Shown: piece by piece, positions 1 to 64,000 of the stretch
Numbering within the stretch: position 1 is the stretch's first letter
Layout: the number at the start of each line of letters is the position of its first letter
The notes under the pieces: model-generated
Seen by the model: only the letters and a program-made list of their open reading frames with translations
The model's database searches: none
Told to the model about the DNA's origin: nothing
Assembly (NCBI RefSeq): GCF_017357825.1
Contig: NZ_CP046072.1
Location: forward strand, 434,001-498,000
Reading direction: 5' to 3'
DNA length: 64,000 nt
Source: Sulfurimonas aquatica
Lineage (GTDB): Bacteria; Campylobacterota; Campylobacteria; Campylobacterales; Sulfurimonadaceae
Translations under genes and position numbers: made by a program

Positions 1-143
1 AAATGCAGAGTGGAAACTTATCTACAATGCTTACATGGATGGTAGCTGGTACTGTAGCACTACTTTCGTTAGCTGTAGTTTTTGGACTAGCAGTTAAATA
101 CTCTGATGAGATTAAAACAATCTTATCAGGCTTAGGAGTTTAA
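1..143 (+). CDS. nuoL: NADH-quinone oxidoreductase subunit L, C-terminal end (partial)
   Basis: The open frame enters from the left edge and ends at TAA 141-143, leaving about 47 codons. What remains is one hydrophobic helix followed by a short polar tail. Identity rests mainly on position: it ends three bases before nuoM, and the fixed order in complex I operons is nuoL-nuoM-nuoN. A final transmembrane helix fits the NuoL C-terminus. Only the tail is visible, so the subunit cannot be told from a related antiporter-like protein by sequence alone. Confidence 0.7.
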   Translation, partial: MQSGNLSTMLTWMVAGTVALLSLAVVFGLAVKYSDEIKTILSGLGV

Positions 144-146
144 TAA

Positions 147-1700
147 ATGTTAGATCACATTTTATCGATTTTAATTTTCTTTCCAGCACTCGCAGGTGTG
201 TTTGGTTTTATGATCCATAAGGATGGAATGAGAGCCTATGGTACTGCAGTTGCAGCTATTGAATTTGCTTTATCTTTATGGCTATGGTTTGCATTTGACT
301 CAACTGTATCTGGTATGCAGTTTATGGAAAACATTCCTTTAGTTCCAGCATTTGGAATTAATTACATTTTAGGTGTAGATGGAATATCTTTATTTATTAT
401 TATTCTTGCAGCTTTCTTTACAATGATTGGTATAGCGTCTTTAACGGATACTCCAAATGTTAAAAATATGATAATTACGCTTCTATTTTTACAGATGACT
501 ATGATTGGCGTATTCGCAGCTCTTGATGCAATTGTATTTTATGTCTTCTGGGAACTTTCACTTGTACCAATGCTTTATATCATTGGTGCATGGGGTGGAC
601 CTTTACGTATATATGCATCAGTTAAGTTTTTCTTATATACTTTTGCTGGTTCATTAGTAATGCTTGTTGGTATGTTATTTATGGCTTACTTCTTTTATCA
701 AGCGACAGGTGTATGGTCATTTGCTATTCTCGACTGGTATAGATTGATTTTACCTGAGTCATTTCAGCTTTGGTTATTTGCTGCATTTTTTATTGGTTTT
801 GCGATTAAAGTGCCAATGTTTCCATTTCATACATGGTTACCATATGCACACGGTCAAGCTCCAACAATAGGTTCAGTTATACTTGCAGCAATTCTACTTA
901 AAATGGGTACATATGCATTTATCCGTTTTTCACTACCACTGTTTCCAGATGCATCTGTATTTTTTATGTTTCCAATAGCTATTATTGCTATTATAATGAT
1001 TATATACACTGCGATGGTTGCTTATGCACAAGAGGATGTTAAACAAGTTGTTGCTTACTCATCAGTTTCACACATGGGTGTTATCGTTCTTGGTACGTTT
1101 GCATTAAACGTTGAAGGTATTTCAGGTTCTATTTTTCTAATGATCGCTCACGGTGTTGTATCGGGTGCACTATTTTTACTAGTTGGTGTTATATATGACA
1201 GACGTCATACGAAGCTTATGAGTGAGTTTGGTGGTTTAGCGCATGTTATGCCTAGATATGCAACAATCTTTGGTCTAATGTTAATGGCTTCAGTTGGTAT
1301 GCCTCTTACGATTAACTTTGTAGGTGAGTTTTTATCTCTCTTAGGATTTTATCAGCAGTCACATATCTTAACTCTTTTAGCAGGTATTGCCATTATAGTT
1401 GGTGCTATATACATGTTAGCGGCATATAAGAAAATGTTCTTCGGAGATGTTACAAATGAGAAGAATAAAAATCTTCCTGATGTTAGTAAACGCGAATTAC
1501 TAGCACTTATTCCACTCTCTATTATTACTGTTTGGTTAGGTATTTATCCTAAGCCTATACTTGGACCAATAAATACATCAGTTGAGTCTGTAGTACAATT
1601 AATGCATAACAAAGCAACAACGCAAGAAGCTAAAAGTAGAATTCCTAGTGTAATAACGATAACTCATGGTACTCAAGCTTCAGCGAAGGAGGCACACTAA
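147..1700 (+). CDS. nuoM: NADH-quinone oxidoreductase subunit M
   Basis: This is a proton-pumping, antiporter-like membrane subunit of respiratory complex I. The 517-residue protein is hydrophobic throughout, with about 14 predicted membrane segments. The buried glutamate of the FWELSLVPM segment (E136) and the lysine of the IKVPMFPFHTWLP segment (K221) match the proton-path residues of NuoM. The HGQAPT motif after that helix is also typical of the family. The length fits NuoM. It follows the nuoL tail by three bases and overlaps nuoN by one base (TAATG), so the three genes are co-transcribed and probably translationally coupled. The start ATG at 147 is the first possible one after the nuoL stop. 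Confidence 0.95.
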   Translation: MLDHILSILIFFPALAGVFGFMIHKDGMRAYGTAVAAIEFALSLWLWFAFDSTVSGMQFMENIPLVPAFGINYILGVDGISLFIIILAAFFTMIGIASLTDTPNVKNMIITLLFLQMTMIGVFAALDAIVFYVFWELSLVPMLYIIGAWGGPLRIYASVKFFLYTFAGSLVMLVGMLFMAYFFYQATGVWSFAILDWYRLILPESFQLWLFAAFFIGFAIKVPMFPFHTWLPYAHGQAPTIGSVILAAILLKMGTYAFIRFSLPLFPDASVFFMFPIAIIAIIMIIYTAMVAYAQEDVKQVVAYSSVSHMGVIVLGTFALNVEGISGSIFLMIAHGVVSGALFLLVGVIYDRRHTKLMSEFGGLAHVMPRYATIFGLMLMASVGMPLTINFVGEFLSLLGFYQQSHILTLLAGIAIIVGAIYMLAAYKKMFFGDVTNEKNKNLPDVSKRELLALIPLSIITVWLGIYPKPILGPINTSVESVVQLMHNKATTQEAKSRIPSVITITHGTQASAKEAH

Positions 1701-3205
1701 TGTTAAGTCCTGTAAACGTTTCTTTAGAGTCTTTAAATTTAATGACTCTAGCACCAATGCTTATTCCAATAGTTGGCGCACTTTTTATTTTAGTTATAGA
1801 TCTTTTTAAATCAAATCTTGATAGATCTCTTTATGTTATGGTAAGTATTCTCTTCTTACTTTTAGACTTTGGAGCGGTTAGTGATGCTGCAGGAGTATTT
1901 AGTAAGGATGGTATTGTTTTAGGTGTATTTGATGTAATGCTTATAGATGGTTTAGCACTTTTATCTCAGTTTATAATTGTGGGTGCTTCAATATTCTTTA
2001 TTCCATTAGCTCTTACAAATAAGCGTTTTCATGAAACGTCATATCCAGAATTTTTTGCACTTTTCTTATTTATGATTGGTGGATTCCAGTTTATGGTTGC
2101 AAGTGATAACTTAATCTTAATCTTTGTAGGTTTAGAGACAGCTTCATTAGCACTATATACTCTTATCGCTCTTCATAACCGTGACAAGTCATTTGAAGCA
2201 GCAGTTAAGTACTTCACTATGGGTGCTTTAGCAGCAGGTCTTTATAGTTTTGGTGCCATGGTCTTTTATGCACTTACTGGATCTGTTGAAATTAATCAAA
2301 TAGCTACAGTGCTTGCTGCAAATTCATATGCAGATATTGGATATGTACTTATCGGCGTAGTATTTATGCTTGCTTCATTTGGGTTTAAACTCTCTATAGT
2401 TCCATTTCATACATGGACACCAGATGTTTATGAGGGTGCATCATCTTCAATGGCTGGTTATATGTCAATCGTCCCTAAAATAGCAGCATTTGTAGTTGCT
2501 ATGAGAATCTTTGAATTTTTAATTCATAGTGGTGTAGTTTGGTTAGAGATAGTACTTTATGTATTTGTAGTGGTGACAATGACTGCTGCAAATATATGGG
2601 CATTAGTTCAGAGTGATGTTAAACGTATGCTAGCATATAGTTCTATATCTCATGCAGGTTTTGTTATGGCAGCTATTTTAATCGGAACTACACAGTCAAA
2701 TAGTGCACTATTTTTATACTGGATACTATTTAGTTTTACTAACCTTGGTTCATTCTCTATGCTTTGGATATCTCGTCAAAAAGAGCTACCTCAAGGTCAA
2801 GCAACTGATCATAGTTTTGAAAGATTTTCAGGTATGATTAAAACATCACCTATTGCAGCAGTAGTGATGGCTATATTTATGTTAAGTCTTGCTGGTTTAC
2901 CGCCATTTGCTCTATTTTGGGGTAAGGTATATATGATAAGTTCTGCAGTAACAAGTGGATATACTGTGCTTGCACTTATTATGGCACTTAACTCTGCAAT
3001 CGCTGGTTACTATTACATCAAACTGATAGTATTTATGTTTATGAAAGATCCGGTTGAAAATGGAACAGTTGAAACTATTGCTAATTCCTCTACAGCTTTA
3101 AAGACTATAGTTGGGTTCTCTTTAGTAGGAACTATATTTGCTTTTGTAGCATTAAATCCACTACTAGAGTTTGTCACATCTTTTGTATATAATAGTGGTT
3201 ACTAG
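1700..3205 (+). CDS. nuoN: NADH-quinone oxidoreductase subunit N
   Basis: This is the second antiporter-like subunit of complex I here and the usual last gene of nuo operons. The 501-residue protein has about 14 membrane helices. It carries the family signature around VGLETASLALY (intramembrane glutamate) and the FKLSIVPFHTWTPDVYEGA helix with its conserved lysine. Its start overlaps the nuoM stop by one base. The next gene (pflA) follows after 31 bases on the same strand, an arrangement I remember from Campylobacter jejuni, where nuoN also precedes pflA. Confidence 0.95.
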   Translation: MLSPVNVSLESLNLMTLAPMLIPIVGALFILVIDLFKSNLDRSLYVMVSILFLLLDFGAVSDAAGVFSKDGIVLGVFDVMLIDGLALLSQFIIVGASIFFIPLALTNKRFHETSYPEFFALFLFMIGGFQFMVASDNLILIFVGLETASLALYTLIALHNRDKSFEAAVKYFTMGALAAGLYSFGAMVFYALTGSVEINQIATVLAANSYADIGYVLIGVVFMLASFGFKLSIVPFHTWTPDVYEGASSSMAGYMSIVPKIAAFVVAMRIFEFLIHSGVVWLEIVLYVFVVVTMTAANIWALVQSDVKRMLAYSSISHAGFVMAAILIGTTQSNSALFLYWILFSFTNLGSFSMLWISRQKELPQGQATDHSFERFSGMIKTSPIAAVVMAIFMLSLAGLPPFALFWGKVYMISSAVTSGYTVLALIMALNSAIAGYYYIKLIVFMFMKDPVENGTVETIANSSTALKTIVGFSLVGTIFAFVALNPLLEFVTSFVYNSGY

Positions 3206-3236
3206 ATTATAGTAAAAAACTACAGGGGAAGAGAAT

Positions 3237-5591
3237 TTGTTTAAATGGATACTCTTACCCATCCTCTTTATTAATCTTTATGCACTTGAAGTTTCTATGG
3301 ATAGTGCTAAAGATGATTTCTTACGCTATTCAATTCTAAATATTTCAGACTCTAAAGATTTTGTTTGTGAAGAACAAAAAAATGATTTTGAGGTTACAAC
3401 TGAAATAATATGTGCATTTTTAAAAAGACCATCGCAAAGTATAAAAAAAATACAAAATGATTTTTTTAAAGTTGATACATTTATAAAAAAGGATACATTT
3501 TTCATATCTGTAAAGCCTTATCATAAAATTAAATTAAGAGCTGAAGTATTTGATCTTACAAAAGATAGTACTACATATGAAGCAGATGTGACTCTGTCGA
3601 AAAAATGGATTATCTTTGGATATGAAGATAAATTACCTCTTATTAAAAATATTCAAAGACCAGAAATAAGTATTAATTTTCCATTTTTTTCAGACAAAGA
3701 CAAACTTCCATATGTAGGTAGCTTAGATATTAAGGGAAATCCTGTACATATTAAAAAGGTAGGTGACGTAACAGATTATCTTCAGGTAAAAAAGTACTAT
3801 AAAGCGAAGAAGTATGAGCAGTGCATGGAACTAGCAGACGATATTTTGATGAAGTATCCAAATACACTCTTTAAAGCAGAACTTTTATATTACAAGATAA
3901 AACTATACTCTAAATTAAAAGATTATGACAATGTTATTAGTCATTCAAAAGTTTTTTTGAGGGAATACTCTTCAGATGAAAATATTCCAGAAATTCTTTC
4001 CTATACTGCAAAGGCTTATGCACAAATTGGTATTAACATAGACGCAGACTACTTCTTTGATAGACTCTTTAGTGAACATCCAGACTCTGTTTATACACAA
4101 TGGGCTTATATTTATAAGGGTGAAATGTTTGAAGCATCAGGTGGGGACTCTAAAGCAGTTTTTTACTATAAAAAAGCTCTTTATGAAACACAAAATGTGG
4201 ATGTAGCAGTAAGTGCAGCATATAAACTAGCATTTATTAGACAGTCTGAGTCTTTTAAAGACTCAGCAAAATATATAGATAAAATCATTAATGCAAACCA
4301 ATCTTTTTTTATGCATGACCTAAGAAAATCTAAGACAATTATGCATAATTTTGCTGATGGCGGTGACTATGAAACAGCGCAAAAGATTGCTAATGCTTTA
4401 CTTAATTCGATTGATGCTACAAACGATGATTATGAAACATACTTAAGTGAAAAAGCTCTATGGCTAGCAAAGACTGATAATAAACAAGATGCTTTAGTCG
4501 CTTTAAATACCTATCTTAAACAGTTTCCTGATGGTGAGTTTGAGCATAGAGTCCAAATTGCAAAAGACGCACTCTTTTTTGATACAACGGAGTCAAACAG
4601 TTCGGTTAAACTTGTAGAGTATGACAAACTTATAGAAGATTACGCGAATGATTCTATTGGTAACCGCGCTCTATATGAAAAAGCTAAGTTACAACTCTCA
4701 GAGGGTATGTACAGTAAGGTCTTAGAGGCTAAAGAAGAGCTTTCATATTTAGATATTCAAGAGTACTCTGACACAGATGAAATGATTAATGAAGCGGCTA
4801 TTGGTGTTATGAAAAAATCATTAGAATCTAAAGAGTGTAAAGATGTACTAGTAATCTCAAATGATTATAACATCACTCTTTCAAATGAATGGGATGATGG
4901 GATATATGATTGTGCAATGATGGGTGGAGATTATCAACTATCTAAAAACATAGCAGAGAAGAATTTAAAATCTGAAGATATATCATTAAGAAAGAAGTGG
5001 CTCTATAGATATATAAAAGTTGACTTTGCTACTGGAAATTATAGCAATGTAATAGATGCCTCAAAAGATCTAATAGCACTCATTGAAGATGACAAGGATT
5101 CTGAGTATAAAGATATTTATAGATATATCTTTGATACATATGATAGAGTTGAGAAAAAAGATGAGATGGTATCAGCTATGTCTAAAATTGAAAATATTTT
5201 TGGGACTACTTATATAGATATTGATAGATACATTGCAGTAATGTCTATAGGAAGTAAGAGAAAAGATGACACAATGGTAATATCATTTGGCTCAAAAGTG
5301 ATGGATATACAGAGATCTTCAAACTCAAAAGCTCAAAGTCCATATGTTGAGTTTACACTTTATCAGTCATATATAAATAAAGAAGATTATATTAAAGCTT
5401 TAGAGGTTATAGAGTCTTTAGATAATGTAGAACTTGATAAAACACAAAGAGCTAGACAAAAGTACTTATTAGGGACAACATTAACAAAGCTATGGAGAGA
5501 TGATGAGGCTAAGGTGGCATATAAACAAGCTATAGAAGCAGATGGTGAATCTGCTTGGGCAAAGTTAGCAAAGAGTGCACAGGAGATTTAA
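3237..5591 (+). CDS. pflA: Flagellar motor periplasmic scaffold protein PflA (TPR protein)
   Basis: The 784-residue protein starts with a short Sec signal ([16 protein letters not shown]). It continues with a mostly beta region to about residue 175 and then a long helical part with repeated tetratricopeptide-like units to the end. Size, architecture and position directly after nuoN match C. jejuni PflA (about 788 residues), which with PflB builds the extra periplasmic disk that anchors additional stators and gives the campylobacterial flagellar motor its high torque. The start is TTG at 3237, preceded by a good AGGGGAAGAG ribosome site; no ATG is better placed. The stop overlaps the stop of convergent dapB. 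Assignment rests on architecture and synteny, not on a residue motif. Confidence 0.78.
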
Positions 5592-6355
5592 AGCTCTAAG
5601 CAGTCACTTATGCTATAAAGACCAGCTTCTTTGTCGCTTAGCCATTTACCAGCACGAATAGCTCCTTTAGAAAAAGTACTTCTAGAGGTTGCGGTATGGT
5701 TTAACTCTATAAATTCACCATCATTGTAAAACCCTACAGTATGGCGGCCAACTATATCACCACCACGAAGAGCCATTACTGAAATCTCATCTTTGGATCT
5801 CTCGCCAATATTTCCATCTCTACCACTCACTCTTACATCTTCTATATTTAAACCTCGACCATTAGCCGCAGACTCACTCAGAGTAAGAGCAGTACCACTA
5901 GGAGCATCTTTTTTATGTTTATGATGCATCTCTACTATTTCTATATCAAAGCCTTCTAGAGCAGCTGATGCCTGGTATACTAGCTTGTTTAAAAGTGCAA
6001 CTCCAAGAGACATATTTGTAGCATACAAGATAGGCATAATTTGACTTGCATCTTTTAAAAGATTTAATTGATGAGTATTTAATCCTGTAGTACCTATAAC
6101 AAGAGGTTTTGGTGTTTTTGTTGCTTGTTCAAGGAGTGCTTCACAAGCATCAGGAAGAGAAAAATCTATGATGATATCAGAGGCACTTAAAAAAGATTTC
6201 AAGTCAGAAGTAACTAGAACGGATGGATCGATTGAAAAGTCTAGTGTGCCTCTAACATAGACACAACTCAAACTCATATCAGGAGTAGATTTCAAATCTT
6301 CAAGAAGTAACTTTCCAACACGACCACTTGCACCATATACACCAACTTTTATCAT
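5588..6355 (-). CDS. dapB: 4-hydroxy-tetrahydrodipicolinate reductase
   Basis: DapB makes tetrahydrodipicolinate with NAD(P)H in lysine and diaminopimelate (cell wall) synthesis. The 255-residue protein opens with the Rossmann motif GASGRVGK. It has the family signature [15 protein letters not shown] with the catalytic His/Lys region, and the cofactor-loop motif IGTTGL. Its ATG is preceded by AAAGG. It is the last gene of a minus-strand run after the cyclic-nucleotide-binding protein (57 bases away), and its stop codon overlaps that of pflA from the other strand. No unusual features. Confidence 0.95.
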
Positions 6356-6412
6356 TATATTGCCTTTAAAAATAGTTTTTAAAATGATACCAAATATTTA
6401 GCCTATTTTGCA

Positions 6413-8869
6413 TTAACTTTTATCAGCAAGGGTGTGCTCTTTCATCTCTATAAGCTTTTTTATCATCTCTTTCATCACCTTTGTGCTAACCTCAGGATTT
6501 TGAAATAAAAGTTGTTTAAACTCTTTTTTAGAGATAGTAATAGCGGTAGTTGGTTCAATTGCTCTTACAGATGCAGTCCTTTTAGTATCACCTAAGAGTG
6601 CAATCTCACCAAAGTAATCTCTTTCACCCAGAGTAACTGTCTCAATTGAATCAACCTCCGCTACTGCTTTACCTTTTATAAGAATATATAGAGTATCTCC
6701 TACTTTGCCCTGTTCAAGTATATACTCATTAGTGGAAAATGATTGTATCTGGGTGGCTTTACCTAAAAGTTTTAAATCTTGATACTTTATATTTTGAAAG
6801 AGCGATACTCCATTGAGGTACATCATTCTCTCATATGTTGTAAGTTCATTAGTATTGTTAATGATTTTATCTACCAAAGTAATGACATCGTTATTAGAAC
6901 TCTCTTTAAACCTATCTAGATTAATATCCTCTATAAGAGTTTTAGGATAGAGTGTAGTTGCTAATAGAGCTGCAGTTGCTATTTCAAGAGATTGGTGAGT
7001 TAATAACTTGACAACCAGCAGTTGATTATTATGTTCTATAGGATTCTTATCTCTTTTGTCAATAGCTTTTTTTAGTGATAGTATTTTTTCAGCAATATCC
7101 CTATCCATAAAATTTAAACTATCTGCATTCAAAATAAAACTATCATCTACTTGCTTGCCTTTACTAATATTAGCGAGAGTTTTGATCATGCCTTTGTGGT
7201 CTTTATAAATTACAAAGAGTAAAGAGAAAAGATCTTTAGCAAGAAGATTAAACTCATTTTTAATTATATATTTTAAAAAAGCTATCTCTCTTGAGCTATC
7301 ATTGTAAATCGAATTTTCTATATGTAGTAAAGCAGAGAGCTCGCCTAGTAAACTTAAAACTTCTGAGAGAAATTTTTCATTAGAGTTTAAGAGAGAATCC
7401 ATAATGTTTTTATGAATTTTATCACTTATACAGAATTGCTTTTGAAGAGATTTTATATATTCATCTTCTAGCTCAATATGTTCATCTAATGCATTTTTAA
7501 TTACTTGTTTATAACTCTCTTGCTGATAGATCCTCTCGCTAGATTTTTCAACACTATTATCAAAGAGTTCACCATTTTGTAACTTGATACTTCTCATAAC
7601 TGAGAGGTGATCTTTAGCAGATATACCAATCTGTTCACGAAGTTTTTCAAGTATAATCATGCTCCCTTCGTTTAAAATACCCTCTTTCAAAAGATCTTTT
7701 ACACTCTCTTTGTAAGTATTGAGTCTATCTTTATTATCTCTATTTTTTGTGATGTATGTATAATAAATTTCTTTTAGATTTACAGCGATTGGTTTCTCTG
7801 ATGTCCATGTACTCAATATTTTAAGTGCAAATCTCTCTTGAATAAAAAAACTCTCTTCTCTAAAAATCTCTTTATACAAAATCATTGAAGAACTTGCTAC
7901 AATGAGAAAGTAAAAAATTGCATAAGTGATAGGGTATTGCATATATGTTGGTGCTCCAGCGAAGGCATAAAATGCATTAAACGCCATGAATGAAGCTACA
8001 GTTTTAACTCTGTGCGAGACAGTCTGATAGTCAGCATTTTTAAATATTTTCTTTTTCCATAAGTAAGTTTCAATGGATGAAAATATAAAGTAGCTAACAA
8101 GTGCAAATAGAGCTAACGTCAGTGGAGCTGCTAAAAATGTTGGTATATACGGAGCAAAGAAAAAACCAGGACTTAGGGGTGATAGTTCATTGTAGCTCCA
8201 GTCTCCTGAGAAATAGTAAGCAAAGCTTCCTGATTGTAAATAAAAGTAGAAGTAAAAACCTAGTATAAGACCAGTGAATGAGTAAAAAACAAACTTTTTT
8301 TGAGTATTAGCTCCTTCTCTCCAATAGTTTGTCTCCATATCGATATCTGGACAGTGTAGTTTACATCCTGTACAGGTAGAACATTTAGAGTTTACTAGGT
8401 AGTTTTTTGCGTTTGAGATAGTATAGATTCTCTCAACAACACCAACAGGGCAGAAAAAGTTACACCAACTTTTCCCTGTATAGACTAGGTTAGTGAAAAA
8501 TGCTGAGAGTATGACAAAGATAAAAAATAGAGCAAGCCATGTGCTATCAAAATTTAAAATAGTTAACCTAAGAGTCAGTGCTAAAAAAAGTAAGAAGTAC
8601 TGCAAAAAATAAAAATTCTCTTCAAACCATTGTGGTACTTTTCTCTTTTGAATCCAATTAAGGTTTTGAGAAACTTTGGAAAAAAAAGCTAGAGGGCATA
8701 TATTTCGAAAGTTTGAAAATCCAAAAAGAAGAATTATTAGAGGTAAGAGAGGTATAATAGCAGTCCATACCAGTGATACACTTTTATCGATAAAAAAAAG
8801 CATAGGAATGATTGAAACAAACCCTATTACTGATATGACTTTTATACTACTATAAAATATTTTATGCAT
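6413..8869 (-). CDS. Polyferredoxin-like membrane protein fused to a cyclic-nucleotide-binding domain
   Basis: The 818-residue protein has three visible parts. Residues 1-350 hold about eight membrane helices with an NapH/NosR-like cysteine pattern: CNFFCP at 136-141 and a ferredoxin-type [4Fe-4S] motif CSTCTGCKLHCP at 163-174. Residues about 350-700 are soluble and helical, without a motif I recognise. Residues about 705-818 form a cNMP-binding (CAP/FNR-like) beta-roll, with the phosphate-binding stretch FGEIALLGDTKRTASV, and no DNA-binding helix follows. It lies 18 bases downstream of an exported rhodanese. I infer a membrane redox sensor or electron carrier gated by a nucleotide or by redox state; the substrate is unknown. 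Confidence 0.75.
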   Translation of the reverse strand: MHKIFYSSIKVISVIGFVSIIPMLFFIDKSVSLVWTAIIPLLPLIILLFGFSNFRNICPLAFFSKVSQNLNWIQKRKVPQWFEENFYFLQYFLLFLALTLRLTILNFDSTWLALFFIFVILSAFFTNLVYTGKSWCNFFCPVGVVERIYTISNAKNYLVNSKCSTCTGCKLHCPDIDMETNYWREGANTQKKFVFYSFTGLILGFYFYFYLQSGSFAYYFSGDWSYNELSPLSPGFFFAPYIPTFLAAPLTLALFALVSYFIFSSIETYLWKKKIFKNADYQTVSHRVKTVASFMAFNAFYAFAGAPTYMQYPITYAIFYFLIVASSSMILYKEIFREESFFIQERFALKILSTWTSEKPIAVNLKEIYYTYITKNRDNKDRLNTYKESVKDLLKEGILNEGSMIILEKLREQIGISAKDHLSVMRSIKLQNGELFDNSVEKSSERIYQQESYKQVIKNALDEHIELEDEYIKSLQKQFCISDKIHKNIMDSLLNSNEKFLSEVLSLLGELSALLHIENSIYNDSSREIAFLKYIIKNEFNLLAKDLFSLLFVIYKDHKGMIKTLANISKGKQVDDSFILNADSLNFMDRDIAEKILSLKKAIDKRDKNPIEHNNQLLVVKLLTHQSLEIATAALLATTLYPKTLIEDINLDRFKESSNNDVITLVDKIINNTNELTTYERMMYLNGVSLFQNIKYQDLKLLGKATQIQSFSTNEYILEQGKVGDTLYILIKGKAVAEVDSIETVTLGERDYFGEIALLGDTKRTASVRAIEPTTAITISKKEFKQLLFQNPEVSTKVMKEMIKKLIEMKEHTLADKS

Positions 8870-8887
8870 TTATAGCTCTATTAGTTA

Positions 8888-9754
8888 CTATTTTACCAGA
8901 GGAGTGTCATCAAGGTTACCCCATTCTCTCATGGAAGCATCATATATCTTTACATCTTTAAATTTAAGATGCTGTGTAAGTATATACCAGTTCATAGAAG
9001 CTTCTAATCCACCTGTACAGTAAGTTATTACTTCTTTATTTTTATTTAGAAAGTTGTTATCTAGATATATGGCTTTTAGCTCACTATCTTTTCTTACTCT
9101 GTAGTCAATATCAAATTTATCTCTCCAGTAAGAACTTTTAGCTTTTGGGATATGCCCTAATCTTTTTACACCTGGGGATTGTTTTTTACCATAGTAATAT
9201 TCACTTGGTCTTGCTTCTATCATAGCTACTTTGCCAATTCTATCGAGTACATAATCCTTATCTACTAAAATATTAGCATCAAAGTTAGCTTTGAAATTAC
9301 CTCTTTTGGGAGTTGTAGTTTTTTTAGAGATTAGATTATCAAACTCATATTCACTTACCCAGTCAGGGTATCCGCCATTGAGTATAGATACATTCTCTAA
9401 TCCATTAGCTACGAGTGCTAATGCTATATAACTAGCTTTTAGTATATCTTTGTCAATGTTATGACCATAAAGTACAACTTCAGAGTCATTATTGATACCT
9501 AGAGATTGTGCTAGTGTTTGTATATCAGATGAAGAATTAATAAGTTGATACTTACCTACTTGATGTCTAAACTTACCAGCATCAATACTAATGGCATTTG
9601 GGATATGTCCTTCGTTAAATACTTTTGTATCTGTTGTGTCGAGAATAACTAAGTTTTTATTGTCTAGTTTCTCTTTGAGCTGCTTTGGTGTTATAAAGGC
9701 TTCACTTGAGAAGAGTTGGAGTCCTAAAAGTAAAAGTGAGAGTAAAAATTTCAT
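8888..9754 (-). CDS. Exported two-domain rhodanese (thiosulfate sulfurtransferase family)
   Basis: Rhodaneses move sulfane sulfur between donor and acceptor thiols. The 288-residue protein has a signal peptide (residues 1-18) and two rhodanese domains. The C-terminal one has the active loop CTGGLEAS with catalytic C246. The N-terminal one has YGHNID in place of the loop and lacks the cysteine, as usual for tandem rhodaneses. Export suggests periplasmic sulfur handling, in keeping with a sulfur-oxidising lifestyle. It heads a minus-strand operon with the Fe-S/cNMP protein and dapB. The start has a clear AAGGAC ribosome site. Confidence 0.85.
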   Translation of the reverse strand: MKFLLSLLLLGLQLFSSEAFITPKQLKEKLDNKNLVILDTTDTKVFNEGHIPNAISIDAGKFRHQVGKYQLINSSSDIQTLAQSLGINNDSEVVLYGHNIDKDILKASYIALALVANGLENVSILNGGYPDWVSEYEFDNLISKKTTTPKRGNFKANFDANILVDKDYVLDRIGKVAMIEARPSEYYYGKKQSPGVKRLGHIPKAKSSYWRDKFDIDYRVRKDSELKAIYLDNNFLNKNKEVITYCTGGLEASMNWYILTQHLKFKDVKIYDASMREWGNLDDTPLVK

Positions 9755-9816
9755 TTTGTGTCCTTAAGTGTTAAATTATTGTTGTAGTTTAACAGATATA
9801 GGAAACATTTTCATTA

Positions 9817-9845
9817 CAATAGTGCCTAGAATTTAAACACTATTG
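9817..9845. terminator. Inverted repeat between fqrB and the rhodanese gene
   Basis: CAATAGTG and CACTATTG form a perfect 8-bp dyad with a 13-base loop. It begins 10 bases after the fqrB stop on the minus strand and lies upstream of the rhodanese gene. No T-run follows on either strand, so it could be a weak or factor-dependent terminator, or an operator for the downstream operon. Confidence 0.35.
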
Positions 9846-9854
9846 AAAAGTTTA

Positions 9855-10868
9855 TTAAAGTTTAGAAGCAATATCCTTTAGAGCAAAACTTGCATGGTTA
9901 AATGCAAGCGCAATGCTACCTTGATCCGTTACAACATCACCTATAGTATAGAGACCTTGAACATTTGTTTCCATAGTCTCTTCATTATATACAGGAACAT
10001 CCCATTCACCAGTTTTAACGCCAGAGTTTACAAGAAGGTCTTTTGGAGTTGTACCACCAAGTGCATAAACAGCTCTATCATATTCTGATTTTGTGCCATC
10101 AGTAAAGTTTACTAGAATTTTTCCATTTTCAGAGGGCTCAACACTCTCTATATCTACACCCATTTTATTAAGGATTTTTCCATTGTCTAGATATTTGGTA
10201 CACATCTCTGTGTTAAGAGGGTTCATTCTTGTAATATCGGCTTTTCTGTAGTTTAGAGTTACAACACAGTCTTCCATACCTTCTAGTTCCACTAAACCGT
10301 AAGCATACTCGCCAGCAGTGTCTCCACCGCCGACTATCATAACATGCTCGCCATTTTGAACTTTTGAAAGATTAAAGTTAAGTAACCCTTTAATCTCTCT
10401 TGGAAACTTATACTTTGGTTTATTTGGCTTACCCATACGACCGACTGAGAGAATAACATTTTTTGCTTTCATTTTCTCAATACCTTCAGCTACTTGATCG
10501 TGGCCAAAAACCATCTCAAACAGTCCATCTTTATCTTTAGTTACTCTAAAAATATCATGGTTATACTCAAACTTATCAAGTACTCCAGCATCTTTTAGTT
10601 TGTCGTCCATCTGCTGGATATACTCTTCTTTAGAACACTCATCAAATGTTACATTACCTGTAAATTCAAACTTGATTCCCATCCAGTCCTTATCTACACG
10701 TTTGCCTTTTTTGTAAAACTTATGGATCATGTCATTGTGGTGAGGTGCTTTATCTATTACAATAATATTTTCGATTCCAGCAAGTTTCGCTTCAATAGCA
10801 GATGCCATACCACCAGGTCCAGCACCAATAATTGCTATATCTACTACTTTTGAATTATCTTGAATCAT
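9855..10868 (-). CDS. fqrB: Flavodoxin:quinone reductase-like NADPH flavoprotein
   Basis: The 337-residue FAD/NAD(P)H oxidoreductase resembles thioredoxin reductase in fold but lacks a CxxC redox pair. It has the FAD motif GAGPGGMASA near the N-terminus, a second Rossmann motif GGGDTAGEYA for NADPH and the terminal FAD motif TIGDVV. Segments such as KFYKKGKRVDKDW and NFTDGTKSEYDRAVYALGG match my memory of H. pylori HP1164 and C. jejuni Cj0559. FqrB exchanges electrons between flavodoxin reduced by pyruvate oxidation and NADPH. It follows trxB by 28 bases in the thioredoxin operon and has an AAGGAT ribosome site. Confidence 0.78.
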   Translation of the reverse strand: MIQDNSKVVDIAIIGAGPGGMASAIEAKLAGIENIIVIDKAPHHNDMIHKFYKKGKRVDKDWMGIKFEFTGNVTFDECSKEEYIQQMDDKLKDAGVLDKFEYNHDIFRVTKDKDGLFEMVFGHDQVAEGIEKMKAKNVILSVGRMGKPNKPKYKFPREIKGLLNFNLSKVQNGEHVMIVGGGDTAGEYAYGLVELEGMEDCVVTLNYRKADITRMNPLNTEMCTKYLDNGKILNKMGVDIESVEPSENGKILVNFTDGTKSEYDRAVYALGGTTPKDLLVNSGVKTGEWDVPVYNEETMETNVQGLYTIGDVVTDQGSIALAFNHASFALKDIASKL

Positions 10869-10896
10869 TTTTTATCCTTTAAATTTATAAATTCTT

Positions 10897-11841
10897 TTAG
10901 TTTAGAAGTTCATCCACATATGCAATAGCCTGAAGGGCTGCAACAGCACCATCACCTGCCGCACTTACAACCTGCTTAGGAGCTGCTATGCGCATATCAC
11001 CTGTTGCATATAATCCGGGTACAGATGTTGCCATAGAGATATTTACTATCACTTGACCTTGATCATTCATATCACATAAAAAGCTACCATCTTCTTGAAT
11101 TAATGTCTCATTATTAACATCATTTCCAACAAATGTAAAGATACCAGGTACCTCTATATCTCTAGTTTCACCATCTTTATTGATTACTCTAAGTCCTGTA
11201 ACTCCAGCAGTCTCATCACCATAAACTTCATCAGGTGTAGAGTTTAATACAAATTCAATATTTTCTGTATTCTTTGCACGTTTGATTGTATTTGGAGCGG
11301 AGCGAAAAGTATCACGTCTATGTATCAGGTAAACTTTTGAGCATATCTTTGCAAGGTAAAGTGCCTCTTCTAACGCAGTGTCTCCACCACCAATTACGGC
11401 AACTTCTTTACCCTTATAAAAAAAACCATCACAAGTAGCACAAGTACTGACACCCTTGCCAAAAAACTCATCCTCACCACTAAAGCCAACTCTACGAGGA
11501 GAAGAACCCGTTCCGACTATAACACTATGAGCATCAACAGTTTTTCCATCTTCTTTATGAATAGTAAATAGATCACCATCTTTTGTAATACGAGTGACAC
11601 TTACCATTTCATGGACTAGACCAAATTTTTGACACTGTGCTGGCCATGGCATCATTAAGTCCATTCCTGTAATTTCACCTATGACACCCGGGTAGTTTTC
11701 AATCTCTGAAGAGTTAGTAATTTGCCCACCAGGCATACCTTTTTCAAACATAGTTACATTTTCTAGGCCGCCGCGTGTAGTATAGAGGCCAGCAGTAAGT
11801 CCAGCTGGTCCACCACCAACTATTGCACAATCTAATATCAT
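10897..11841 (-). CDS. trxB: Thioredoxin reductase
   Basis: TrxB reduces thioredoxin with NADPH through FAD. The 314-residue protein has the FAD motif [12 protein letters not shown], the redox-active disulfide C134-A-T-C137 in [10 protein letters not shown], the NADPH motif [10 protein letters not shown] and the terminal ATGDMR motif, all in canonical order and at canonical length. It has an AAGGAAG ribosome site. It sits in a minus-strand operon with trxA, so enzyme and substrate are made together. Confidence 0.95.
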
Positions 11842-11872
11842 ATTATTCTTCCTTGGAATTGTTTAGTTTTTC

Positions 11873-12361
11873 TCATAGTGAATTGACTTGTTGGGACAAC
11901 TCTTTTAAATTATCTAGTTTTCTTATCATACTATCTTGTTTATAAAGTGAGTTCTTATCTTTTTTTATAATAAATATAGATGGAGACTCATATATATTAA
12001 AACGCTGTATAAATTTAAGTGAAGTAGATGTACCTGCTCTTAAAAACGTTGTTGTAGACGTATTTTCTCTAGCCATATTATAGTGATCAATTGCTAAGAT
12101 ATGTATATTTAGATCTGTGTTTGCTAAAAGGTCCATAGTTCCTTTTTCTTTAGAAGAGTAGTATACAACTATATATTTATCTGCTTTTGGGGTGAAAATA
12201 TTGCTCTTTTCATAAAAAGACCACTCTTTGAAATTTATAAATTTGTATTCAGAAAATTTGTAGTTAAAGTAAGCAAAGGCGATAGCTATCATAGCTGCAC
12301 CAAAAAAAGAGGCTAAAAGAGTGGAAAGAGAAAAGAGACTCTTGCCGCCTTTTCTTGCCAC
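11873..12361 (-). CDS. Membrane-anchored thioredoxin-like protein without redox cysteines
   Basis: The 162-residue protein has one N-terminal membrane helix (about residues 14-33). The rest reads like a thioredoxin fold: a strand KYIVVYYSSK where CxxC would follow, and YESPSIFII resembling the cis-proline strand. It contains no cysteine. It lies between trxA (9 bases upstream) and trxB (31 bases downstream), so it belongs to the thioredoxin operon. The start is GTG at 12361 with no obvious ribosome site, so it may depend on coupling to trxA. Function unknown; a scaffold or partner role is only a guess. Confidence 0.65.
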   Translation of the reverse strand: MARKGGKSLFSLSTLLASFFGAAMIAIAFAYFNYKFSEYKFINFKEWSFYEKSNIFTPKADKYIVVYYSSKEKGTMDLLANTDLNIHILAIDHYNMARENTSTTTFLRAGTSTSLKFIQRFNIYESPSIFIIKKDKNSLYKQDSMIRKLDNLKELSQQVNSL

Positions 12362-12370
12362 TTTAAAAAA

Positions 12371-12691
12371 TTACGCTAAAAGAGAGTTGATCTTGTCAGC
12401 AAGAGCTTGTTTTGATTGTGCTCCAACAACTTGGTCTACCATTTCTCCATCTTTGAAGAACATAATAGTAGGGATTGAACGGATACCAAACTTAACAGCA
12501 ATATCTTGCTCTTCATCAGTATTTACTTTACAAATTTTAGCTGTACCATCAAAATCTTCTGCTAATTCTTCAATTACAGGAGCGATCATACGACATGGTC
12601 CACACCATGGAGCCCAGAAGTCTACTAAAGAAACACCTTCGCTTAAAGTTGATTCGAAATCTGAACTAGTTAATTCTATATATTTACCCAT
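12371..12691 (-). CDS. trxA: Thioredoxin
   Basis: A small cytoplasmic dithiol reductant of 106 residues with the full WCGPC active site (C30, C33 in FWAPWCGPCRMIAP) and the cis-proline strand SIPTIMFF. Length and motifs are canonical. It has an AAAGGA ribosome site, is first in the minus-strand trx operon, and has a promoter-like box upstream at 12725-12730. Confidence 0.96.
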   Translation of the reverse strand: MGKYIELTSSDFESTLSEGVSLVDFWAPWCGPCRMIAPVIEELAEDFDGTAKICKVNTDEEQDIAVKFGIRSIPTIMFFKDGEMVDQVVGAQSKQALADKINSLLA

Positions 12692-12724
12692 AAGTAAATC
12701 CTTTTTATTGTTTGTATTTGAAGT

Positions 12725-12730
12725 ATTATA
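12725..12730 (-). promoter_or_regulatory. Promoter -10 box for the trxA operon
   Basis: Minus-strand TATAAT preceded by TG (extended -10). It would start transcription about 27 bases before the trxA start codon. Seen by motif only. Confidence 0.6.
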
Positions 12731-12818
12731 CAGGGGATTTGATTAATTATATCTTTAGTTATCTCTCTTGAGTAATAATTATGAAAATAATAAGAAGTGC
12801 CTATAACAGTAAATATGT

Positions 12819-13598
12819 TTAAAATCTTAAAAACTTTTTTTGGCGTTTGTTAAAGTAAGCGCACTCAGTATATCCAACTGCTTTTGCCATTTTTACCACT
12901 TCTTGGTTAAAGAGACTAACCTGCTCAGGTTTGTGCGCATCAGAACTAAATGTTATGGGAATATCTAAATTATAGGCATCTTTTAAAAGAGATAGAGAAG
13001 GATAAGACTCTTTGACATCTTTTCTAAAACCTGCAACATTTATCTCTAAGACCATATCTGCTTTTTTAATGGCTAAAAGAGCATTCTTAGCCATTTGTGA
13101 AATATCACCCTTAGGCATAAATTTAAAAACTTTAATAAGGTCTAAATGGCCTACTATGTCAAAAAGTTTTGAGTTTGCCATCTCTTCTATGGTGTCAAAA
13201 TATTTTTGCCATATTTCATCTATATCCTGTTCATGCCATTTTCCTATAAATTCAGGATTGTCAAATCCCCATCCCTCAATAAAATGTACGGAACCAATGA
13301 GATAGTCTACATCTGCATTGAGTACCCTTTGATCCATATGACCCTTGAGGTAATCTACCTCGTAGCCTAAAAGTATCTCTATTTTATCTTGGTACTTTGC
13401 CTTGGTAGAGAGAACGTCTTGCTCATACTTTTTCATCTGCTCAAAACTCATGCGGTACTTTGGATCAAAATCCATAGGAGCATGGTCGGAGAAGCCAAAG
13501 ACAGCTGTTTTAGCCTTAATAGCCGCTTCTACATACTCATCTATTGTGCCCTGGGCATGATTACAAAGTGGAGTGTGGTTGTGAAGATCAACAATCAT
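12819..13598 (-). CDS. PHP-family phosphatase, probable histidinol-phosphatase
   Basis: The 259-residue protein is a PHP metal-dependent phosphoesterase. Metal ligands are visible in order: DLHNHTPLCNH at the N-terminus, SDHAP, GYEVDY, GSVHF, GHLDL and SSDAH near the C-terminus. Length and pattern fit the HisJ/HisK type, which removes phosphate from histidinol phosphate in histidine synthesis. No other his gene is nearby, so the substrate is inferred from the family. It stands alone on the minus strand between trxA and cheZ. Confidence 0.8.
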   Translation of the reverse strand: MIVDLHNHTPLCNHAQGTIDEYVEAAIKAKTAVFGFSDHAPMDFDPKYRMSFEQMKKYEQDVLSTKAKYQDKIEILLGYEVDYLKGHMDQRVLNADVDYLIGSVHFIEGWGFDNPEFIGKWHEQDIDEIWQKYFDTIEEMANSKLFDIVGHLDLIKVFKFMPKGDISQMAKNALLAIKKADMVLEINVAGFRKDVKESYPSLSLLKDAYNLDIPITFSSDAHKPEQVSLFNQEVVKMAKAVGYTECAYFNKRQKKFLRF

Positions 13599-13675
13599 TT
13601 TTCTCTCTCATTTATATATTTTATGTTATTATAGTGATAATTAATAAATTGACCAATTTTACATGGAGAATTTGT

Positions 13676-14377
13676 ATGACTCAAGAAGAATTAGATGCTT
13701 TAATGGGTGGCGATGTAGATGAACTTGATACACTTGAAGATGAAGTAGTAGAAGAGTTTGAGCCAGAAGTCAATGAGATAGAGGAGCCTATCAAAAAGGA
13801 TAAGCCAGAAGCACCATATGGCTACTCTGAAAAGAATGCACACCATTGGCCAGAACCAGCAACTAATGAAAATAAAATGGTTCACCAACTTGATGATGTC
13901 ACAAAAGAGAGTGAAGAAAAAGCAAGTGAAATTTTTGATATTATTGAAGTCATAAGCAGTGATTTAATGGATAAAGAGGAAAATATTACAAATGTAATAG
14001 AAGTATTAAATAGTAATTTAGAACTCTTTAAGACTTTAAGTGAAAAATTTCCTGATGTAGAAGCCTTTAAAATACAATTAGAAAAAAATAATGAAGCACT
14101 TAATGATGCGAATTTGACGTTAGAGATGATACAAACAAGCGGAGATTCAATTATGAATGTAATGGATATTATGCAGTATCAAGATATTCATCGTCAAAAA
14201 ATTGAACGTGTTATAAATGTTATGAGAGCTCTTTCAAAGTATATGAATACTCTCTTTGAGGGCCGTATAGATGATGATAAACGTGTAGCTTCAGCACAAC
14301 ATATCGCTGGTGATACACATAATGATGTGGCTTCTAACGATGACATAGAAGCACTTTTAGCACAGTTTGGACAGTAG
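13676..14377 (+). CDS. cheZ: CheZ-type CheY-phosphate phosphatase
   Basis: The 233-residue acidic, helical protein matches the remote CheZ homologues of Campylobacterota (HP0170/Cj0700 type). The catalytic pair appears in QYQDIHRQK: D170 and Q174, spaced as in enterobacterial CheZ (DxxxQ), within a long helical hairpin (about 75-195). The C-terminus NDDIEALLAQFGQ resembles the CheY-binding tail of CheZ, and the N-terminus MTQEELDALMGG resembles the CheY-binding peptide of FliM. I chose ATG 13676 (GGAG upstream); a frame extension to 13544 overlaps the divergent PHP gene and is probably not translated. Followed by a U32 gene, as in C. jejuni. Confidence 0.82.
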   Translation: MTQEELDALMGGDVDELDTLEDEVVEEFEPEVNEIEEPIKKDKPEAPYGYSEKNAHHWPEPATNENKMVHQLDDVTKESEEKASEIFDIIEVISSDLMDKEENITNVIEVLNSNLELFKTLSEKFPDVEAFKIQLEKNNEALNDANLTLEMIQTSGDSIMNVMDIMQYQDIHRQKIERVINVMRALSKYMNTLFEGRIDDDKRVASAQHIAGDTHNDVASNDDIEALLAQFGQ

Positions 14378-14395
14378 TTTAAATTCTTAATCAAG

Positions 14396-14416
14396 CTACC
14401 AACTCTTCTTTGGTAG
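14396..14416. terminator. Hairpin downstream of cheZ
   Basis: CTACCAA and TTGGTAG form a perfect 7-bp stem with a 7-base loop, 18 bases past the cheZ stop. There is no T-run after it, so termination efficiency is doubtful. Confidence 0.35.
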
Positions 14417-14474
14417 AATTCCTCAAAATTTATTAGCTATGAGTTTGAAAACTTATAGCACTACAAGAGAAAAC

Positions 14475-15767
14475 ATGAAAAAAGTAGAATTACTCTCCCC
14501 TGCAGGGTCATTAGAAAAACTAAAAATTGCATTTGACTTTGGTGCCGATGCAGTCTATGGCGGTGTTTCACACTTTTCTCTTCGTATACGCTCTGGAAAA
14601 GAGTTTAGTATGGAAGATTTTAAAGAGGGAATAGAATACGCACATGAGCGAGGTAAAAAAGTTTATGTAACTATAAACGGATTTCCTTTTAACTCACAAC
14701 TCTCCCTCTTGAAAAAGCATATAATAGCAATGGCGGAGTTAAATCCAGATGCATTTATCGTTGCTACTCCAGGTGTTTTAAAATTATGTCATGAGTTAGC
14801 TCCTGGTATGCCACTGCACCTCTCTACTCAAGCAAATGTTATGAATGTTCTTGATGCTCAAATATATCATGAGATGGGTGCAACTCGTATTATTACCGCT
14901 CGTGAAATTTCTCTTAAAGATTTAAAAGCGATTAAAGCAGAGTTACCAGATTTAGAGCTAGAAGTTTTTGTACATGGATCAATGTGTTTTGCATATAGCG
15001 GGCGTTGCCTTATCTCTACACTTCAAAGTGGCCGTGTTCCAAATCGTGGAAGCTGTGCAAATGATTGTCGTTTTGAGTATGAGATGTATGCAGCTAATCC
15101 TGATACGGGAACTCTTTTTAGACTTGAAGAGGAAGAGGGTGTTGGTACTTACATTATGAATGCTAAAGATTTAAACTTGGCTTCACATATGCAAGAGATT
15201 TTGGATAGTGGTGTTGTAGACTCTGTAAAGATAGAAGGCAGAACAAAAACAGCTTACTATGCTGCTACAACCGCTAAAGCATATAGAATGGCTATTGATG
15301 ATTATTATGATGGAAAAATCGATAGTGATAGATACCAATATGAGCTGCAATCCTTACAAAATCGTGGCTATACAGACGCTTATTTAGTCTCTCGTCCATT
15401 TGAGAGAAATGACACTCAGAGTCTAGATTTTTCTATGCAACTTGGTACTCACCAGGTGAGTGGAATTGTAAACGCAGAGGGTACACACTTTTTATGTAAA
15501 TATAAGACACTTCCTAATGATGAGATGGAAGTTGTATTTCCACTAGGAAGTGAAGTTGAGATAGTGGATAATGAAACTGGCTCTACTTACGAGAGAGATG
15601 GAAAGTTTTTCATGCAACTAAAACATATTAAAGCAAAAAATGGAAAAATCCTTCCAGAGATACATAGTGGTAACACAAATGAGATAGAACTTCCCACCTC
15701 ATTTCCTGCATATACATTCTTTAGAGTCCCTGCAAATTCTAATATGGGGACAAACCCAAAACACTAA
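14475..15767 (+). CDS. U32-family protein, probable prephenate-dependent tRNA uridine hydroxylase (TrhP/YegQ type)
   Basis: The 430-residue protein belongs to the peptidase U32 family, whose better-studied members are not proteases but RNA-modification enzymes. Typical features are LLSPAGSLEKLK at the start, YGGVSHFSLR and FVHGSMCFAYSGRCL. The conserved cysteines continue in NRGSCANDCRFEY, a pattern that in YegQ/TrhP precedes the tRNA 5-hydroxyuridine activity and may bind an Fe-S cluster. I place the start at ATG 14475, where AAGAGA gives a weak ribosome site; a frame extension to 14439 has none. It lies between cheZ and the DHH/purE genes. Confidence 0.8.
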   Translation: MKKVELLSPAGSLEKLKIAFDFGADAVYGGVSHFSLRIRSGKEFSMEDFKEGIEYAHERGKKVYVTINGFPFNSQLSLLKKHIIAMAELNPDAFIVATPGVLKLCHELAPGMPLHLSTQANVMNVLDAQIYHEMGATRIITAREISLKDLKAIKAELPDLELEVFVHGSMCFAYSGRCLISTLQSGRVPNRGSCANDCRFEYEMYAANPDTGTLFRLEEEEGVGTYIMNAKDLNLASHMQEILDSGVVDSVKIEGRTKTAYYAATTAKAYRMAIDDYYDGKIDSDRYQYELQSLQNRGYTDAYLVSRPFERNDTQSLDFSMQLGTHQVSGIVNAEGTHFLCKYKTLPNDEMEVVFPLGSEVEIVDNETGSTYERDGKFFMQLKHIKAKNGKILPEIHSGNTNEIELPTSFPAYTFFRVPANSNMGTNPKH

Positions 15768-15789
15768 TAATTCTTTTAAATATTTTAGT

Positions 15790-15818
15790 TATAATATTCC
15801 TAATTAATCATGATTAGG
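15790..15818 (+). promoter_or_regulatory. Promoter, palindrome and Shine-Dalgarno hairpin before the DHH gene
   Basis: TATAAT at 15790-15795 is a good -10 box. Around the expected transcription start lies the perfect 12-bp palindrome TAATCATGATTA (15805-15816). An overlapping inverted repeat CCTAAT (15799-15804) / ATTAGG (15813-15818) would, as RNA, pair part of the AGGAG ribosome site. Either could be a control element: an operator for a protein or a translation switch. Confidence 0.45.
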
Positions 15819-15826
15819 AGTTTTGT

Positions 15827-16753
15827 ATGTCTGGAAAATACCGTTTAGTTACTAGAAGTGATATGGATGGTTTAGTTTGTGCTGTGATTTTAAAACAGTT
15901 AAACCTGATAGATGAAATAAAATTTGTACATCCCAAAGATATGCAAGATGGAACTATTACAATCACTGAAAATGATATTATTACAAATCTTCCCTATGTT
16001 GCTCAAGCTTATTTAGTATTTGATCATCATGAGAGTGAAACTATAAGAAATAAGGGCGCCGATAACCACATAATTATTGCGGATGCTCCCTCAGCTGCTC
16101 GTGTTGTATATGATTATTATGTTAAAGATAATGACCTCTCAATGATTCGTGAAGATATGATGGTAGCTGTTGATAAAGCAGATGCGGCACAATTTTCTAA
16201 AGAAGATATACTTAACCCTAAAGGATGGGATCTACTAAGCTTCTTAATGGATTCTAGAACAGGTCTGGGTAGATTTAGGGAGTTCAGAATATCTAATTAT
16301 GCACTTATGATGGATCTTATTGATTATTGTCACGACCATGGTATTGATGACATTATGAAACTTCCTGATGTAGCTGAGAGAGTAGAACTCTTTAACAAGT
16401 ATGCAGAAGACTTTAAAGAGCAACTTCGTAGATGCTCAACTATACATAAAAACTTAGTAGTACTTGATTTAAGAAATGAAGAGACTATTTATCCTGGAAA
16501 CCGTTTTATGATTTATGCGATGTTCCCACAGACAAATATTTCCATTCATGTAATTATGGGATTTAAAAATCAAAACACTGTTTTTGCAACAGGCAAATCT
16601 ATCATTGACAGGAGCTCAAAAACAAATGTTGGTGAGTTAATGCTTAGCTATGGTGGTGGTGGACACGGTGCTGCTGGGACATGTCAAATAGATAATGATA
16701 AAGCAGAGAGCGTCTTAAAAGAGTTAATTAGTACAATCAATGCCGATGGCTAA
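15827..16753 (+). CDS. DHH/DHHA1-family phosphoesterase
   Basis: The 308-residue protein has the family metal-binding motifs: SDMDG (D12, D14), FDHHES and, near the C-terminus, the DHHA1 substrate-binding loop GGGGHGAAGTCQ. Family members are manganese-dependent phosphoesterases: nanoRNases that degrade short oligonucleotides, pApA or pAp phosphatases, or exopolyphosphatases. The sequence alone does not choose between these. It has its own promoter, with a palindrome at the start site and AGGAG before the ATG. It precedes purE by 28 bases. Confidence 0.85.
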   Translation: MSGKYRLVTRSDMDGLVCAVILKQLNLIDEIKFVHPKDMQDGTITITENDIITNLPYVAQAYLVFDHHESETIRNKGADNHIIIADAPSAARVVYDYYVKDNDLSMIREDMMVAVDKADAAQFSKEDILNPKGWDLLSFLMDSRTGLGRFREFRISNYALMMDLIDYCHDHGIDDIMKLPDVAERVELFNKYAEDFKEQLRRCSTIHKNLVVLDLRNEETIYPGNRFMIYAMFPQTNISIHVIMGFKNQNTVFATGKSIIDRSSKTNVGELMLSYGGGGHGAAGTCQIDNDKAESVLKELISTINADG

Positions 16754-16781
16754 TTTAAATTATAATTATTAAGGAATCTAG

Positions 16782-17279
16782 ATGAAGTTTGTATCGATTG
16801 TTATTGGAAGTAAAAGCGACTATGAGGTAATGAAATCTTGCTCAGATACATTTGAGGCATTTGGGGTTAATTATGAGATGATTATTTCATCTGCTCATCG
16901 CTCACCTGAGAGAACAAAAGAGTATGTACTTGATGCGGAGAAAAAAGGCGCTCAAGTTTTCATTGCAGCTGCTGGTATGGCAGCGCATTTAGCGGGCGTT
17001 CTTACTTCTAAAACAATCAAGCCAATCATTGGTGTTCCTATGTCAGCTTCAGCACTTTCAGGGATAGATGCACTTCTCTCAACCGTACAGATGCCAGCTG
17101 GAATGCCAGTTGCTACAGTAGCTATAGGTAAAGCAGGTGCAATTAACTCAGCATTCTTAGCTATGCAAATATTAGCACTGAATAATGAAGAGTTATCTGT
17201 AAAACTAAAAGAAGATAGAATCTCAAAAGCAAAAAAAGTTGAGATGGACTCTTTAGAAATTGAGACTTTAATACAATAG
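16782..17279 (+). CDS. purE: N5-carboxyaminoimidazole ribonucleotide mutase
   Basis: PurE moves the carboxyl group of N5-CAIR to C4 of the imidazole ring in purine synthesis. The 165-residue protein has the signature GSKSDYEVM at the N-terminus, the SAHRSPER loop with the catalytic histidine, AAGMAAHLAGV and GVPMSASALSG. Length is canonical for class I PurE. AAGGAA precedes the ATG. It is followed after 8 bases by the DUF3972 gene, as in C. jejuni to my memory. Confidence 0.95.
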   Translation: MKFVSIVIGSKSDYEVMKSCSDTFEAFGVNYEMIISSAHRSPERTKEYVLDAEKKGAQVFIAAAGMAAHLAGVLTSKTIKPIIGVPMSASALSGIDALLSTVQMPAGMPVATVAIGKAGAINSAFLAMQILALNNEELSVKLKEDRISKAKKVEMDSLEIETLIQ

Positions 17280-17287
17280 GGATTTAT

Positions 17288-17761
17288 ATGAGCTGGATGA
17301 GTGATGAAGAGTATATTGAGCTAACAGGGTTAAGTTTATCTGCTATAGAAGACTTAGTGGATCATGGTAAATTGACTATAAAAGTCGAAGATGGCGTTAG
17401 ATACATTGACCCATCAAAAGGTACAAGAGAGTCTGTCGTTCCAGCTAAACTACAAGAGCTCTCAGAACGCAATACTCATGAGATGATTGTGCAACCTGAG
17501 TTTGTTGAAAAAACAATAGGCACCATAATAAATCTTCATGAAAAAGTACTTGACGCTAAAGATGAGACTATCGAGGCCGTCAAAGTAGAAAACAAGTTTC
17601 TTCGCGAGGCATTAGAATCCCTTCAAGAACTTTATGATGAAGATAGAAAGACTATTCACACTCTTCAAGAACAACTCAAACTCTCTCAACAAGAAGTAGA
17701 GTTTATGCGACGTAAGTATAAGCTTATGTGGAACAAAGCTATCGCTGACCATACTGACTAA
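17288..17761 (+). CDS. DUF3972-like protein (helix-turn-helix plus coiled coil)
   Basis: The 157-residue protein appears to be the DUF3972 family found in Campylobacterota. The first 55 residues look like a MerR/excisionase-type winged helix (SDEEYIELTGLSLSAIEDLVDHGKL, read in two parts as recognition and turn helices). Residues about 75-150 form a long charged coiled coil. No enzyme motif is visible. It sits between purE and the DUF89 gene with 3-8 base gaps, so all three are co-transcribed. Function unknown; a DNA- or partner-binding role is inferred from fold only. Confidence 0.65.
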   Translation: MSWMSDEEYIELTGLSLSAIEDLVDHGKLTIKVEDGVRYIDPSKGTRESVVPAKLQELSERNTHEMIVQPEFVEKTIGTIINLHEKVLDAKDETIEAVKVENKFLREALESLQELYDEDRKTIHTLQEQLKLSQQEVEFMRRKYKLMWNKAIADHTD

Positions 17762-17764
17762 TTT

Positions 17765-18622
17765 ATGAATATTGATGAAGCGTGCGTCGCATGTATAATA
17801 AATCAGAGCATGAAAGTATCAAACGCCATAAACGCAGACGATGAACTCCAAAAAAAACTCACTAATTCAGTTGAGAAGATGAGTGAAGATTTCTCATTTA
17901 GTAAATCCCCTCCAGAGATTGCCGCAGACGTATATGAAAAAATGGCGTACTTAGCCAACAAAGCAGACTTATATAAAGAGGTAAAAGAGACGTCGACTAA
18001 AAAAGCGCTCTCTTGCGTGCCTGCACTAAAGACTAGACTCAAAAAATCTGATAACAAACTACTTACAGCTACAAAGATAGCAGTTGCAGGAAATGTGATA
18101 GATTTAGCCGCAGCAGTAGAGTTTGACTTGGATGAAGAGTTACAAAAAGTTTTTCATACCGATTTTGCGCATAATGATTTTTCTCTTATGCAAAAGAAGA
18201 TAGAAGAAGCAGAGACTATTTTAATCATTGGCGATAATGTTGGTGAACATATATTTGACCATCTGTTTATAGAGATGCTCAAAGAGCTCTATCCAAGGAA
18301 GTCGTACACTTATATGGTAAGAGGTAATCCCATCATTAATGATGTAACGATACTTGAGGCAAAAGAGGCTGGTTTTGATAAACTCTGCACACTTGTAGAT
18401 AGTGGTGTTAATACCCCTGGTTTTGCTTACACTCATGCAAATGAAGAGTCACAAAAGATCTTTGATGAGGTAGATTTAGTTATCTCTAAGGGAATGGGAA
18501 ATTATGAGTGCCTAACGCCACCTGTAAGAGAAGGTATATGCTTCTTACTTAAAGTGAAATGTGGAGTTGTTGCAGCTGCTTTAGATAAAGAAGTAGCTGA
18601 CATTATCTGTAAGGTAGTTTAA
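17765..18622 (+). CDS. DUF89 / ARMT1-like damage-control phosphatase family protein
   Basis: The 285-residue protein starts with the CVACIINQ segment typical of prokaryotic DUF89 proteins. It has the conserved metal-site motifs IGDNVGEH, RGNPIINDVT and SKGMGNYECL. DUF89 enzymes are cobalt/nickel/manganese-dependent phosphatases thought to remove harmful sugar phosphates or damaged cofactors. The substrate here is unknown. It follows the DUF3972 gene by 3 bases, with no independent ribosome site evident, so translation is probably coupled. Confidence 0.75.
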   Translation: MNIDEACVACIINQSMKVSNAINADDELQKKLTNSVEKMSEDFSFSKSPPEIAADVYEKMAYLANKADLYKEVKETSTKKALSCVPALKTRLKKSDNKLLTATKIAVAGNVIDLAAAVEFDLDEELQKVFHTDFAHNDFSLMQKKIEEAETILIIGDNVGEHIFDHLFIEMLKELYPRKSYTYMVRGNPIINDVTILEAKEAGFDKLCTLVDSGVNTPGFAYTHANEESQKIFDEVDLVISKGMGNYECLTPPVREGICFLLKVKCGVVAAALDKEVADIICKVV

Positions 18623-18643
18623 GCCTTTTATATTCTCTACTAG

Positions 18644-18967
18644 TTAGATAGTCTCAATATCTACAAGCTCAACGCGAGAACACTCTTTTTTAAGTAGTTT
18701 TCTATTGTTAGCATCCTCTTCGGCTAAGGTCAAAAGATCCGCAAAATCATCTTTTTGAACTTCAAGAGTATAAAGCTCCTTAGTCGTTTCTATGTAAAGT
18801 GATGCACTCTCTTTTGAGCCTAGAGATATATTTCTATGTCCTTTTGCAAACTCAGATTTAATGACTTTTAGCACTTTTTCATTTGAGAGTAGTTGTTCTA
18901 AAGAGATTTTTTGATTCATATCTCCACTGCATAAAATTTTGTAAGTTATCAGCATATTGCCATCCAT
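18644..18967 (-). CDS. Hypothetical protein, 107 residues
   Basis: A small soluble protein with no signal or membrane helix and no family that I recognise. The ATG at 18967 is preceded by AGGAG with a 7-base gap, which supports translation. It has mixed alpha/beta character and is rich in lysine and glutamate. It lies convergent to the DUF89 gene and upstream of the M6 protease pair, but with about 95 bases to the next gene, so it is not clearly linked to either. Confidence 0.55.
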   Translation of the reverse strand: MDGNMLITYKILCSGDMNQKISLEQLLSNEKVLKVIKSEFAKGHRNISLGSKESASLYIETTKELYTLEVQKDDFADLLTLAEEDANNRKLLKKECSRVELVDIETI

Positions 18968-19061
18968 AATAGATCTCCTATTTGATGGGACTATTTTACA
19001 CTAAAAACTCCTTATATAGACTCTTTATGGCATTTTGCAATATTTATCGAGAAAGTTTGAG

Positions 19062-19424
19062 TTAGTGTTTAAATTTTGAACGATGAAGCTTTTGCTTTTC
19101 ACCCCATAGTTTATATAACTCTTGATGATTTAGTTTATTGACTCTGCCTATCGCTCTAGCTCTTTTAGAGTTGTTTTTTTCATACTTAACACCTGAAGCT
19201 TTAAGCTCATTTTTTTCTATCTTAGCATATTCAAAGTTTTTACTTTTTTGGTTGTACTTGAGTATCTCGCCATCTTGCGTTATAAGCCAATTTAGGTGCT
19301 GATTTCCTTGAGCTTTAGCCATAAACGTAGTTCCATCGGCGTTTTTAAGTTCTCTCTCCTTTGTAAAGGCTGGAGCTGAGAAAAGTGAAGTTGTAATGAT
19401 TAGAGATAAGAGTATAGTTTTCAT
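19062..19424 (-). CDS. Secreted protein resembling an M6-peptidase propeptide domain
   Basis: The 120-residue protein has a signal peptide (MKTILLSLIITTSLFSAPA). Its body (NADGTTFMAKAQGNQHLNWL, then ITQDGEILKYNQ and a SGVKYEKN end) resembles the N-terminal propeptide-like domain of many M6 metalloproteases, in which a 'DGT...GDEHxHW...DGY' pattern precedes the catalytic domain. Here it is a separate gene starting 8 bases after the M6 gene ends. The C-terminal 40 residues are basic. A role as inhibitor or chaperone of the neighbouring protease is an inference from this likeness and pairing. Confidence 0.6.
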   Translation of the reverse strand: MKTILLSLIITTSLFSAPAFTKERELKNADGTTFMAKAQGNQHLNWLITQDGEILKYNQKSKNFEYAKIEKNELKASGVKYEKNNSKRARAIGRVNKLNHQELYKLWGEKQKLHRSKFKH

Positions 19425-19432
19425 AAAAATCC

Positions 19433-20785
19433 TTAGTTTATATTAAGAGACATTATCGAGCCCCTTGATGATACATTTGAAAATAGACCTCCAAATGAGC
19501 TCACATTTCCCTGATAAAAAAGTGCGTCTTCATCTCCACCATTACGCCGAAAATCAATAAGACCAGGTTGCGCCTCCACTAAATCAACACCTTTATTTGT
19601 TGTACTTGCATTTACGCTGTTGTCGTCAAAATGCGTTTGGGTAAGTTTTGTTTCATCTATCTTCCACAGAGCCATACCACCATTAAAGATACCATCTAAG
19701 GAGTAAAGGCCTTTGTCATAGCCACTATTATTGCGATTTTCTAAAAGATAGTAACTTGTTGTTGTGAGTGGAATTTTTATAAGATCATAGTCAACTGAAG
19801 AAGTTTGAGTCAATGTTGTGCTTCCTTTAACAGACTTAGGAGTAACCCAATTATTATAGTATTTACTCCAAGCACAAAAGTGTGTAGGTGTATTACCAGG
19901 CTTATCTAAACTATTTTGCATACCCCAAGTTCCAGCACCCATAAGACCAAAATTTCCTATTCCTCCAGTAGCACCGTTGTTTGACATATTATAAAGATCA
20001 GGAAGATTAAACGCAGAGTGTCCAAGTTCATGTGCAATTATTCCTATAGTTGCATCATGAGGGTTTAAAATATCGTGTTTTTCACCAAATAAGGCGAAAT
20101 TACCTTTTTCTTCGCATCCCATAAGAGAGACACTATCCAAAGTAGGAATTATATTCGAATTTTCTATGCAGGATTCATGTGCCCAAATACTATTAATATC
20201 ACTTCCTATTGTCTCATATGCATCTTCAAATCCTGCAATTATGAATATCAAGTTTAATTCATCTCTTGTTATATGGCCATTAGCATCTTTATCATAATTT
20301 GAAAAATCTATATTTGAGTCAAGCTTCTTTAAGGCATCTGATAAACCACTATATACAGTGTCCGCAAAATAATCTGAGTTATCAGTTATTAGGTTTGGGT
20401 GATTTATATTTAATTTGACAGATGCCACACCATTATTTATTATACCGCTACTCTCAACTACTTTTGAGAATTCAAAATTATTATTACTTACTTCAAGATA
20501 GTAGTGGTTTAGTTGATGCGGACTTTTACCAAAAAGCTTATCACTCCAGACTTGTTCTGAGGAACTAATTGATTGATTATTGTAACTAACAAGAACTGCC
20601 AACATCGGTATGGATGATTTGGCAACAGCATTACTAGGTGCTCCCAATGTGGTATCTGTTGTTTGTTCTTGAGTTGTAGTGACATTTGTATCAACATTTT
20701 CTGATGAGCTTACTCCTCCACATCCAATAAAAAAGAGAAGAGATAGTAAAAGTAGTATTGTTTTTATCATAAAATAGCCATTCAT
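19433..20785 (-). CDS. M6-family metalloprotease lipoprotein
   Basis: The 450-residue protein has a lipoprotein signal with lipobox ending at C22 (LFFIGCGG) and a Thr/Ser-rich linker. The zinc-protease motif is [14 protein letters not shown], with H252, E253, H256 as the HExxH core and D263 of the HxxxxxxPD extension typical of M6 (immune inhibitor A-like) peptidases. An EF-hand-like loop [12 protein letters not shown] (165-176) suggests calcium binding. The usual N-terminal propeptide domain is missing, but a similar domain is encoded immediately downstream. The start MNGYF has AGGG only three bases upstream; the alternative MIKT five codons later has a worse spacing. Confidence 0.8.
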
Positions 20786-20834
20786 TTTCCCTAATTATAC
20801 AGTGAGCTTTATTAATAAACAAGCCCTACCAAGA

Positions 20835-20840
20835 TATAAT
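20835..20840 (+). promoter_or_regulatory. Promoter -10 box for glyQ
   Basis: TATAAT about 30 bases before the glyQ start codon, in the short divergent gap after the M6 gene. Predicted transcription start near 20847. Confidence 0.55.
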
Positions 20841-20870
20841 TACAAAATTTTAAACTGTCTAGGAAATACA

Positions 20871-21755
20871 ATGATAACTTTTAGCGAGATGTTACTAAAA
20901 CTACAAGAATTTTGGATGAATGAGGGGTGTAACATTGTACAGCCTTATGATATTCCAGCGGGAGCGGGGACTTTTCACCCTGCCACTTTTCTTCGTTCTT
21001 TAGACTCAACTCCTTGGGCTACAGCTTATGTAGCACCATCTCGTCGTCCAACAGATGGGCGTTATGGAGAAAATCCAAACAGACTTGGTTCATACTATCA
21101 GTTTCAAGCGCTTATAAAACCATCACCAGATAACATTCAAGAGCTCTATTTAAAATCTTTAGAGTATCTAGGTCTTGACGTATCTAAGCACGATATCCGT
21201 TTCATAGAAGATAACTGGGAATCACCAACTCTTGGAGCTTGGGGTCTTGGCTGGGAAGTTTGGCTAAATGGTATGGAAGTAACGCAGTTTACATACTTTC
21301 AACAAGTTGGCGGGATAGAGTGTAATCCCGTGGCAGTTGAGATTACTTATGGAACAGAGCGTTTAGCTATGTATCTTCAGGGTGTGGACACTATCTTTGA
21401 CATAGTATGGAACGAAGATAAAAATGGAAACAAAACACTCTATAAAGACGTACATAAAGAGAGTGAAATAGAGTTCTCAAAGTATAACTTTGAAGTTGCA
21501 GATACTGATATGTTGTTTGCGGAGTTTGAAGCTAAGAGTAATGAGTGTTCACGCACACTTGAAGCTGGTCTTCCTCTTCCCGCTTATGACCTTTGTATGA
21601 TGGTTTCAAATGTATTTAATGTTTTAGATGCAAGAAAAGCTATCTCACAAACTGAACGCCAGAACTATATGTTGAAAATTCGTGAACTATCAAAAGGGTG
21701 CGCGGAACTTTATAAAGCTCAAGAAGAAGATAGAAACAAAAGAGTTAATGCCTAA
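20871..21755 (+). CDS. glyQ: Glycine--tRNA ligase alpha subunit
   Basis: The catalytic alpha subunit of the heterotetrameric bacterial glycyl-tRNA synthetase; the beta subunit (glyS) is not in this window. The 294-residue protein has the family segments [45 protein letters not shown] and YYQFQ. I place the start at ATG 20871, preceded by AGGAAA; the frame is open further upstream but would overlap the promoter. Length is canonical. It precedes recG by 85 bases. Confidence 0.95.
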
Positions 21756-21840
21756 ATATATGTCAATATGACATATCAATAAAAGTAAATATATTTTTTG
21801 GATATAGTTTAAAAAATGAACTATAGACAAAGAGGAAAGT

Positions 21841-23634
21841 ATGAAACTCACAAAAGAGCAAGCGTCGAAGTTTGAAAAACTTGGTATCAGTAGTTACTCT
21901 GAACTTGCTCTTATCATTCCCCACTCTTATGAAGATCTCAGACTTCATGAAAAACTCACTCCACATACGTTTCAACTTATAGACGCGACCGTTGAGTCAG
22001 TTTATCGCGCACCAAATAGTATTCAAGTAACTTTTTTTGCACATAATTTTGCTCACAGTATAACTGGCGTTTTGTTTCGTCCTAAGCCTTATATGATGCA
22101 TCAGTTTCAAGTGGGAAGTCGTGACTACTACTATGGAATGATAGAGTGTAAAGTAGGACAATGCAGTATGAGCATGCCTAAAAAAATGACGACTATTGGA
22201 GAGATAACGCCAAAGTATAAGTGTGGACTTAGAAGTGACGCAATGTGGCGTTTTATACAAAAAGAGTTAAAGGTGAAAAAGCTTTTAGAAGAGGGTATCC
22301 CACAAAATATAGCTGAAGAGATTTTGAAGTTTCACTTTGATGGAGAAGCGTTTATAACAAAAGAGGAGCTACAAAGTAGTTCTCTTGAAGCACTCAAGTT
22401 TATAGAATTGCACGGCTATATGAAAGTACTTGCGAGTAAACGCAGGTACTTTGAGCCACTTGTTTCAAAAAGGAGTGAATATGACTCATGGAGCAAAACA
22501 CTCCCTTTTGAGCTAACGCCTGAGCAAAAAACCACTATAGATGATATAAAAGAGGATTTTTCTAAAAACATAGCTTCTAAAAGAATGATAGTTGGCGATG
22601 TGGGAAGTGGCAAGACTATGGTTATATTAGCTTCAGCGTTTATGATGGCACCAAATAGGTCTATACTCATGGCTCCAACAACTATCCTTGCAAATCAAAT
22701 CTTTGAAGAGGCGCAGAAGTTTTTACCTGCATTAAAAGTTGCACTTGTGACAAACAAGAGTAAGAAGCTTGATTTGAGTGAATATGATTTTATCATAGGG
22801 ACGCATGCTCTACTTTATAGAGAACTTCCCTCAACGGCTTTAGTTATGGTAGATGAGCAACACCGTTTTGGAACACAGCAGAGAAATATGCTCGAGAAGT
22901 TAGTGAGCGAGGGTGCGAAAAAACCGCACTTCCTTCAGTTCTCAGCAACACCAATTCCTAGAACGCAGGCGATGATAGAATCAGCCCACATAGACGTAAG
23001 TCTTATAACCTCTACTCCATTTACAAAAGACATAGATTCAAAAGTGATACATAAGAGTGATTTTCAAGAGTTGTTAAAGCGCATAAAAGAAGAGATAGAT
23101 AAAAATAACCAAGTACTTATAGTCTATCCGCTAGTAGAGCAGAGTGAAGTTTTAGAGTACCAAAGCATAGAAGAGGCTCGAGGATACTGGGAGAAAAATT
23201 TTGCTAACGTATATGTAACGCATGGAAAAGATAAGGAAAAAGAGCAGGTGCTTTTAGACTTTAGAGAAAATGGAAATATTCTAATCTCGACTACTGTTGT
23301 TGAGGTTGGTATATCTTTGCCTCGTCTTACCACTGTAGTTATAGTAGGGGCGGAGAGACTAGGCCTTTCAACTCTGCATCAGCTTAGAGGTCGCGTTAGT
23401 AGAACGGGACTTAAAGGCTACTGCTATCTTTATACAAATCAAGAGAAGTCTGAGCGTTTAGAGGAGTTCGTAAAGACTACAAGTGGTTTTGACATAGCAA
23501 ATTTGGATTTGAAGTTTAGAAAAAGTGGGGACCTGTTAAAAGGTTCAAACCAGAGCGGAAATCAATTTAAGTGGTTTGATTTCGCTACTGATGAAGAGGT
23601 TGTAAAGGCTGTGAAAAAATCTATAAATCCTTAG
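21841..23634 (+). CDS. recG: ATP-dependent DNA helicase RecG
   Basis: RecG remodels stalled replication forks and Holliday junctions. The 597-residue protein has an N-terminal OB/wedge region (to about 215) and the superfamily 2 helicase motifs: Walker A GDVGSGKT (252-259), DEQH (338-341) with HRFG, SATPIPRT, and QLRGRVSRTG near the C-terminus. It is about 100 residues shorter than E. coli RecG, with the deficit mainly in the N-terminal wedge part; I recall campylobacterial RecG being similarly short. AGAGGAAAG precedes the ATG. Confidence 0.92.
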   Translation: MKLTKEQASKFEKLGISSYSELALIIPHSYEDLRLHEKLTPHTFQLIDATVESVYRAPNSIQVTFFAHNFAHSITGVLFRPKPYMMHQFQVGSRDYYYGMIECKVGQCSMSMPKKMTTIGEITPKYKCGLRSDAMWRFIQKELKVKKLLEEGIPQNIAEEILKFHFDGEAFITKEELQSSSLEALKFIELHGYMKVLASKRRYFEPLVSKRSEYDSWSKTLPFELTPEQKTTIDDIKEDFSKNIASKRMIVGDVGSGKTMVILASAFMMAPNRSILMAPTTILANQIFEEAQKFLPALKVALVTNKSKKLDLSEYDFIIGTHALLYRELPSTALVMVDEQHRFGTQQRNMLEKLVSEGAKKPHFLQFSATPIPRTQAMIESAHIDVSLITSTPFTKDIDSKVIHKSDFQELLKRIKEEIDKNNQVLIVYPLVEQSEVLEYQSIEEARGYWEKNFANVYVTHGKDKEKEQVLLDFRENGNILISTTVVEVGISLPRLTTVVIVGAERLGLSTLHQLRGRVSRTGLKGYCYLYTNQEKSERLEEFVKTTSGFDIANLDLKFRKSGDLLKGSNQSGNQFKWFDFATDEEVVKAVKKSINP

Positions 23635-23661
23635 TTACTTTTACTATAAAATGATTTTAGA

Positions 23662-23667
23662 TATAAT
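23662..23667 (+). promoter_or_regulatory. Promoter -10 box for the toxin-antitoxin pair
   Basis: TATAAT ending 27 bases before the antitoxin ATG. The predicted start lies about 20 bases upstream of the gene, leaving room for autoregulation by the antitoxin; I saw no clear palindrome. Confidence 0.5.
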
Positions 23668-23693
23668 TTTGACAATTAATGCAAGGAGCTATT

Positions 23694-23894
23694 ATGACAA
23701 TGCCAGTAAATTTGCATCCTCAATATATAACTAATGATAATGGAGAAAAAGTATCTGTAGTTATAGATATGAAAGAGTTTCAAAGTATGTTAGAAGATAT
23801 AGAAGACTTAACTGCCATAGCAGATAGAAAAGATGAAGAAACAACATCACATGCAAAGTTTTTAGAAGAGTTAAGAGCAGATGGCACTCTATAG
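23694..23894 (+). CDS. Antitoxin of a RelE/ParE-type system
   Basis: A 66-residue acidic protein of the Phd/RelB-like antitoxin type: an N-terminal strand-rich part with ISV-like DNA-binding/dimer residues (EKVSVVIDMKEFQSMLEDIEDL) and a charged C-terminal tail that would bind the toxin. The start is ATG 23694, placed by the strong AAGGAG site; an upstream in-frame ATG lacks one. Its end overlaps the toxin start by 14 bases, typical for such pairs, so translation is coupled. Confidence 0.8.
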   Translation: MTMPVNLHPQYITNDNGEKVSVVIDMKEFQSMLEDIEDLTAIADRKDEETTSHAKFLEELRADGTL

Positions 23895-24147
23895 TATAAA
23901 ATGGAAACTATCAGCTAAAAAAGAACTTCGTAAACTAGATAAAAAAGAGATACCAAGAATTATAGAAGCAGTAGAAAACCTAGCTTTAAATCCTCATCCA
24001 TCAAATCATAAAAAATTATTAGGTAGTGAGCATAACTTTAGAATTAGAGTTGGCAATTATAGAGTTGTTTATTTTATAGAAAATAATGAGCTTTTAATTG
24101 AAATCATTAGAGTTAGGCACAGAAAAGATGCTTATAGTATAAAATAA
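23881..24147 (+). CDS. RelE/ParE-family toxin
   Basis: An 88-residue basic protein with the family pattern: KWKLSAKKELRKLDK at the start, a central helix pair, and the strand set RIRVGNYRVVYFIENNELLIEIIRVRHRKDAY. The RVGNYRVVY and VRHRKDAY segments are typical of RelE/YoeB-like ribosome-dependent mRNA interferases, which cut mRNA in the ribosomal A site. The upstream overlapping gene is its antitoxin. The pair lies between recG and a DnaQ-like gene with no mobile-element trace nearby. Confidence 0.85.
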   Translation: MALYSIKWKLSAKKELRKLDKKEIPRIIEAVENLALNPHPSNHKKLLGSEHNFRIRVGNYRVVYFIENNELLIEIIRVRHRKDAYSIK

Positions 24148-24240
24148 TGATGATTATTTTATTCATAAACAATTATACCTTCCTTTATTAAATTAAAATT
24201 AGAATATATTTTTACTAAGCTAGATAGTCTTGTTAAGGAA

Positions 24241-24981
24241 TTACATACCTAAAACAGTGTTTATGGAGTATCTCATATCATCATCAAGATTATCCATAGA
24301 ACTTAGCATCCATCTTAGATAACCCGCATCTTCGCGAGCTACTTCAGCTAACTCTTTTCCCTTGTGTTTTCCAAATCTAAATGTTTTAACTAAAATAGGT
24401 GTGTTTGTTAAATCTACCATTTTTTCAACTGGATTTTCACTTGGATAAGCTTCGCTAACAGCAAGCTTTAGTTTAGAGAGAAGAAGTTTTAAAACAAGTA
24501 CATCACCTATGGCATCATGTGCTTTTACAACTATGCCAAGTGCATCTGCTTCTTTTTTCTCTTCTTTATAAAGCTCCATTTTATAACGAAAGTACTGAAG
24601 TCTGTGAGCATCTTCATCTGGGAGTATATGCTTAGCCACACGAAGAGTGTCTATCACTTTCATTTGAGTGTCAAAGCCCTCTTTTTCTAGCATCTTCAAA
24701 TCAAAAGGAGCGTTATGGATTATCATATAATTATCTTCAGTGTTAAGCTCTAGCAGTCTCTTGTAGGCTGAAGTCTCAACACAAGTTGGTTTGCCCTCAA
24801 TCAGTTCTTGCGTTATGCCATGAACTTCCATCGCTCCATAACTTATGGGAACATCTGATGAGTTAAACTCATTGTGTACTTCTACCTCTTTTGCACCAAG
24901 GACTATATAACCTAGTTGTATGACTCTATCACTCTCTGCCGTTCCTGTTGTTTCTGTATCTAAAATTATATATTTTGCCAT
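24241..24981 (-). CDS. DnaQ-like 3'-5' exonuclease (DEDDh)
   Basis: The 246-residue protein has exonuclease motifs I to III of the DEDDh class: LDTETTG (D8, E10), HNAPFDLKML and AHDAIGD. A short C-terminal extension FRFGKHKGKELAEVA looks like the small DUF3820-type domain that follows some DnaQ-like exonucleases. It may be the proofreading subunit of DNA polymerase III or a stand-alone exonuclease; the extension favours the latter. Single gene, divergent from the small membrane protein to its right. Confidence 0.8.
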   Translation of the reverse strand: MAKYIILDTETTGTAESDRVIQLGYIVLGAKEVEVHNEFNSSDVPISYGAMEVHGITQELIEGKPTCVETSAYKRLLELNTEDNYMIIHNAPFDLKMLEKEGFDTQMKVIDTLRVAKHILPDEDAHRLQYFRYKMELYKEEKKEADALGIVVKAHDAIGDVLVLKLLLSKLKLAVSEAYPSENPVEKMVDLTNTPILVKTFRFGKHKGKELAEVAREDAGYLRWMLSSMDNLDDDMRYSINTVLGM

Positions 24982-25060
24982 TAGTTTTACTCTTTTTTAT
25001 TGTTTAATATTCTTCTATGAAAATGTAACAAAATTTCGCTTAGTATATCTATACTTTTGC

Positions 25061-25066
25061 TATAAT
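25061..25066 (+). promoter_or_regulatory. Promoter -10 box for the 130-residue membrane protein gene
   Basis: TTTTGC followed by TATAAT, a strong campylobacterial-type -10 region. Predicted start about 20 bases before the ATG at 25092. Confidence 0.55.
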
Positions 25067-25091
25067 CTCTCTTTATTTGAAGAGGATATTT

Positions 25092-25484
25092 ATGATAAAC
25101 GAACTTATATTGAACTACCTAATTATTTTTGTGTTTTTAGAGATTTATGAAGTATGGTGGCAAAAGGCAAACACTGTTATGGGAATGTTAGCTAAGATGT
25201 ACCAGCACTACAGCAAAAATATTTTCCTATTTTTTATCATGCATCCGACATTTTACTTTGCAATTTTCTTTATGATGATGAGTGATTATAATGGATATGG
25301 CATTACACTTTTTTTGATAAAAACTGCTGATATGGTTTTGAAGTTAATCCTTATAAAACAGATATTTATAGACAAAGAGATATCTAAAGAGTTGACTTTA
25401 GCTATTCTCGCTCCTCTTCATCCACTCCTTCCTTACATAGGAATTGGACTCTATCCACCACTGATATATATGGCACTTATGTAG
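25092..25484 (+). CDS. Small integral membrane protein, unknown function
   Basis: A 130-residue protein with about three to four membrane helices and few charged residues apart from the loop IDKEISKE. I chose ATG 25092, preceded by AGAGGA with a 5-base gap; the same frame opens at a TTG at 25077, which overlaps that ribosome site. I recognise no family. It has its own promoter-like box and ends 8 bases before the convergent histidine kinase gene. Confidence 0.55.
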   Translation: MINELILNYLIIFVFLEIYEVWWQKANTVMGMLAKMYQHYSKNIFLFFIMHPTFYFAIFFMMMSDYNGYGITLFLIKTADMVLKLILIKQIFIDKEISKELTLAILAPLHPLLPYIGIGLYPPLIYMALM

Positions 25485-25492
25485 ATATTGGT

Positions 25493-27514
25493 TTAAATTT
25501 TTAGAGAAAAGATAGCAGTAGAACCCTTTTTTAAACCATCACTCGTAAGTTGAATATCGCCATCAAGAAGATTAGCCATTTTTTTACTCAAAGAGAGGCC
25601 TAAACCTGAGCCCTTATGTTTTTTTTGCATAATGTTTTGAACTTGGGTAAAGTCACTAAAAAGCTTGCTAATGTCATCTTGAGATAGCCCAATTCCACTA
25701 TCTTCTACCACTATATATAAAGAACTATTTTTATTATATACACTCAGTTTTACATAACCGCTAGAAGTGAATTTTATCGCATTTGAGAGCAGGTTAAGAA
25801 TGATTTGCTGAAACATTTTAGAATCAGTTTGAATCCTCTTCTCTCCTAGCTTATCACTTATAAGCTCAAAAGCTATCTCTTTATCATCTGCAAGTGGTCG
25901 TAGCATGTCATAACAGTTTTGCACGAGTTCTAAAATATCCACATCTTTGATGTGTGTCTCCATCTTTCCAGCTTCAATTTTTGCAATGTCGAGTATCTCA
26001 TTTATCATACTCAGAAGATACTCAGCAGATGACTCAATACTAGCAACGGAGTCTTGCTGATTTTCTGTAAGCTCTTCATAAGAGATGAGGTTTTGAGAGA
26101 ATCCAATTATTGCATTTAGGGGAGTGCGAAGCTCATGTGACATATTTGATATAAATGCTGATTTTGCTTTTGAGACTGCTGTTGTAGTGTTTATAAGTCT
26201 TATCCTTTCAAGTTGAAGAGTAATCATACTTACGATAGAAGCATAAAAGTTTCGTTCATTCTCATCATCTATATTTTTTACAATCAATGAGATTGATCCG
26301 AAATACTCTTTAATATCTTTTTCAAAATTTGTTACATAAATATCTATAGAGTTTTGGTCTTTATTTTTGTGGAAATAGAGATCATTTTTGTTTGTAAGTT
26401 TTTGGATCTCTTGAATGGATGTCTCTATACACTCCTGCTCATCTTGCGTTTGAATAATAGTGTTAAATATCTCTATTAGTTGTATGAAACGCTGGAGTCT
26501 TACTCTATTTTCTGTCTCTAAAGTTTTTAGAGCATCGGAGGTAGTTTCAAGCATCTTGTTAAATGAATCAGCAAGTGTTGCTATCTCGTCTTGCGTGTTA
26601 ATTGTAAGTTTTGTCGCATAGTTATGCTCTTTTGTAATTGTATCGGTAACTTTTGTGAGTTGCTGTATCGGTTTTACTATCTCTTTGGCGTATCTTATAG
26701 AGACTATTATAATGATAAGCAGTATAAGTGCAGATGTGTAGAGTATAAACCTTGTAAAATCATAGAGCATGCCTAAAGCTATATCTTTGTTAACGCCATA
26801 GACTAGATAGAAGCTTTCTAAGAATGAAGAGATCTTCTTATAGACTATCACATGTTCATCCGTTATGACACTCTCTATGTCTTTTTGAATACTGAACTTT
26901 AGATGGGCATCATCTCCTACACTAAAAGAAGAATTTGGATTTATAAGATAAGAGTGTATGCCCTCTTGTTTATGAAGATACTTATGTAGATTTAAAAGAT
27001 TGTACTTTAAGACTAAATGACCTAATGTTTTTCTTTTATTAAAAGAGCTATATATGCTTGAGTAGATGTAGAGATATTTATCAACTATAGAGAAGCCACT
27101 TTCGTTTTTTAAAGGAAGTTGATGAAATCTCTGGGATAGGCTCATAATATTTGAAGATGAGACAATGTTTGCACTCTTATCGACAACAAGCATCTCTATA
27201 TCTAAGTCATAATCTGCTACTTTTTTACTAAGAAGATTTGATATGCGTTTATCTATATCTTCGGCTAATATATCATCCATAATCTCAAGTGAACTCAAAA
27301 AGTTAATCTCTTTTTGCATTGATTTAAGATGTGCCTCTATGCGTTTTACCACTACTTCAGTTTGATTTATCTGCTCAGTTATGATTTTATCAAGCATCTT
27401 ATTTTCACCCAAAAAGAGTGTGTAGCTTAAAAGGGCCAAGAAAGGTAAAACACTAATACTTATAAAGCTAAAGAGAAGTCTGTTCTTGAGAGATTTTTGT
27501 AAAAAATGAAACAT
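25493..27514 (-). CDS. Membrane sensor histidine kinase
   Basis: The 673-residue protein has a membrane helix near residues 13-35, a large periplasmic sensor region to about 255, a second helix (about 257-275), a HAMP linker (about 277-330), a GAF-like stretch (340-445), a HisKA domain with the phospho-accepting histidine in SHELRTPLNAIIGFS (about residue 460), and an ATPase domain with DSGIGLS and GSGLGLSL boxes. The start ATG at 27514 overlaps the stop of the PstS-like gene (TGATG) and has GGAG upstream. It is the last gene of the barrel/binding-protein operon and has no regulator partner next to it. Confidence 0.88.
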   Translation of the reverse strand: MFHFLQKSLKNRLLFSFISISVLPFLALLSYTLFLGENKMLDKIITEQINQTEVVVKRIEAHLKSMQKEINFLSSLEIMDDILAEDIDKRISNLLSKKVADYDLDIEMLVVDKSANIVSSSNIMSLSQRFHQLPLKNESGFSIVDKYLYIYSSIYSSFNKRKTLGHLVLKYNLLNLHKYLHKQEGIHSYLINPNSSFSVGDDAHLKFSIQKDIESVITDEHVIVYKKISSFLESFYLVYGVNKDIALGMLYDFTRFILYTSALILLIIIIVSIRYAKEIVKPIQQLTKVTDTITKEHNYATKLTINTQDEIATLADSFNKMLETTSDALKTLETENRVRLQRFIQLIEIFNTIIQTQDEQECIETSIQEIQKLTNKNDLYFHKNKDQNSIDIYVTNFEKDIKEYFGSISLIVKNIDDENERNFYASIVSMITLQLERIRLINTTTAVSKAKSAFISNMSHELRTPLNAIIGFSQNLISYEELTENQQDSVASIESSAEYLLSMINEILDIAKIEAGKMETHIKDVDILELVQNCYDMLRPLADDKEIAFELISDKLGEKRIQTDSKMFQQIILNLLSNAIKFTSSGYVKLSVYNKNSSLYIVVEDSGIGLSQDDISKLFSDFTQVQNIMQKKHKGSGLGLSLSKKMANLLDGDIQLTSDGLKKGSTAIFSLKI

Positions 27515-27930
27515 CACTCACTCCATCTATATAAAACTTTAAGACTCTCATCTATATTTTTTACATCCATATAGCTAATAGCCCCATCGACTTTATTTAT
27601 AAAGGCTTTTATACTCTTTTGAGAGTTCATAATCATTGGAGGACGATGGCCTTGATAGTGCTGTTTTGTCCAGTAGGATTTGAGTCTGGGGCGACTCATT
27701 TTTAATATATTTTTCTCAAAACTATCTCTAAGTGCATTTGGAGATTTAAGATTGATAGGGACTACTTGCACATCGTTTATAAAAGCTATTTTTTTGAGAA
27801 ATATGGCTTTTATCTCTCCATGGGAGAGCTCTTTCATATTTTTGTTTGCTACGACTGCATACTCATCTGCATAGAGGTTTATAGATATAAATAAAAATAT
27901 ACTAAAGAGGTATAGAGTAGTTTTTTTCAT
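27514..27930 (-). CDS. Small periplasmic PstS-like binding protein
   Basis: A 138-residue protein with a signal peptide (to LYA at about 21) and a short PBP-type domain. The pattern ELSHGEIKAIFLKK and the closing segment AFINKVDGAISYMD are typical of short PstS-like 'phosphate ABC transporter substrate-binding' proteins. No ABC permease or ATPase is present. Its ATG overlaps the barrel gene stop (TGATG) and it overlaps the kinase gene in turn, so the three are translationally coupled. I infer that it presents a ligand to the kinase rather than to a transporter. Confidence 0.7.
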   Translation of the reverse strand: MKKTTLYLFSIFLFISINLYADEYAVVANKNMKELSHGEIKAIFLKKIAFINDVQVVPINLKSPNALRDSFEKNILKMSRPRLKSYWTKQHYQGHRPPMIMNSQKSIKAFINKVDGAISYMDVKNIDESLKVLYRWSE

Positions 27931-29072
27931 CAAAACATCATTGAAAATGATAACTTAAGGTTATCAGATTGAGAAAGGGTATGAAACTGGTACTCACTCT
28001 TGATTGCAATAGGGTAGAGTGGTCTATAGGTATACCCAACTATTAACATTTCACCAGATCTATTTATGAACTTCTCACTATAAGCTTCTGCTCTAACTAT
28101 ACCAATATGCTTTTGTGTAAAACGGTATAACCCTTGAAGGTATAGAGCATAGTCTGTTGTAAATTCACTTTTAGATCTTTGTGAACCAAGCTCACCCATT
28201 ATTTGATACATATCACTATCATACTTCATACTCAGGTGGGCATAGTATCGCTCTGGCTCTTTTAAGTCATCTTTTTGAAACCTGTACTTATCTTCAGCTT
28301 CTTCGTCATTTTCTTCACTCTCTTCCTCTTTTTCATCCTCCTCATATTCATCATCATCTTCGAAGTAGTACTCTATGATATTGAAAACACCAGCATTGAA
28401 TTTCATACTAAAGTTATCATGTGTAAAAGTCATACCAATACCAAAGTGTTCATCAATCCTATAGTTGTTGTAAGTGGGGTCTAAATCACTATTTTTTTGA
28501 ATCATTAGATCCAAAGTGTATTCATTTTCAGCAAAACTACTATAAGTAGCACCCATACCAGTAGTGTACTGAGGAAAGACAAGATAGGATGTATTTGGAT
28601 TTGAGCTTGTTGCTCTAAGAACATTTACAGGGAGTAGGTTCCAGTAACCAATGGGTGAGTTGTACTTACCAACTCTTACAAGTGAGTTTTCATTAAAGTT
28701 ATAGTCTACATAGAGTCTTTCAGTATGAAGATAAGTGTCCTGCTCAATTGAGGTCTCTTTGTAGTCATCACTATTTGGATTGTTTTTTGGTGGAGTTCTT
28801 TGAAGTTCTGTCTCCACATAAAACTCTTTAAACTCAAACTCTGCCATATAGGAAAACTTATCATAAGAGCCATAGGCTAGAAGTGCTATATCATCAACTC
28901 TATATTTTTGAGAGGTTTGAGTCTTTTTATAATCGAGTGAGAAGTAACCACCTATATAAAGAGGAAAAGAGGCTACCTGCATACCTTTGCCAAGTTCATA
29001 ACTACTTTGCTCTAACTCCTCTGCACTAAGGGAGAGCATAAAAACAAAAAAAATAATTAAAATTTTCTTCAA
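27930..29072 (-). CDS. Outer-membrane beta-barrel (porin-like) protein
   Basis: The 380-residue protein has a signal peptide and a strand-rich body ending in the aromatic LKLSFSMMF, as expected for an outer-membrane barrel. It shows porin-like stretches such as RLYVDYNFNENSLVRVGKYNSPIGYWN. A very acidic insertion (about residues 240-265, almost all D/E) sits in one loop. I place the start at TTG 29072, giving MKKILIIFF, because AGGA lies six bases upstream; an ATG five codons earlier has no ribosome site. First gene of a three-gene operon with the PstS-like protein and the sensor kinase. Confidence 0.7.
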   Translation of the reverse strand: MKKILIIFFVFMLSLSAEELEQSSYELGKGMQVASFPLYIGGYFSLDYKKTQTSQKYRVDDIALLAYGSYDKFSYMAEFEFKEFYVETELQRTPPKNNPNSDDYKETSIEQDTYLHTERLYVDYNFNENSLVRVGKYNSPIGYWNLLPVNVLRATSSNPNTSYLVFPQYTTGMGATYSSFAENEYTLDLMIQKNSDLDPTYNNYRIDEHFGIGMTFTHDNFSMKFNAGVFNIIEYYFEDDDEYEEDEKEEESEENDEEAEDKYRFQKDDLKEPERYYAHLSMKYDSDMYQIMGELGSQRSKSEFTTDYALYLQGLYRFTQKHIGIVRAEAYSEKFINRSGEMLIVGYTYRPLYPIAIKSEYQFHTLSQSDNLKLSFSMMF

Positions 29073-29080
29073 AAAAAGTC

Positions 29081-29115
29081 CTAACATGATAAATATGCTG
29101 ATATGCTAACATGAT
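29081..29115. repeat. Direct repeat of CTAACATGAT upstream of the barrel operon
   Basis: The 10-mer CTAACATGAT occurs at 29081-29090 and again at 29106-29115, 25 bases apart, just upstream of the barrel gene start at 29072. It could be a regulator site for the minus-strand operon. Seen by eye only; the AT-rich setting makes chance repeats possible. Confidence 0.3.
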
Positions 29116-29154
29116 TTATGTGAATATGTTTTAAAATATATTCGAAATATTCAA

Positions 29155-29196
29155 TCTTCATTAAATCTTCATAAAACTATTTTAAACTTACATAAT
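29155..29196 (+). promoter_or_regulatory. Pho-box-like direct repeats and promoter for the cytochrome operon
   Basis: TCTTCAT at 29155-29161 repeats exactly at 29166-29172 with an 11-base period and AT-rich spacers. Looser copies follow at 29177 (CTATTTT) and 29187 (CTTACAT). This is the geometry of PhoB/OmpR-family sites. CATAAT at 29191-29196 could be the -10 box, placing the repeats over the -35 region as in activated promoters. The regulator is unknown. Confidence 0.45.
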
Positions 29197-29215
29197 TAAA
29201 AATTAGGAGTACAAA

Positions 29216-30865
29216 ATGAGAGGATTATATTTAACAAGTTTTATAGTTGCTACATTAGTATTGAGTGGATGTGGGGGAAGTTCAGATAGTAGCAGTGAGA
29301 GTAACGAAGCTACTCAAAGTAGTTCAACTATTACTGTAGAGAGGGGTCCTATTCTTGGAGCAACAGTAGTTGATTCAGAGGGAAAAGTTGCAAAAGAAGA
29401 TGCTAATGGTCGCTATATATTTACTCCAGCTCCTCTTTACCCTATTATCGTAAGTGGTGGTGTTATAGATATGGATAGAGATGGGAGTATAAGTATAGGC
29501 GATGTGAAGAATGATTATAAGCTCAGTACAACATCGGGGAGTGTCGTAACTATGGCTACTACAATGGCGGTAAATCCAGCAACAAAACTGAAGTTAGAGA
29601 CACTTGCTAGTAGTTTTGGATTGTCGCTTGATGATGTAATGAGCAAAACACCAACAGAGTCTAAAGAGATAGAAGCCATTTCAAACATTCTATATAAGTA
29701 TGCAAAAGATAATAATATTTCAGATTTACTAGATAGTAGTGATGAGAAAATACTTAACTTTGATATCGCAGCAATTACCTTAGATATAAAAGAGACATTT
29801 GATGCTTATGAAGCTGAGGGAGATGAGCATGATTCTAAAGAGACTGAAGAAGAACTGATGAATGCCATAGCTTATGGTGTCTCTATTTTAGACTCAGATG
29901 GAGTGAGTGAAGCACTAAGTGGTTTTGGGGAGATTGATGATGATTTAGTACAGAGTTTATCTCAAGAGCTTTTAGTAATGAAGAGCGAGTATGAGTCTGA
30001 ATATGGAGATTTAGACTATGAAGAGAGTGATGGGGATGATTATGTGCATAACCAAGGGTTGGACTGTATGGCCTGTCATGGAACGAATCCTACTGCACTT
30101 TTTGAAAGTGAGGATGAAGATGATGAGTCAGATGATCATGATGATGAAAATGAAAATGAGTCTGAAGAGAATGATGAGCAGTTTACATCGGGTGCTACTA
30201 TTTATAGAACTCTTAATGCAGCCAATGGAGTTACAAATGTGGCAAGTGGTTACTCTTTAAGATTAGTGCTTGAAAACACTAATGCAGTAATAAATTATAG
30301 ATTAGGTCAAGGTAATGGAAATGTAAACGCGACCTTTGATGAAGGGACAGTAAATAGTTATACTGCTCATGTAATAGACCCAGAGGGGAATATTGTAAAT
30401 AGCTCTCTTAGCAATTCTCATGATTTATCTAGACTTGCATGTAATAGCTGTCATACATCTGCTGGAGCTAATGGAGCACCGGGAAGAATAGTCTCTTTTA
30501 ACTACTCTACCCCAGAAGCTGAAGTTCAAACACCTGTAGTTACACCTGAGGTAAATAGTACGACAGAAACTACACCTACTACTACAGTTGTAAAAAAATC
30601 TTTTGCAAATGATGTCATGCCAATATTTGAGGCTAAATGTAAGATTTGTCATGGAAATAGTGGAAATTTTAGTGTAACTACAGCTGCAGTAACATATATG
30701 AGTATTAATGCTTTTGGTGGGACAAATATAGCAACACCAACAAGTTCATCTATCTTAACAAAAGCAACTGGAGTTGCTCATGATGGTGGGGTTATATTCA
30801 GTAATACGTCAGCTGAGTATGCTACCATAAGGGATTGGATTTTTGAGGGTGCGTTAAATAACTAA
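29216..30865 (+). CDS. Multiheme c-type cytochrome lipoprotein
   Basis: The 549-residue protein has a lipoprotein signal (lipobox LSGC, C19) and a Ser-rich linker. An N-terminal domain follows with an EF-hand/dockerin-like loop DMDRDGSISIGD (85-96). Three heme c motifs are visible: CMACH (284-288), CNSCH (409-413) and CKICH (475-479). A highly acidic D/E/N segment lies at about 298-322, between heme 1 and the SGATIY segment. It is probably exported to the outer membrane or periplasm. It is the first gene of a six-gene operon with another cytochrome, a TlpA-like protein, DUF4266, DUF3570 and ApbE. AGGAG precedes the ATG. An electron-transfer role is inferred from the hemes. Confidence 0.8.
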   Translation: MRGLYLTSFIVATLVLSGCGGSSDSSSESNEATQSSSTITVERGPILGATVVDSEGKVAKEDANGRYIFTPAPLYPIIVSGGVIDMDRDGSISIGDVKNDYKLSTTSGSVVTMATTMAVNPATKLKLETLASSFGLSLDDVMSKTPTESKEIEAISNILYKYAKDNNISDLLDSSDEKILNFDIAAITLDIKETFDAYEAEGDEHDSKETEEELMNAIAYGVSILDSDGVSEALSGFGEIDDDLVQSLSQELLVMKSEYESEYGDLDYEESDGDDYVHNQGLDCMACHGTNPTALFESEDEDDESDDHDDENENESEENDEQFTSGATIYRTLNAANGVTNVASGYSLRLVLENTNAVINYRLGQGNGNVNATFDEGTVNSYTAHVIDPEGNIVNSSLSNSHDLSRLACNSCHTSAGANGAPGRIVSFNYSTPEAEVQTPVVTPEVNSTTETTPTTTVVKKSFANDVMPIFEAKCKICHGNSGNFSVTTAAVTYMSINAFGGTNIATPTSSSILTKATGVAHDGGVIFSNTSAEYATIRDWIFEGALNN

Positions 30866-30875
30866 AGGGGGCTTT

Positions 30876-31448
30876 ATGAAAAATAGCATTTATTATCTTG
30901 TATTTTTGGCTTTTACAACTCTTCTCATCGGTTGTGGTGAGAGTGAAGATGAAACTGTTCTTACAACTACTCAAGGTTGGCACTATCAAGGGAGAGATTG
31001 TTTAGGGTGTCATAATATTGACTTAAAAGAGGAGAAGCATCTTCTCTTTGGAGGGACACTCTATAAAAGTGAAAATGTTACAGACCAGAATGACTTAGAT
31101 AGTGTCTGTGGTGGTAACTTTATAATTAACTTTTTGGATAGTAGTTTTCAAACCATATACAGCTCAAAAGATTATGTAGATGAGAACTCACCGGGATATA
31201 ATGCAAAAGGAAACCTTTTTGTGCTCCAAAGAGAGCTTCCTCTAATCAGTGCTGGAGAATACAGAATCCAAATTACAGATGAAAATGGGATTGTGATGGC
31301 TATAGAAGAACATACATTTAATTCACAACCTTATGACATCAACAACCCAGCAAACAGTCAAAATAATGTCTCGTGTAATGCATGTCATGGTATAGGTAAA
31401 AAAGAAGACCCTATTTATGTTGAAATAAATGCAAATCTTTGTAAATAA
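30876..31448 (+). CDS. Diheme c-type cytochrome lipoprotein
   Basis: The 190-residue protein has a lipoprotein signal (lipobox LIGC) and two heme c motifs, CLGCH near residue 47 and CNACH near residue 168. Between them is a strand-rich domain that begins with LFGGTLYKS and ends with a segment like GEYRIQITDENG. The order CxxCH, G-G-T-L-Y, beta domain, CxxCH repeats that of the central part of the preceding cytochrome, so the two may share a domain. It starts 10 bases after it, with AAAGGGGG as ribosome site. Confidence 0.78.
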   Translation: MKNSIYYLVFLAFTTLLIGCGESEDETVLTTTQGWHYQGRDCLGCHNIDLKEEKHLLFGGTLYKSENVTDQNDLDSVCGGNFIINFLDSSFQTIYSSKDYVDENSPGYNAKGNLFVLQRELPLISAGEYRIQITDENGIVMAIEEHTFNSQPYDINNPANSQNNVSCNACHGIGKKEDPIYVEINANLCK

Positions 31449-31458
31449 AGGATAAAAA

Positions 31459-31953
31459 ATGAAAAAATTAATAACACTACTATTTTTAACTCTTTCGCTC
31501 TTGGCAGCTCCAAAAGTTGGTGATAAAGCAGTTTCGTTTGAACTGCCAAATCTTTATGATGCTAGTAAAAAATCACTCAATAGTGACTTTGAAGGCAAGG
31601 TAATCTTACTTAATATTTGGGCTAGTTGGTGTCCTGGCTGTAAAGAGGAGATGCCACTCTTTGTGAAACTTCAAGAGGAGTTTGATAAAAAAGATTTTTC
31701 AATTGTTCTAGCTAACATAGATTCTGAAGCTATAAACGCCATCTCATTTTTAGAAGAAGTGGATGATGATGCGATACTTACCGCACTCTATGATGAGTCT
31801 AAAAAACTACCAAAAGAGTACAGATGTATAGGTTTGCCATCTTCATATCTTATTGATAAGAGTGGGACTATTGTAGAGGTTTATGTTGGGGCTTTAAATG
31901 AGAATGCGATAGTAAAGTTAAAAGAGAAGATTAAAAATCTTATAGGAAAGTAG
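31459..31953 (+). CDS. TlpA/ResA-like exported thioredoxin
   Basis: The 164-residue protein has a signal peptide (MKKLITLLFLTLSLLAA) and a thioredoxin fold with the active site WASWCPGCKEEMP (C58, C61), followed by a cis-proline strand IGLPSSYLID. TlpA/ResA-type proteins reduce periplasmic cysteines, for example in apocytochromes before heme attachment. In this operon it may act on the cytochromes or on the paired cysteines at the C-terminus of the DUF4266 protein. It starts 10 bases after the diheme gene and has AAAGGA upstream. Confidence 0.85.
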   Translation: MKKLITLLFLTLSLLAAPKVGDKAVSFELPNLYDASKKSLNSDFEGKVILLNIWASWCPGCKEEMPLFVKLQEEFDKKDFSIVLANIDSEAINAISFLEEVDDDAILTALYDESKKLPKEYRCIGLPSSYLIDKSGTIVEVYVGALNENAIVKLKEKIKNLIGK

Positions 31954-31955
31954 AT

Positions 31956-32174
31956 ATGTATAAACTTATCTTAATATTTTTTGCACTAATTATGAGTGGT
32001 TGTTCTGAGCATCTTGTTCGTGTAATGCCTTATGAAAAAGAGTATTTTGCACAAGATAAGATGAGTCTCTCGCCAATAGCTGAGCGCTCAGAACAAGAGG
32101 GACATATATTCTTGATTCGCGAAGCAAGTGCTGGTGGAGAGAGTTCATTTCAAGGAGGATGCGGATGCAGATAA
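31956..32174 (+). CDS. DUF4266-like small lipoprotein
   Basis: A 72-residue lipoprotein with lipobox LIMSGC (C16) and a mature part of 57 residues ending in a Gly/Cys-rich tail FQGGCGCR, with two cysteines two residues apart. The REASAGG...GGCGC tail is the hallmark of DUF4266. Its function is not established; the cysteines could bind a metal or form a disulfide with the neighbouring TlpA-like protein. It starts 2 bases after the TlpA gene and overlaps the DUF3570 gene by 10 bases. The tail codons also carry the ribosome site of that gene. Confidence 0.75.
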   Translation: MYKLILIFFALIMSGCSEHLVRVMPYEKEYFAQDKMSLSPIAERSEQEGHIFLIREASAGGESSFQGGCGCR

Positions 32175-33283
32175 AACAACTACTTAGCTTTGTTCTCTCT
32201 TTGATTTTTCTAAATCTAAATGCGATGGCATCTGACCTTAAAGATAAAATGTCATTTGGTGTAAGCACATATAGTGATAACGCTGATGTTGAAGTCTATT
32301 CACCAACGTTTGCACTCTATAAAAAACTTGCATCTCAGTGGATGCTGGGTGTAAAGATGAGAATAGATGCAATAACAGCCGCTAGTATTAAAAACGGAAG
32401 TAGTGCTGGTCGTGTAGATGCTGTAACTTCAGCTTCATCAAAAGAAGACAAAACATTTGATGATGTCCGTTTCGCTCCAACTGCTATGCTTACATACGAC
32501 GACAGTGATAATACACTGACATTTGGAACTTACTTTTCATCTGAGGTTGACTATACTGGTCAGGCACTCTTTGTAAACTATGTAAGACAACTCAATGAGC
32601 AAAACACAGCTTTAGGTATCGGATTTGCCCAATCATTTGACAAGTGGAAACCAGTATATGATAGAGAACTTCCAAGAGATAATAGAAATGAGATGAAGCT
32701 AGATTTATCTATAAACCAACTTATATCACCGACATTCTCTATGCAAGCGGTTTACTCTTTCATGAATAGTGAAGGATTTCTCTCTTCACCATATCATTAT
32801 GTACTTCAAGATGACCTCTCAAAGTTTGAAAACTATCCTGCTACAAGAGCGGGTCATGCCTTTGCACTCAAAGGGGTTTATCTTTTAAATGCGACAAATA
32901 GTATGAACTTTTCATACAGATACTATATGGATGATTGGGATATCACTTCACATACTTTAAACGCCGAGTATCTACATGATTTTTCTAAAGTTTTTACAAG
33001 TGGTTTGAGACTACGTTACTACTCTCAAAGTGAATCTTTTTTCATTAAACCAATTGGCTCATATACTTTAACTGATAGATACTATGCGACAGATTATAGG
33101 ATGAGTGCATTTGATTCTTATACTATTGGTATTCCATTTATCTATAAACTTGGTGGTGGGGATAAGCTTACTGCGAGTGTAGATTATTATAAGACATCGA
33201 GTAATGAGTATCTTCAAACTTGGTATGGTATAGACTCTTTAGAATCAGTTTTTGCAACTTTAACATACGAGTTTGATTACTGA
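32165..33283 (+). CDS. DUF3570-like outer-membrane barrel with two flavinylation-type motifs
   Basis: The 372-residue protein has a signal peptide (to NAMA) and a strand-rich body ending in LTYEFDY, as for an outer-membrane barrel of the DUF3570 family. A loop between early strands holds two motifs that fit the ApbE flavinylation consensus D-x-x-[ST]-x-A-[ST]: DAITAAS (68-74) and DAVTSAS (85-91). FMN would attach to S74 and S91. The flavin transferase gene apbE follows with a one-base overlap. I chose ATG 32165 because AAGGAGG lies six bases before it; an ATG at 32159 directly touches that site. Flavin loading is inferred. Confidence 0.75.
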   Translation: MQIKQLLSFVLSLIFLNLNAMASDLKDKMSFGVSTYSDNADVEVYSPTFALYKKLASQWMLGVKMRIDAITAASIKNGSSAGRVDAVTSASSKEDKTFDDVRFAPTAMLTYDDSDNTLTFGTYFSSEVDYTGQALFVNYVRQLNEQNTALGIGFAQSFDKWKPVYDRELPRDNRNEMKLDLSINQLISPTFSMQAVYSFMNSEGFLSSPYHYVLQDDLSKFENYPATRAGHAFALKGVYLLNATNSMNFSYRYYMDDWDITSHTLNAEYLHDFSKVFTSGLRLRYYSQSESFFIKPIGSYTLTDRYYATDYRMSAFDSYTIGIPFIYKLGGGDKLTASVDYYKTSSNEYLQTWYGIDSLESVFATLTYEFDY

Positions 33284-34203
33284 TGTCCATCTTTAGCAAC
33301 GGTCTTAAAACGACCGTTATGAGTACAGAACTTCTTATAGAGTCTAAGGTTTCTAAAAAAGTGCTTTTTGAGTGTTTAGAGTTGGCAAGAGAGTTTGAGG
33401 CTAAATACTCTGCTTATAAAATAGACTCACTCCTGAGTAAGATAAACGCCAACTCTGGCAAGACTCCCATTAACGCAACAAAAGAAGAGCTAGAAATTTT
33501 TCAAAAAGCACTTGATATGGCAGTACTCTCAGATGGAGCATTTGATCCAACCATAGGCTCTATAACACAAGGGAGTTATGGCTTTGGAACTTCAGAAGAA
33601 AAAATCCCTTCTCAAAAAGAGCTAAATTCAAAAAAAGAGTTAGTAAACTATAAAAATATCCAACTGACAAATGAGAGTATATATCTAACAAAAAAAGGTA
33701 TGCGACTTGACCTTGGTGGAATAGGTAAAGGGTATGTGGCAGATAAAATAATAGAGCACTTAAAACTCAAAGGTGCAACTAAAGGCTTAGTCTCTGTTGG
33801 TGGTGAGGTTTGCTCATTTGGTAAAAAGTATAACATAGCAATTAAAAACCCATTTAATGATTCAAATATTGCTCTCATTAAAAGCTCTAATAGCGAACTA
33901 AGTATATCAACAAGTGGAGATTATGAACGCTACATAGACTCAAAAGAGCATCACCATATACTTGACTCTAAGACACAACTCTCTAACCACCATTATAGCT
34001 CTTTAACAATAGTCCAAAATGGCAGAGATACAACTACTCTTGATGCTTTAGCGACTGTGGCGTTTAACTCAAAGCCATCAGAGTTAAAGGTATTGGCAAA
34101 GAAGTTTAAAGTTGCTTTTTTTGCGTTAACTCCACAAAAAGATATCATTATAGAAAACTTTATAAATCTAGATATAGAGGGTTTTGAACTTTTTTCGCTT
34201 TAG
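33283..34203 (+). CDS. apbE: FAD:protein FMN transferase
   Basis: ApbE splits FAD and attaches FMN covalently to a Thr/Ser of a target protein. The 306-residue protein has the family segments DGAFDPTIG, LDLGGIGKGYVADKI, LVSVGGEVCSFGK and ISTSGDYERY, plus the metal-binding TTTLDALATVAFN. The start ATG overlaps the DUF3570 stop by one base, and a stop codon in frame just upstream (33274) rules out an extension. Unlike most Gram-negative ApbE proteins it has no signal peptide or lipobox, so it appears cytosolic while its likely target is exported. Confidence 0.92.
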   Translation: MSIFSNGLKTTVMSTELLIESKVSKKVLFECLELAREFEAKYSAYKIDSLLSKINANSGKTPINATKEELEIFQKALDMAVLSDGAFDPTIGSITQGSYGFGTSEEKIPSQKELNSKKELVNYKNIQLTNESIYLTKKGMRLDLGGIGKGYVADKIIEHLKLKGATKGLVSVGGEVCSFGKKYNIAIKNPFNDSNIALIKSSNSELSISTSGDYERYIDSKEHHHILDSKTQLSNHHYSSLTIVQNGRDTTTLDALATVAFNSKPSELKVLAKKFKVAFFALTPQKDIIIENFINLDIEGFELFSL

Positions 34204-34264
34204 TATTTTTACTCTATTATTAGGATATACTCTTGTAGAATAATATAGAGAGGGGGATTTTTAG

Positions 34265-35371
34265 ATGTTTAACAAAACAAGTTGTAACATGAATCAGACT
34301 GAGTCTTATATCCGCTTTGTTATTGCATCAGCACTTCTCACTTATGCTGTGTTAAATAGTAGTATTGTTTTTAGTGTTATAAGCTTATTTATCTACTATA
34401 GTGCAGTTAAAAAGTTCTGCTTACTTTATCATATCTTTCATATCAATGAGAAATATGGACTCAAAAACTATTACCTTGCACTTTTACCTAAATATAGAAC
34501 TTCACCAGTCTTTATTTTTAATGATAAATCTAAAATTATTTTTTCTAATGAGTCTGCAAAAGAGGAAATACCAAATATTCAATCACTTACAGATCTCAAT
34601 ATAGACAATCAAGATGAGTTTATCGACAATGGACTAGAAGATGTCATCATGTATAGATATAGAGATAAACATTATCAAGTAGAACTTAAAGGGATTTCAC
34701 AAGAGAAGATTTTTTTAGCATATTTTACAGATGTAACAGAACTTATAGAGCTAAATGAAGCTGTCAGTAAAGCAATAGAAGAGACACAAAGAGAGATTAT
34801 CTATGCTATGGGTGAGATAGGTGAGACCCGATCTAAGGAGACAGGAAACCATGTAAAAAGAGTTGCCCTATACTCTAAGGAACTTGCTAGACTTTATGGA
34901 CTCTCTGAAGAAGAGTCAGAGAGACTACAGATGGCAAGTCCTATGCATGACATTGGTAAAGTTGGAATTCCTGATGCCATTTTAAATGCACCAAGAAAAT
35001 TAACTTTTGATGAGTTTAAAATTATGAAAACACATGCGCAGCTTGGATATGAGATGCTCAAAAGCTCAAATAAACCCATACTTAAAGCTGCATCAATAGT
35101 AGCAAATGAGCATCATGAAAAGTGGGATGGTTCAGGGTACCCTAATGGAACAAGTGGCGAAGATATTCATATATATGGTCGCATTACTGCCATTGCAGAT
35201 GTGTTTGATGCACTTGGAAGTGAGAGGGTTTATAAAAAAGCTTGGGAGCTTGATGATATTTTAGAGCTATTTAAACAAGAGAGCGGTAAACATTTTGACC
35301 CAAAACTTATACTGCTATTTATAGATAATTTAGACAAGTTTTTACTCATTAGAGATAAATATATTGATTAA
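34265..35371 (+). CDS. HD-GYP domain c-di-GMP phosphodiesterase
   Basis: The 368-residue protein has two N-terminal membrane helices (about 14-52), a PAS-like middle part (about 75-165) and a C-terminal HD-GYP domain. The catalytic motifs are intact: ETGNHVKRVA, MHDIGKVGIPD, ANEHHEKWDGSGYPNG and GRITAIADVFDAL. HD-GYP enzymes hydrolyse c-di-GMP. The GGGGGA ribosome site is strong. The gap of 61 bases after apbE suggests a separate transcript. It overlaps the NrtS-like gene by 8 bases, so it is linked to that and to the chemoreceptor. Confidence 0.88.
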   Translation: MFNKTSCNMNQTESYIRFVIASALLTYAVLNSSIVFSVISLFIYYSAVKKFCLLYHIFHINEKYGLKNYYLALLPKYRTSPVFIFNDKSKIIFSNESAKEEIPNIQSLTDLNIDNQDEFIDNGLEDVIMYRYRDKHYQVELKGISQEKIFLAYFTDVTELIELNEAVSKAIEETQREIIYAMGEIGETRSKETGNHVKRVALYSKELARLYGLSEEESERLQMASPMHDIGKVGIPDAILNAPRKLTFDEFKIMKTHAQLGYEMLKSSNKPILKAASIVANEHHEKWDGSGYPNGTSGEDIHIYGRITAIADVFDALGSERVYKKAWELDDILELFKQESGKHFDPKLILLFIDNLDKFLLIRDKYID

Positions 35372-35732
35372 AATAGAACATATTAAAATATACTGTGAGA
35401 TTGCAAGCTCAAAAAGTGTAGTAGCTAGGGCAACGAAAGTCTCATTTGTCGTGGGCACAACACTCAACCTAATAAATCAAGGAGACTCTTTAATAGCACT
35501 AGATCTGATAAATGTAAGTATCATTAAATTAGTTCTTACATACTTTGTGCCATATGGAGTTACTACATATACAGCAACTGCAATGAAGGTTGAATTTCAA
35601 ATAGGAACAAAGGCAATAGTCGATGCAGATTTACAATGTGTAAACTGTAAGCAGGAGATTCATGTAGATAAAGATGAGATCATACCAGAGTGTAAATCAT
35701 GTGGGATAAAGACACATTGGCAACTAAAATAA
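35364..35732 (+). CDS. NrtS-like membrane domain fused to a zinc ribbon
   Basis: The 122-residue protein starts at TTG 35364, overlapping the HD-GYP stop. Residues about 20-75 match the small NrtS family (first described as a nitrate/nitrite transporter in cyanobacteria): KVSFVVGTTLNLINQGD followed by a second helix ending LTYFVPYGVTTYTA. Residues 90-118 form a zinc ribbon or rubredoxin-like knuckle with C92-x2-C95 and C110-x2-C113. I do not know this fusion from characterised NrtS proteins. With a soluble chemoreceptor 10 bases downstream and an HD-GYP protein upstream, a sensory role is plausible. Confidence 0.65.
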   Translation: MIKIEHIKIYCEIASSKSVVARATKVSFVVGTTLNLINQGDSLIALDLINVSIIKLVLTYFVPYGVTTYTATAMKVEFQIGTKAIVDADLQCVNCKQEIHVDKDEIIPECKSCGIKTHWQLK

Positions 35733-35742
35733 GGTCTAATAT

Positions 35743-36630
35743 ATGTTATTTGGAATCAAGCTTCAAGAAGATGAAGAGATAGTAAAAAAAGAGCAGATGA
35801 GAAAACTCCAAGAACAAGCTAAGCTACTTGAACAAATTCTTCAACTAAACTCACTAGACATTGCAACTACAATATTTACTAATGCACAAAAAGTAAATGA
35901 TGCATCAAAAAATCGTTTACTGAGTATAGAAGTAACTAAAAAAATGGTAGATAGTTTTATAGCTCAATCCATAGAAATTCAAAGCATAACAAAAAATTCT
36001 GAGGAGATTGCAGATAAGACACTCGACTCAACAAACCAAAGTCGTGAACATATAAATAAGCTCTCACAAAACTTAGAAAAAAATCATGAGCTTACAAGTG
36101 AGTTTCAAGAGCAAGTATCAGAGTTATATGGAAAAATTAGAGGGATTAACTCTCTGGTTGACTCCATTAAAGATATAGCCGATCAAACAAATCTTTTAGC
36201 ACTAAACGCAGCTATCGAAGCAGCACGTGCTGGAGAACATGGACGTGGGTTTGCTGTTGTTGCTGATGAGGTAAGAAAACTAGCTGACAGTACTAACAAA
36301 TCTGCTGACCAAGTCCAACAAGAGATGAATATAATAATGGGTATCTCGAATGATGTGCTTGAGAGACAAGATGGTATGGCCGAGGCTATTCAAAGTAGTG
36401 TCGTTTTAGCAGAAGATACAGTAGATATACTAGATGAGTTAGGTAAAAATGCAGTACAAAATAAAGAAGAGGTAGCAGTGGCGTTAATCTCTATACAAAA
36501 GCAACTGCAAGACTCACAAGTCATTAAAGATAATATGAACTCTTTAGTTGATGATACAAAACACTCCATAGATGGATCTAAGAAAAATATTGCTTTATCT
36601 CAAGAGTTGATTTCTAATTTAGAGTATTAA
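35743..36630 (+). CDS. Soluble methyl-accepting chemotaxis protein
   Basis: A 295-residue chemoreceptor without membrane helices: an N-terminal coiled coil, then the conserved signalling hairpin, with the tip [25 protein letters not shown] (given here in family form; it spans about residues 160-185). The tip binds CheA and CheW. It has no recognisable ligand-binding domain, so input may come from a partner such as the NrtS-like membrane protein encoded 10 bases upstream. It ends 8 bases before the convergent response-regulator gene. Confidence 0.87.
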
Positions 36631-36638
36631 TTTTTGAG

Positions 36639-37304
36639 TTAAACTTTACCAAGTTTATACCCAATGCCACGAACATTTTGAATAATCTCTTTTTGAGAGA
36701 GTTTTTTTCTTAAGTTTTTAATGTGTACATCGACTAGATTACTATGTTTTATGGAGTAGTTATCTTTGTTTATATGCTCACTAAGTTGAAAGCGTGTAAG
36801 TACTTGGTTTGGATTTTTCATAAAGAGCTCAAAGAGATCAAACTCGGATGCAGTAAGATTAATGAGACTACCCTCTATAAAAACTTCTCTGGATGTTGTA
36901 TCTAGAGTAACATTTCCTACAACTATAACACTACTCTTCTCATTAGAGTCCCTTCTCAAAAGCACTCTCATTCTTGCTAATAGTTCCACTGATGAGTAGG
37001 GCTTACAAAGATAATCATCCGCGCCACTATCCAAAACTGCCACTCTATCATTTATCTCTACATTAGCTGAGAGCATCATGACAGGAGTGATTAACTCTAA
37101 ATCACGCATCTCTTTTAATAAAACAAGACCATCCCCATCGCCTAAATTCCAGTCAAGTAAAACAAGTGCATAACTATTTTGGTCAAGTAGCTTTTTAGCC
37201 TCTTCATATCCAGCTGCATGGTCACAGTGATACTTCTCACTTCTTAAAAGTTGTAGAAGTTGTTTTGCAGTGAGGGCATCATCTTCAACTATGAGTAAAT
37301 TCAA
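36639..37304 (-). CDS. OmpR/PhoB-family response regulator (orphan)
   Basis: The 221-residue protein has a receiver domain with phospho-accepting D51 (LLDWNLGDGDG) and K101, and a C-terminal winged helix of the Trans_reg_C type (LTASEFDLFELF to NVRGIGYKLGKV). No kinase gene adjoins it. OmpR/PhoB-type regulators bind 11-base direct repeats like those upstream of the cytochrome operon at 29155, so that promoter is a possible target, by inference only. A minus-strand TATAAT lies upstream at 37337-37342. Confidence 0.88.
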   Translation of the reverse strand: MNLLIVEDDALTAKQLLQLLRSEKYHCDHAAGYEEAKKLLDQNSYALVLLDWNLGDGDGLVLLKEMRDLELITPVMMLSANVEINDRVAVLDSGADDYLCKPYSSVELLARMRVLLRRDSNEKSSVIVVGNVTLDTTSREVFIEGSLINLTASEFDLFELFMKNPNQVLTRFQLSEHINKDNYSIKHSNLVDVHIKNLRKKLSQKEIIQNVRGIGYKLGKV

Positions 37305-37336
37305 ATTAAATTCCCTAAAGTTATATTTTCACCCTT

Positions 37337-37366
37337 ATTATAACAGTAGTTTGCTACACTTATAAA
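37337..37366. promoter_or_regulatory. Divergent promoters for the response regulator and DUF819 genes
   Basis: Minus-strand TATAAT (plus ATTATA 37337-37342) points to the response regulator. Plus-strand TATAAA at 37361-37366 points to the DUF819 gene, whose TTG start is at 37384. Motif-based only. Confidence 0.45.
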
Positions 37367-37383
37367 AAAATATAGGTAACAAT

Positions 37384-38517
37384 TTGATTACAAATCCTTT
37401 TATATATCTTTTTATACTCTCTTTTATCGCCACAGGCTTTTATGTTTTAGAGAGTAAAACAAAGTTTAAAATCTTTACTCTCATCCCCGGCGTTGTTATG
37501 ATATATGCTTCGAGTATGGTTTTAGCCTCTTTTAATCTTTTTGAAATGAACGATGAGATAAATGAGATATATAAGCGAGTTAAGAGTAACCTTCTTCCAG
37601 CGATGCTTTTTTTGATGCTCTTGCAAATTGATTTTAGACACTTTTTGAAGCTCGGAAAGTCTCTGCTAATCTCTTATGTTTTAGCAGTTTTCTCCATAGC
37701 GTTTAGTTTTATTGTAGTGGCGTTTATATTTGACTTTTCACCTGAGATTTCTGGAGCTTTTGGAGCACTTGCTGGCTCATGGATGGGAGGAACTGCAAAC
37801 ATGGTAGCAGTAGGTTCCGCTCTTGAAGTAAGCGAAGCGAGTTTTGCATATGCACTTGTAGTAGATAGTGTAAACTACACGCTATGGGTGATGTTACTTC
37901 TCTTTTTAGTTCCCTTTGCACATATTTTCAATAGGTTTACTAAGAGTGAACAAAACTTAGAATATTTAGGTGAGATAGGATGCTCATGCACTATAGGGGC
38001 TAAACGCTATTGGTTGTTTATACTGCTCTCTTTAGTGGTGGCGTTTATAGTTAACTTAATAGCTCTAAGTGAGTTTAAGATACTCAATTCTACTACAACG
38101 GCAGTCCTCTTAGCAACACTCCTTGGCATACTAGGCTCCTTTACAAAACTAAAAGAGATAAATGGCTCAAGTGAAGTGGCAACGACAATGCTTTACCTTT
38201 TAATAGCGCTCATTGGCTCAAAAGCTGTGATAGATAATTTCTCAGGCATTGGCATTTATGTCTTTGCGGGCTTTATGATTTTATCTTTGCATGCTCTAAT
38301 TATGATTATTGGAGCGAAGCTTTTTAAGTTGGACCTTTTCTCCATTGCAGTTGCATCACTCTCTAACATAGGCGGAGTAGCCTCAGCACCAATACTTGCG
38401 GCAGCTTATAACAAGTCTCTAGTAAGCATTGGTGTTTTAATGGCGATAATGGGTTACTTAATCGGAACATTCGGTGGACTTGGAGTTGGAACCATTTTGA
38501 TTAGGATGGCACAGTGA
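37384..38517 (+). CDS. DUF819-family integral membrane protein
   Basis: The 377-residue protein has about ten to eleven membrane helices and belongs to the DUF819 family of putative transporters. Segments such as GALAGSWMGGTANMVAVG and a similar ASLSNIGGVASAPILAA in the second half suggest an inverted repeat, as in BASS- or GltS-like carriers. The start is TTG 37384 with AGGTAAC upstream. It overlaps the dipeptide epimerase gene by 4 bases, so the pair is coupled; import of a peptide or amino acid for the epimerase would fit but is an inference. Confidence 0.75.
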   Translation: MITNPFIYLFILSFIATGFYVLESKTKFKIFTLIPGVVMIYASSMVLASFNLFEMNDEINEIYKRVKSNLLPAMLFLMLLQIDFRHFLKLGKSLLISYVLAVFSIAFSFIVVAFIFDFSPEISGAFGALAGSWMGGTANMVAVGSALEVSEASFAYALVVDSVNYTLWVMLLLFLVPFAHIFNRFTKSEQNLEYLGEIGCSCTIGAKRYWLFILLSLVVAFIVNLIALSEFKILNSTTTAVLLATLLGILGSFTKLKEINGSSEVATTMLYLLIALIGSKAVIDNFSGIGIYVFAGFMILSLHALIMIIGAKLFKLDLFSIAVASLSNIGGVASAPILAAAYNKSLVSIGVLMAIMGYLIGTFGGLGVGTILIRMAQ

Positions 38518-39551
38518 TAAAGATAAAAGAGATTCTAACTGAGGTCAAACGCATAGCCCTAAAAACTCCCTTTATAACAGCACTAAGACGAGTTGAGACT
38601 ATAGAGTTTGTAAGAGCAAAAGTACTCTGTGATGATGGAAGTCTTGGCATAGGCGAGGCTCCTGCGACTTTTGCTATCACTGGTGAGGATATTCCTATCA
38701 TTTTAAGTTCTATAAAGAGCACAAAAGAGAAACTTTTAGGTAAAGATATCCTTACCTCTTTAGAGCTACTCCACAAAATGAGTATAGGTTCAAGTGCTAA
38801 AGCGGCTTTAGACATGGCATTTGTATCATTACTTATAAATGAGAAGTGTCAAACGCCATTAGAGTACTTTAATATCAAAGATAAAAGAGCAATACAAACG
38901 GATATAACCATCAGTTTAAATCATAAAGAGAAAATGTTTGCAGACGCAAAAGAGGCTCTGCAAAATGGCATGGATATCTTAAAAGTAAAACTAGGCTCAG
39001 ATATCTCTCATGCCATTGAAGTGACAAAACTTTTAAGCTACGAACTTCCATCTGCAAAACTCCTCATAGATGCAAATCAGGCTTGGAGTCTAGATGAGAG
39101 TTTGAAATATGTAAATGCGGTGGAAGATTTAAATATAGAGCTTATAGAACAGCCTGTAGTTGCAGATGACTTAGAGTCGCTAAAGATAATTACAAATGCC
39201 ACGAAGATTCCAATTTTAGCGGATGAGGCTACGTTTACTCTTGAAGACGTAAAAAGAGCGTATGAGAGCTCTTGTGCTGATATGATAAATATAAAATTGA
39301 TGAAGTGTGGTGGCGTTACAAAAGCCATAGAGATTTTAGAGTATGCAAGAGAGAAGAAGATAATTTGCATGCTTGGTTCAATGCTTGAGGGGCCATACTC
39401 TATAAACGCAGCTTTGTATCTAGCGTTTGCCTATAGAGACGTTATCAAGTATGTAGACCTAGATAGTCCGCTACTTTATAAAGAAGCGCCAAGTGAGCTA
39501 GACTTTAACTTTTTTAAAAACTCAATCAGCATTGTTAGAGATAAATCGTAG
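38514..39551 (+). CDS. Dipeptide epimerase (enolase superfamily)
   Basis: The 345-residue protein is an enolase-superfamily enzyme of the muconate-lactonising subgroup. It shows LKVKLG (the catalytic KxK on strand 2), metal ligands in LLIDANQAW, ELIEQPV and LADEA, and the acid/base lysine in INIKLMKCGG. This pattern is that of L-Ala-D/L-Glu epimerases, which recycle peptidoglycan dipeptides. The start is GTG 38514, overlapping the DUF819 stop. The 3' end overlaps the convergent nhaA gene by 30 bases. Confidence 0.85.
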   Translation: MIKIKEILTEVKRIALKTPFITALRRVETIEFVRAKVLCDDGSLGIGEAPATFAITGEDIPIILSSIKSTKEKLLGKDILTSLELLHKMSIGSSAKAALDMAFVSLLINEKCQTPLEYFNIKDKRAIQTDITISLNHKEKMFADAKEALQNGMDILKVKLGSDISHAIEVTKLLSYELPSAKLLIDANQAWSLDESLKYVNAVEDLNIELIEQPVVADDLESLKIITNATKIPILADEATFTLEDVKRAYESSCADMINIKLMKCGGVTKAIEILEYAREKKIICMLGSMLEGPYSINAALYLAFAYRDVIKYVDLDSPLLYKEAPSELDFNFFKNSISIVRDKS

Positions 39552-40856
39552 CCATAAAAAACCAAAGAGTCCGGCAAACAAAGAGGCTGTAAGTATGCCT
39601 ATCTTTGCTTGAAATATTAACTGCGGTGAATTTAAAAAAGCTAAATCTGCGACAAATATACTCATAGTAAAACCTATGCCGCCAAGAGCGGATACTCCAA
39701 AAATCTGGCTCATTGTACTATCTTGGGGGAGTTTAGCTATTCCCAGTTTTACAGCTATAAATGCGACACCCGCTATGCCTATGATTTTTCCTAGAACAAG
39801 GCCTAAGATTATTCCCATAGAAACAGGTTCTAAAATAGTGGAGCCAATAGATGAGAAGTTGATGCTGACACCTGCGTTTGCAAGGGCAAAAAGAGGTATG
39901 ATAATCAAACTCACCGGAAGATGTAAGTCATGTTCAAGCCTAGCCGCAGGCGTACCCACAGAGTCAATTCTATCTTTAATATTTAGCAGAATAGCCTTTT
40001 GCTTTTCATGCATCATATGGTCAGTTCCAACGGGATAGTTGTCAAATTCATCGAGTAGGTTCTTAGCATGTATGGTAAGGTCAATAGGTGCTCGTTTTGG
40101 TCGTGATGGAATTGCCATTGCAGCAATAACACCGGCTATAGTGGCATGAACACCAGACTCTAGCATAAAAAACCACATCAATACTCCAAAGATAAAGTAG
40201 GGAAGAATAGTATGAATCCCAAAGCGATTAAGACTAATCATAACTAAAAATGAAACACCAGAGAGAAAGAGTGGTAGAAACTGTATCTGCTCAGTATAAA
40301 AAACTGCTATGACAATTACCGCACCTAAGTCATCAACAATGGCAAGGGCAACTAAAAATGTAACTAAAGGTGGTTTAACGCGATGGCCTAAAAGTACTAA
40401 AGCACTAATCGCAAACGCGATATCTGTAGCCATTGGTATTCCCCATCCTGAGGCTCCATTTCCTGAGTAGTTGATACTAAGGTATATAAGTGCAGGTAGA
40501 ACCATACCTCCAATGGCTGAGAGTATAGGAAGAATGGCTACTTTTATCTGAGAGAGTTCTCCAACAGAAATCTCGCGTTTAATTTCAAGCCCAATAATAA
40601 AGAAAAATAGGGCCATAAGACCATCGTTTATCCAGTGGTGTATTGTGTGAGATATTTTCCAGGTGCCAACAGTTAGGTTTACCTTTGTATGAAAGAAGTC
40701 TGCATAGGCTTCAGTCAGAGGAGTATTAGCTAGAGTGAGTGCTAATATTGTCATACCTAAGAGAATGATGCCGGTTGTAGTTTGTGCATGAATAAAGTGC
40801 TCTAAAGGAGTATAAATCCTATTAAACACCTTCTCCCATGGTGCATATATTTTCAT
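39522..40856 (-). CDS. nhaA: Na+/H+ antiporter NhaA
   Basis: NhaA exports sodium in exchange for protons and controls pH and salt balance. The 444-residue protein has twelve predicted helices with the key aspartates D145 (PMATDIAFA) and D175-D176 (LAIVDDLGAV), matching D133, D163 and D164 of E. coli NhaA. It is longer than the E. coli protein (388), mainly by an N-terminal extension and a loop near residue 255-305. Its last 30 bases overlap the end of the epimerase gene. A marine or saline setting would fit. Confidence 0.94.
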   Translation of the reverse strand: MKIYAPWEKVFNRIYTPLEHFIHAQTTTGIILLGMTILALTLANTPLTEAYADFFHTKVNLTVGTWKISHTIHHWINDGLMALFFFIIGLEIKREISVGELSQIKVAILPILSAIGGMVLPALIYLSINYSGNGASGWGIPMATDIAFAISALVLLGHRVKPPLVTFLVALAIVDDLGAVIVIAVFYTEQIQFLPLFLSGVSFLVMISLNRFGIHTILPYFIFGVLMWFFMLESGVHATIAGVIAAMAIPSRPKRAPIDLTIHAKNLLDEFDNYPVGTDHMMHEKQKAILLNIKDRIDSVGTPAARLEHDLHLPVSLIIIPLFALANAGVSINFSSIGSTILEPVSMGIILGLVLGKIIGIAGVAFIAVKLGIAKLPQDSTMSQIFGVSALGGIGFTMSIFVADLAFLNSPQLIFQAKIGILTASLFAGLFGFLWLRFISNNAD

Positions 40857-40885
40857 TGTCGCCCTATGTTTTAGTGTAGTGCCTT

Positions 40886-40891
40886 ATTATA
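40886..40891 (-). promoter_or_regulatory. Promoter -10 box for nhaA
   Basis: Minus-strand TATAAT (GCTATAATAAGG context) about 30 bases upstream of the nhaA ATG. Confidence 0.5.
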
Positions 40892-40951
40892 GCAACAAAG
40901 CCTTGATTTGTGACTTTGCAAGAGGTCTAATTTTTAATCATCTTCTTATAT

Positions 40952-42022
40952 TTACTGTGATTGAGATGCTTTTACAAGGGAAAAGAGTTCATTAAAACCT
41001 GCTTCGCTTGAGTTTTCTACATCTAGCATACGTGTAAGTGCTGCTTCATACTCTCCTGCATCTTTAAGCTCTATGGCTTCTTTGAGACCTTGGTGTACAT
41101 TTGAGTGGTGTTTAGTGATAGTAGAGAGAGATGAGTTTCCTTTTAATATTCCATTTGTCGCTTCAGCATACCATTTTCCAAATCTACAACTATCTTCATC
41201 TATGATATTTACACTCTCAGAGTTGATAAGTGCTTTATAGCCCTGAACTTTTAAAGAGATATGGTCAATTTTGCCAACATTGACTTGTAGTTCATCTGTA
41301 ACGTATTGTGTTTTATTTTTAATGCCCTCTGAGTTATTTACAACACCTTCTATGCTATGGCTAAAGGCATCTAAAATCCCCATAACAGTAGAGGTCTCAT
41401 CTTGAAAAGTATTACTAATTTCCATCATTGAGTTTGAGTTTTGTTTGAGACCGTTTATGTTTATCTCTACCTCTTGAGTTGCTTTTTGAGTACGCTCGGC
41501 TAGTTTTCTTACTTCATCTGCCACAACGGCAAAACCACGACCATGCTCACCAGCACGCGCCGCTTCTATGGCTGCGTTTAGTGCTAAAAGATTTGTTTGG
41601 TCTGAGATGTCTTTAATAAGGTTGATGATAGCCGCAATTGACATAACGCTATCATTTAGTGATACCGAGTCATTGCCAAGTGAGTGTGAAAACTCCTGTA
41701 TTTTATCAATTGCTGAAGATATTTGTGCAGTTTCACTCTCAACTTCACTCATCATCTCTGAATTTTGAGCAGTGAGGATATTTATCTCTTCAAGTCTATT
41801 TAGTGGAGAGTCTACAGTTTTTTGTAAAAAAGTATTTCCATCCTCGTAGCTCTTAAGCATACTCGTGACAAACTCATCTTTTTTTGTATCAACTGGTTTG
41901 GAAACAGGTGTCTCAAGTTGAAGAACTTGCATCTCCAACTCATTTATCTGAGCCTTGAGCGCATTTACCTCTTGTTGGTGTTGAGCTTTTAGCTCATCTA
42001 TCTTTTTACTAGTTCCAAACAT
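40952..42022 (-). CDS. Soluble chemoreceptor with C-terminal CZB zinc-binding domain
   Basis: The 356-residue protein has an N-terminal coiled coil (about 5-45), a methyl-accepting signalling hairpin (tip [22 protein letters not shown]) and a CZB domain at the C-terminus. All CZB zinc ligands are present: the His in IDHISLK, the Cys in DSCRFGKWY, and the two His in [11 protein letters not shown] receptors sense oxidants such as hypochlorous acid or control diguanylate cyclases through zinc. There is no membrane helix. I chose ATG 42022 because GGAG lies upstream of it and inside a possible GTG start at 42034. Confidence 0.88.
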
Positions 42023-42089
42023 TTGTTTCTCCACAGATTAGATTTGAAATTCTTATAATAAGTCTATATTAGTTTCTCTTAATGAGAGG

Positions 42090-43340
42090 TTAGTTCTCAA
42101 AAACAACTTGATTGCGTCCCTTGTTTTTCGCGTTATATAACATGAGGTCTGCTTGGGAGATACTATCTTCGAGAGACTCTTCACTATTCATCACCGCCCC
42201 TATTGAGATTGTTGATTTTATGAAGTTATCGGCATCTAAAGGAAATGAGTAGTTGGCAACTTCGTCTTTGATGCGCTCAAGAATATCTAACGCACTATAT
42301 CGATTGATATTTTTTAGAACTACACAAAACTCTTCTCCACCAAAACGGGCAACAATATCTCTGTGACTTGTAGAAGTTCTTAGTATCTCAGATATAAAAA
42401 CTATGATTTTGTCTGCTACATCATGTCCATAGGTGTCATTTATCTTTTTAAAGTGGTCTATGTCAATCATTGCAATTGCAAACTGCTCCCCACTATTTTG
42501 AACATCTATCTGATAATCGTTCATGTTCTGAAAAAAGTATCTTCTGTTGTAGAGGCCAGTTAAGTAGTCACGGTTTGCATGGTTGGTTACTATTTGAATG
42601 TTTTCTAAGGCTTCTATGGCATTGTGAACGCGACAAGAAAACTCCTCTTTAGAAAAGGGCTTTTTTATATAGTCGTTTGCACCCTGTTTTAAAAACATGG
42701 CGTTTATCTCTTCATCTTGGTTTGAAGAGATCGCCAAAATACTGATCTCATTTTTACTCGAAGTTTTGCGTATCTCGTAAGTTAACTCCAGTCCATCCAT
42801 TACAGGCATATTGTAGTCAGTTAAAACTAAAGAGATATCTTGATGTACATTCATTATTCCAAGTGCTTCTTCGCCATGTGCGACTGTGATGACCTGAAAA
42901 AAGAGATTTTTTAGCATCGTCTGCATGGTTTTTCTAAAAACTAGGGAGTCATCAACTATGAGTACTTTATGATTTTGGTTCTTTTGAAGTCTTATGATAG
43001 TTTGGATAATGTAGTTAATCTCGTTAACGCCACCCTTATTTACATAGTCAACTATATTTTTTTGAAGGATTTTTTTTCTAAACTCTTTGTCTATGTTTGC
43101 ACTTAGAACTATAGCCCGTGTGCCTTTAGAGAGTACATAATCAACAACTTCCCCATTAGGAGCGTCTGGGAGGTTGATATCAAGGAGCGCTATAAAGTAC
43201 TCATATCTCTTTAAAAATAGTTTTGCCTCTAAAAGCGTGTATGCGATATCTACTTCAAAATTAAGAGCATTTTCAATCTTTTTTGAGATCAGCTTAGCTA
43301 GCGTTTTGTTATCTTCAACTATTAATATTCTCTGGCTCAT
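42090..43340 (-). CDS. REC-REC-GGDEF response regulator (diguanylate cyclase)
   Basis: The 416-residue protein has two receiver domains, with D54 (LLDINLPDA) and D175 (LTDYNMPVMDG), and a GGDEF domain with an intact active site GGEEF (334-338), preceded by DYLTGLYNRRYF. It would make c-di-GMP when activated. No RxxD inhibitory site precedes the active site. The layout resembles PleD. Its gene is divergent from the helicase gene, and both promoters appear to overlap at 43367-43395. Confidence 0.9.
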   Translation of the reverse strand: MSQRILIVEDNKTLAKLISKKIENALNFEVDIAYTLLEAKLFLKRYEYFIALLDINLPDAPNGEVVDYVLSKGTRAIVLSANIDKEFRKKILQKNIVDYVNKGGVNEINYIIQTIIRLQKNQNHKVLIVDDSLVFRKTMQTMLKNLFFQVITVAHGEEALGIMNVHQDISLVLTDYNMPVMDGLELTYEIRKTSSKNEISILAISSNQDEEINAMFLKQGANDYIKKPFSKEEFSCRVHNAIEALENIQIVTNHANRDYLTGLYNRRYFFQNMNDYQIDVQNSGEQFAIAMIDIDHFKKINDTYGHDVADKIIVFISEILRTSTSHRDIVARFGGEEFCVVLKNINRYSALDILERIKDEVANYSFPLDADNFIKSTISIGAVMNSEESLEDSISQADLMLYNAKNKGRNQVVFEN

Positions 43341-43366
43341 ATTCTCTCCAAATTTGTTGACATATA

Positions 43367-43395
43367 TTACTATAATTCATCTGATTTTATAGTAA
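43367..43395. promoter_or_regulatory. Dyad with overlapping divergent promoters
   Basis: TTACTATAA (43367-43375) and TTATAGTAA (43387-43395) form a perfect 9-bp inverted repeat with an 11-base spacer. Each arm holds a -10-like box: plus-strand TATAAT 43371-43376 facing the helicase gene and minus-strand TATAAA (43386-43391) facing the GGDEF gene. The two polymerase sites would overlap, so the promoters should exclude each other or share a repressor. Confidence 0.45.
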
Positions 43396-43413
43396 TTATC
43401 GCTATTATTTTAT

Positions 43414-44682
43414 ATGAATTACCTCGATACAACTATTGAAAAACTAAACTCCAAAACAAACATTTTTTTAACAGGTGGTGCTGGCGTTGGCAAAACAACT
43501 ATAACGCGAGAAGTGATAGAACACTTTGAGAGCGAAGCAAAAAAAGTGGCAAAACTTGCTTCTACAGGTATGGCTGCTACTCTCATTGGGGGTCAAACGC
43601 TACATAGCTTCTTAGACCTAGGCATCGCTTCAAATGTGCAAGAGTTAGAAAAAAATAAAAAGTACGAGATAAAAAAGAAGATAAAAAAACTCATAGAAAG
43701 TATGTCCCTTATCGTAATAGACGAGATATCTATGGTGAGCGACGCTCTTTTTGAGATGATATCTCTACGTTTAAAGCAAGCTGATTTTCATGGAACTCTA
43801 ATGGTTGTAGGAGATTTCTTACAGCTTCCTCCCGTTGTGCGTGGAGCGGAGGAAGTGAAGTTCGCATTTGAGTCTGAAGCTTGGGATAGTTTCGCGTTTG
43901 ATAAAATAGAACTCACTCACATATATAGAACAGATGACGTGGCGTTTATAGAACTTCTTCATCATGTGCGTTTTGGTTTCGTGGATGAGGGCGTTCATAA
44001 TCATCTTAACGAGTATATCAAACCTCTGCCTGAAGATTTAAGTCAGTTTACTTTTTTGTTTGGGAAAAACATCTCAGCCGCACACCATAATAAAAAGCAG
44101 TTAGCACATATAGAGAATGAGCTTTTTGTAAAAGAGGCTCAGATAGTTAAGCATCAAAAGTCTGCAAAAGATATTGAGGTAGAGCGCTTTATGAATGACG
44201 CAAGAATAGAAAAAGAGCTAGAACTCAAAATAAACTCTCCAGTTCTTTTTACAAGAAACTCTTGGAACTACTTTAATGGTGAGCGAGGCATCGTTGTAAA
44301 TATAGATGCCTCAAATGTTTATGTGCAAAAAAGCGATGGCAAGGTGGTGAAACTCGAAGCTACAGCACAAAGTAAAGCCTTGTGGAAGGAAAAGACCATA
44401 GACGGCAAAAAAGAGATGGTAGAGGAAAATATCTTTAGTATTTATCAGTTTCCTATAAAGCTAGCGTTTGCCATAACCATACACAAATCACAAGGAATGA
44501 GTATAGAAGATTTGATAATAGAGACAAATGAGATATTTGCTCCCTCACAGTTTTACGTAGCGCTTTCGCGTTCATCAAACCCCTCGCGTTTAAATCTAAT
44601 AGCACCCCAAAAACAGTGGTATGACTTAGCTTATGTAAACGCTAAGGCAATGGCGTTTGTAAAAGGGGAGGAGAGTTGTTAA
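43414..44682 (+). CDS. PIF1/RecD-like superfamily 1 helicase
   Basis: The 422-residue protein has Walker A GGAGVGKT (21-28), a motif Ia region KLASTGMAATLIGGQTLHSF, Walker B VIDEISMV, GDFLQLPPV and, near the C-terminus, the UvrD_C_2-type end ITIHKSQGMS followed by FYVALSRSS. This set is that of PIF1/RecD-like 5'-3' DNA helicases and of bacterial 'AAA family ATPase' proteins of about 430 residues. Its cellular role is not known. It overlaps the DMT transporter gene by 7 bases. Confidence 0.85.
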   Translation: MNYLDTTIEKLNSKTNIFLTGGAGVGKTTITREVIEHFESEAKKVAKLASTGMAATLIGGQTLHSFLDLGIASNVQELEKNKKYEIKKKIKKLIESMSLIVIDEISMVSDALFEMISLRLKQADFHGTLMVVGDFLQLPPVVRGAEEVKFAFESEAWDSFAFDKIELTHIYRTDDVAFIELLHHVRFGFVDEGVHNHLNEYIKPLPEDLSQFTFLFGKNISAAHHNKKQLAHIENELFVKEAQIVKHQKSAKDIEVERFMNDARIEKELELKINSPVLFTRNSWNYFNGERGIVVNIDASNVYVQKSDGKVVKLEATAQSKALWKEKTIDGKKEMVEENIFSIYQFPIKLAFAITIHKSQGMSIEDLIIETNEIFAPSQFYVALSRSSNPSRLNLIAPQKQWYDLAYVNAKAMAFVKGEESC

Positions 44683-45569
44683 AAACAATAGACAAGGGCA
44701 TACTCTATATGCTCTTAGGTGCTCTTATCTCAGCACTTAATGGAGCACTTACAAAAATACTTTCAGAACATATGAGTGCGTTAGAGATAGTCTTTTTTCG
44801 TAACCTTATTGGCGTCTTTATTATTTTATATGCTTTAAAACATACAGCGCCTAAACTTAGTGGCGGAAAGTTTTATATGCTCTTTAGTCGTGGCCTATAT
44901 GGTTTTTTGGCAATGATTTTATTTTTCTATACCATTACCGTTATTCCTCTTGGCGAAGCAATGACACTTAACAAAACTTCACCTCTATTTGTCACTATAC
45001 TAGCTTATTACATTTTAAAAGAAGAGTTAGACCAGAAGACGCTATTTGCCCTACTTATAGGTTTTTTAGGAATTATTTTGATAGTGAAGCCTTTTGGTAT
45101 GAGTATCTCGTATGTACACTTTTTAGGAATTTTAGGTGGATTTTTTGCGGCTTCTGCTTATACAACTATAAAAAAGATAAAAGACATATATGACTCTCGC
45201 GTTATAGTGCTCTCTTTTGTTGGAGTGGGAACTCTGCTACCGGCTATTTTCTTTTTAGTAGCTCCCTATTTTGAACCACCAGAGGCTATTAGCTTTTTAT
45301 TTCCTCTGTTTGTTATGCCTACAGATATTTATGTTTGGACTTTGATACTTTTTATAGCTATGATTTCTACACTTTCACAGTGGCTTCTTACAAAGGCATA
45401 CAGTACTTCAAACCTTAGTATTATAGGTGTCATTAGCTATACAAATATACCCTTTGGGGTTGGTTTTGGGTTTTTACTTGGAGATACTTTTCCTGACTTT
45501 TTAACCCTCATGGGTATCACTCTTATTGTTCTAGGTGGTGTACTTGTTGGCATGAAAAAGAGGAATTAA
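44676..45569 (+). CDS. DMT-superfamily (EamA) transporter
   Basis: The 297-residue protein has ten predicted membrane helices in two EamA repeats. The first shows LGALISALNGALTKILSEHMSALEI and the second FAASAYTTIKKI. EamA proteins export or import small metabolites; the substrate cannot be read from the sequence. The start is TTG 44676 inside the helicase 3' end, with a strong GGGGAGGAG ribosome site. Co-transcription with the helicase gene is likely but a functional link is not apparent. Confidence 0.85.
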   Translation: MLKTIDKGILYMLLGALISALNGALTKILSEHMSALEIVFFRNLIGVFIILYALKHTAPKLSGGKFYMLFSRGLYGFLAMILFFYTITVIPLGEAMTLNKTSPLFVTILAYYILKEELDQKTLFALLIGFLGIILIVKPFGMSISYVHFLGILGGFFAASAYTTIKKIKDIYDSRVIVLSFVGVGTLLPAIFFLVAPYFEPPEAISFLFPLFVMPTDIYVWTLILFIAMISTLSQWLLTKAYSTSNLSIIGVISYTNIPFGVGFGFLLGDTFPDFLTLMGITLIVLGGVLVGMKKRN

Positions 45570-45623
45570 AACACAAAATATATTTTAAAATGTTAAGCTA
45601 AAATTATTATTTTAAATAGTATG

Positions 45624-45644
45624 ATTATTATTATTACTACTATT
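45624..45644 (+). repeat. Trinucleotide tract upstream of the PhnD/TolC cluster
   Basis: Seven successive trinucleotide units: ATT four times, ACT twice, ATT once. They lie about 25-45 bases before the first PhnD-like gene, in its promoter region. Length changes could alter promoter spacing; nothing shows that this occurs. Confidence 0.35.
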
Positions 45645-45666
45645 TTAATAAGGAACAATACAACAT

Positions 45667-46512
45667 ATGAAATATTATCTCTTACCTCTTCTCTTAACTC
45701 TTACTCTCCATGCTGGGCATATGAATGTAGCATACGGAAATGCTTCTATGAATCAGTTTAGTAAGAAAGATACGATGATTGTTATGGATATTTGGATTCA
45801 AGAGATTATGAAGACTACAAAACACTCTGCCACATTCTTTTTTTATGACTCCTCTACAGAGATGGCAAAAGACTTCGAGGAAAGAAAGCTAGACTTAGTC
45901 ATTACTACAGGTGTTGAGTTTGTAAAGTCTTTTGAGAAATCAAACCTTGTTAAAGCCTTTACGGGTGGTTCAAAAGAGAAACATGCTGAAGATATTATAG
46001 TTGTCTTACCTGCAAAAAAATCACTCCAAGAGCTCTATAGTAAAAAAGACCCAAAAGTAGCTCTGCAAGAGAGTGAAGAGATAGCTATGATCTATATAGA
46101 AAAAAACTTTTTTGAGAAAAATAAAGAGGCAAAGATTGAGTATATCAAAACGCGAAAAAGAAACGCCGCTATTTTAAAACTCTTTTTTGGCAAAGCAGAT
46201 GCAGCAGTCGTTACTAAAAAAACATTTGATTTCGCAAAAGAGTTAAACCCTCAGATAGGAAAAAAACTAAAAATAGCTAAACTCTCTACTATCTCAGCGA
46301 GAACTTTTGGTTTTTTTCACAAAGATTTCAATCCAGAAATGGCTGAAGAGATACGAAGTTTCGCCTTAGCTATCGGTAAAAGTGCACGTGGACAGCAAAT
46401 CTTGACAGTTTTTCAAACCGATAAGGTTGTTGAGACAACTGTAAAAGATTTAGAACCAATTGGTAATATCTATAAAGAGTATATAGCTTTGAAAAAGGAA
46501 AATAATAAATGA
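45667..46512 (+). CDS. PhnD-like periplasmic binding protein (first copy)
   Basis: The 281-residue protein has a signal peptide (to LHA, about 16) and a type 2 periplasmic binding fold of the PhnD/phosphate-phosphonate family. Typical segments are KLDLVITTGVEFVK and, in the second lobe, ARGQQILTVFQTDKV. No ABC transporter genes accompany it; a TolC-like gene follows with a 4-base overlap. A second, similar protein lies after TolC and directly before a histidine kinase. I infer ligand sensing rather than uptake. Confidence 0.75.
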   Translation: MKYYLLPLLLTLTLHAGHMNVAYGNASMNQFSKKDTMIVMDIWIQEIMKTTKHSATFFFYDSSTEMAKDFEERKLDLVITTGVEFVKSFEKSNLVKAFTGGSKEKHAEDIIVVLPAKKSLQELYSKKDPKVALQESEEIAMIYIEKNFFEKNKEAKIEYIKTRKRNAAILKLFFGKADAAVVTKKTFDFAKELNPQIGKKLKIAKLSTISARTFGFFHKDFNPEMAEEIRSFALAIGKSARGQQILTVFQTDKVVETTVKDLEPIGNIYKEYIALKKENNK

Positions 46513-47981
46513 GAAAAAATAAGTTTGTAGGATTTCTGATCCTATCTATCATCGCCAAACTAAGTTTAAATGCACAAGAACATATAGTCTCATTAGATGA
46601 GGCAATAGCAGTTGCATTGGAAAATAATAAAAAGTTAAAAGTTTCACAAACTTCCATAGAGATAGCAGATACTATGTATAACCAAGCTATGAGCGCACAC
46701 TATCCGACTTTAGATGTGGAAGTAAGTGCTATGAGAATGGATCAGGCTCCTACATTTACAATGGTTGGGAGTACTACAGTCGATAATTCTCAAACAATAG
46801 CACTATATAATGGTTTAAGCGGGGCGGCAGCGGCAGATGGAAATGCGTTTACGTCAGGCGTGTATGCGCAAACTGCCGCAAATACTCCTGCAACAAGTTC
46901 ACTTCCTATAAATATGGAAGTTCAAATGGCTGGAAGAGATACTGTTGTGAGTAACATTAACACTAAACTTCCTCTTTATACAGGTGGAAAAATAAGTGCT
47001 ATAGTTGAGCAGGCTAATGGCGGAAGAAAAATAGCGCAAGTTATGAGAGAACGCACAAAGAATGAAATCATCTTTGACGTTAAACGCTACTACTATGGTG
47101 TTGTGCTTACAAAACAACTTAAACAACTCTCTGAAGACACTATTGAGAGAATGGGATTTATAAGTGATTTGACATCAGAACTTTACCAGGGTGGTTCTAT
47201 GAACGTAAAAAAGACAGACTATCTTCGTACAAAACTGAGTGTTAGCCTTTTAGAGTCGCTGAACCAAAATATCTCAGAGAAAGAGACAATGGCAAAAGCG
47301 GCACTGTTATTTGCAATGGGTCTTCCTTATAATGACACCATAGATGTTCAAGATACAAAGCTTATGGATCCAAATATGGGAGCATCTTTAACTACTCTTG
47401 TAGAGGATGCATACCACTTTAACCCTCAGTACAAAACACTTAAACTTGCAGTTGATATTCAAGAGGCAAAGATTGATGAGGCACAGAGTGGTTATCTTCC
47501 TATGGTTGGACTTTCTGCGAGTGCACAGCATATTCATAATGACTATGAATATGGCGTTTTTAATGAGACAAACGATAGGTCATGGACTATCGGTGTTGGG
47601 GTGCAATGGTCACTTTTTGATGGAATGAGAACAACAAACCAAGTGGAGCAGAGTCGCTTAGAGAAGATAAAACTTAAGCAACAAGAGATTTTACTCCAAG
47701 AGGGCTTAGCACTACAGGTAAAACAGGCATTTATGAAGATGCAAAGTTCACATAAACAGTTTGTTATCTTAAGTGAAGCAGTAGAAGTAGCACAAGAAAA
47801 CAGAGAATTAAATACACGTGCTTATCAAGAGGATATGGTCGAAACTAAAGATGTAATAGAGTCTCAACTTTTTGAAGCATACTCGAGTGCTGACTATTAT
47901 CGTAGTATTCATGATCATGCTTTAGCAAAAGCAAATGCAGACTTTTTAGTTGGTAGAGCACTTGAAGATAGTGTAAAGTAG
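46509..47981 (+). CDS. TolC-family outer-membrane channel protein
   Basis: The 490-residue protein has a signal peptide (to NAQ, about 22) and two OEP repeats of long helices. The repeat start SLDEAIAVALENNKKLKVSQ and a second copy around LVEDAYHFNPQYKTLKLAVDIQEAKIDEAQ are visible, with PMVGLSASAQ before barrel strands. TolC-like channels couple to inner-membrane exporters, but no membrane-fusion protein or pump gene is in the cluster. Its ATG overlaps the preceding PhnD-like gene; AAGGAAA is the ribosome site. Confidence 0.88.
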   Translation: MRKNKFVGFLILSIIAKLSLNAQEHIVSLDEAIAVALENNKKLKVSQTSIEIADTMYNQAMSAHYPTLDVEVSAMRMDQAPTFTMVGSTTVDNSQTIALYNGLSGAAAADGNAFTSGVYAQTAANTPATSSLPINMEVQMAGRDTVVSNINTKLPLYTGGKISAIVEQANGGRKIAQVMRERTKNEIIFDVKRYYYGVVLTKQLKQLSEDTIERMGFISDLTSELYQGGSMNVKKTDYLRTKLSVSLLESLNQNISEKETMAKAALLFAMGLPYNDTIDVQDTKLMDPNMGASLTTLVEDAYHFNPQYKTLKLAVDIQEAKIDEAQSGYLPMVGLSASAQHIHNDYEYGVFNETNDRSWTIGVGVQWSLFDGMRTTNQVEQSRLEKIKLKQQEILLQEGLALQVKQAFMKMQSSHKQFVILSEAVEVAQENRELNTRAYQEDMVETKDVIESQLFEAYSSADYYRSIHDHALAKANADFLVGRALEDSVK

Positions 47982-47991
47982 TCTGTTACTT

Positions 47992-48921
47992 ATGCTAAAA
48001 AACTTATTTTTATTCTCTTTTATATTTACTCTATTTATTGGGAACTCTCTTGTAGCAAAAGAGGAGTCTACTAAGTCTGCTAAAGCTACTATGGGTTACT
48101 TAGTTGAAGGTCTTCATGACATAAAGTTTAAAGATGCAAGAATAGCATTCTCTTTATGGATTAAAGAGTTATCTATAAATGAGGATATGGATGTAGGAAT
48201 TAAGTACTATGAGAATGAAGAGGAGTGTATTGAAGATTTTGAATCTGCATCTTTTGAGTACTTAGCACTCAATGCATACTTTTATCTCAAGCATCAATCA
48301 AGAATAGATGCTAATGCAAAAGAGTATTGGGTTGCAACAAAAAGTGAAAAGAGATTTACAAACAGAGTTATATTAGTAAATAAAAAGAGTGGCATAAAAA
48401 GTTTAAAAGATTTAAAAAATAGAACAGTTATGTCTCGAGAAGATGACTATCTCGGTAGACTTGTCTTAGATAAAGAGCTTTTAGAAGAGCTTGGAGCTGA
48501 CTCAAGTTCTTTTTTTAAAAGTTCTCTAAAGAGTGCAAAATCCTCTACAGCGATTTTAAAAGTATACTTTTCTACTGTAGATGCTTGCGTGGTTCCAGAG
48601 TATATGTTCAAATTTATGCAAGAGATGAATCCAAAGTTATCCTCAGAGCTTAGTGTACTCAAAAGAACACCGGATATATTTCTCCCTGTGATGGCTGTTT
48701 TTCATAAAACAACACCTACTTCGAGTATAGACTCTTTTCATAGAAATGTAGCAACACTAGAGAGTACACCTAGAGGACAAAATATTTTAGCACTTTTTAA
48801 GATGCATAAAATGAGAGTAGTTGATGTAAAAGAGTTTGATGGCTTAAGAGAGTATTACCAAGAGTATCTTCATCTGAGTAAGGCATACAAAAAATCCAAA
48901 ACAGGAAGCTATAATGAGTAG
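47992..48921 (+). CDS. PhnD-like periplasmic binding protein (second copy)
   Basis: The 309-residue protein has a signal peptide (to SLVA, about 21) and the same PhnD-type fold as the gene before tolC: a segment FEYLALNAYFYLKH, a hinge region VNKKSGIKSLKDLKNRTV, and the closing ESTPRGQNILALFKMHKM, which parallels the ARGQQILTVFQTDK of the first copy. Its gene overlaps the histidine kinase gene by 8 bases. That coupling suggests it feeds a periplasmic signal to the kinase. Confidence 0.75.
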   Translation: MLKNLFLFSFIFTLFIGNSLVAKEESTKSAKATMGYLVEGLHDIKFKDARIAFSLWIKELSINEDMDVGIKYYENEEECIEDFESASFEYLALNAYFYLKHQSRIDANAKEYWVATKSEKRFTNRVILVNKKSGIKSLKDLKNRTVMSREDDYLGRLVLDKELLEELGADSSSFFKSSLKSAKSSTAILKVYFSTVDACVVPEYMFKFMQEMNPKLSSELSVLKRTPDIFLPVMAVFHKTTPTSSIDSFHRNVATLESTPRGQNILALFKMHKMRVVDVKEFDGLREYYQEYLHLSKAYKKSKTGSYNE

Positions 48922-50497
48922 CAAAAATAGTCTTTTTAAAAGAACCTTTTTTATTATCGTTACGGGACTTTTGAGTGTTGTAACACTTTTTAGCTATTTG
49001 ACAATAATGGATCAAAAAAGTGCACTTATTGAGGTTATGTACTCAAAAACAAAAACTATAGCTAAGTCAATATCTCTTGTCTCTTCTGATGCTATGGTTA
49101 TAGAAGATTATGGTTTTATCGTAGAGCATAATGAAAAAGTTTTACAAGACAATAAAGAAATTAGTTATATACTCATTGTGAAAAAAGGGGAGGGAGAGAG
49201 TAAGCTTTATAGTGATGTTAATCGCTGGGAATTAGTAGATAAACTTCCTGATTCAGTAACTGCCTCACTACTCTCGAATGAGTATCAATCGATTATTAAA
49301 AATGGTTTTTCTAAGAGTGCTGAAGATGTCTTTCACTACTCATATCCAGTGGTCTTTTCTGGCCTTGAATGGGGCTGGGTAACAATAGGCTTTTCATTAG
49401 AGAGATATAAAGAGATGATGAACTCAATTTATGTAAATAATGCAATTCTCATTGTAACAATTTTATTCGGCTCTATGCTGTTTTCTCTGCTTTTGGCACG
49501 CTGGATTACTAAGCCTATCTTTACTCTCAACGAAGCAGCTAAGCAGGTCGCGTTAGGTGATTATAGTGTAGCTGTAAATGTAGATACAGATGATGAACTT
49601 GGTGAGTTGGCAAGTAGTTTTAATATCATGATAAACACTATTAAACTCTCAAGTGAGCGACTTTATGCATATAATGAAGAGTTAGAGAGTAGAGTTGAAG
49701 AGCGCACAGATGAGCTAATTACTCTCAATCAAGAACTTGACCAAAGAGTAAAGGATGAGGTGCATAAACGTGCTGAGCAAGAGCAGATCCTTATACAACA
49801 GTCACGTTTTGCAGCTATGGGTGAAATGATAGGAAATATCGCCCATCAGTGGAGACAACCTCTAAATGCCCTTGGACTTCTTTTACAAAACATCGAAAAT
49901 GCTTACGAGATGGATATGCTTGATGAAGAGTATATTAATAGAAGTATAGAAAAAGGAACTCGTCTTACAAATGGGATGTCACAAACTATAGATGACTTTA
50001 GGAACTTTTTTAAACCAAATAAAGAAGCACTTACTTTTTCAATAGCCTCAATTATAGAAACGGCCATGGGAATGTTACGTCCAAGTTTAAACAATCATAA
50101 TATTGAAGTAAAAGAAGAGATAGACAAAAATGTTTTAGTTCGAGGCTTTCCAAGTGAGTTCTCTCAAGTAATACTTAACATAGTAAACAACTCTAAAGAT
50201 GCTCTTCTTGAAAATAGAGAGAGTCAAAGAGAGATATATATTCGTGTTTTTGAAAAAGGGGATTATGCATATCTGGAGATTGAAGATAACGCAGGGGGCA
50301 TTCCTAAAGAGATAATTAAAAAAGTATTTGACCCATATTTTACAACAAAAGATGAGGGAAAGGGTACTGGTATTGGTCTTTATATGTCTAAGACAATTAT
50401 TGAGAACAATATGAGTGGTGTCCTATCTGTCCATAATACAGAGCATGGTGCATGTTTTGTCATTAAGATAAAAGTAGAAGACTCTAAAGGTAAATAA
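48914..50497 (+). CDS. Sensor histidine kinase of the PhnD/TolC cluster
   Basis: The 527-residue protein has a membrane helix (about 11-31), a periplasmic sensor part (32-172), a second helix (about 175-196), a HAMP linker (197-250), a coiled coil, a kinase domain with H311 in GNIAHQWRQPLNALG, and an ATPase domain with DNAGGIP and GTGIGLYMSK boxes. The HQWRQPL phospho-site is common in Campylobacterota. It starts inside the second PhnD-like gene and is followed one base later by its presumed partner, a REC-GGDEF-EAL protein. Confidence 0.92.
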   Translation: MSSKNSLFKRTFFIIVTGLLSVVTLFSYLTIMDQKSALIEVMYSKTKTIAKSISLVSSDAMVIEDYGFIVEHNEKVLQDNKEISYILIVKKGEGESKLYSDVNRWELVDKLPDSVTASLLSNEYQSIIKNGFSKSAEDVFHYSYPVVFSGLEWGWVTIGFSLERYKEMMNSIYVNNAILIVTILFGSMLFSLLLARWITKPIFTLNEAAKQVALGDYSVAVNVDTDDELGELASSFNIMINTIKLSSERLYAYNEELESRVEERTDELITLNQELDQRVKDEVHKRAEQEQILIQQSRFAAMGEMIGNIAHQWRQPLNALGLLLQNIENAYEMDMLDEEYINRSIEKGTRLTNGMSQTIDDFRNFFKPNKEALTFSIASIIETAMGMLRPSLNNHNIEVKEEIDKNVLVRGFPSEFSQVILNIVNNSKDALLENRESQREIYIRVFEKGDYAYLEIEDNAGGIPKEIIKKVFDPYFTTKDEGKGTGIGLYMSKTIIENNMSGVLSVHNTEHGACFVIKIKVEDSKGK

Positions 50498-50498
50498 A

Positions 50499-52199
50499 AT
50501 GGTTAAAAACAATATTGATAAATTAAAAAATTATAAAATACTCTATGTTGAAGACAATCTTGAAATCGCTGAGGAGATAGCTTTCTTTTTAAATAAAAAA
50601 GCAGGAGAGTTATACTCTGCATATAACGGTGAAGAAGGTGTTGCTCTGTTTAATGAAAAGAGACCAGACATAGTTATCACTGATATACAGATGCCTAAAA
50701 TGAATGGCATTGAGATGATTAGAGAGATACGTAAGATTGACTCTAATGTCCCCATAATCATCACTACTGCGTTTAATGAAAGTAAGTATCTTTTAGAAGC
50801 GATTGACCTACAAGTAGATGGCTACTTGATGAAACCACTCAATATGAAAGAGCTTATAAATCGTGTACTTAAAATTCTTGAACCTATAGAGTTAAAACAG
50901 GCACTTATGGATAAAAATAGTGAACTTGAAGAGATAAATAATAACCTAGATGCTATCGCTAAAGAAAAAACAAAAGAGTTAGAACATTTTTATGCACATG
51001 ATCCACTTACTGGACTTGAGAACTTTATAGCACTAGGTCAAGAGATAGATACGGGGGAGTATAGACATCTGTTACTTTTAGATGTGTCAAACTTTTCTTT
51101 GATAAATAAACAGTATGGAAAAGATTTCTCAAATGCAATTTTAAAAGAGATAGCAAAGATTTTAAAAAGTCATATAGCTAACCATGCGAGACTTTTTAAA
51201 ACAGAGTCTGATCGTTTTGTCTTTTTACTTGAAGAAGAAGATCACACAAAGATAGAAGAGTTCTGTCAGCAACTTATCAGCTTTTTTGATACACAAGCTG
51301 TAGTGATAGACGCGTTTGAAGTGAACATAAGCTTTTCTATGGGAATCGCAGAAATAGCAGAAGATTTTTTTCCACTTGTAAATGCTGAGTTTGCCTTGGA
51401 TATAGGTAAAAAAACAGGAAGCCGTTACTACTACTTTTATGATGAAACTGAAGATAGTGTAAAACAAGCAAAAGAGACTATCAAGTGGATAAATATAACA
51501 AAAGAGATGATACAAAATGATAGAATTGAGCCATACTTTCAGCCAATAGCTGACACACAAACAGGTGAGATAGTTAAATATGAAGTTTTAGCTCGTGGAA
51601 ATTATGAGGGTGAGGTGTTTTCTCCGTACTTCTTTATCTCTCCAGCTGAGAGGCTAGGAATGATTAGCTCTATTACTCGAATGATGATAGGTAAAAGTTT
51701 TCAATACTTTAATGGACAAGAGATGAATTTTTCTATTAACATTACCCATAGAGATCTACTCGATAAGTTTCTCATCCAGTTCTTAGAACAAAAACTTGAA
51801 CTTTATAATATCGAAGCTAAAAATGTTACCTTTGAGATACTTGAAAACATCACAATAGGTGAGCAGCATAAAGTTGTTATCGCTCAACTCAAAGCTTTAA
51901 AAACGATGGGATTTAAGATTGCTATTGATGATTTTGGTATAGAAAACTCAAACTTTAGTCGTCTTTTGGAGATAGACTTTGACTACATAAAATTAGATGG
52001 CCTGTTTATAAAGTCTTTGGAAGTAAACACTAAAGACAGAATTGTTGTATCTGCAATAGTTAGTCTAGCAAAAACATTAGGTATCAAAACTGTAGCGGAG
52101 TATGTTGAAAATGAAGCTATTTACAACATCATTAAAGAGTGTGGAGTCGATATGGCGCAGGGTTATTATATAGGAAAACCAGAGGCACAGACTTTATAG
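50499..52199 (+). CDS. REC-GGDEF-EAL response regulator, likely c-di-GMP phosphodiesterase
   Basis: The 566-residue protein has a receiver domain with D62 (VITDIQMPKMNG), a coiled linker, a degenerate GGDEF domain in which the active site reads TESDRF, and an EAL domain with the key motifs in place: EVLAR, NITHRDL, ENITIG, IDDFGIENSNF, IKLDGLF, AEYVENEA and QGYYIGKP. The output is therefore probably c-di-GMP breakdown. It follows the kinase gene by one base and most likely receives its phosphate. Confidence 0.9.
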   Translation: MVKNNIDKLKNYKILYVEDNLEIAEEIAFFLNKKAGELYSAYNGEEGVALFNEKRPDIVITDIQMPKMNGIEMIREIRKIDSNVPIIITTAFNESKYLLEAIDLQVDGYLMKPLNMKELINRVLKILEPIELKQALMDKNSELEEINNNLDAIAKEKTKELEHFYAHDPLTGLENFIALGQEIDTGEYRHLLLLDVSNFSLINKQYGKDFSNAILKEIAKILKSHIANHARLFKTESDRFVFLLEEEDHTKIEEFCQQLISFFDTQAVVIDAFEVNISFSMGIAEIAEDFFPLVNAEFALDIGKKTGSRYYYFYDETEDSVKQAKETIKWINITKEMIQNDRIEPYFQPIADTQTGEIVKYEVLARGNYEGEVFSPYFFISPAERLGMISSITRMMIGKSFQYFNGQEMNFSINITHRDLLDKFLIQFLEQKLELYNIEAKNVTFEILENITIGEQHKVVIAQLKALKTMGFKIAIDDFGIENSNFSRLLEIDFDYIKLDGLFIKSLEVNTKDRIVVSAIVSLAKTLGIKTVAEYVENEAIYNIIKECGVDMAQGYYIGKPEAQTL

Positions 52200-52201
52200 G
52201 C

Positions 52202-52207
52202 TATAAT
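52202..52207 (+). promoter_or_regulatory. Promoter -10 box for the small lipoprotein gene
   Basis: TATAAT immediately after the EAL gene stop, about 24 bases before the lipoprotein ATG. Confidence 0.5.
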
Positions 52208-52230
52208 AATTTAAAATTTAAGGAGTCAAT

Positions 52231-52383
52231 ATGAAAAAGTTTTTACTGTTTTTAATACTAATTGTTGCATTTGGGATGAGTGCTTGTTCAAGTAAGCTGA
52301 TGAAAAATAGTCATGGTTCTTATGAAAGAGCGAACGATGCTTCTAAAGAATCTATTAAAACATTAGATAAAGATACTAAGTAG
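52231..52383 (+). CDS. Small lipoprotein, 50 residues
   Basis: A short gene with AAGGAG before the ATG. It encodes a hydrophobic signal with lipobox MSAC (C19) and a mature part of only 32 residues, polar and rich in Lys, Ser and Asp. No cysteine other than the lipidated one is present. It has its own promoter-like box and a hairpin overlapping its stop codon, so it looks like a single-gene unit. Function unknown. It resembles the many small entericidin- or Lpp-like lipoproteins only in general form. Confidence 0.6.
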   Translation: MKKFLLFLILIVAFGMSACSSKLMKNSHGSYERANDASKESIKTLDKDTK

Positions 52384-52400
52384 CTCCTAATAAGGAGCTA
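52381..52400. terminator. Hairpin at the end of the small lipoprotein gene
   Basis: TAGCTCCT and AGGAGCTA form a perfect 8-bp stem with a 4-base loop, beginning at the stop codon. It sits between convergent genes. Only A-rich sequence follows on the plus strand, so it is not a textbook intrinsic terminator. Confidence 0.45.
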
Positions 52401-52426
52401 TAAAAAGTATGATCTCTCTTAAGTTT

Positions 52427-52975
52427 TTAGTTTAAAACTTTATTTATCATTGGTGCAATCAAAGACATTGGTGATTCATCTTCTATCATCTTTTTAAGTT
52501 CAGCTTCTGTTGAGAGACTCTCTATCTTAGTAATCGTCTTATTTATTATATAAACAACAACAATTTTTTCAGTTTCAACATCTTTTCTAAATGGTGCAGC
52601 TGCTGTTTTATCATCGAGTAACATAACTGTATGTTTAAAATCTTTGAGTCCAGGAAGGATAAAAAGGCTTCTTATAAGTGATGGAGCAGTACTAATGTCA
52701 GCTATAAACTGAGCATTATGCTTTTGTAAGTAATCTGCTTCTTGTGAGTTAAAAAAATCATTACAAATATGTGCTGGCTCTTTGTCAAGTGCAAAGATAA
52801 GCTTATAAGTATCTGCACTTATAGTGTGTGATTTTTCAAACTGATCGTTTAACTTTAAATCTCCAAGAGTTTTTCCAACAACTAGTTTAGGTTCTACATT
52901 AACAACTTCTTCACTTTTTGAGCTACAGCCTATGATGAGTAGTGTAGCAATTATCGCCGTAAGAGTTTTGAGCAT
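52427..52975 (-). CDS. Lipoprotein with possible thioredoxin-like fold
   Basis: The 182-residue protein has a lipoprotein signal (lipobox LIIGC, C17). The body (VGKTLGDLKLNDQFEKSH, then FALDKEPAHICNDFF, with a late strand VYIINKTI) recalls AhpC/TSA or thioredoxin-like folds: a GxxxxDxxLxDQ opening is typical of peroxiredoxin-like proteins. Apart from the lipidated residue, a single cysteine lies in HICNDFF. I do not recognise a defined family. It is divergent from the parvulin gene. Confidence 0.55.
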   Translation of the reverse strand: MLKTLTAIIATLLIIGCSSKSEEVVNVEPKLVVGKTLGDLKLNDQFEKSHTISADTYKLIFALDKEPAHICNDFFNSQEADYLQKHNAQFIADISTAPSLIRSLFILPGLKDFKHTVMLLDDKTAAAPFRKDVETEKIVVVYIINKTITKIESLSTEAELKKMIEDESPMSLIAPMINKVLN

Positions 52976-53082
52976 TTTGAGTATCCTTTTAAATTTTTGA
53001 CATACTACATGAACTTAGATTGTAGTATCAATATTAATCATATCTAACTATTAATATTAATAAAATTTAAAGAACTTCCGTG

Positions 53083-53088
53083 TAGAAT
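53083..53088 (+). promoter_or_regulatory. Promoter -10 box for the parvulin gene
   Basis: TAGAAT with an upstream TG (extended -10), about 26 bases before the ATG at 53114. Confidence 0.45.
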
Positions 53089-53113
53089 TTCAATAAAAAA
53101 TTAAGGATGCAAT

Positions 53114-53392
53114 ATGGCATGGGCAACAGCAAGACATATATTAGTAGATAGCGAAGAAAAGTGTAATGAATTAAAAAGTGAGATAGAAGGCGGAACTGAA
53201 TTTGGCGAAGTTGCAAAAGCTAACTCAAGCTGTCCATCATCTAGAGATGGCGGAGATTTAGGTAAATTTGGACCTGGACAGATGGTTCCTGAGTTTGATA
53301 AAGCAGTGTTTAGTGGTGATGTGGGTGTTGTTTATGGGCCTATTAAAACACAGTTTGGTTATCACCTACTAGAGGTTACCGGGAGAGGATAA
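53114..53392 (+). CDS. Parvulin-type peptidyl-prolyl isomerase (PpiC-like)
   Basis: A 92-residue single-domain parvulin, about the size of E. coli PpiC. Motifs: ARHILVDSEEKC at the start, FGEVAKANSSCPSS, GGDLGKFGPGQMVPEFDKAVF and the closing FGYHLLEVTGR. Without a signal peptide, it acts in the cytoplasm on peptide bonds before proline. AAGGA precedes the ATG. Its last 17 bases overlap the convergent miaA gene. Confidence 0.92.
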   Translation: MAWATARHILVDSEEKCNELKSEIEGGTEFGEVAKANSSCPSSRDGGDLGKFGPGQMVPEFDKAVFSGDVGVVYGPIKTQFGYHLLEVTGRG

Positions 53393-54263
53393 TCTCTTCT
53401 AGCTCTTCAAGCGGAGCGCTTATAAGTCCATCAAACTGAGTTTTATTAAAAGTTTGTTGGCGTTTAGCAAGTTGAGCGGTATGTATAGAGATTAACTCTA
53501 TCATTTGCTCTTTATCACTCTTACCATCAAGAAAATCTAAAACTTCAACAACTCCTATAGACTTCATTGAATGTGGTGCTCTTGTATACTTCTGCTCTAA
53601 AAAAGAAACTTCATCTATTAGTCCCATTTCTAGCATTTTTTTTGAGCGTTTAGAAATTCTTTGTCTTAATACATCTCTAGAAACTTCTATATTATATATA
53701 TCTAAATTCTCGATAATTGGTTTTGGCGGGTTCAATTCAAACCATTTTGAAGGGCTAAGTTTAGATGCTTCGTATATAAGTAGTGCTTTTTCTATCCTAT
53801 AGCTATCGTTTGAATCAATCTTACTCATATATGTTGGATCTAAATCATTTAAAAACTGATAACACTCTTCTAAATTTTTTAGTTTTTTGTTTACACTCTC
53901 AACTACCTCTTGAGATATCTCTGGAATATTTGAGAGTCCTTGAATAAGTGTTTTTAAATAAAAAGAGGTACCACCAACAATAACAAGATTTTTCTTATCT
54001 CTTTGACACTCAAAAAGTACCTGTTTATAAAGGTCTATAAATATATCAACGCTGAAGTATTCATCAGGATTTAAAACGTCTATTCCAAAATGCTTTATAC
54101 TACTTAACTCCTCTTTGGAAGGTTTTGCAGATACTATATCTATCTCTTTATAGATACTAAGAGAGTCTATGGAAAGTATGTAGGCATTAATTTTTAAAGC
54201 AATTTTTATAGCTAAATCACTCTTTCCTGAAGCAGTTGGTCCAATAATCGCGAGTTGTTTCAT
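53376..54263 (-). CDS. miaA: tRNA dimethylallyltransferase
   Basis: MiaA adds a dimethylallyl group to A37 of tRNAs that read codons beginning with U. The 295-residue protein has the P-loop GPTASGKS at residues 8-15, the DSLSIYKEIDI and SAKPSKEE segments, VGGTSFYLK, and RQQTFNKTQF near the C-terminus. Length is normal for the family. Convergent with the parvulin gene and divergent from the prenyltransferase gene. Confidence 0.95.
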   Translation of the reverse strand: MKQLAIIGPTASGKSDLAIKIALKINAYILSIDSLSIYKEIDIVSAKPSKEELSSIKHFGIDVLNPDEYFSVDIFIDLYKQVLFECQRDKKNLVIVGGTSFYLKTLIQGLSNIPEISQEVVESVNKKLKNLEECYQFLNDLDPTYMSKIDSNDSYRIEKALLIYEASKLSPSKWFELNPPKPIIENLDIYNIEVSRDVLRQRISKRSKKMLEMGLIDEVSFLEQKYTRAPHSMKSIGVVEVLDFLDGKSDKEQMIELISIHTAQLAKRQQTFNKTQFDGLISAPLEELEEIILSR

Positions 54264-54331
54264 GAGTGAATTATATCATTTTAAAACAACTTTGGATAAA
54301 ATGAGCATTAATTATCTAAGAGGGTTAAATA

Positions 54332-55192
54332 TTGCAAAGAGCTATACAAAAAGCGAAAGATTTTAATGAGTTGGTTATGTTTGAACACTCTATATTTTCC
54401 CTGCCTTTTATCTTCATAGCTATGGTTGTTGCAGCTGATGGCTGGTTTGGTTTTTGGCTTTTGTTTATGGGTGTTTTAGCTGCACTTAGTGCTAGAAACT
54501 TTGCTATGGGTGTAAACCGTTATGCAGACCGTGACATTGATGCACAAAACCCAAGAACGTCTGGACGTCCAAATGTTGATGGGCGCTTGAATGCTTCGAG
54601 TATTTTACTTTTTATCTTTGTAAACGCCATTATATTTATCGCAGTAGCGTATATGATTAATCCTCTAGCGTTAAAGTTAAGTGTCCCTATATTGATTGTT
54701 CTTGGTTCTTATTCTTACTTTAAACGCTTCTCATCTTTAGCACACATCATACTAGGGATATCATTAGGTCTAGCTCCAATAGCTGGCGTTATAGCGGTTA
54801 GTGCGACTATCCCGTTATGGTCTGTATTTTTAAGTTTAGGCGTTGTTTTTTGGGTAGCAGGATTTGATCTGTTATACTCACTGCAAGATATGGAGTTTGA
54901 TAAAGAAAATTCTCTGCACTCTATCCCATCAAAATATGGTTCAGAAAATACACTGAAAATTTCAGCATACTTTCATAGCTTAACGGTACTTTTTTGGGTA
55001 CTCTTTGTATATTATTCAGGTTTGGGAGCAGTGGCTTACGTAGCAGCAATTGGAAGCGCGCTTGTTCTTGCATATGAGCAAAAACTTGTGAGAAAAGATT
55101 TCACTCAGATTGATAGAGCGTTTTTTACAGTCAATGGTTACCTTGGTATCGCATTTTTTACCTTAATAGTAATAGATAGGATTGTAGCATGA
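54332..55192 (+). CDS. mqnP: UbiA-family prenyltransferase, probably MqnP of menaquinone synthesis
   Basis: The 286-residue protein has about eight to nine membrane helices and the two aspartate-rich motifs of aromatic prenyltransferases, NRYADRDIDAQNPRT and YSLQDMEFDKENSLHSIPSKYG. Campylobacterota make menaquinone by the futalosine route, where the UbiA-like enzyme is called MqnP; older annotations call it UbiA. The start is TTG 54332 with AGAGGG upstream. It overlaps the next gene by 4 bases. C. jejuni also has a ubiA gene close to miaA, to my memory. Confidence 0.82.
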   Translation: MQRAIQKAKDFNELVMFEHSIFSLPFIFIAMVVAADGWFGFWLLFMGVLAALSARNFAMGVNRYADRDIDAQNPRTSGRPNVDGRLNASSILLFIFVNAIIFIAVAYMINPLALKLSVPILIVLGSYSYFKRFSSLAHIILGISLGLAPIAGVIAVSATIPLWSVFLSLGVVFWVAGFDLLYSLQDMEFDKENSLHSIPSKYGSENTLKISAYFHSLTVLFWVLFVYYSGLGAVAYVAAIGSALVLAYEQKLVRKDFTQIDRAFFTVNGYLGIAFFTLIVIDRIVA

Positions 55193-55710
55193 GTGAACCG
55201 CGTTTAGTTGCAGCGCCGATACATATATATTTCAGTGAAGCCGAAACAGATTTACTAACATATGAGAGAGAATACCAACAACTTAGTGAAACAGATGATG
55301 ATCCCATCTCTCAATGGCTAAAACTAGCTAAGGCCCGTGGGGATACAAGAGAAACAGATCAGGTTTTACTGCAACTTGTAGTAGAGCTTCACAGAAAAGT
55401 AGACGCTCTGGAGATGTTCATAAAAGATGAAAAACCAAGTAGAGTATCGCTGACAAATGAGATGCAGATTAACTCCATAGGTTTTGAGTACTTTAACCTT
55501 GAAGAGCCTTCATTAGATGTTGGTAAGATTTACTATGGTCGCATAGAGATGCCAGTTTATCCTAAGCACGACGTTGGAGTCTTTTTTGAAGCACTTAGCC
55601 CTACGCTTGCTAAGTTTACTAAGATGCATGAGCGAGATGAAAAAGAGTGGGCAGCATATATGACTGCACGCGAAAGAATACTAATCCGAGAAGCAAGAGA
55701 GAAGAAATAG
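55189..55710 (+). CDS. Conserved unknown protein with possible PilZ-like domain
   Basis: The 173-residue soluble protein has a helical N-terminal half (about 15-80) and a strand-rich part (about 85-145) with SLTNEMQINSIGFEYF and LDVGKIYYGRIEMPVYP. The pattern is like the barrel core of PilZ domains (a hydrophobic-S-x-x-G-h strand, then a G-x-h-h strand), but the RxxxR c-di-GMP-binding arginines are not obvious. The C-terminus is a charged helix. The gene overlaps the prenyltransferase gene by 4 bases and the next gene by one base. Confidence 0.5.
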   Translation: MSEPRLVAAPIHIYFSEAETDLLTYEREYQQLSETDDDPISQWLKLAKARGDTRETDQVLLQLVVELHRKVDALEMFIKDEKPSRVSLTNEMQINSIGFEYFNLEEPSLDVGKIYYGRIEMPVYPKHDVGVFFEALSPTLAKFTKMHERDEKEWAAYMTARERILIREAREKK

Positions 55711-56228
55711 TGAATATTGAACACTTTAACATAGAGTATGTCGTTGTAATTATGGCGGCTATTATTTTATACCTTTTATATTATGTTTACACAAAAGATG
55801 CAGATTACACAAAAAACATTCGCTCCGTTGCCTCTGTTGTCGAAGAGCTAAATCGTGAGCTGTTTTATATGAAAAAAAACATAAGTGAAACGCAGGGAAG
55901 TATTAAAGAGAACTCGCAAAGAATGAACGATGAAGAGATTTATCAAGAGATTGAACGCAGCGTTTATGACATGGTTCAGCCACTAAGCGCAGGTTTTAAA
56001 CAACTCCAAGAAAATATAAACGCGATAGATGTGGAAATAGGTAGTCGTATTACTCAGCTTGAGAGTGGCGTGAAGCAGATATCCATTCCATCTTCGATTC
56101 ATGGAAATGACGACGAGAAGATTATTTCACTTTTTAAGCAAGGTGTTTCCGTTGAGACGATATCAAAAGAGCTTCATATCTCAAAACCCGAAGTTGAGTT
56201 TGTTCTAAAAATCAACAAAATAAAGTAA
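55710..56228 (+). CDS. Membrane-anchored coiled-coil protein with C-terminal helix-turn-helix
   Basis: The 172-residue protein starts at GTG 55710, overlapping the previous stop (TAGTG) with AGAAGAAA upstream. It has one N-terminal membrane helix (about 9-27), a long helical coiled-coil region (about 35-125) and a C-terminal segment IISLFKQGVSVETISKELHISKPEVEFVLK, which looks like a recombinase/sigma-type helix-turn-helix; it is cited here by its ends, about residues 138-167. It sits directly before ftsW. A role at the division site is only a guess from position. Confidence 0.55.
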   Translation: MNIEHFNIEYVVVIMAAIILYLLYYVYTKDADYTKNIRSVASVVEELNRELFYMKKNISETQGSIKENSQRMNDEEIYQEIERSVYDMVQPLSAGFKQLQENINAIDVEIGSRITQLESGVKQISIPSSIHGNDDEKIISLFKQGVSVETISKELHISKPEVEFVLKINKIK

Positions 56229-56239
56229 GCAGAGCGAGC

Positions 56240-57406
56240 ATGAGCGCAGATAGACAACTTTTTACACTTGTTGGCATACTTATTATGACTAGTATAGTAT
56301 TGTCTTACACTCTTGCTCCCTATACAACGCTTCTCTTTGGCGTGAATGAGTTTCATTTCGCTATCCGTCAAGCTATTTTTGGATTTCTTGGAATCACTAT
56401 CATTTTTATCCTCTCGCAATTAGACCCAGAAAAATGGTTAAAACCAGTAGGCTTCTTACTCTTTTTTGGCTCACTGTTTTTAATGGTAGCTATGCCATTT
56501 TTACCTGAGAGTTTAGTCTCAGAAGTAGGTGGGGCTAAACGCTGGATTAAAGTAGCCGGGTTTTCTTTGGCTCCCGTTGAGTTCTTCAAGGTTGGATTTG
56601 TTTACTTTTTAGCATGGAGTTTTTCTAGAAAACTAGGCCATCATGATGGAATGGGACTAACAAATGAGTTTAAGCGTTTCTTACCTTATGGCGTTATATT
56701 TGTGGGGGCGATGTTTATTATCGCGTTTTTACAAAAAGATTTAGGTCAGGTTGTTGTTTTGGGACTTACTCTAATCTTTATGCTTATATTTGCTGGAAGT
56801 AGTTTTAGATTTTTCTTTTCCATTCTTGGAGCAATTTTTGGCGCGGTTATTCTTTTTATATTAACCGCAGAACATAGAATCATCCGTATAAAGTCTTGGT
56901 GGGCGCTTGCTCAAAACTCGGTACTTGAAATATTTCCAGATTCTATTGCAGATAAGTTGAGAGTGCCAGTAGAAGTTGAGCCTTATCAGATAGGACACTC
57001 TTTAAACGCCATACATAATGGCGGTTTTTTTGGCGTTGGAATAAGCAATGGAACATTTAAACTTGGTTTTTTAAGTGAAGTTCATACTGACTTTGTCTTA
57101 GCTGGACTTGCTGAAGAGTTTGGATTCTTGGGTGTAACGTTTGTCGTAGTCGTATTTTTATGGATGCTTCAGAGAATTTTTAAAGTAGCAAACCGTACAA
57201 AAGATAGAAGTGCTTATCTATTTAGCATAGGTATAGGGCTTAGTCTCTCATTTGCATTTTTAGTAAACGCTTATGGTATCAGTGGAATTACTCCGATTAA
57301 AGGTATTTCAGTTCCATTTTTAAGTTATGGGGGTTCTGCTATGTTAGGTGCGGCGTTTGGCGTTGGAATGGTTCTAATGGCTTCAAGAAAAGCGGATATG
57401 AGCTAA
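56240..57406 (+). CDS. ftsW: Peptidoglycan glycosyltransferase FtsW (SEDS family)
   Basis: The 388-residue protein has ten predicted membrane helices and SEDS family segments: AKRWIKVAGFSLAPVEFFK, LQKDLGQVV with the catalytic aspartate, GGFFGVGISNGT, and the closing GISVPFLSYGGSAML. SEDS proteins polymerise glycan strands with a partner transpeptidase. FtsW rather than RodA is preferred because murG follows immediately (one base gap), as in division clusters. Confidence 0.88.
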   Translation: MSADRQLFTLVGILIMTSIVLSYTLAPYTTLLFGVNEFHFAIRQAIFGFLGITIIFILSQLDPEKWLKPVGFLLFFGSLFLMVAMPFLPESLVSEVGGAKRWIKVAGFSLAPVEFFKVGFVYFLAWSFSRKLGHHDGMGLTNEFKRFLPYGVIFVGAMFIIAFLQKDLGQVVVLGLTLIFMLIFAGSSFRFFFSILGAIFGAVILFILTAEHRIIRIKSWWALAQNSVLEIFPDSIADKLRVPVEVEPYQIGHSLNAIHNGGFFGVGISNGTFKLGFLSEVHTDFVLAGLAEEFGFLGVTFVVVVFLWMLQRIFKVANRTKDRSAYLFSIGIGLSLSFAFLVNAYGISGITPIKGISVPFLSYGGSAMLGAAFGVGMVLMASRKADMS

Positions 57407-57407
57407 G

Positions 57408-58427
57408 ATGAAGTTATGTATAACGGGTGGGGGCACTGGTGGTCACTTAATGATAGCCGAAGCTCTTGTGGCAGAGGCCGTTTCTCGTGGTCATGAGGCT
57501 ATTTTTATAGGTTCTACTAAGGGACAAGACAGAAAATACTTTGAGTTCAATAGTCAGTTTTCTCATGTGTACTTTTTACAAACAACAGGCGTGGTAAATC
57601 AAAAAGGCTTGGGAAAACTAAAGGCATTGTGGAAAGTTTTTTTAGCTTTTTTAAAGGCTCGAGCCTTACTTAAAAAGCATAAAGTTCAAGCTGTATACAG
57701 TGTTGGCGGATTTTCTGCGGCACCTGCGTCATTTGCAAGTCTGAGTCGCTTTACTCCTCTGTTTATACATGAACAAAATGCGGTTACTGGAAGACTCAAT
57801 GCTCTTTTAAAACCATATGCAAAAAGTTTTATATCGGCATATGAAGATGACTCAAAGATAAAAGGTTATCCCATAAAAGAGATTTTTTATAAATCTGCGC
57901 ATAAACGCCAGAATTTAAAAACAATCATATTTTTAGGTGGCTCTCATGGAGCGAAGGCTATAAATGATTTAGCACTTAGTGTGGCGTTAGAGTTAGATAG
58001 TCGCGGCATAGCTATTATTCATCAAGCAGGTGAAGCTGATTATGAGAGAGTAAGAGATGAGTATGAAAAGCTGGGCTTAAGAATAGAACTCTATGGATTT
58101 ACTAAAGAGTTACCAGAACTTATAACAAAAGCTGATTTGGCAGTAAGTCGTGCAGGAGCAAGTACTCTTTGGGAGCTTACAGCAAATGGATGCCCAGCTT
58201 TTTATATTCCCTATCCTTATGCAGCGGGAGATCATCAGTATCATAACGCGAAGTTTATAGTTGATAATGAGATGGGTTGGTGTGAGAGAGAAGGTGAGCA
58301 GTTAAAATCTAAGTTTTTAGATATATTAGAGAGTGACCTTGAGCAAAAAAGTACAAAGCTACTCTCATATAGTTCAAAAGACGTAGCGGAAAAAATGATA
58401 AAAGACGTTGAGGAAAGTATAAAATGA
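57408..58427 (+). CDS. murG: UDP-GlcNAc:lipid I N-acetylglucosaminyltransferase
   Basis: MurG makes lipid II, the last cytoplasmic step of peptidoglycan precursor synthesis. The 339-residue GT-B protein has the N-terminal GGGTGGHL loop, the YSVGGFSAAP and HEQNAVTGR segments, the FLGGSHGAKAIN loop, the SRAGASTLWE nucleotide-sugar site and PYPYAAGDHQYHNA. All are canonical. It overlaps the DedA-family gene by 4 bases. Confidence 0.96.
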   Translation: MKLCITGGGTGGHLMIAEALVAEAVSRGHEAIFIGSTKGQDRKYFEFNSQFSHVYFLQTTGVVNQKGLGKLKALWKVFLAFLKARALLKKHKVQAVYSVGGFSAAPASFASLSRFTPLFIHEQNAVTGRLNALLKPYAKSFISAYEDDSKIKGYPIKEIFYKSAHKRQNLKTIIFLGGSHGAKAINDLALSVALELDSRGIAIIHQAGEADYERVRDEYEKLGLRIELYGFTKELPELITKADLAVSRAGASTLWELTANGCPAFYIPYPYAAGDHQYHNAKFIVDNEMGWCEREGEQLKSKFLDILESDLEQKSTKLLSYSSKDVAEKMIKDVEESIK

Positions 58428-59023
58428 TAAAAGAGTTAGCACAGATTTTAGTAGATCTTATTTTTGACTGGGGGTATCTAGGGATATTTTTATTAATGGC
58501 TGTAGAGAGTAGTTTCATCCCCTTTCCAAGTGAAATAGTCCTTATTCCTGCAGGTTATTTAGCCTCAAAAGGTGATATGAATATAGTGATGATTATGATA
58601 AGTGCTCTTGGAGGCTCTTTAATAGGTGCGTTTATTAACTACTATCTCGCCCTCACTCTTGGGAGAAAACTTTTAACGAAGTATGGAAAGTACTTTTTTA
58701 TTAAAGAAGAAGCCCTTGTTAAGATGGAGAGTTATTTTAAGAAACATGGGCATATCTCTACGTTTACAGGAAGACTCATCCCGGGAATTCGTCAGCTAAT
58801 TTCGATTCCCGCAGGGCTTGCTCGTATGAATTTGGCACAGTTTACGCTCTTCACGTCTTTAGGTGCAGGTATTTGGGCTTTGATTTTAGTACTTTTGGGT
58901 TATATCATAGGTGAAAATCAAGAACTAATAGATATCTATCTTAAGCAGATAACAATGGGTGTTTTAGCTTTGATGGTTATCGTAGCTTTTGTATACTACA
59001 AATATAAAAAAAATAGGGATTAA
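58424..59023 (+). CDS. DedA-family membrane protein
   Basis: The 199-residue protein has the DedA/SNARE-associated (VTT) family pattern: ESSFIPFPSEIVLIPAGYLA, GSLIGAFINYYLALTLGRKLL and the arginine motif FTGRLIPGIRQLISIPAGLARM. Four to five membrane helices are predicted. Some DedA proteins recycle undecaprenyl phosphate across the membrane; next to murG and ftsW that role fits well but is inferred. Confidence 0.88.
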   Translation: MIKELAQILVDLIFDWGYLGIFLLMAVESSFIPFPSEIVLIPAGYLASKGDMNIVMIMISALGGSLIGAFINYYLALTLGRKLLTKYGKYFFIKEEALVKMESYFKKHGHISTFTGRLIPGIRQLISIPAGLARMNLAQFTLFTSLGAGIWALILVLLGYIIGENQELIDIYLKQITMGVLALMVIVAFVYYKYKKNRD

Positions 59024-59025
59024 TT

Positions 59026-59505
59026 ATGGATTATATGTTCGCACAAGGTTTTTTAGGAACTAGGGCTCCATTTTTTATGGATTTTGTTACTTTAATAGTT
59101 GCTGTTTTACCGCTTTTAGTTTTTAGCTCCATCCTTCTAGCAAGACAAGGAAGATACAAACTTCATGCTCTTACTCAAAACTTGATTTTTATCGTATCTG
59201 TTATAGTTGTTGGTTATTTTGAGTATGGCGTTCGCGTTGGTGGAGGATTTGATTTTTTCATCAGTGAAAGTGGCGTTTCTAAAAGTTACGCTTCGGTTGT
59301 AATGGTATTGCATATTATGATAGCTATTGTTACGTTTTTTACTTGGGTTGTTACAGTCTTTAAGGCAAATATACAGTTTTCAAAAGGTCTCATTCCAGGA
59401 GAAAAATCAACTTCTCATAAATCATTAGCGCGTAAAACATTTTTAGGAATTATATTTACGTCATTTAGTGGTATTTGGGTTTATGTACTTCTTTTTGTGT
59501 ACTAA
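59026..59505 (+). CDS. DUF420-like integral membrane protein
   Basis: The 159-residue protein has four predicted membrane helices. Conserved histidines in KLHALTQNLIF and VLHIMIAIVTFF suggest the DUF420/heme-binding-type small membrane family, related to CtaM and cytochrome oxidase-associated proteins. No direct evidence of heme. It starts 2 bases after the DedA gene and ends 26 bases before bcp. Confidence 0.65.
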   Translation: MDYMFAQGFLGTRAPFFMDFVTLIVAVLPLLVFSSILLARQGRYKLHALTQNLIFIVSVIVVGYFEYGVRVGGGFDFFISESGVSKSYASVVMVLHIMIAIVTFFTWVVTVFKANIQFSKGLIPGEKSTSHKSLARKTFLGIIFTSFSGIWVYVLLFVY

Positions 59506-59531
59506 TAAAATTAAATTAAGGAATAAGAAAA

Positions 59532-60002
59532 ATGATACAAATAGATGAAAAAGCACCGGAGTTTTGCTTACCAAATCAAGATGATGTAGAGATATGCTCT
59601 CGTGATTTAAAAGGAAAATGGGTAGTTTTATACTTTTACCCAAAAGATAGTACACCAGGGTGTACAACTGAAGCATGTGAATTTACAGAAGCTGCACCAG
59701 ACTTTTCTTCACTTGACGCAGTTATCATTGGAGTGAGCGCAGATAGCACTAAACGCCATCGTAACTTCATAGAGAAGCAAAACTTAGCTATCACACTACT
59801 AAGTGATGAGAGTACGGAAATGATGCAAGAGTATGGTGTTTGGCAACTCAAAAAGAACTATGGCAAAGAGTATATGGGAATATCTCGTACAACAATGATT
59901 ATAGACCCTGATGGAGTTGTAAAGGCACTATGGGAAAAGGTAAGAGTTAAAGAGCATGTTGCTAAAGTGAAAGTAGAACTTGAGAGATTGACTGCAATCT
60001 AA
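59532..60002 (+). CDS. bcp: Thiol peroxidase of the Bcp/PrxQ family
   Basis: A 156-residue peroxiredoxin that reduces hydroperoxides with thioredoxin. It shows KAPEFCLPNQDD, the active-site region FYPKDSTPGCTTEACEF with peroxidatic C44 and resolving C49 in the Bcp-type C-x4-C spacing, and a later GISRTTMIIDPDG. AAGGAA precedes the ATG. It is the last gene of the ftsW-side run, and a hairpin follows before the insertion element. Confidence 0.94.
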   Translation: MIQIDEKAPEFCLPNQDDVEICSRDLKGKWVVLYFYPKDSTPGCTTEACEFTEAAPDFSSLDAVIIGVSADSTKRHRNFIEKQNLAITLLSDESTEMMQEYGVWQLKKNYGKEYMGISRTTMIIDPDGVVKALWEKVRVKEHVAKVKVELERLTAI

Positions 60003-60027
60003 TTAGTAGTTAAATATAGTATGAAAA

Positions 60028-60053
60028 ATAAGTCACTTTAAATAGTGACTTAT
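60028..60053. terminator. Hairpin downstream of bcp
   Basis: ATAAGTCACT and AGTGACTTAT form a perfect 10-bp stem with a 6-base loop, 25 bases past the bcp stop. The plus strand has GAAAA before it; the minus strand has TTTTTC after it, so it reads as a better terminator for minus-strand transcription, for example from the porin gene before the element inserted. Confidence 0.6.
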
Positions 60054-60071
60054 AGAGAAAGTATTTTAACT

Positions 60072-60079
60072 ATAGATAA
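60072..60079 (+). repeat. Left target-site duplication of the IS element
   Basis: ATAGATAA directly before the left inverted repeat; identical to 61391-61398. Confidence 0.85.
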
Positions 60080-61390
60080 GGGACCGTTTAAAAATCTGTG
60101 TCAATCGGGTAAAATAACAATTACTCAAGGACACACAGATGAAGATAGAAATAGATGCAGAGCAATTTGCTCGTGATATAAAGGCTGGTAAGAGTATCAG
60201 TGGTAAAGATGGAGCATTAAGCTCTTTAATAAAGCAACTTACAGAAGCTGCTCTCTCCGCAGAAATAGATTCCCATTTAACACAAGATATCTCAAAGAAC
60301 CGTAAAAATGGCTATGCCACTAAAACTATGAAAAGTGAACATGGTGAATTTGAACTTGATGTTCCAAGAGACCGTAGTGGTAGTTTTGAGCCTGAGATTG
60401 TAAAGAAAAATCAACGAACTATGTCAGGTGAGATAGAAGATAAAATACTTGCTCTTTACTCTCATGGTAACAGCTACTCTCAAATAGCAAAGCTTATCGA
60501 AGATATTTACGGTGTAGGCTTTTCTAAGGGTGCAATCAGTACAGTAACAGATAAAATAATACCTATGCTTCAAGAGTGGAAAGTTCGTCCTCTTGAAGAA
60601 GTATATCCTTTTATATTTTTAGATGCGATTCACTATAAAGTAAAAGAGGATGGAAGATATATCTCAAAAGCATTTTATACCGTTCTCGGTGTCGGCATTG
60701 ATGGGAAGAAAGAGATACTTGGTCTCTATCTCAATGAGAGTGAAGGTGCTAAGTTCTGGCTACAGGTACTTACTGATTTATCTCATCGTGGTGTTAAAGA
60801 TATACTCATCGCTTCCGTTGATGGTTTAAAAGGCTTTCCTGAAGCCATAAACTCAGTCTATCCTGACACAGAAGTACAACTCTGTATTGTTCATCAAATC
60901 CGAAATTCACTTAAATATGTAGGTTCCGCTAATCAAAAGCAGTTCGCAAAAGAGTTGAAGAAAGTCTATCAAGCCTTTACGAAAGAAGAAGCTGAAATTG
61001 AACTCGATAAGCTTGAAGAAAAATGGGGTAAAAAATATCCAATCGTTTTTACTTCTTGGAGAAATAAATGGGATAATCTGTCTGTATATTTTAAATATCC
61101 AGCTGATATTAGAAAAGTAATCTATACCACCAATATCATTGAGTCTGTGCATCGACAGTTCAGAACACTGACTAAGACTAAAGGTGCTTTCCCTAATGAT
61201 AATAGCTTATTAAAATTACTCTATATGGGCATCCAGAATGCCTCAAAAAAATGGACTATGCCAGTTAGAAACTGGAGCTTAACTATCTCTCAACTCTCAA
61301 TTCACTTTGAGGGGAGATTAGATAAAGCTCTTAATTTATGATACAATTTTAGGAATTACTCGATACTGACACAGATTATTGAACACTACC
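60080..61390 (+). mobile_element. IS256-family insertion sequence, complete
   Basis: A 1311-bp element with imperfect terminal inverted repeats of about 26-30 bases: left 60080-60109 and right 61361-61390, both with the core AATCTGTGTCA and both beginning GG. A perfect 8-bp duplication ATAGATAA flanks it. It contains one intact transposase gene. It sits in the gap between convergent bcp and the DUF3373-like gene, so no gene is broken. Intact ends and duplication suggest recent movement. Confidence 0.92.
60139..61341 (+). CDS. IS256-family (mutator-type) transposase
   Basis: The 400-residue DDE transposase has its catalytic acids visible: FLDAIHYKV (D), SVDGLKGFPEAI (D) and TTNIIESVHRQFR (E), plus the C/H-containing CIVHQIRNSLKYV segment of this family. 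N-terminal helical part with AALSAEIDSHL and RNRKNGY-like residues is also typical. Length and frame are complete, so it is probably active. The GGACACAC stretch before the ATG gives only a weak ribosome site. Confidence 0.95.
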   Translation: MKIEIDAEQFARDIKAGKSISGKDGALSSLIKQLTEAALSAEIDSHLTQDISKNRKNGYATKTMKSEHGEFELDVPRDRSGSFEPEIVKKNQRTMSGEIEDKILALYSHGNSYSQIAKLIEDIYGVGFSKGAISTVTDKIIPMLQEWKVRPLEEVYPFIFLDAIHYKVKEDGRYISKAFYTVLGVGIDGKKEILGLYLNESEGAKFWLQVLTDLSHRGVKDILIASVDGLKGFPEAINSVYPDTEVQLCIVHQIRNSLKYVGSANQKQFAKELKKVYQAFTKEEAEIELDKLEEKWGKKYPIVFTSWRNKWDNLSVYFKYPADIRKVIYTTNIIESVHRQFRTLTKTKGAFPNDNSLLKLLYMGIQNASKKWTMPVRNWSLTISQLSIHFEGRLDKALNL

Positions 61391-61398
61391 ATAGATAA
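61391..61398 (+). repeat. Right target-site duplication of the IS element
   Basis: ATAGATAA directly after the right inverted repeat, matching 60072-60079. Confidence 0.85.
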
Positions 61399-61411
61399 GA
61401 ACTAAAAAGCT

Positions 61412-63094
61412 CTAAAATCTATAACGTAGGTAAGCACGGATATCTTGTGCAGTATCCACTGTTACTGTTGAACCAGTCATTGGCGTTAAATCTTTAATTA
61501 ACACTGCACTACCAGTATCCCCTCCAAAAAATCCATTACTTCCAGTATATTCATAATCTATATATGTATAGCGAATCTGAAAAGTTAAAATATCTTCAAC
61601 AAGCGGTTCTGTAAAATAGACTTCATATGCACTACCGCGAGTTGCAAGTTTTGAGCCAATATTTGTATCCTCAGCATACGTAATACTTCTCCAGTATTGT
61701 GAACCCTGATTGTACTCAACTCCCCATCTTCCATCTTCAGTTATAAAAGAGGGCATTTGTAAACCAAGCCAAACTGAGTGCCCTGTTACAGACTCGCCAG
61801 CAACAGTTGTAGCACCTGTTAGATCATTTTTTCCATAAAGCATTCTCTCATCAGATTTTGGATCCGTTACACTCATCGCACCACTTATAAAGAAAAATGT
61901 ATCATCGAGGTAATCATTCCACTCATCACCGATACCATTTACTGTAAAGTTTGCGGTAAAACTATGCATGCCACCTACTGTTTTCATACCATTCATTGTC
62001 GGTACTCCACCCGGGTAAACAATATCTGCATCAATTAAGTTATTTGCATAGTAGTATTGTGTTGCAAATGCATATTGACCATTGTCATATGGAACAAAGA
62101 TAAGACCTCCAAGGTCTATATCACCAAGATCATCTGGTTGAGTAGCATATGGAGCACCAGTTTGAACAACAGAACCATTTTGAGGATTTACAGCAAAGAA
62201 TTTTGGATTTGCATTTGTTCCACCACGACCTGCACAAAACTTAACATACATACCTTCAATGCCAGTTAAATCTTCAAATGAAAACTTTGAACTTATCCCA
62301 TCAAATTCAACATTAATAGTATGACCCATAGGTGAAGCAGCACCATCATCATCTCTTAGATTAATTAAATGACCATTTGTTGATGGACGGCGACCTATAC
62401 TAAATGTCCATGGAATTTCTGTGCCCATAAATGTATCATTCTTATAAAGAAAATAAGCTGAACGAACTCTTAGTAGATCATCATAGGCATTTTCATTGGT
62501 AACCCAGTCGAATGTTTCCATGCCTGGTATATTTGAATTCCAACCACTTCTGTGACCAAAAGCTTTATTGTAAGCAAGTTGACCAGAGAAACTTAGATTG
62601 TCAGTTGCCTTCCAATCCATGTTTATCCATAATCTATTTGTCATAAATGCATCATTACCTGCATCACTTCCATCTGCCATTTTATATTGCATGTTATCAA
62701 TAGCAAATCTATAATCAGCACCAAGCTTGAGTTTGTTACCATTTGTAGCTTTATTTAGTTCAAAAATACTCTCATTAATCTCTTCTATCTCTTCTTGAGC
62801 ATTAAACTCTTCTTCCTCATCATCTTCTTCTTCGCCATCATCTGAATCAGCTTCTTCTACTGTACTCTTTGTCTCGTCTTCGCTATCTTCTTCATCTGAC
62901 TCTTCTTCACTTTCATCATTTGCACTTTCATCATCGGATTTTTCATCTCCTGAAGCTCTGAGAGTTGAAATCTCATCTTGCATCTTTTTTATGTTAAGTT
63001 CCATAGACTGTATACGTTCATACATGGATTGTGCATTTAAACTTGTAGCTAGGATTGTTGCTGCTGCGAGTGAAATTAATAGAGGCTTATTCAT
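61412..63094 (-). CDS. DUF3373-like outer-membrane protein
   Basis: The 560-residue protein has a signal peptide (to LNA, about 21), a short coiled coil (MYERIQSMELNIKKMQDEIS), an extremely acidic D/E/S segment (about 50-105), and a strand-rich barrel with RLWINMDWKATDNLSFSGQL and a terminal aromatic YLRYRF. The order coiled coil then barrel fits the DUF3373 family, known from Campylobacterota and Geobacter-type bacteria. Substrate unknown. A minus-strand -10 box lies at 63143-63148 and AAAAGGGAAA precedes the ATG. Confidence 0.72.
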   Translation of the reverse strand: MNKPLLISLAAATILATSLNAQSMYERIQSMELNIKKMQDEISTLRASGDEKSDDESANDESEEESDEEDSEDETKSTVEEADSDDGEEEDDEEEEFNAQEEIEEINESIFELNKATNGNKLKLGADYRFAIDNMQYKMADGSDAGNDAFMTNRLWINMDWKATDNLSFSGQLAYNKAFGHRSGWNSNIPGMETFDWVTNENAYDDLLRVRSAYFLYKNDTFMGTEIPWTFSIGRRPSTNGHLINLRDDDGAASPMGHTINVEFDGISSKFSFEDLTGIEGMYVKFCAGRGGTNANPKFFAVNPQNGSVVQTGAPYATQPDDLGDIDLGGLIFVPYDNGQYAFATQYYYANNLIDADIVYPGGVPTMNGMKTVGGMHSFTANFTVNGIGDEWNDYLDDTFFFISGAMSVTDPKSDERMLYGKNDLTGATTVAGESVTGHSVWLGLQMPSFITEDGRWGVEYNQGSQYWRSITYAEDTNIGSKLATRGSAYEVYFTEPLVEDILTFQIRYTYIDYEYTGSNGFFGGDTGSAVLIKDLTPMTGSTVTVDTAQDIRAYLRYRF

Positions 63095-63142
63095 TTTTTC
63101 CCTTTTTTTTCTAAATAATAATGTTAGTACTATACATCATCT

Positions 63143-63148
63143 ATTATA
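63143..63148 (-). promoter_or_regulatory. Promoter -10 box for the DUF3373-like gene
   Basis: Minus-strand TATAAT about 49 bases upstream of the ATG at 63094. The 318-base gap 63095-63412 holds this promoter, two candidate rpsB promoters and the rpsB leader, and no gene that I can see. Confidence 0.5.
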
Positions 63149-63176
63149 AAGATACTTTTAAATGAACTAGAATTGC

Positions 63177-63182
63177 TATAAT
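63177..63182 (+). promoter_or_regulatory. Upstream candidate rpsB promoter
   Basis: TTGC followed by TATAAT, 230 bases before the rpsB start. Less likely than the box at 63255 but well formed. Confidence 0.4.
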
Positions 63183-63254
63183 TAATTATTATACCCTCAC
63201 TCTATATTTTATAAACTTCTCCTATCTAAAAGCTATATTTAAATTATATTTTTG

Positions 63255-63260
63255 TATAAT
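63255..63260 (+). promoter_or_regulatory. Main candidate rpsB promoter
   Basis: TTTTTG followed by TATAAT and then the GC-containing start region TTCGCCG, as at strong promoters in AT-rich genomes. Predicted start near 63267, giving a leader of about 145 bases. Confidence 0.65.
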
Positions 63261-63266
63261 TCGCCG

Positions 63267-63412
63267 ATTTTTCTTCTCTAATGTAGTTGAAAATATTAAC
63301 AGGTATGTGTCAAAAGTTAGTGCAACTTCCTCTTTAGGGAGTCAATGTCCGACATTACCAAAGAATAACTAACAAATTTCTGGCTTGAAAATATAGCCCT
63401 TAAGGATTACCT
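63267..63412 (+). promoter_or_regulatory. Structured 5' leader of rpsB
   Basis: The leader holds two adjacent inverted repeats: ACTTCC/GGGAGT around a TCTTTA loop (one G-U pair), followed directly by AATGTC-C-GACATT, which could fold as a 5-bp stem with a 3-base loop. The ribosome site AAGGA is at 63402-63406. In other bacteria rpsB leaders bind ribosomal protein S2 for feedback control; whether this one does is untested. Confidence 0.4.
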
Positions 63413-64000
63413 ATGGTAACTATGAAAGACCTTTTAGAATGTGGTGTACACTTTGGACACCAAACTCGTCGTTGGAACCCGAAAATGAAAAAATATATTT
63501 TTGGTGTTCGTAAAAATATCTATATTATTGATTTACAAAAGACTTTACGTTATTTCCGTAACACATACACAATCGTTATGGATGCAGCTGCTGAAGGGCA
63601 AACTGTATTATTCGTTGGTACTAAAAAACAAGCTCGTAACTCTGTAAGAGATGCAGCTATCGCTTGTAATATGCCATATGTAGATAACAGATGGTTAGGT
63701 GGTATGCTTACTAACTTCCCAACTATTCAAAAGTCTATCCGTAAACTAGATGTTATTTCTGAGATGCAAGAAAATGGTCAAATTGATCTTTTAACGAAAA
63801 AAGAAGCTTTAATGCTTACTCGTAAAAAAGTTAAACTTGAGCAGTATTTCGGTGGTATCCGTAATATGAAAAAACTTCCAGATATGCTATTTGTAGTAGA
63901 TGCAGTTAAAGAGCATATTGCTGTTTTAGAAGCAAGATGTCTTGGTATCCCAGTTGTAGCTCCTCTAGATACTAACTGTGATCCAGATCTTATCACTTAC
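63413..64000 (+). CDS. rpsB: 30S ribosomal protein S2 (partial, 3' end cut by window)
   Basis: The first 196 codons of S2. The opening [25 protein letters not shown] and the [19 protein letters not shown] and [13 protein letters not shown] segments are all canonical, the first one spanning residues 1-25 and quoted only in outline. AAGGA lies 8 bases before the ATG. The gene runs off the right edge; tsf would be expected next. Confidence 0.96.

Follow-up and report, generated by a model that had tools for sequence, protein, structure and literature searches.

A DUF3570 barrel operon in Sulfurimonas aquatica with a signal-less ApbE as a candidate cell-surface flavin redox module

Introduction

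On which side of the cell envelope is FMN joined to a DUF3570 protein when the flavin transferase encoded next to it lacks a recognisable signal peptide, and where would the flavin finally lie? The question is raised by a six-gene operon within a 64,000-nucleotide stretch of the Sulfurimonas aquatica chromosome (hereafter the window). Its core (ApbE, DUF3570, a thioredoxin-like protein, and DUF4266) and the two flavinylation motifs of DUF3570 have already been published (Meheust et al., eLife 2021, PMC8238504). The reading that we favor, with a probability of about 0.55, is a cell-surface flavin redox module in which FMN would be attached in the cytosol, the flavins of loop L2 would face outward, and thiol and heme proteins would act as carriers.

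Operon structure and neighborhood

The six genes are all on the forward strand and are separated by 10, 10, 2, -16, and -1 bases, in agreement with the tight or overlapping packing of the original prediction; the start of the DUF3570 gene shares 16 bases with the end of the DUF4266 gene (Table 1). The predicted triheme and diheme c-type lipoproteins are confirmed by their CxxCH motifs (three and two) and lipoboxes, and the TlpA-like thioredoxin, DUF4266, DUF3570, and ApbE assignments by Pfam matches, including 187.7 bits for DUF3570 (cut-off 25) and 210.7 bits for ApbE (cut-off 25.6). ApbE further matches solved FAD:protein FMN transferases (PDB 7esa, E = 3e-34). The adjacency of the ApbE, DUF3570, and DUF4266 genes is the same as in the published clusters (PMC8238504).

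Table 1. Coordinates of the operon, its motifs, and companion genes (window positions).
Feature	Coordinates	Strand	Evidence
Sensor histidine kinase companion, 674 aa	25493..27517	-	7/18 loci
Short PstS-like companion, 139 aa	27514..27933	-	TIGR02136 1.1e-4, far under cut-off; 8/18 loci
Porin-like companion, 385 aa	27930..29087	-	Homologue in 8/18 loci compared
Triheme c-type lipoprotein, 549 aa	29216..30865	+	CxxCH at 284, 409, 475; lipobox LSGC
Diheme lipoprotein, 190 aa	30876..31448	+	CxxCH at 42, 167; lipobox LIGC
TlpA/ResA-like thiol-disulfide oxidoreductase, 164 aa	31459..31953	+	Redoxin 9e-23; CPGC at 58
DUF4266 lipoprotein-like protein	31956..32174	+	Pfam 3.8e-14; CGC at the C-terminus, followed by a single residue
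DUF3570, predicted 16-strand outer-membrane beta-barrel	32159..33283	+	Pfam PF12094 4.3e-55
Motif 1 DAITAAS codons, residues 70-76	32366..32386	+	FMN predicted on S76
Loop L2, residues 74-101, joins strands 3 and 4	32378..32461	+	Predicted extracellular; strand boundaries from model
Motif 2 DAVTSAS codons, residues 87-93	32417..32437	+	FMN predicted on S93
ApbE flavin transferase, 306 aa	33283..34203	+	Pfam 3.6e-62; no recognisable signal peptide
HD-GYP-type companion with YgaP-like transmembrane region	34265..35371	+	HD_5 1.6e-32; 5/18 loci
OmpR-family response regulator	36639..37304	-	Homologue 5' of heme genes in several relatives

The cluster reaches beyond the six genes and takes in a porin, a PstS-like protein, a histidine kinase, and an HD-GYP protein. 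The porin-like gene is divergent in the window and is found immediately 3' of apbE in several relatives. DsbD is encoded elsewhere in this genome, away from the operon; in one relative (L030) it adjoins the cluster (Pfam DsbD_TM).

The gene neighborhood bears on a metal-handling role, in which surface flavins would reduce or oxidize a metal that is to be taken up or detoxified, with the help of nearby regulators and pumps. VIT1 iron transporters are reported in 25 DUF3570 clusters (PMC8238504), conserved acidic residues lie on the outer side of DUF3570, and in Flavobacterium (L076, L084, L092) a regulator, a kinase, and a CusA/CzcA-like pump, the pump family having been tested for L092 only, directly follow DUF3570; pump genes are also found near DUF3570 in L083. 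However, a pump occurs in only 4 of the 80 compared loci, a set that was taken as best matches of the window protein and is not a random sample, the response-regulator and kinase scores are under their family cut-offs, and nothing metal-specific was found in the window operon, so that we consider this role doubtful.

Flavinylation motifs of DUF3570

The two motifs originally noticed in DUF3570 are present, with residue numbers shifted by two (70-76 and 87-93, rather than 68-74 and 85-91). Neither TAAS nor TSAS fits the strict [S/T]GA[S/T] form, although the positions and the target Ser are kept. Conservation was assessed in 84 DUF3570 proteins of <80% identity (93 rows reduced to 84, with the fragment L033 dropped). 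In motif 1, the G is replaced by S in 35 and by A in 17 of these proteins, and the column of S76 holds S or T in 81 of them. The pattern [DSE]xx[ST][GSA]A[ST], picked after the window motifs had been seen, has 126 matches among 4,839 L2/L4 positions vs. 2 among 25,943 positions elsewhere; judged by sequence, the motifs thus exceed chance. Within the window's own clade, residues other than Ser or Thr often occupy the fourth motif position, and motif 2 is lost in L011.

The DUF3570 protein of Chlorobium luteolum was shown to be flavinylated by ApbE at both motifs (Meheust et al., eLife 2021, PMC8238504), and another protein with a G-to-A change in its motif retained about half of its flavinylation. 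Absence of the motifs from DUF3570 proteins encoded near apbE had been named as an outcome that would speak against the original prediction. Since they are conserved there and a relative's protein is experimentally flavinylated, the prediction survives at the level of sequence, and covalent FMN on the window motifs is plausible. Motif 1 is also kept in the 18 DUF3570 proteins with no apbE in the fetched stretch, except in L042, L046, L048, and L058; because most such proteins keep it too, motif conservation is not a sharp test.

Barrel model and orientation of the flavin loop

The model of DUF3570 (12-row alignment; pLDDT 80.3, pTM 0.76) has 16 strands, with loops of 4, 28, 2, 11, 23, 4, 27, and 15 residues after the odd strands and turns of 4, 3, 6, 2, 4, 4, and 2 residues after the even ones, close to what is usual for outer-membrane barrels, whose outer loops are long and whose inner turns are short. 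The predicted barrel is closed and antiparallel, has an even number of strands, and follows a signal-like N-terminus. Its fold matches include OmpG, CymA, PelB, and others (50 matches listed, VIA Z of 15-22), mostly in end-to-end alignments. The outer half holds 38 of the 40 most conserved positions in the 84-protein alignment, where 22 of 114 outer-loop positions with <60% filled rows were left unscored.

By standard topology, L2 with both motifs is predicted to face outward. Its pLDDT is mostly <50, and the position of the flavins therefore falls outside what the model fixes. The loop might instead be periplasmic or folded into the barrel lumen, the module then serving as a periplasmic redox relay; the weak definition of L2 in the model is compatible with this, as is the published scheme in which electrons from DsbD pass via thioredoxin-like proteins outside the cytosol (PMC8238504). 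Such an arrangement is quite unlikely, given the strand parity, the loop lengths, and the alignment, from end to end, with barrels that carry their long loops on the outer side. It is further opposed by the other Campylobacterota type of DUF3570, where the alignment puts a third or fourth motif in L4, a loop on the L2 side of the barrel.

An outer-membrane flavin/heme conduit, perhaps for extracellular electron transfer, had been proposed for this operon. The model and the fold matches uphold the barrel; for the conduit, no electron relay across the 16 strands was identified. The window DUF3570 contains no CxxCH.

Site of flavin attachment

Signal peptides were called by a hydrophobicity rule rather than by SignalP. 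By this rule the window ApbE lacks an N-terminal signal or lipoprotein peptide: no hydrophobic segment precedes its core, which begins to match at residue 25. Because the enzyme is signal-less, FMN is probably joined to DUF3570 before export.

The same state was found in all Campylobacterota loci with ApbE (19/19) and both Aquificota loci (2/2). The first count includes L024 and L037 after trimming, their reading frames having a hydrophobic stretch in N-terminal extensions that overlap DUF3570 by 80 and 113 bases and were regarded as unlikely starts. In L024, L037, L039, and L069, N-terminal extensions that reach into the upstream gene were cut off before scoring; the L069 gene also entered the 20-genome comparison, as L129, and was scored there without trimming, and the N-terminus of L091 is missing from the locus-wide count. 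Across 20 genomes, ten of them chosen because their DUF3570-linked ApbE already looked signal-less, ApbE is signal-less in 21 of 21 cases beside DUF3570 vs. 2 of 14 elsewhere. For two signal-less ApbEs (L123 and L131), the stretches covered show no adjacent DUF3570; both group with canonical DUF3570-type Campylobacterota ApbEs, L131 on a long branch. In genome G249, DUF3570 is located at a contig end.

Cytosolic flavinylation is not universal, since most ApbEs of Bacteroidota clusters carry a signal (23/31 by script, and 22 after hand correction of L073, where the script had called a signal peptide on a core strand). These clear signal peptides, together with the description of most ApbEs as secreted (review PMC12052999), favor an alternative with the same barrel and flavins, in which ApbE would reach the periplasm by an unrecognised export route and act on DUF3570 before BAM assembly. 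We regard it as unlikely for the window, where ApbE has no hydrophobic N-terminal segment ahead of its core and the same genome retains a separate, signal-bearing ApbE adjoining an FMN-binding-like protein; it is further opposed by the spread of signal-less enzymes over several branches of the ApbE tree. The neighbor of the second ApbE is exported, has 174 aa, and contains a TITGAT motif, being FMN-binding-like by motif only; FMN_bind (PF04205) has no matches in this genome at E 0.001.

The signal label requires four changes on the ApbE tree, and the well-supported branches force at least three. On this tree the window clade is placed with Campylobacterota ApbEs that bear a signal (95/88). Joining it with the other signal-less non-Bacteroidota ApbEs is not rejected by the AU test (p = 0.12), and for this reason an independent loss of the signal in the window lineage is not claimed. 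Signal-less ApbEs contain more Cys (0.89 vs. 0.38 per 100 aa), the difference within Bacteroidota not being significant (p = 0.27). Fragments L025, L063, and L091 were excluded from both the Cys count and the tree, and the signal-bearing control L108 from the tree.

The full proposition, that ApbE flavinylates a Sec-exported outer-membrane protein in the cytosol and that the covalent FMN passes Sec and BAM to reach extracellular loops, is put forward tentatively, at slightly less than even odds. If true, FMN surviving both machineries would, as far as known, be new for protein export, a covalent flavin surface would be built without export of FAD, and the signal-less state in several branches of DUF3570-paired ApbEs would be favored by the topology of the target.

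Heme and thiol partners

Homologues of the triheme lipoprotein are located upstream in 7 of the 18 loci compared (L020, L022, L024, L025, L026, L029, and L030). Of the 14 nearest-relative loci (L020-L033), 11, two Aquificota included, have the diheme lipoprotein alongside the core, as do L008 and L009; both CxxCH motifs are invariant in an alignment of 14 sequences. At other loci its position can be occupied by a Rieske protein or another heme protein; L059 and L081 were not scorable in the count of upstream heme proteins. A beta-rich region is predicted between the two heme motifs of the diheme protein by a low-confidence model (pLDDT 62.9). No Pfam family was matched at E 0.01, the model had no Foldseek match at E <0.001, and the profile found only two PDB sequences (E = 0.2 and 0.53); hence no fold is claimed for this protein.

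The C-terminal CxC of DUF4266 is present in all 91 sequences, the window's included. The thioredoxin-like protein belongs to Redoxin/AhpC-TSA, PF13899 not being among its Pfam matches at E 0.01, and its best NCBIfam model is the ResA subfamily (1e-24, under the cut-off). This last match would suit a protein that only matures cytochromes by reducing apocytochrome thiols, with the flavin and heme functions separate within one operon. That explanation is decidedly improbable, as all 31 of the Bacteroidota loci contain a thioredoxin-like gene, and in none of them does a protein with at least two heme motifs lie immediately upstream.

Proposed mechanism

In the cell-surface module that we favor, the signal-less ApbE would modify the DUF3570 precursor with FMN at S76 and S93 while it is still in the cytosol. 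After passing through Sec, the precursor would form its 16-strand barrel in the outer membrane. Above a conserved vestibule (E129, D131, D258, D259, W260, R286, Y288, and Q290), L2 would display both covalent FMNs on the outside of the cell, where they may exchange electrons with an extracellular substrate, by a route and in a reducing direction that we infer. In the envelope, DsbD would supply two thiol carriers, the TlpA-like protein and the C-terminal CGC of DUF4266; the diheme and triheme lipoproteins would serve as heme carriers. DUF3570 being a confirmed ApbE substrate, outside flavins with possible cytosolic attachment would offer a specific and cheap test of surface electron transfer without a multiheme conduit, and the heme-bearing variant supplies a chemolithotrophic lineage for testing.

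Comparison with known systems

Mtr and Pcc conduits combine an outer-membrane barrel with c-type cytochromes, and in Mtr a large barrel encloses a decaheme cytochrome. The window operon differs from this type in its predicted flavin-bearing barrel of 16 strands, in having only small two- and three-heme lipoproteins, and in encoding no decaheme protein. Cyc2 is a fused cytochrome-porin whose outer-membrane barrel is thought to pass electrons, whereas the cofactor of DUF3570 would be covalent FMN in an outer loop.

A cytosolic ApbE without a signal peptide is described in Klebsiella pneumoniae, together with a soluble fumarate reductase (PMC12052999); unlike that soluble target, the window's DUF3570 starts with a signal-like segment and is a predicted outer-membrane protein. 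Searches of the open-access literature on Sulfurimonas extracellular electron transfer and on Sulfurimonas/DUF4266/ApbE flavinylation gave no title on the operon among the matches listed.

The closest relatives described are the "DsbD systems" of Meheust et al. (eLife 2021, PMC8238504), with which the window shares ApbE, a two-motif DUF3570, a DUF4266 ending in CXC, and a thioredoxin-like protein. The published clusters are characterized by motifs of the strict [S/T]GA[S/T] form and a PF13899 thioredoxin-like partner, compared with TAAS/TSAS and a TlpA/ResA-type protein in the window. DsbD is present in part of the published clusters and absent from 316; the window has no linked DsbD and adds two heme lipoproteins. 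The sections examined describe no "beta-barrel," signal-less cluster ApbE, or heme partner of DUF3570. Beyond the published core, then, the outside location of the flavins, their attachment inside the cell, and the heme partners look new.

Operon Structure and Distribution

The studied operon of the 2.85-Mb host genome consists of six genes in the same direction that encode a triheme lipoprotein, a diheme lipoprotein, a TlpA/ResA-like thiol oxidoreductase, DUF4266, DUF3570, and ApbE. The intergenic gaps of 10, 10, 2, -16, and -1 bases and the family matches bear out the tightly packed six-gene operon of the original prediction. The start of DUF3570 sits within the final codons of DUF4266, so that the bases encoding CGC double as the site of the DUF3570 start codon.

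With a DUF3570 profile, 11 of the 397 genomes searched in the phylum gave a match, 10 of them above the family cut-off, which marks the cluster as a patchily distributed accessory trait in Campylobacterota. The closest relatives from named genomes, among the matches listed, belong to Sulfurimonas MAGs (67-70% identity). In a GTDB-based collection, at least 582 of the 589 stretches listed by peptide pattern encode a relative, and the best 80 of these relatives constitute our locus sample (numbered loci, L), which the record titles assign as follows: 23 loci from Campylobacterota, 31 from Bacteroidota, 16 from gamma-/betaproteobacteria, 2 from Aquificota, and 8 from other groups.

Coordinates of the operon and of associated features (unprefixed positions refer to the window; L, numbered locus; G000:C1, the window's own genome)
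Feature	Position	Strand	Description
Six-gene operon	29216-34203	+	triheme lipoprotein to ApbE
DUF4266/DUF3570 junction	32140-32180		codons of the conserved DUF4266 FQGGCGCR end, containing the likely DUF3570 ribosome-binding site (AAGGAGG) and start codon
Companion genes	25493-29087; 34265-35371; 36639-37304	-; +; -	porin-like, PstS-like, histidine kinase, HD-GYP, and OmpR-type regulator genes
NusG_II-domain protein	L034:5195-5950; L044:7659-8342		between DUF3570 and apbE; one Kapaibacterium and one Ignavibacteria genome
Nine-heme protein	L026:10435-12165	-	576 aa, MtrC/MtrF-like domain match, just beyond apbE on the opposite strand
Second ApbE (L002, L134)	G000:C1:1457291-1458064	-	signal peptide present

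Putative Flavinylation Motifs and the Predicted DUF3570 Barrel

The two putative flavinylation motifs of the window DUF3570, DAITAAS and DAVTSAS, occupy residues 70-76 and 87-93, rather than 68-74 and 85-91 as originally numbered. The conservation anticipated for the motifs was observed at sequence level: the attachment site of motif 1 is Ser or Thr in 81 of 84 DUF3570 proteins. Among the 18 DUF3570 proteins without apbE in the fetched stretch, all except L042, L046, L048, and L058 retain A[ST] as the last two residues of motif 1; hence, the presence of the motif does not sharply follow that of a neighboring apbE, which at these loci may lie elsewhere or past the contig end. The glycine position of motif 1 is occupied by Ser in 35 and by Ala in 17 of the 84 proteins. 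According to a review, a Gly-to-Ala change in a Klebsiella target leaves about 50% flavinylation, and Ser is tolerated (PMC12052999). Relaxed motifs within the window's own clade, namely DAIAAAS and DAVAGAS (L009), DLINAAS (L026), DTVIGAS (L027), DTVVGAS (L030), and DAQATAS (L028), count against functionality of the window motifs, as does the loss of motif 2 in L011 of the same clade.

The structural model of DUF3570 (12-row alignment, mean pLDDT 80.3, pTM 0.76) predicts a barrel of 16 strands, to which solved outer-membrane barrels align nearly end to end, e.g., OmpG (Z 17.1, residues 25-374) and CymA (Z 17.6, residues 21-372). Odd-numbered strands are followed by loops of 2-28 residues (at least 11 in 5 of 8), even-numbered strands by turns of 2-6. 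If the barrel has the usual orientation, its N- and C-termini being periplasmic, the motif-bearing loop L2 (residues 74-101) is predicted to be outside. In the other DUF3570 type of Campylobacterota, a third motif (plus a fourth in one case) aligns to loop L4, on the same side as L2. Conservation among the 84 family members is higher in the outer than in the inner strand halves (2.15 vs. 1.70 bits; 0 of 20,000 shuffles gave as large a difference), and 38 of the top 40 conserved positions, including Q290, R286, W260, D258, D131, and E129, are on the outer half. The conserved site is therefore predicted to be an extracellular vestibule adjoining the flavins, loop L2 itself being poorly modeled.

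Signal Peptides of ApbE

The N-terminus of the window ApbE (MSIFSNGLKTTVMSTE) lacks a hydrophobic segment. A signal was called when an uncharged 10-residue stretch with a mean hydropathy of at least 1.95 preceded the core. The 64 ApbE genes found among the 80 loci comprise 37 signal-less and 26 signal-bearing ones, as well as one with a missing N-terminus; mending the L073 miscall changes these numbers to 38 and 25. Signal-less ApbEs account for 19/19 in Campylobacterota (L024 and L037 after trimming of an extension overlapping DUF3570), 2/2 in Aquificota, 7/8 of those scored in gamma-/betaproteobacteria, 8/31 in Bacteroidota (9/31 with the correction), and 1/3 in other groups. Repeated loss of the signal is partly contradicted by the tree and AU results.

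Among 35 ApbE matches in 20 genomes, all 21 beside DUF3570 are signal-less, whereas a signal is present in 12 of the 14 located elsewhere, ten of these genomes having been chosen since their DUF3570-linked ApbE already looked signal-less. The other ten, taken from the phylum search for DUF3570, yielded 10/10 signal-less ApbEs beside DUF3570 and 4/6 signal-bearing ones elsewhere. The second ApbE of the window's genome, itself signal-bearing, adjoins a 174-aa exported protein that contains the motif TITGAT and to which the FMN_bind profile gave no match.

Putative Electron-Transfer Partners and Other Neighbors

Of the 14 loci L020-L033 in the window's clade, 11 encode the diheme lipoprotein, as do L008 and L009; the exceptions are L028 (Sulfurovum), with a one-heme protein upstream, L032 (Nitrospirae), with none, and L033, which is truncated at the contig end. 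Upstream homologues of the triheme protein occur in 7 of the 18 loci examined for this, a set that includes truncated ones. We scanned the three nearest same-strand upstream genes outside the core (ApbE, DUF3570, the thioredoxin-like protein, and DUF4266) in 49 non-Bacteroidota loci. Proteins with at least two CxxCH motifs were observed in 19 loci, one-heme proteins in 6, and none in 22, with 2 unscorable; for comparison, 40 of all 541 non-core genes of these loci, partners included, encode at least two CxxCH. The upstream heme proteins span several families, including beta-propeller/HZS_alpha-like ones (L042 and L091 tested). In Bacteroidota, a member of the Rieske family takes this position in 11 of 31 loci (by Pfam in L056, by similarity in the rest). 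Their shared position suggests that heme and Rieske proteins may be exchangeable electron-transfer partners.

Several further associations were observed. Porin, PstS-like, and histidine kinase genes lie behind apbE in the same orientation in L020-L022 and L024, and in L020-L022 an HD-GYP homologue is placed among them. These companions and an OmpR-type regulator recur together with the operon; most of them lie after apbE on one strand in L020-L022, and in the window they are split around it. Diheme proteins of one similarity cluster occur near DUF3570 clusters in L042, L046, L048, L059, and L091, from KSB1, gammaproteobacterial, and one other bacterial genome; the two analyzed with Pfam (L042 and L091) combine an HZS_alpha-like domain with beta-propeller repeats. 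Genes for CusA/CzcA-like pumps (family from L092, the rest by similarity) are near the DUF3570 cluster in L076, L083, L084, and L092 of Bacteroidota.

Proposed Mechanism and Comparison with Known Systems

Considering the observed genes, their conservation and neighborhood, and the lack of a recognizable ApbE signal, together with the predicted barrel and its sidedness, FMN would be attached to DUF3570 before export, and surface flavins would then exchange electrons with thiol carriers and hemes. Reduction of an outside substrate may be slightly favored as the direction, because the electron-delivering DsbD adjoins the cluster in L030 and some of the clusters described earlier (PMC8238504).

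The flavin interpretation of the operon is plausible, and its core is already published; the conduit originally suggested is one possible reading. Meheust et al. (eLife 2021, PMC8238504) showed that ApbE of Chlorobium luteolum flavinylates the DUF3570 protein of this species and that abolishing this requires mutation of both motifs, and they list clusters of ApbE, DUF3570, thioredoxin-like protein, and DUF4266 with or without DsbD; the same text lacks the term 'beta-barrel' and uses 'outer membrane' once, concerning siderophore transporters. Among the open-access papers searched, a single one mentions DUF3570 or DUF4266, and in the accessible part of PMC11334425 (preprint PMC10979944) the outer membrane is touched on briefly, with DUF3570 left unnamed. 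The review PMC12052999 describes the majority of ApbEs as secreted, and the cytosolic examples in its accessible text act on soluble or fused fumarate reductase; a signal-less ApbE with an exported target thus looks new with respect to the accessible texts. Compared with the published core, the likely novelties are the probable display site of the flavins, the probable site of their attachment, and the heme-bearing six-gene variant of the cluster.
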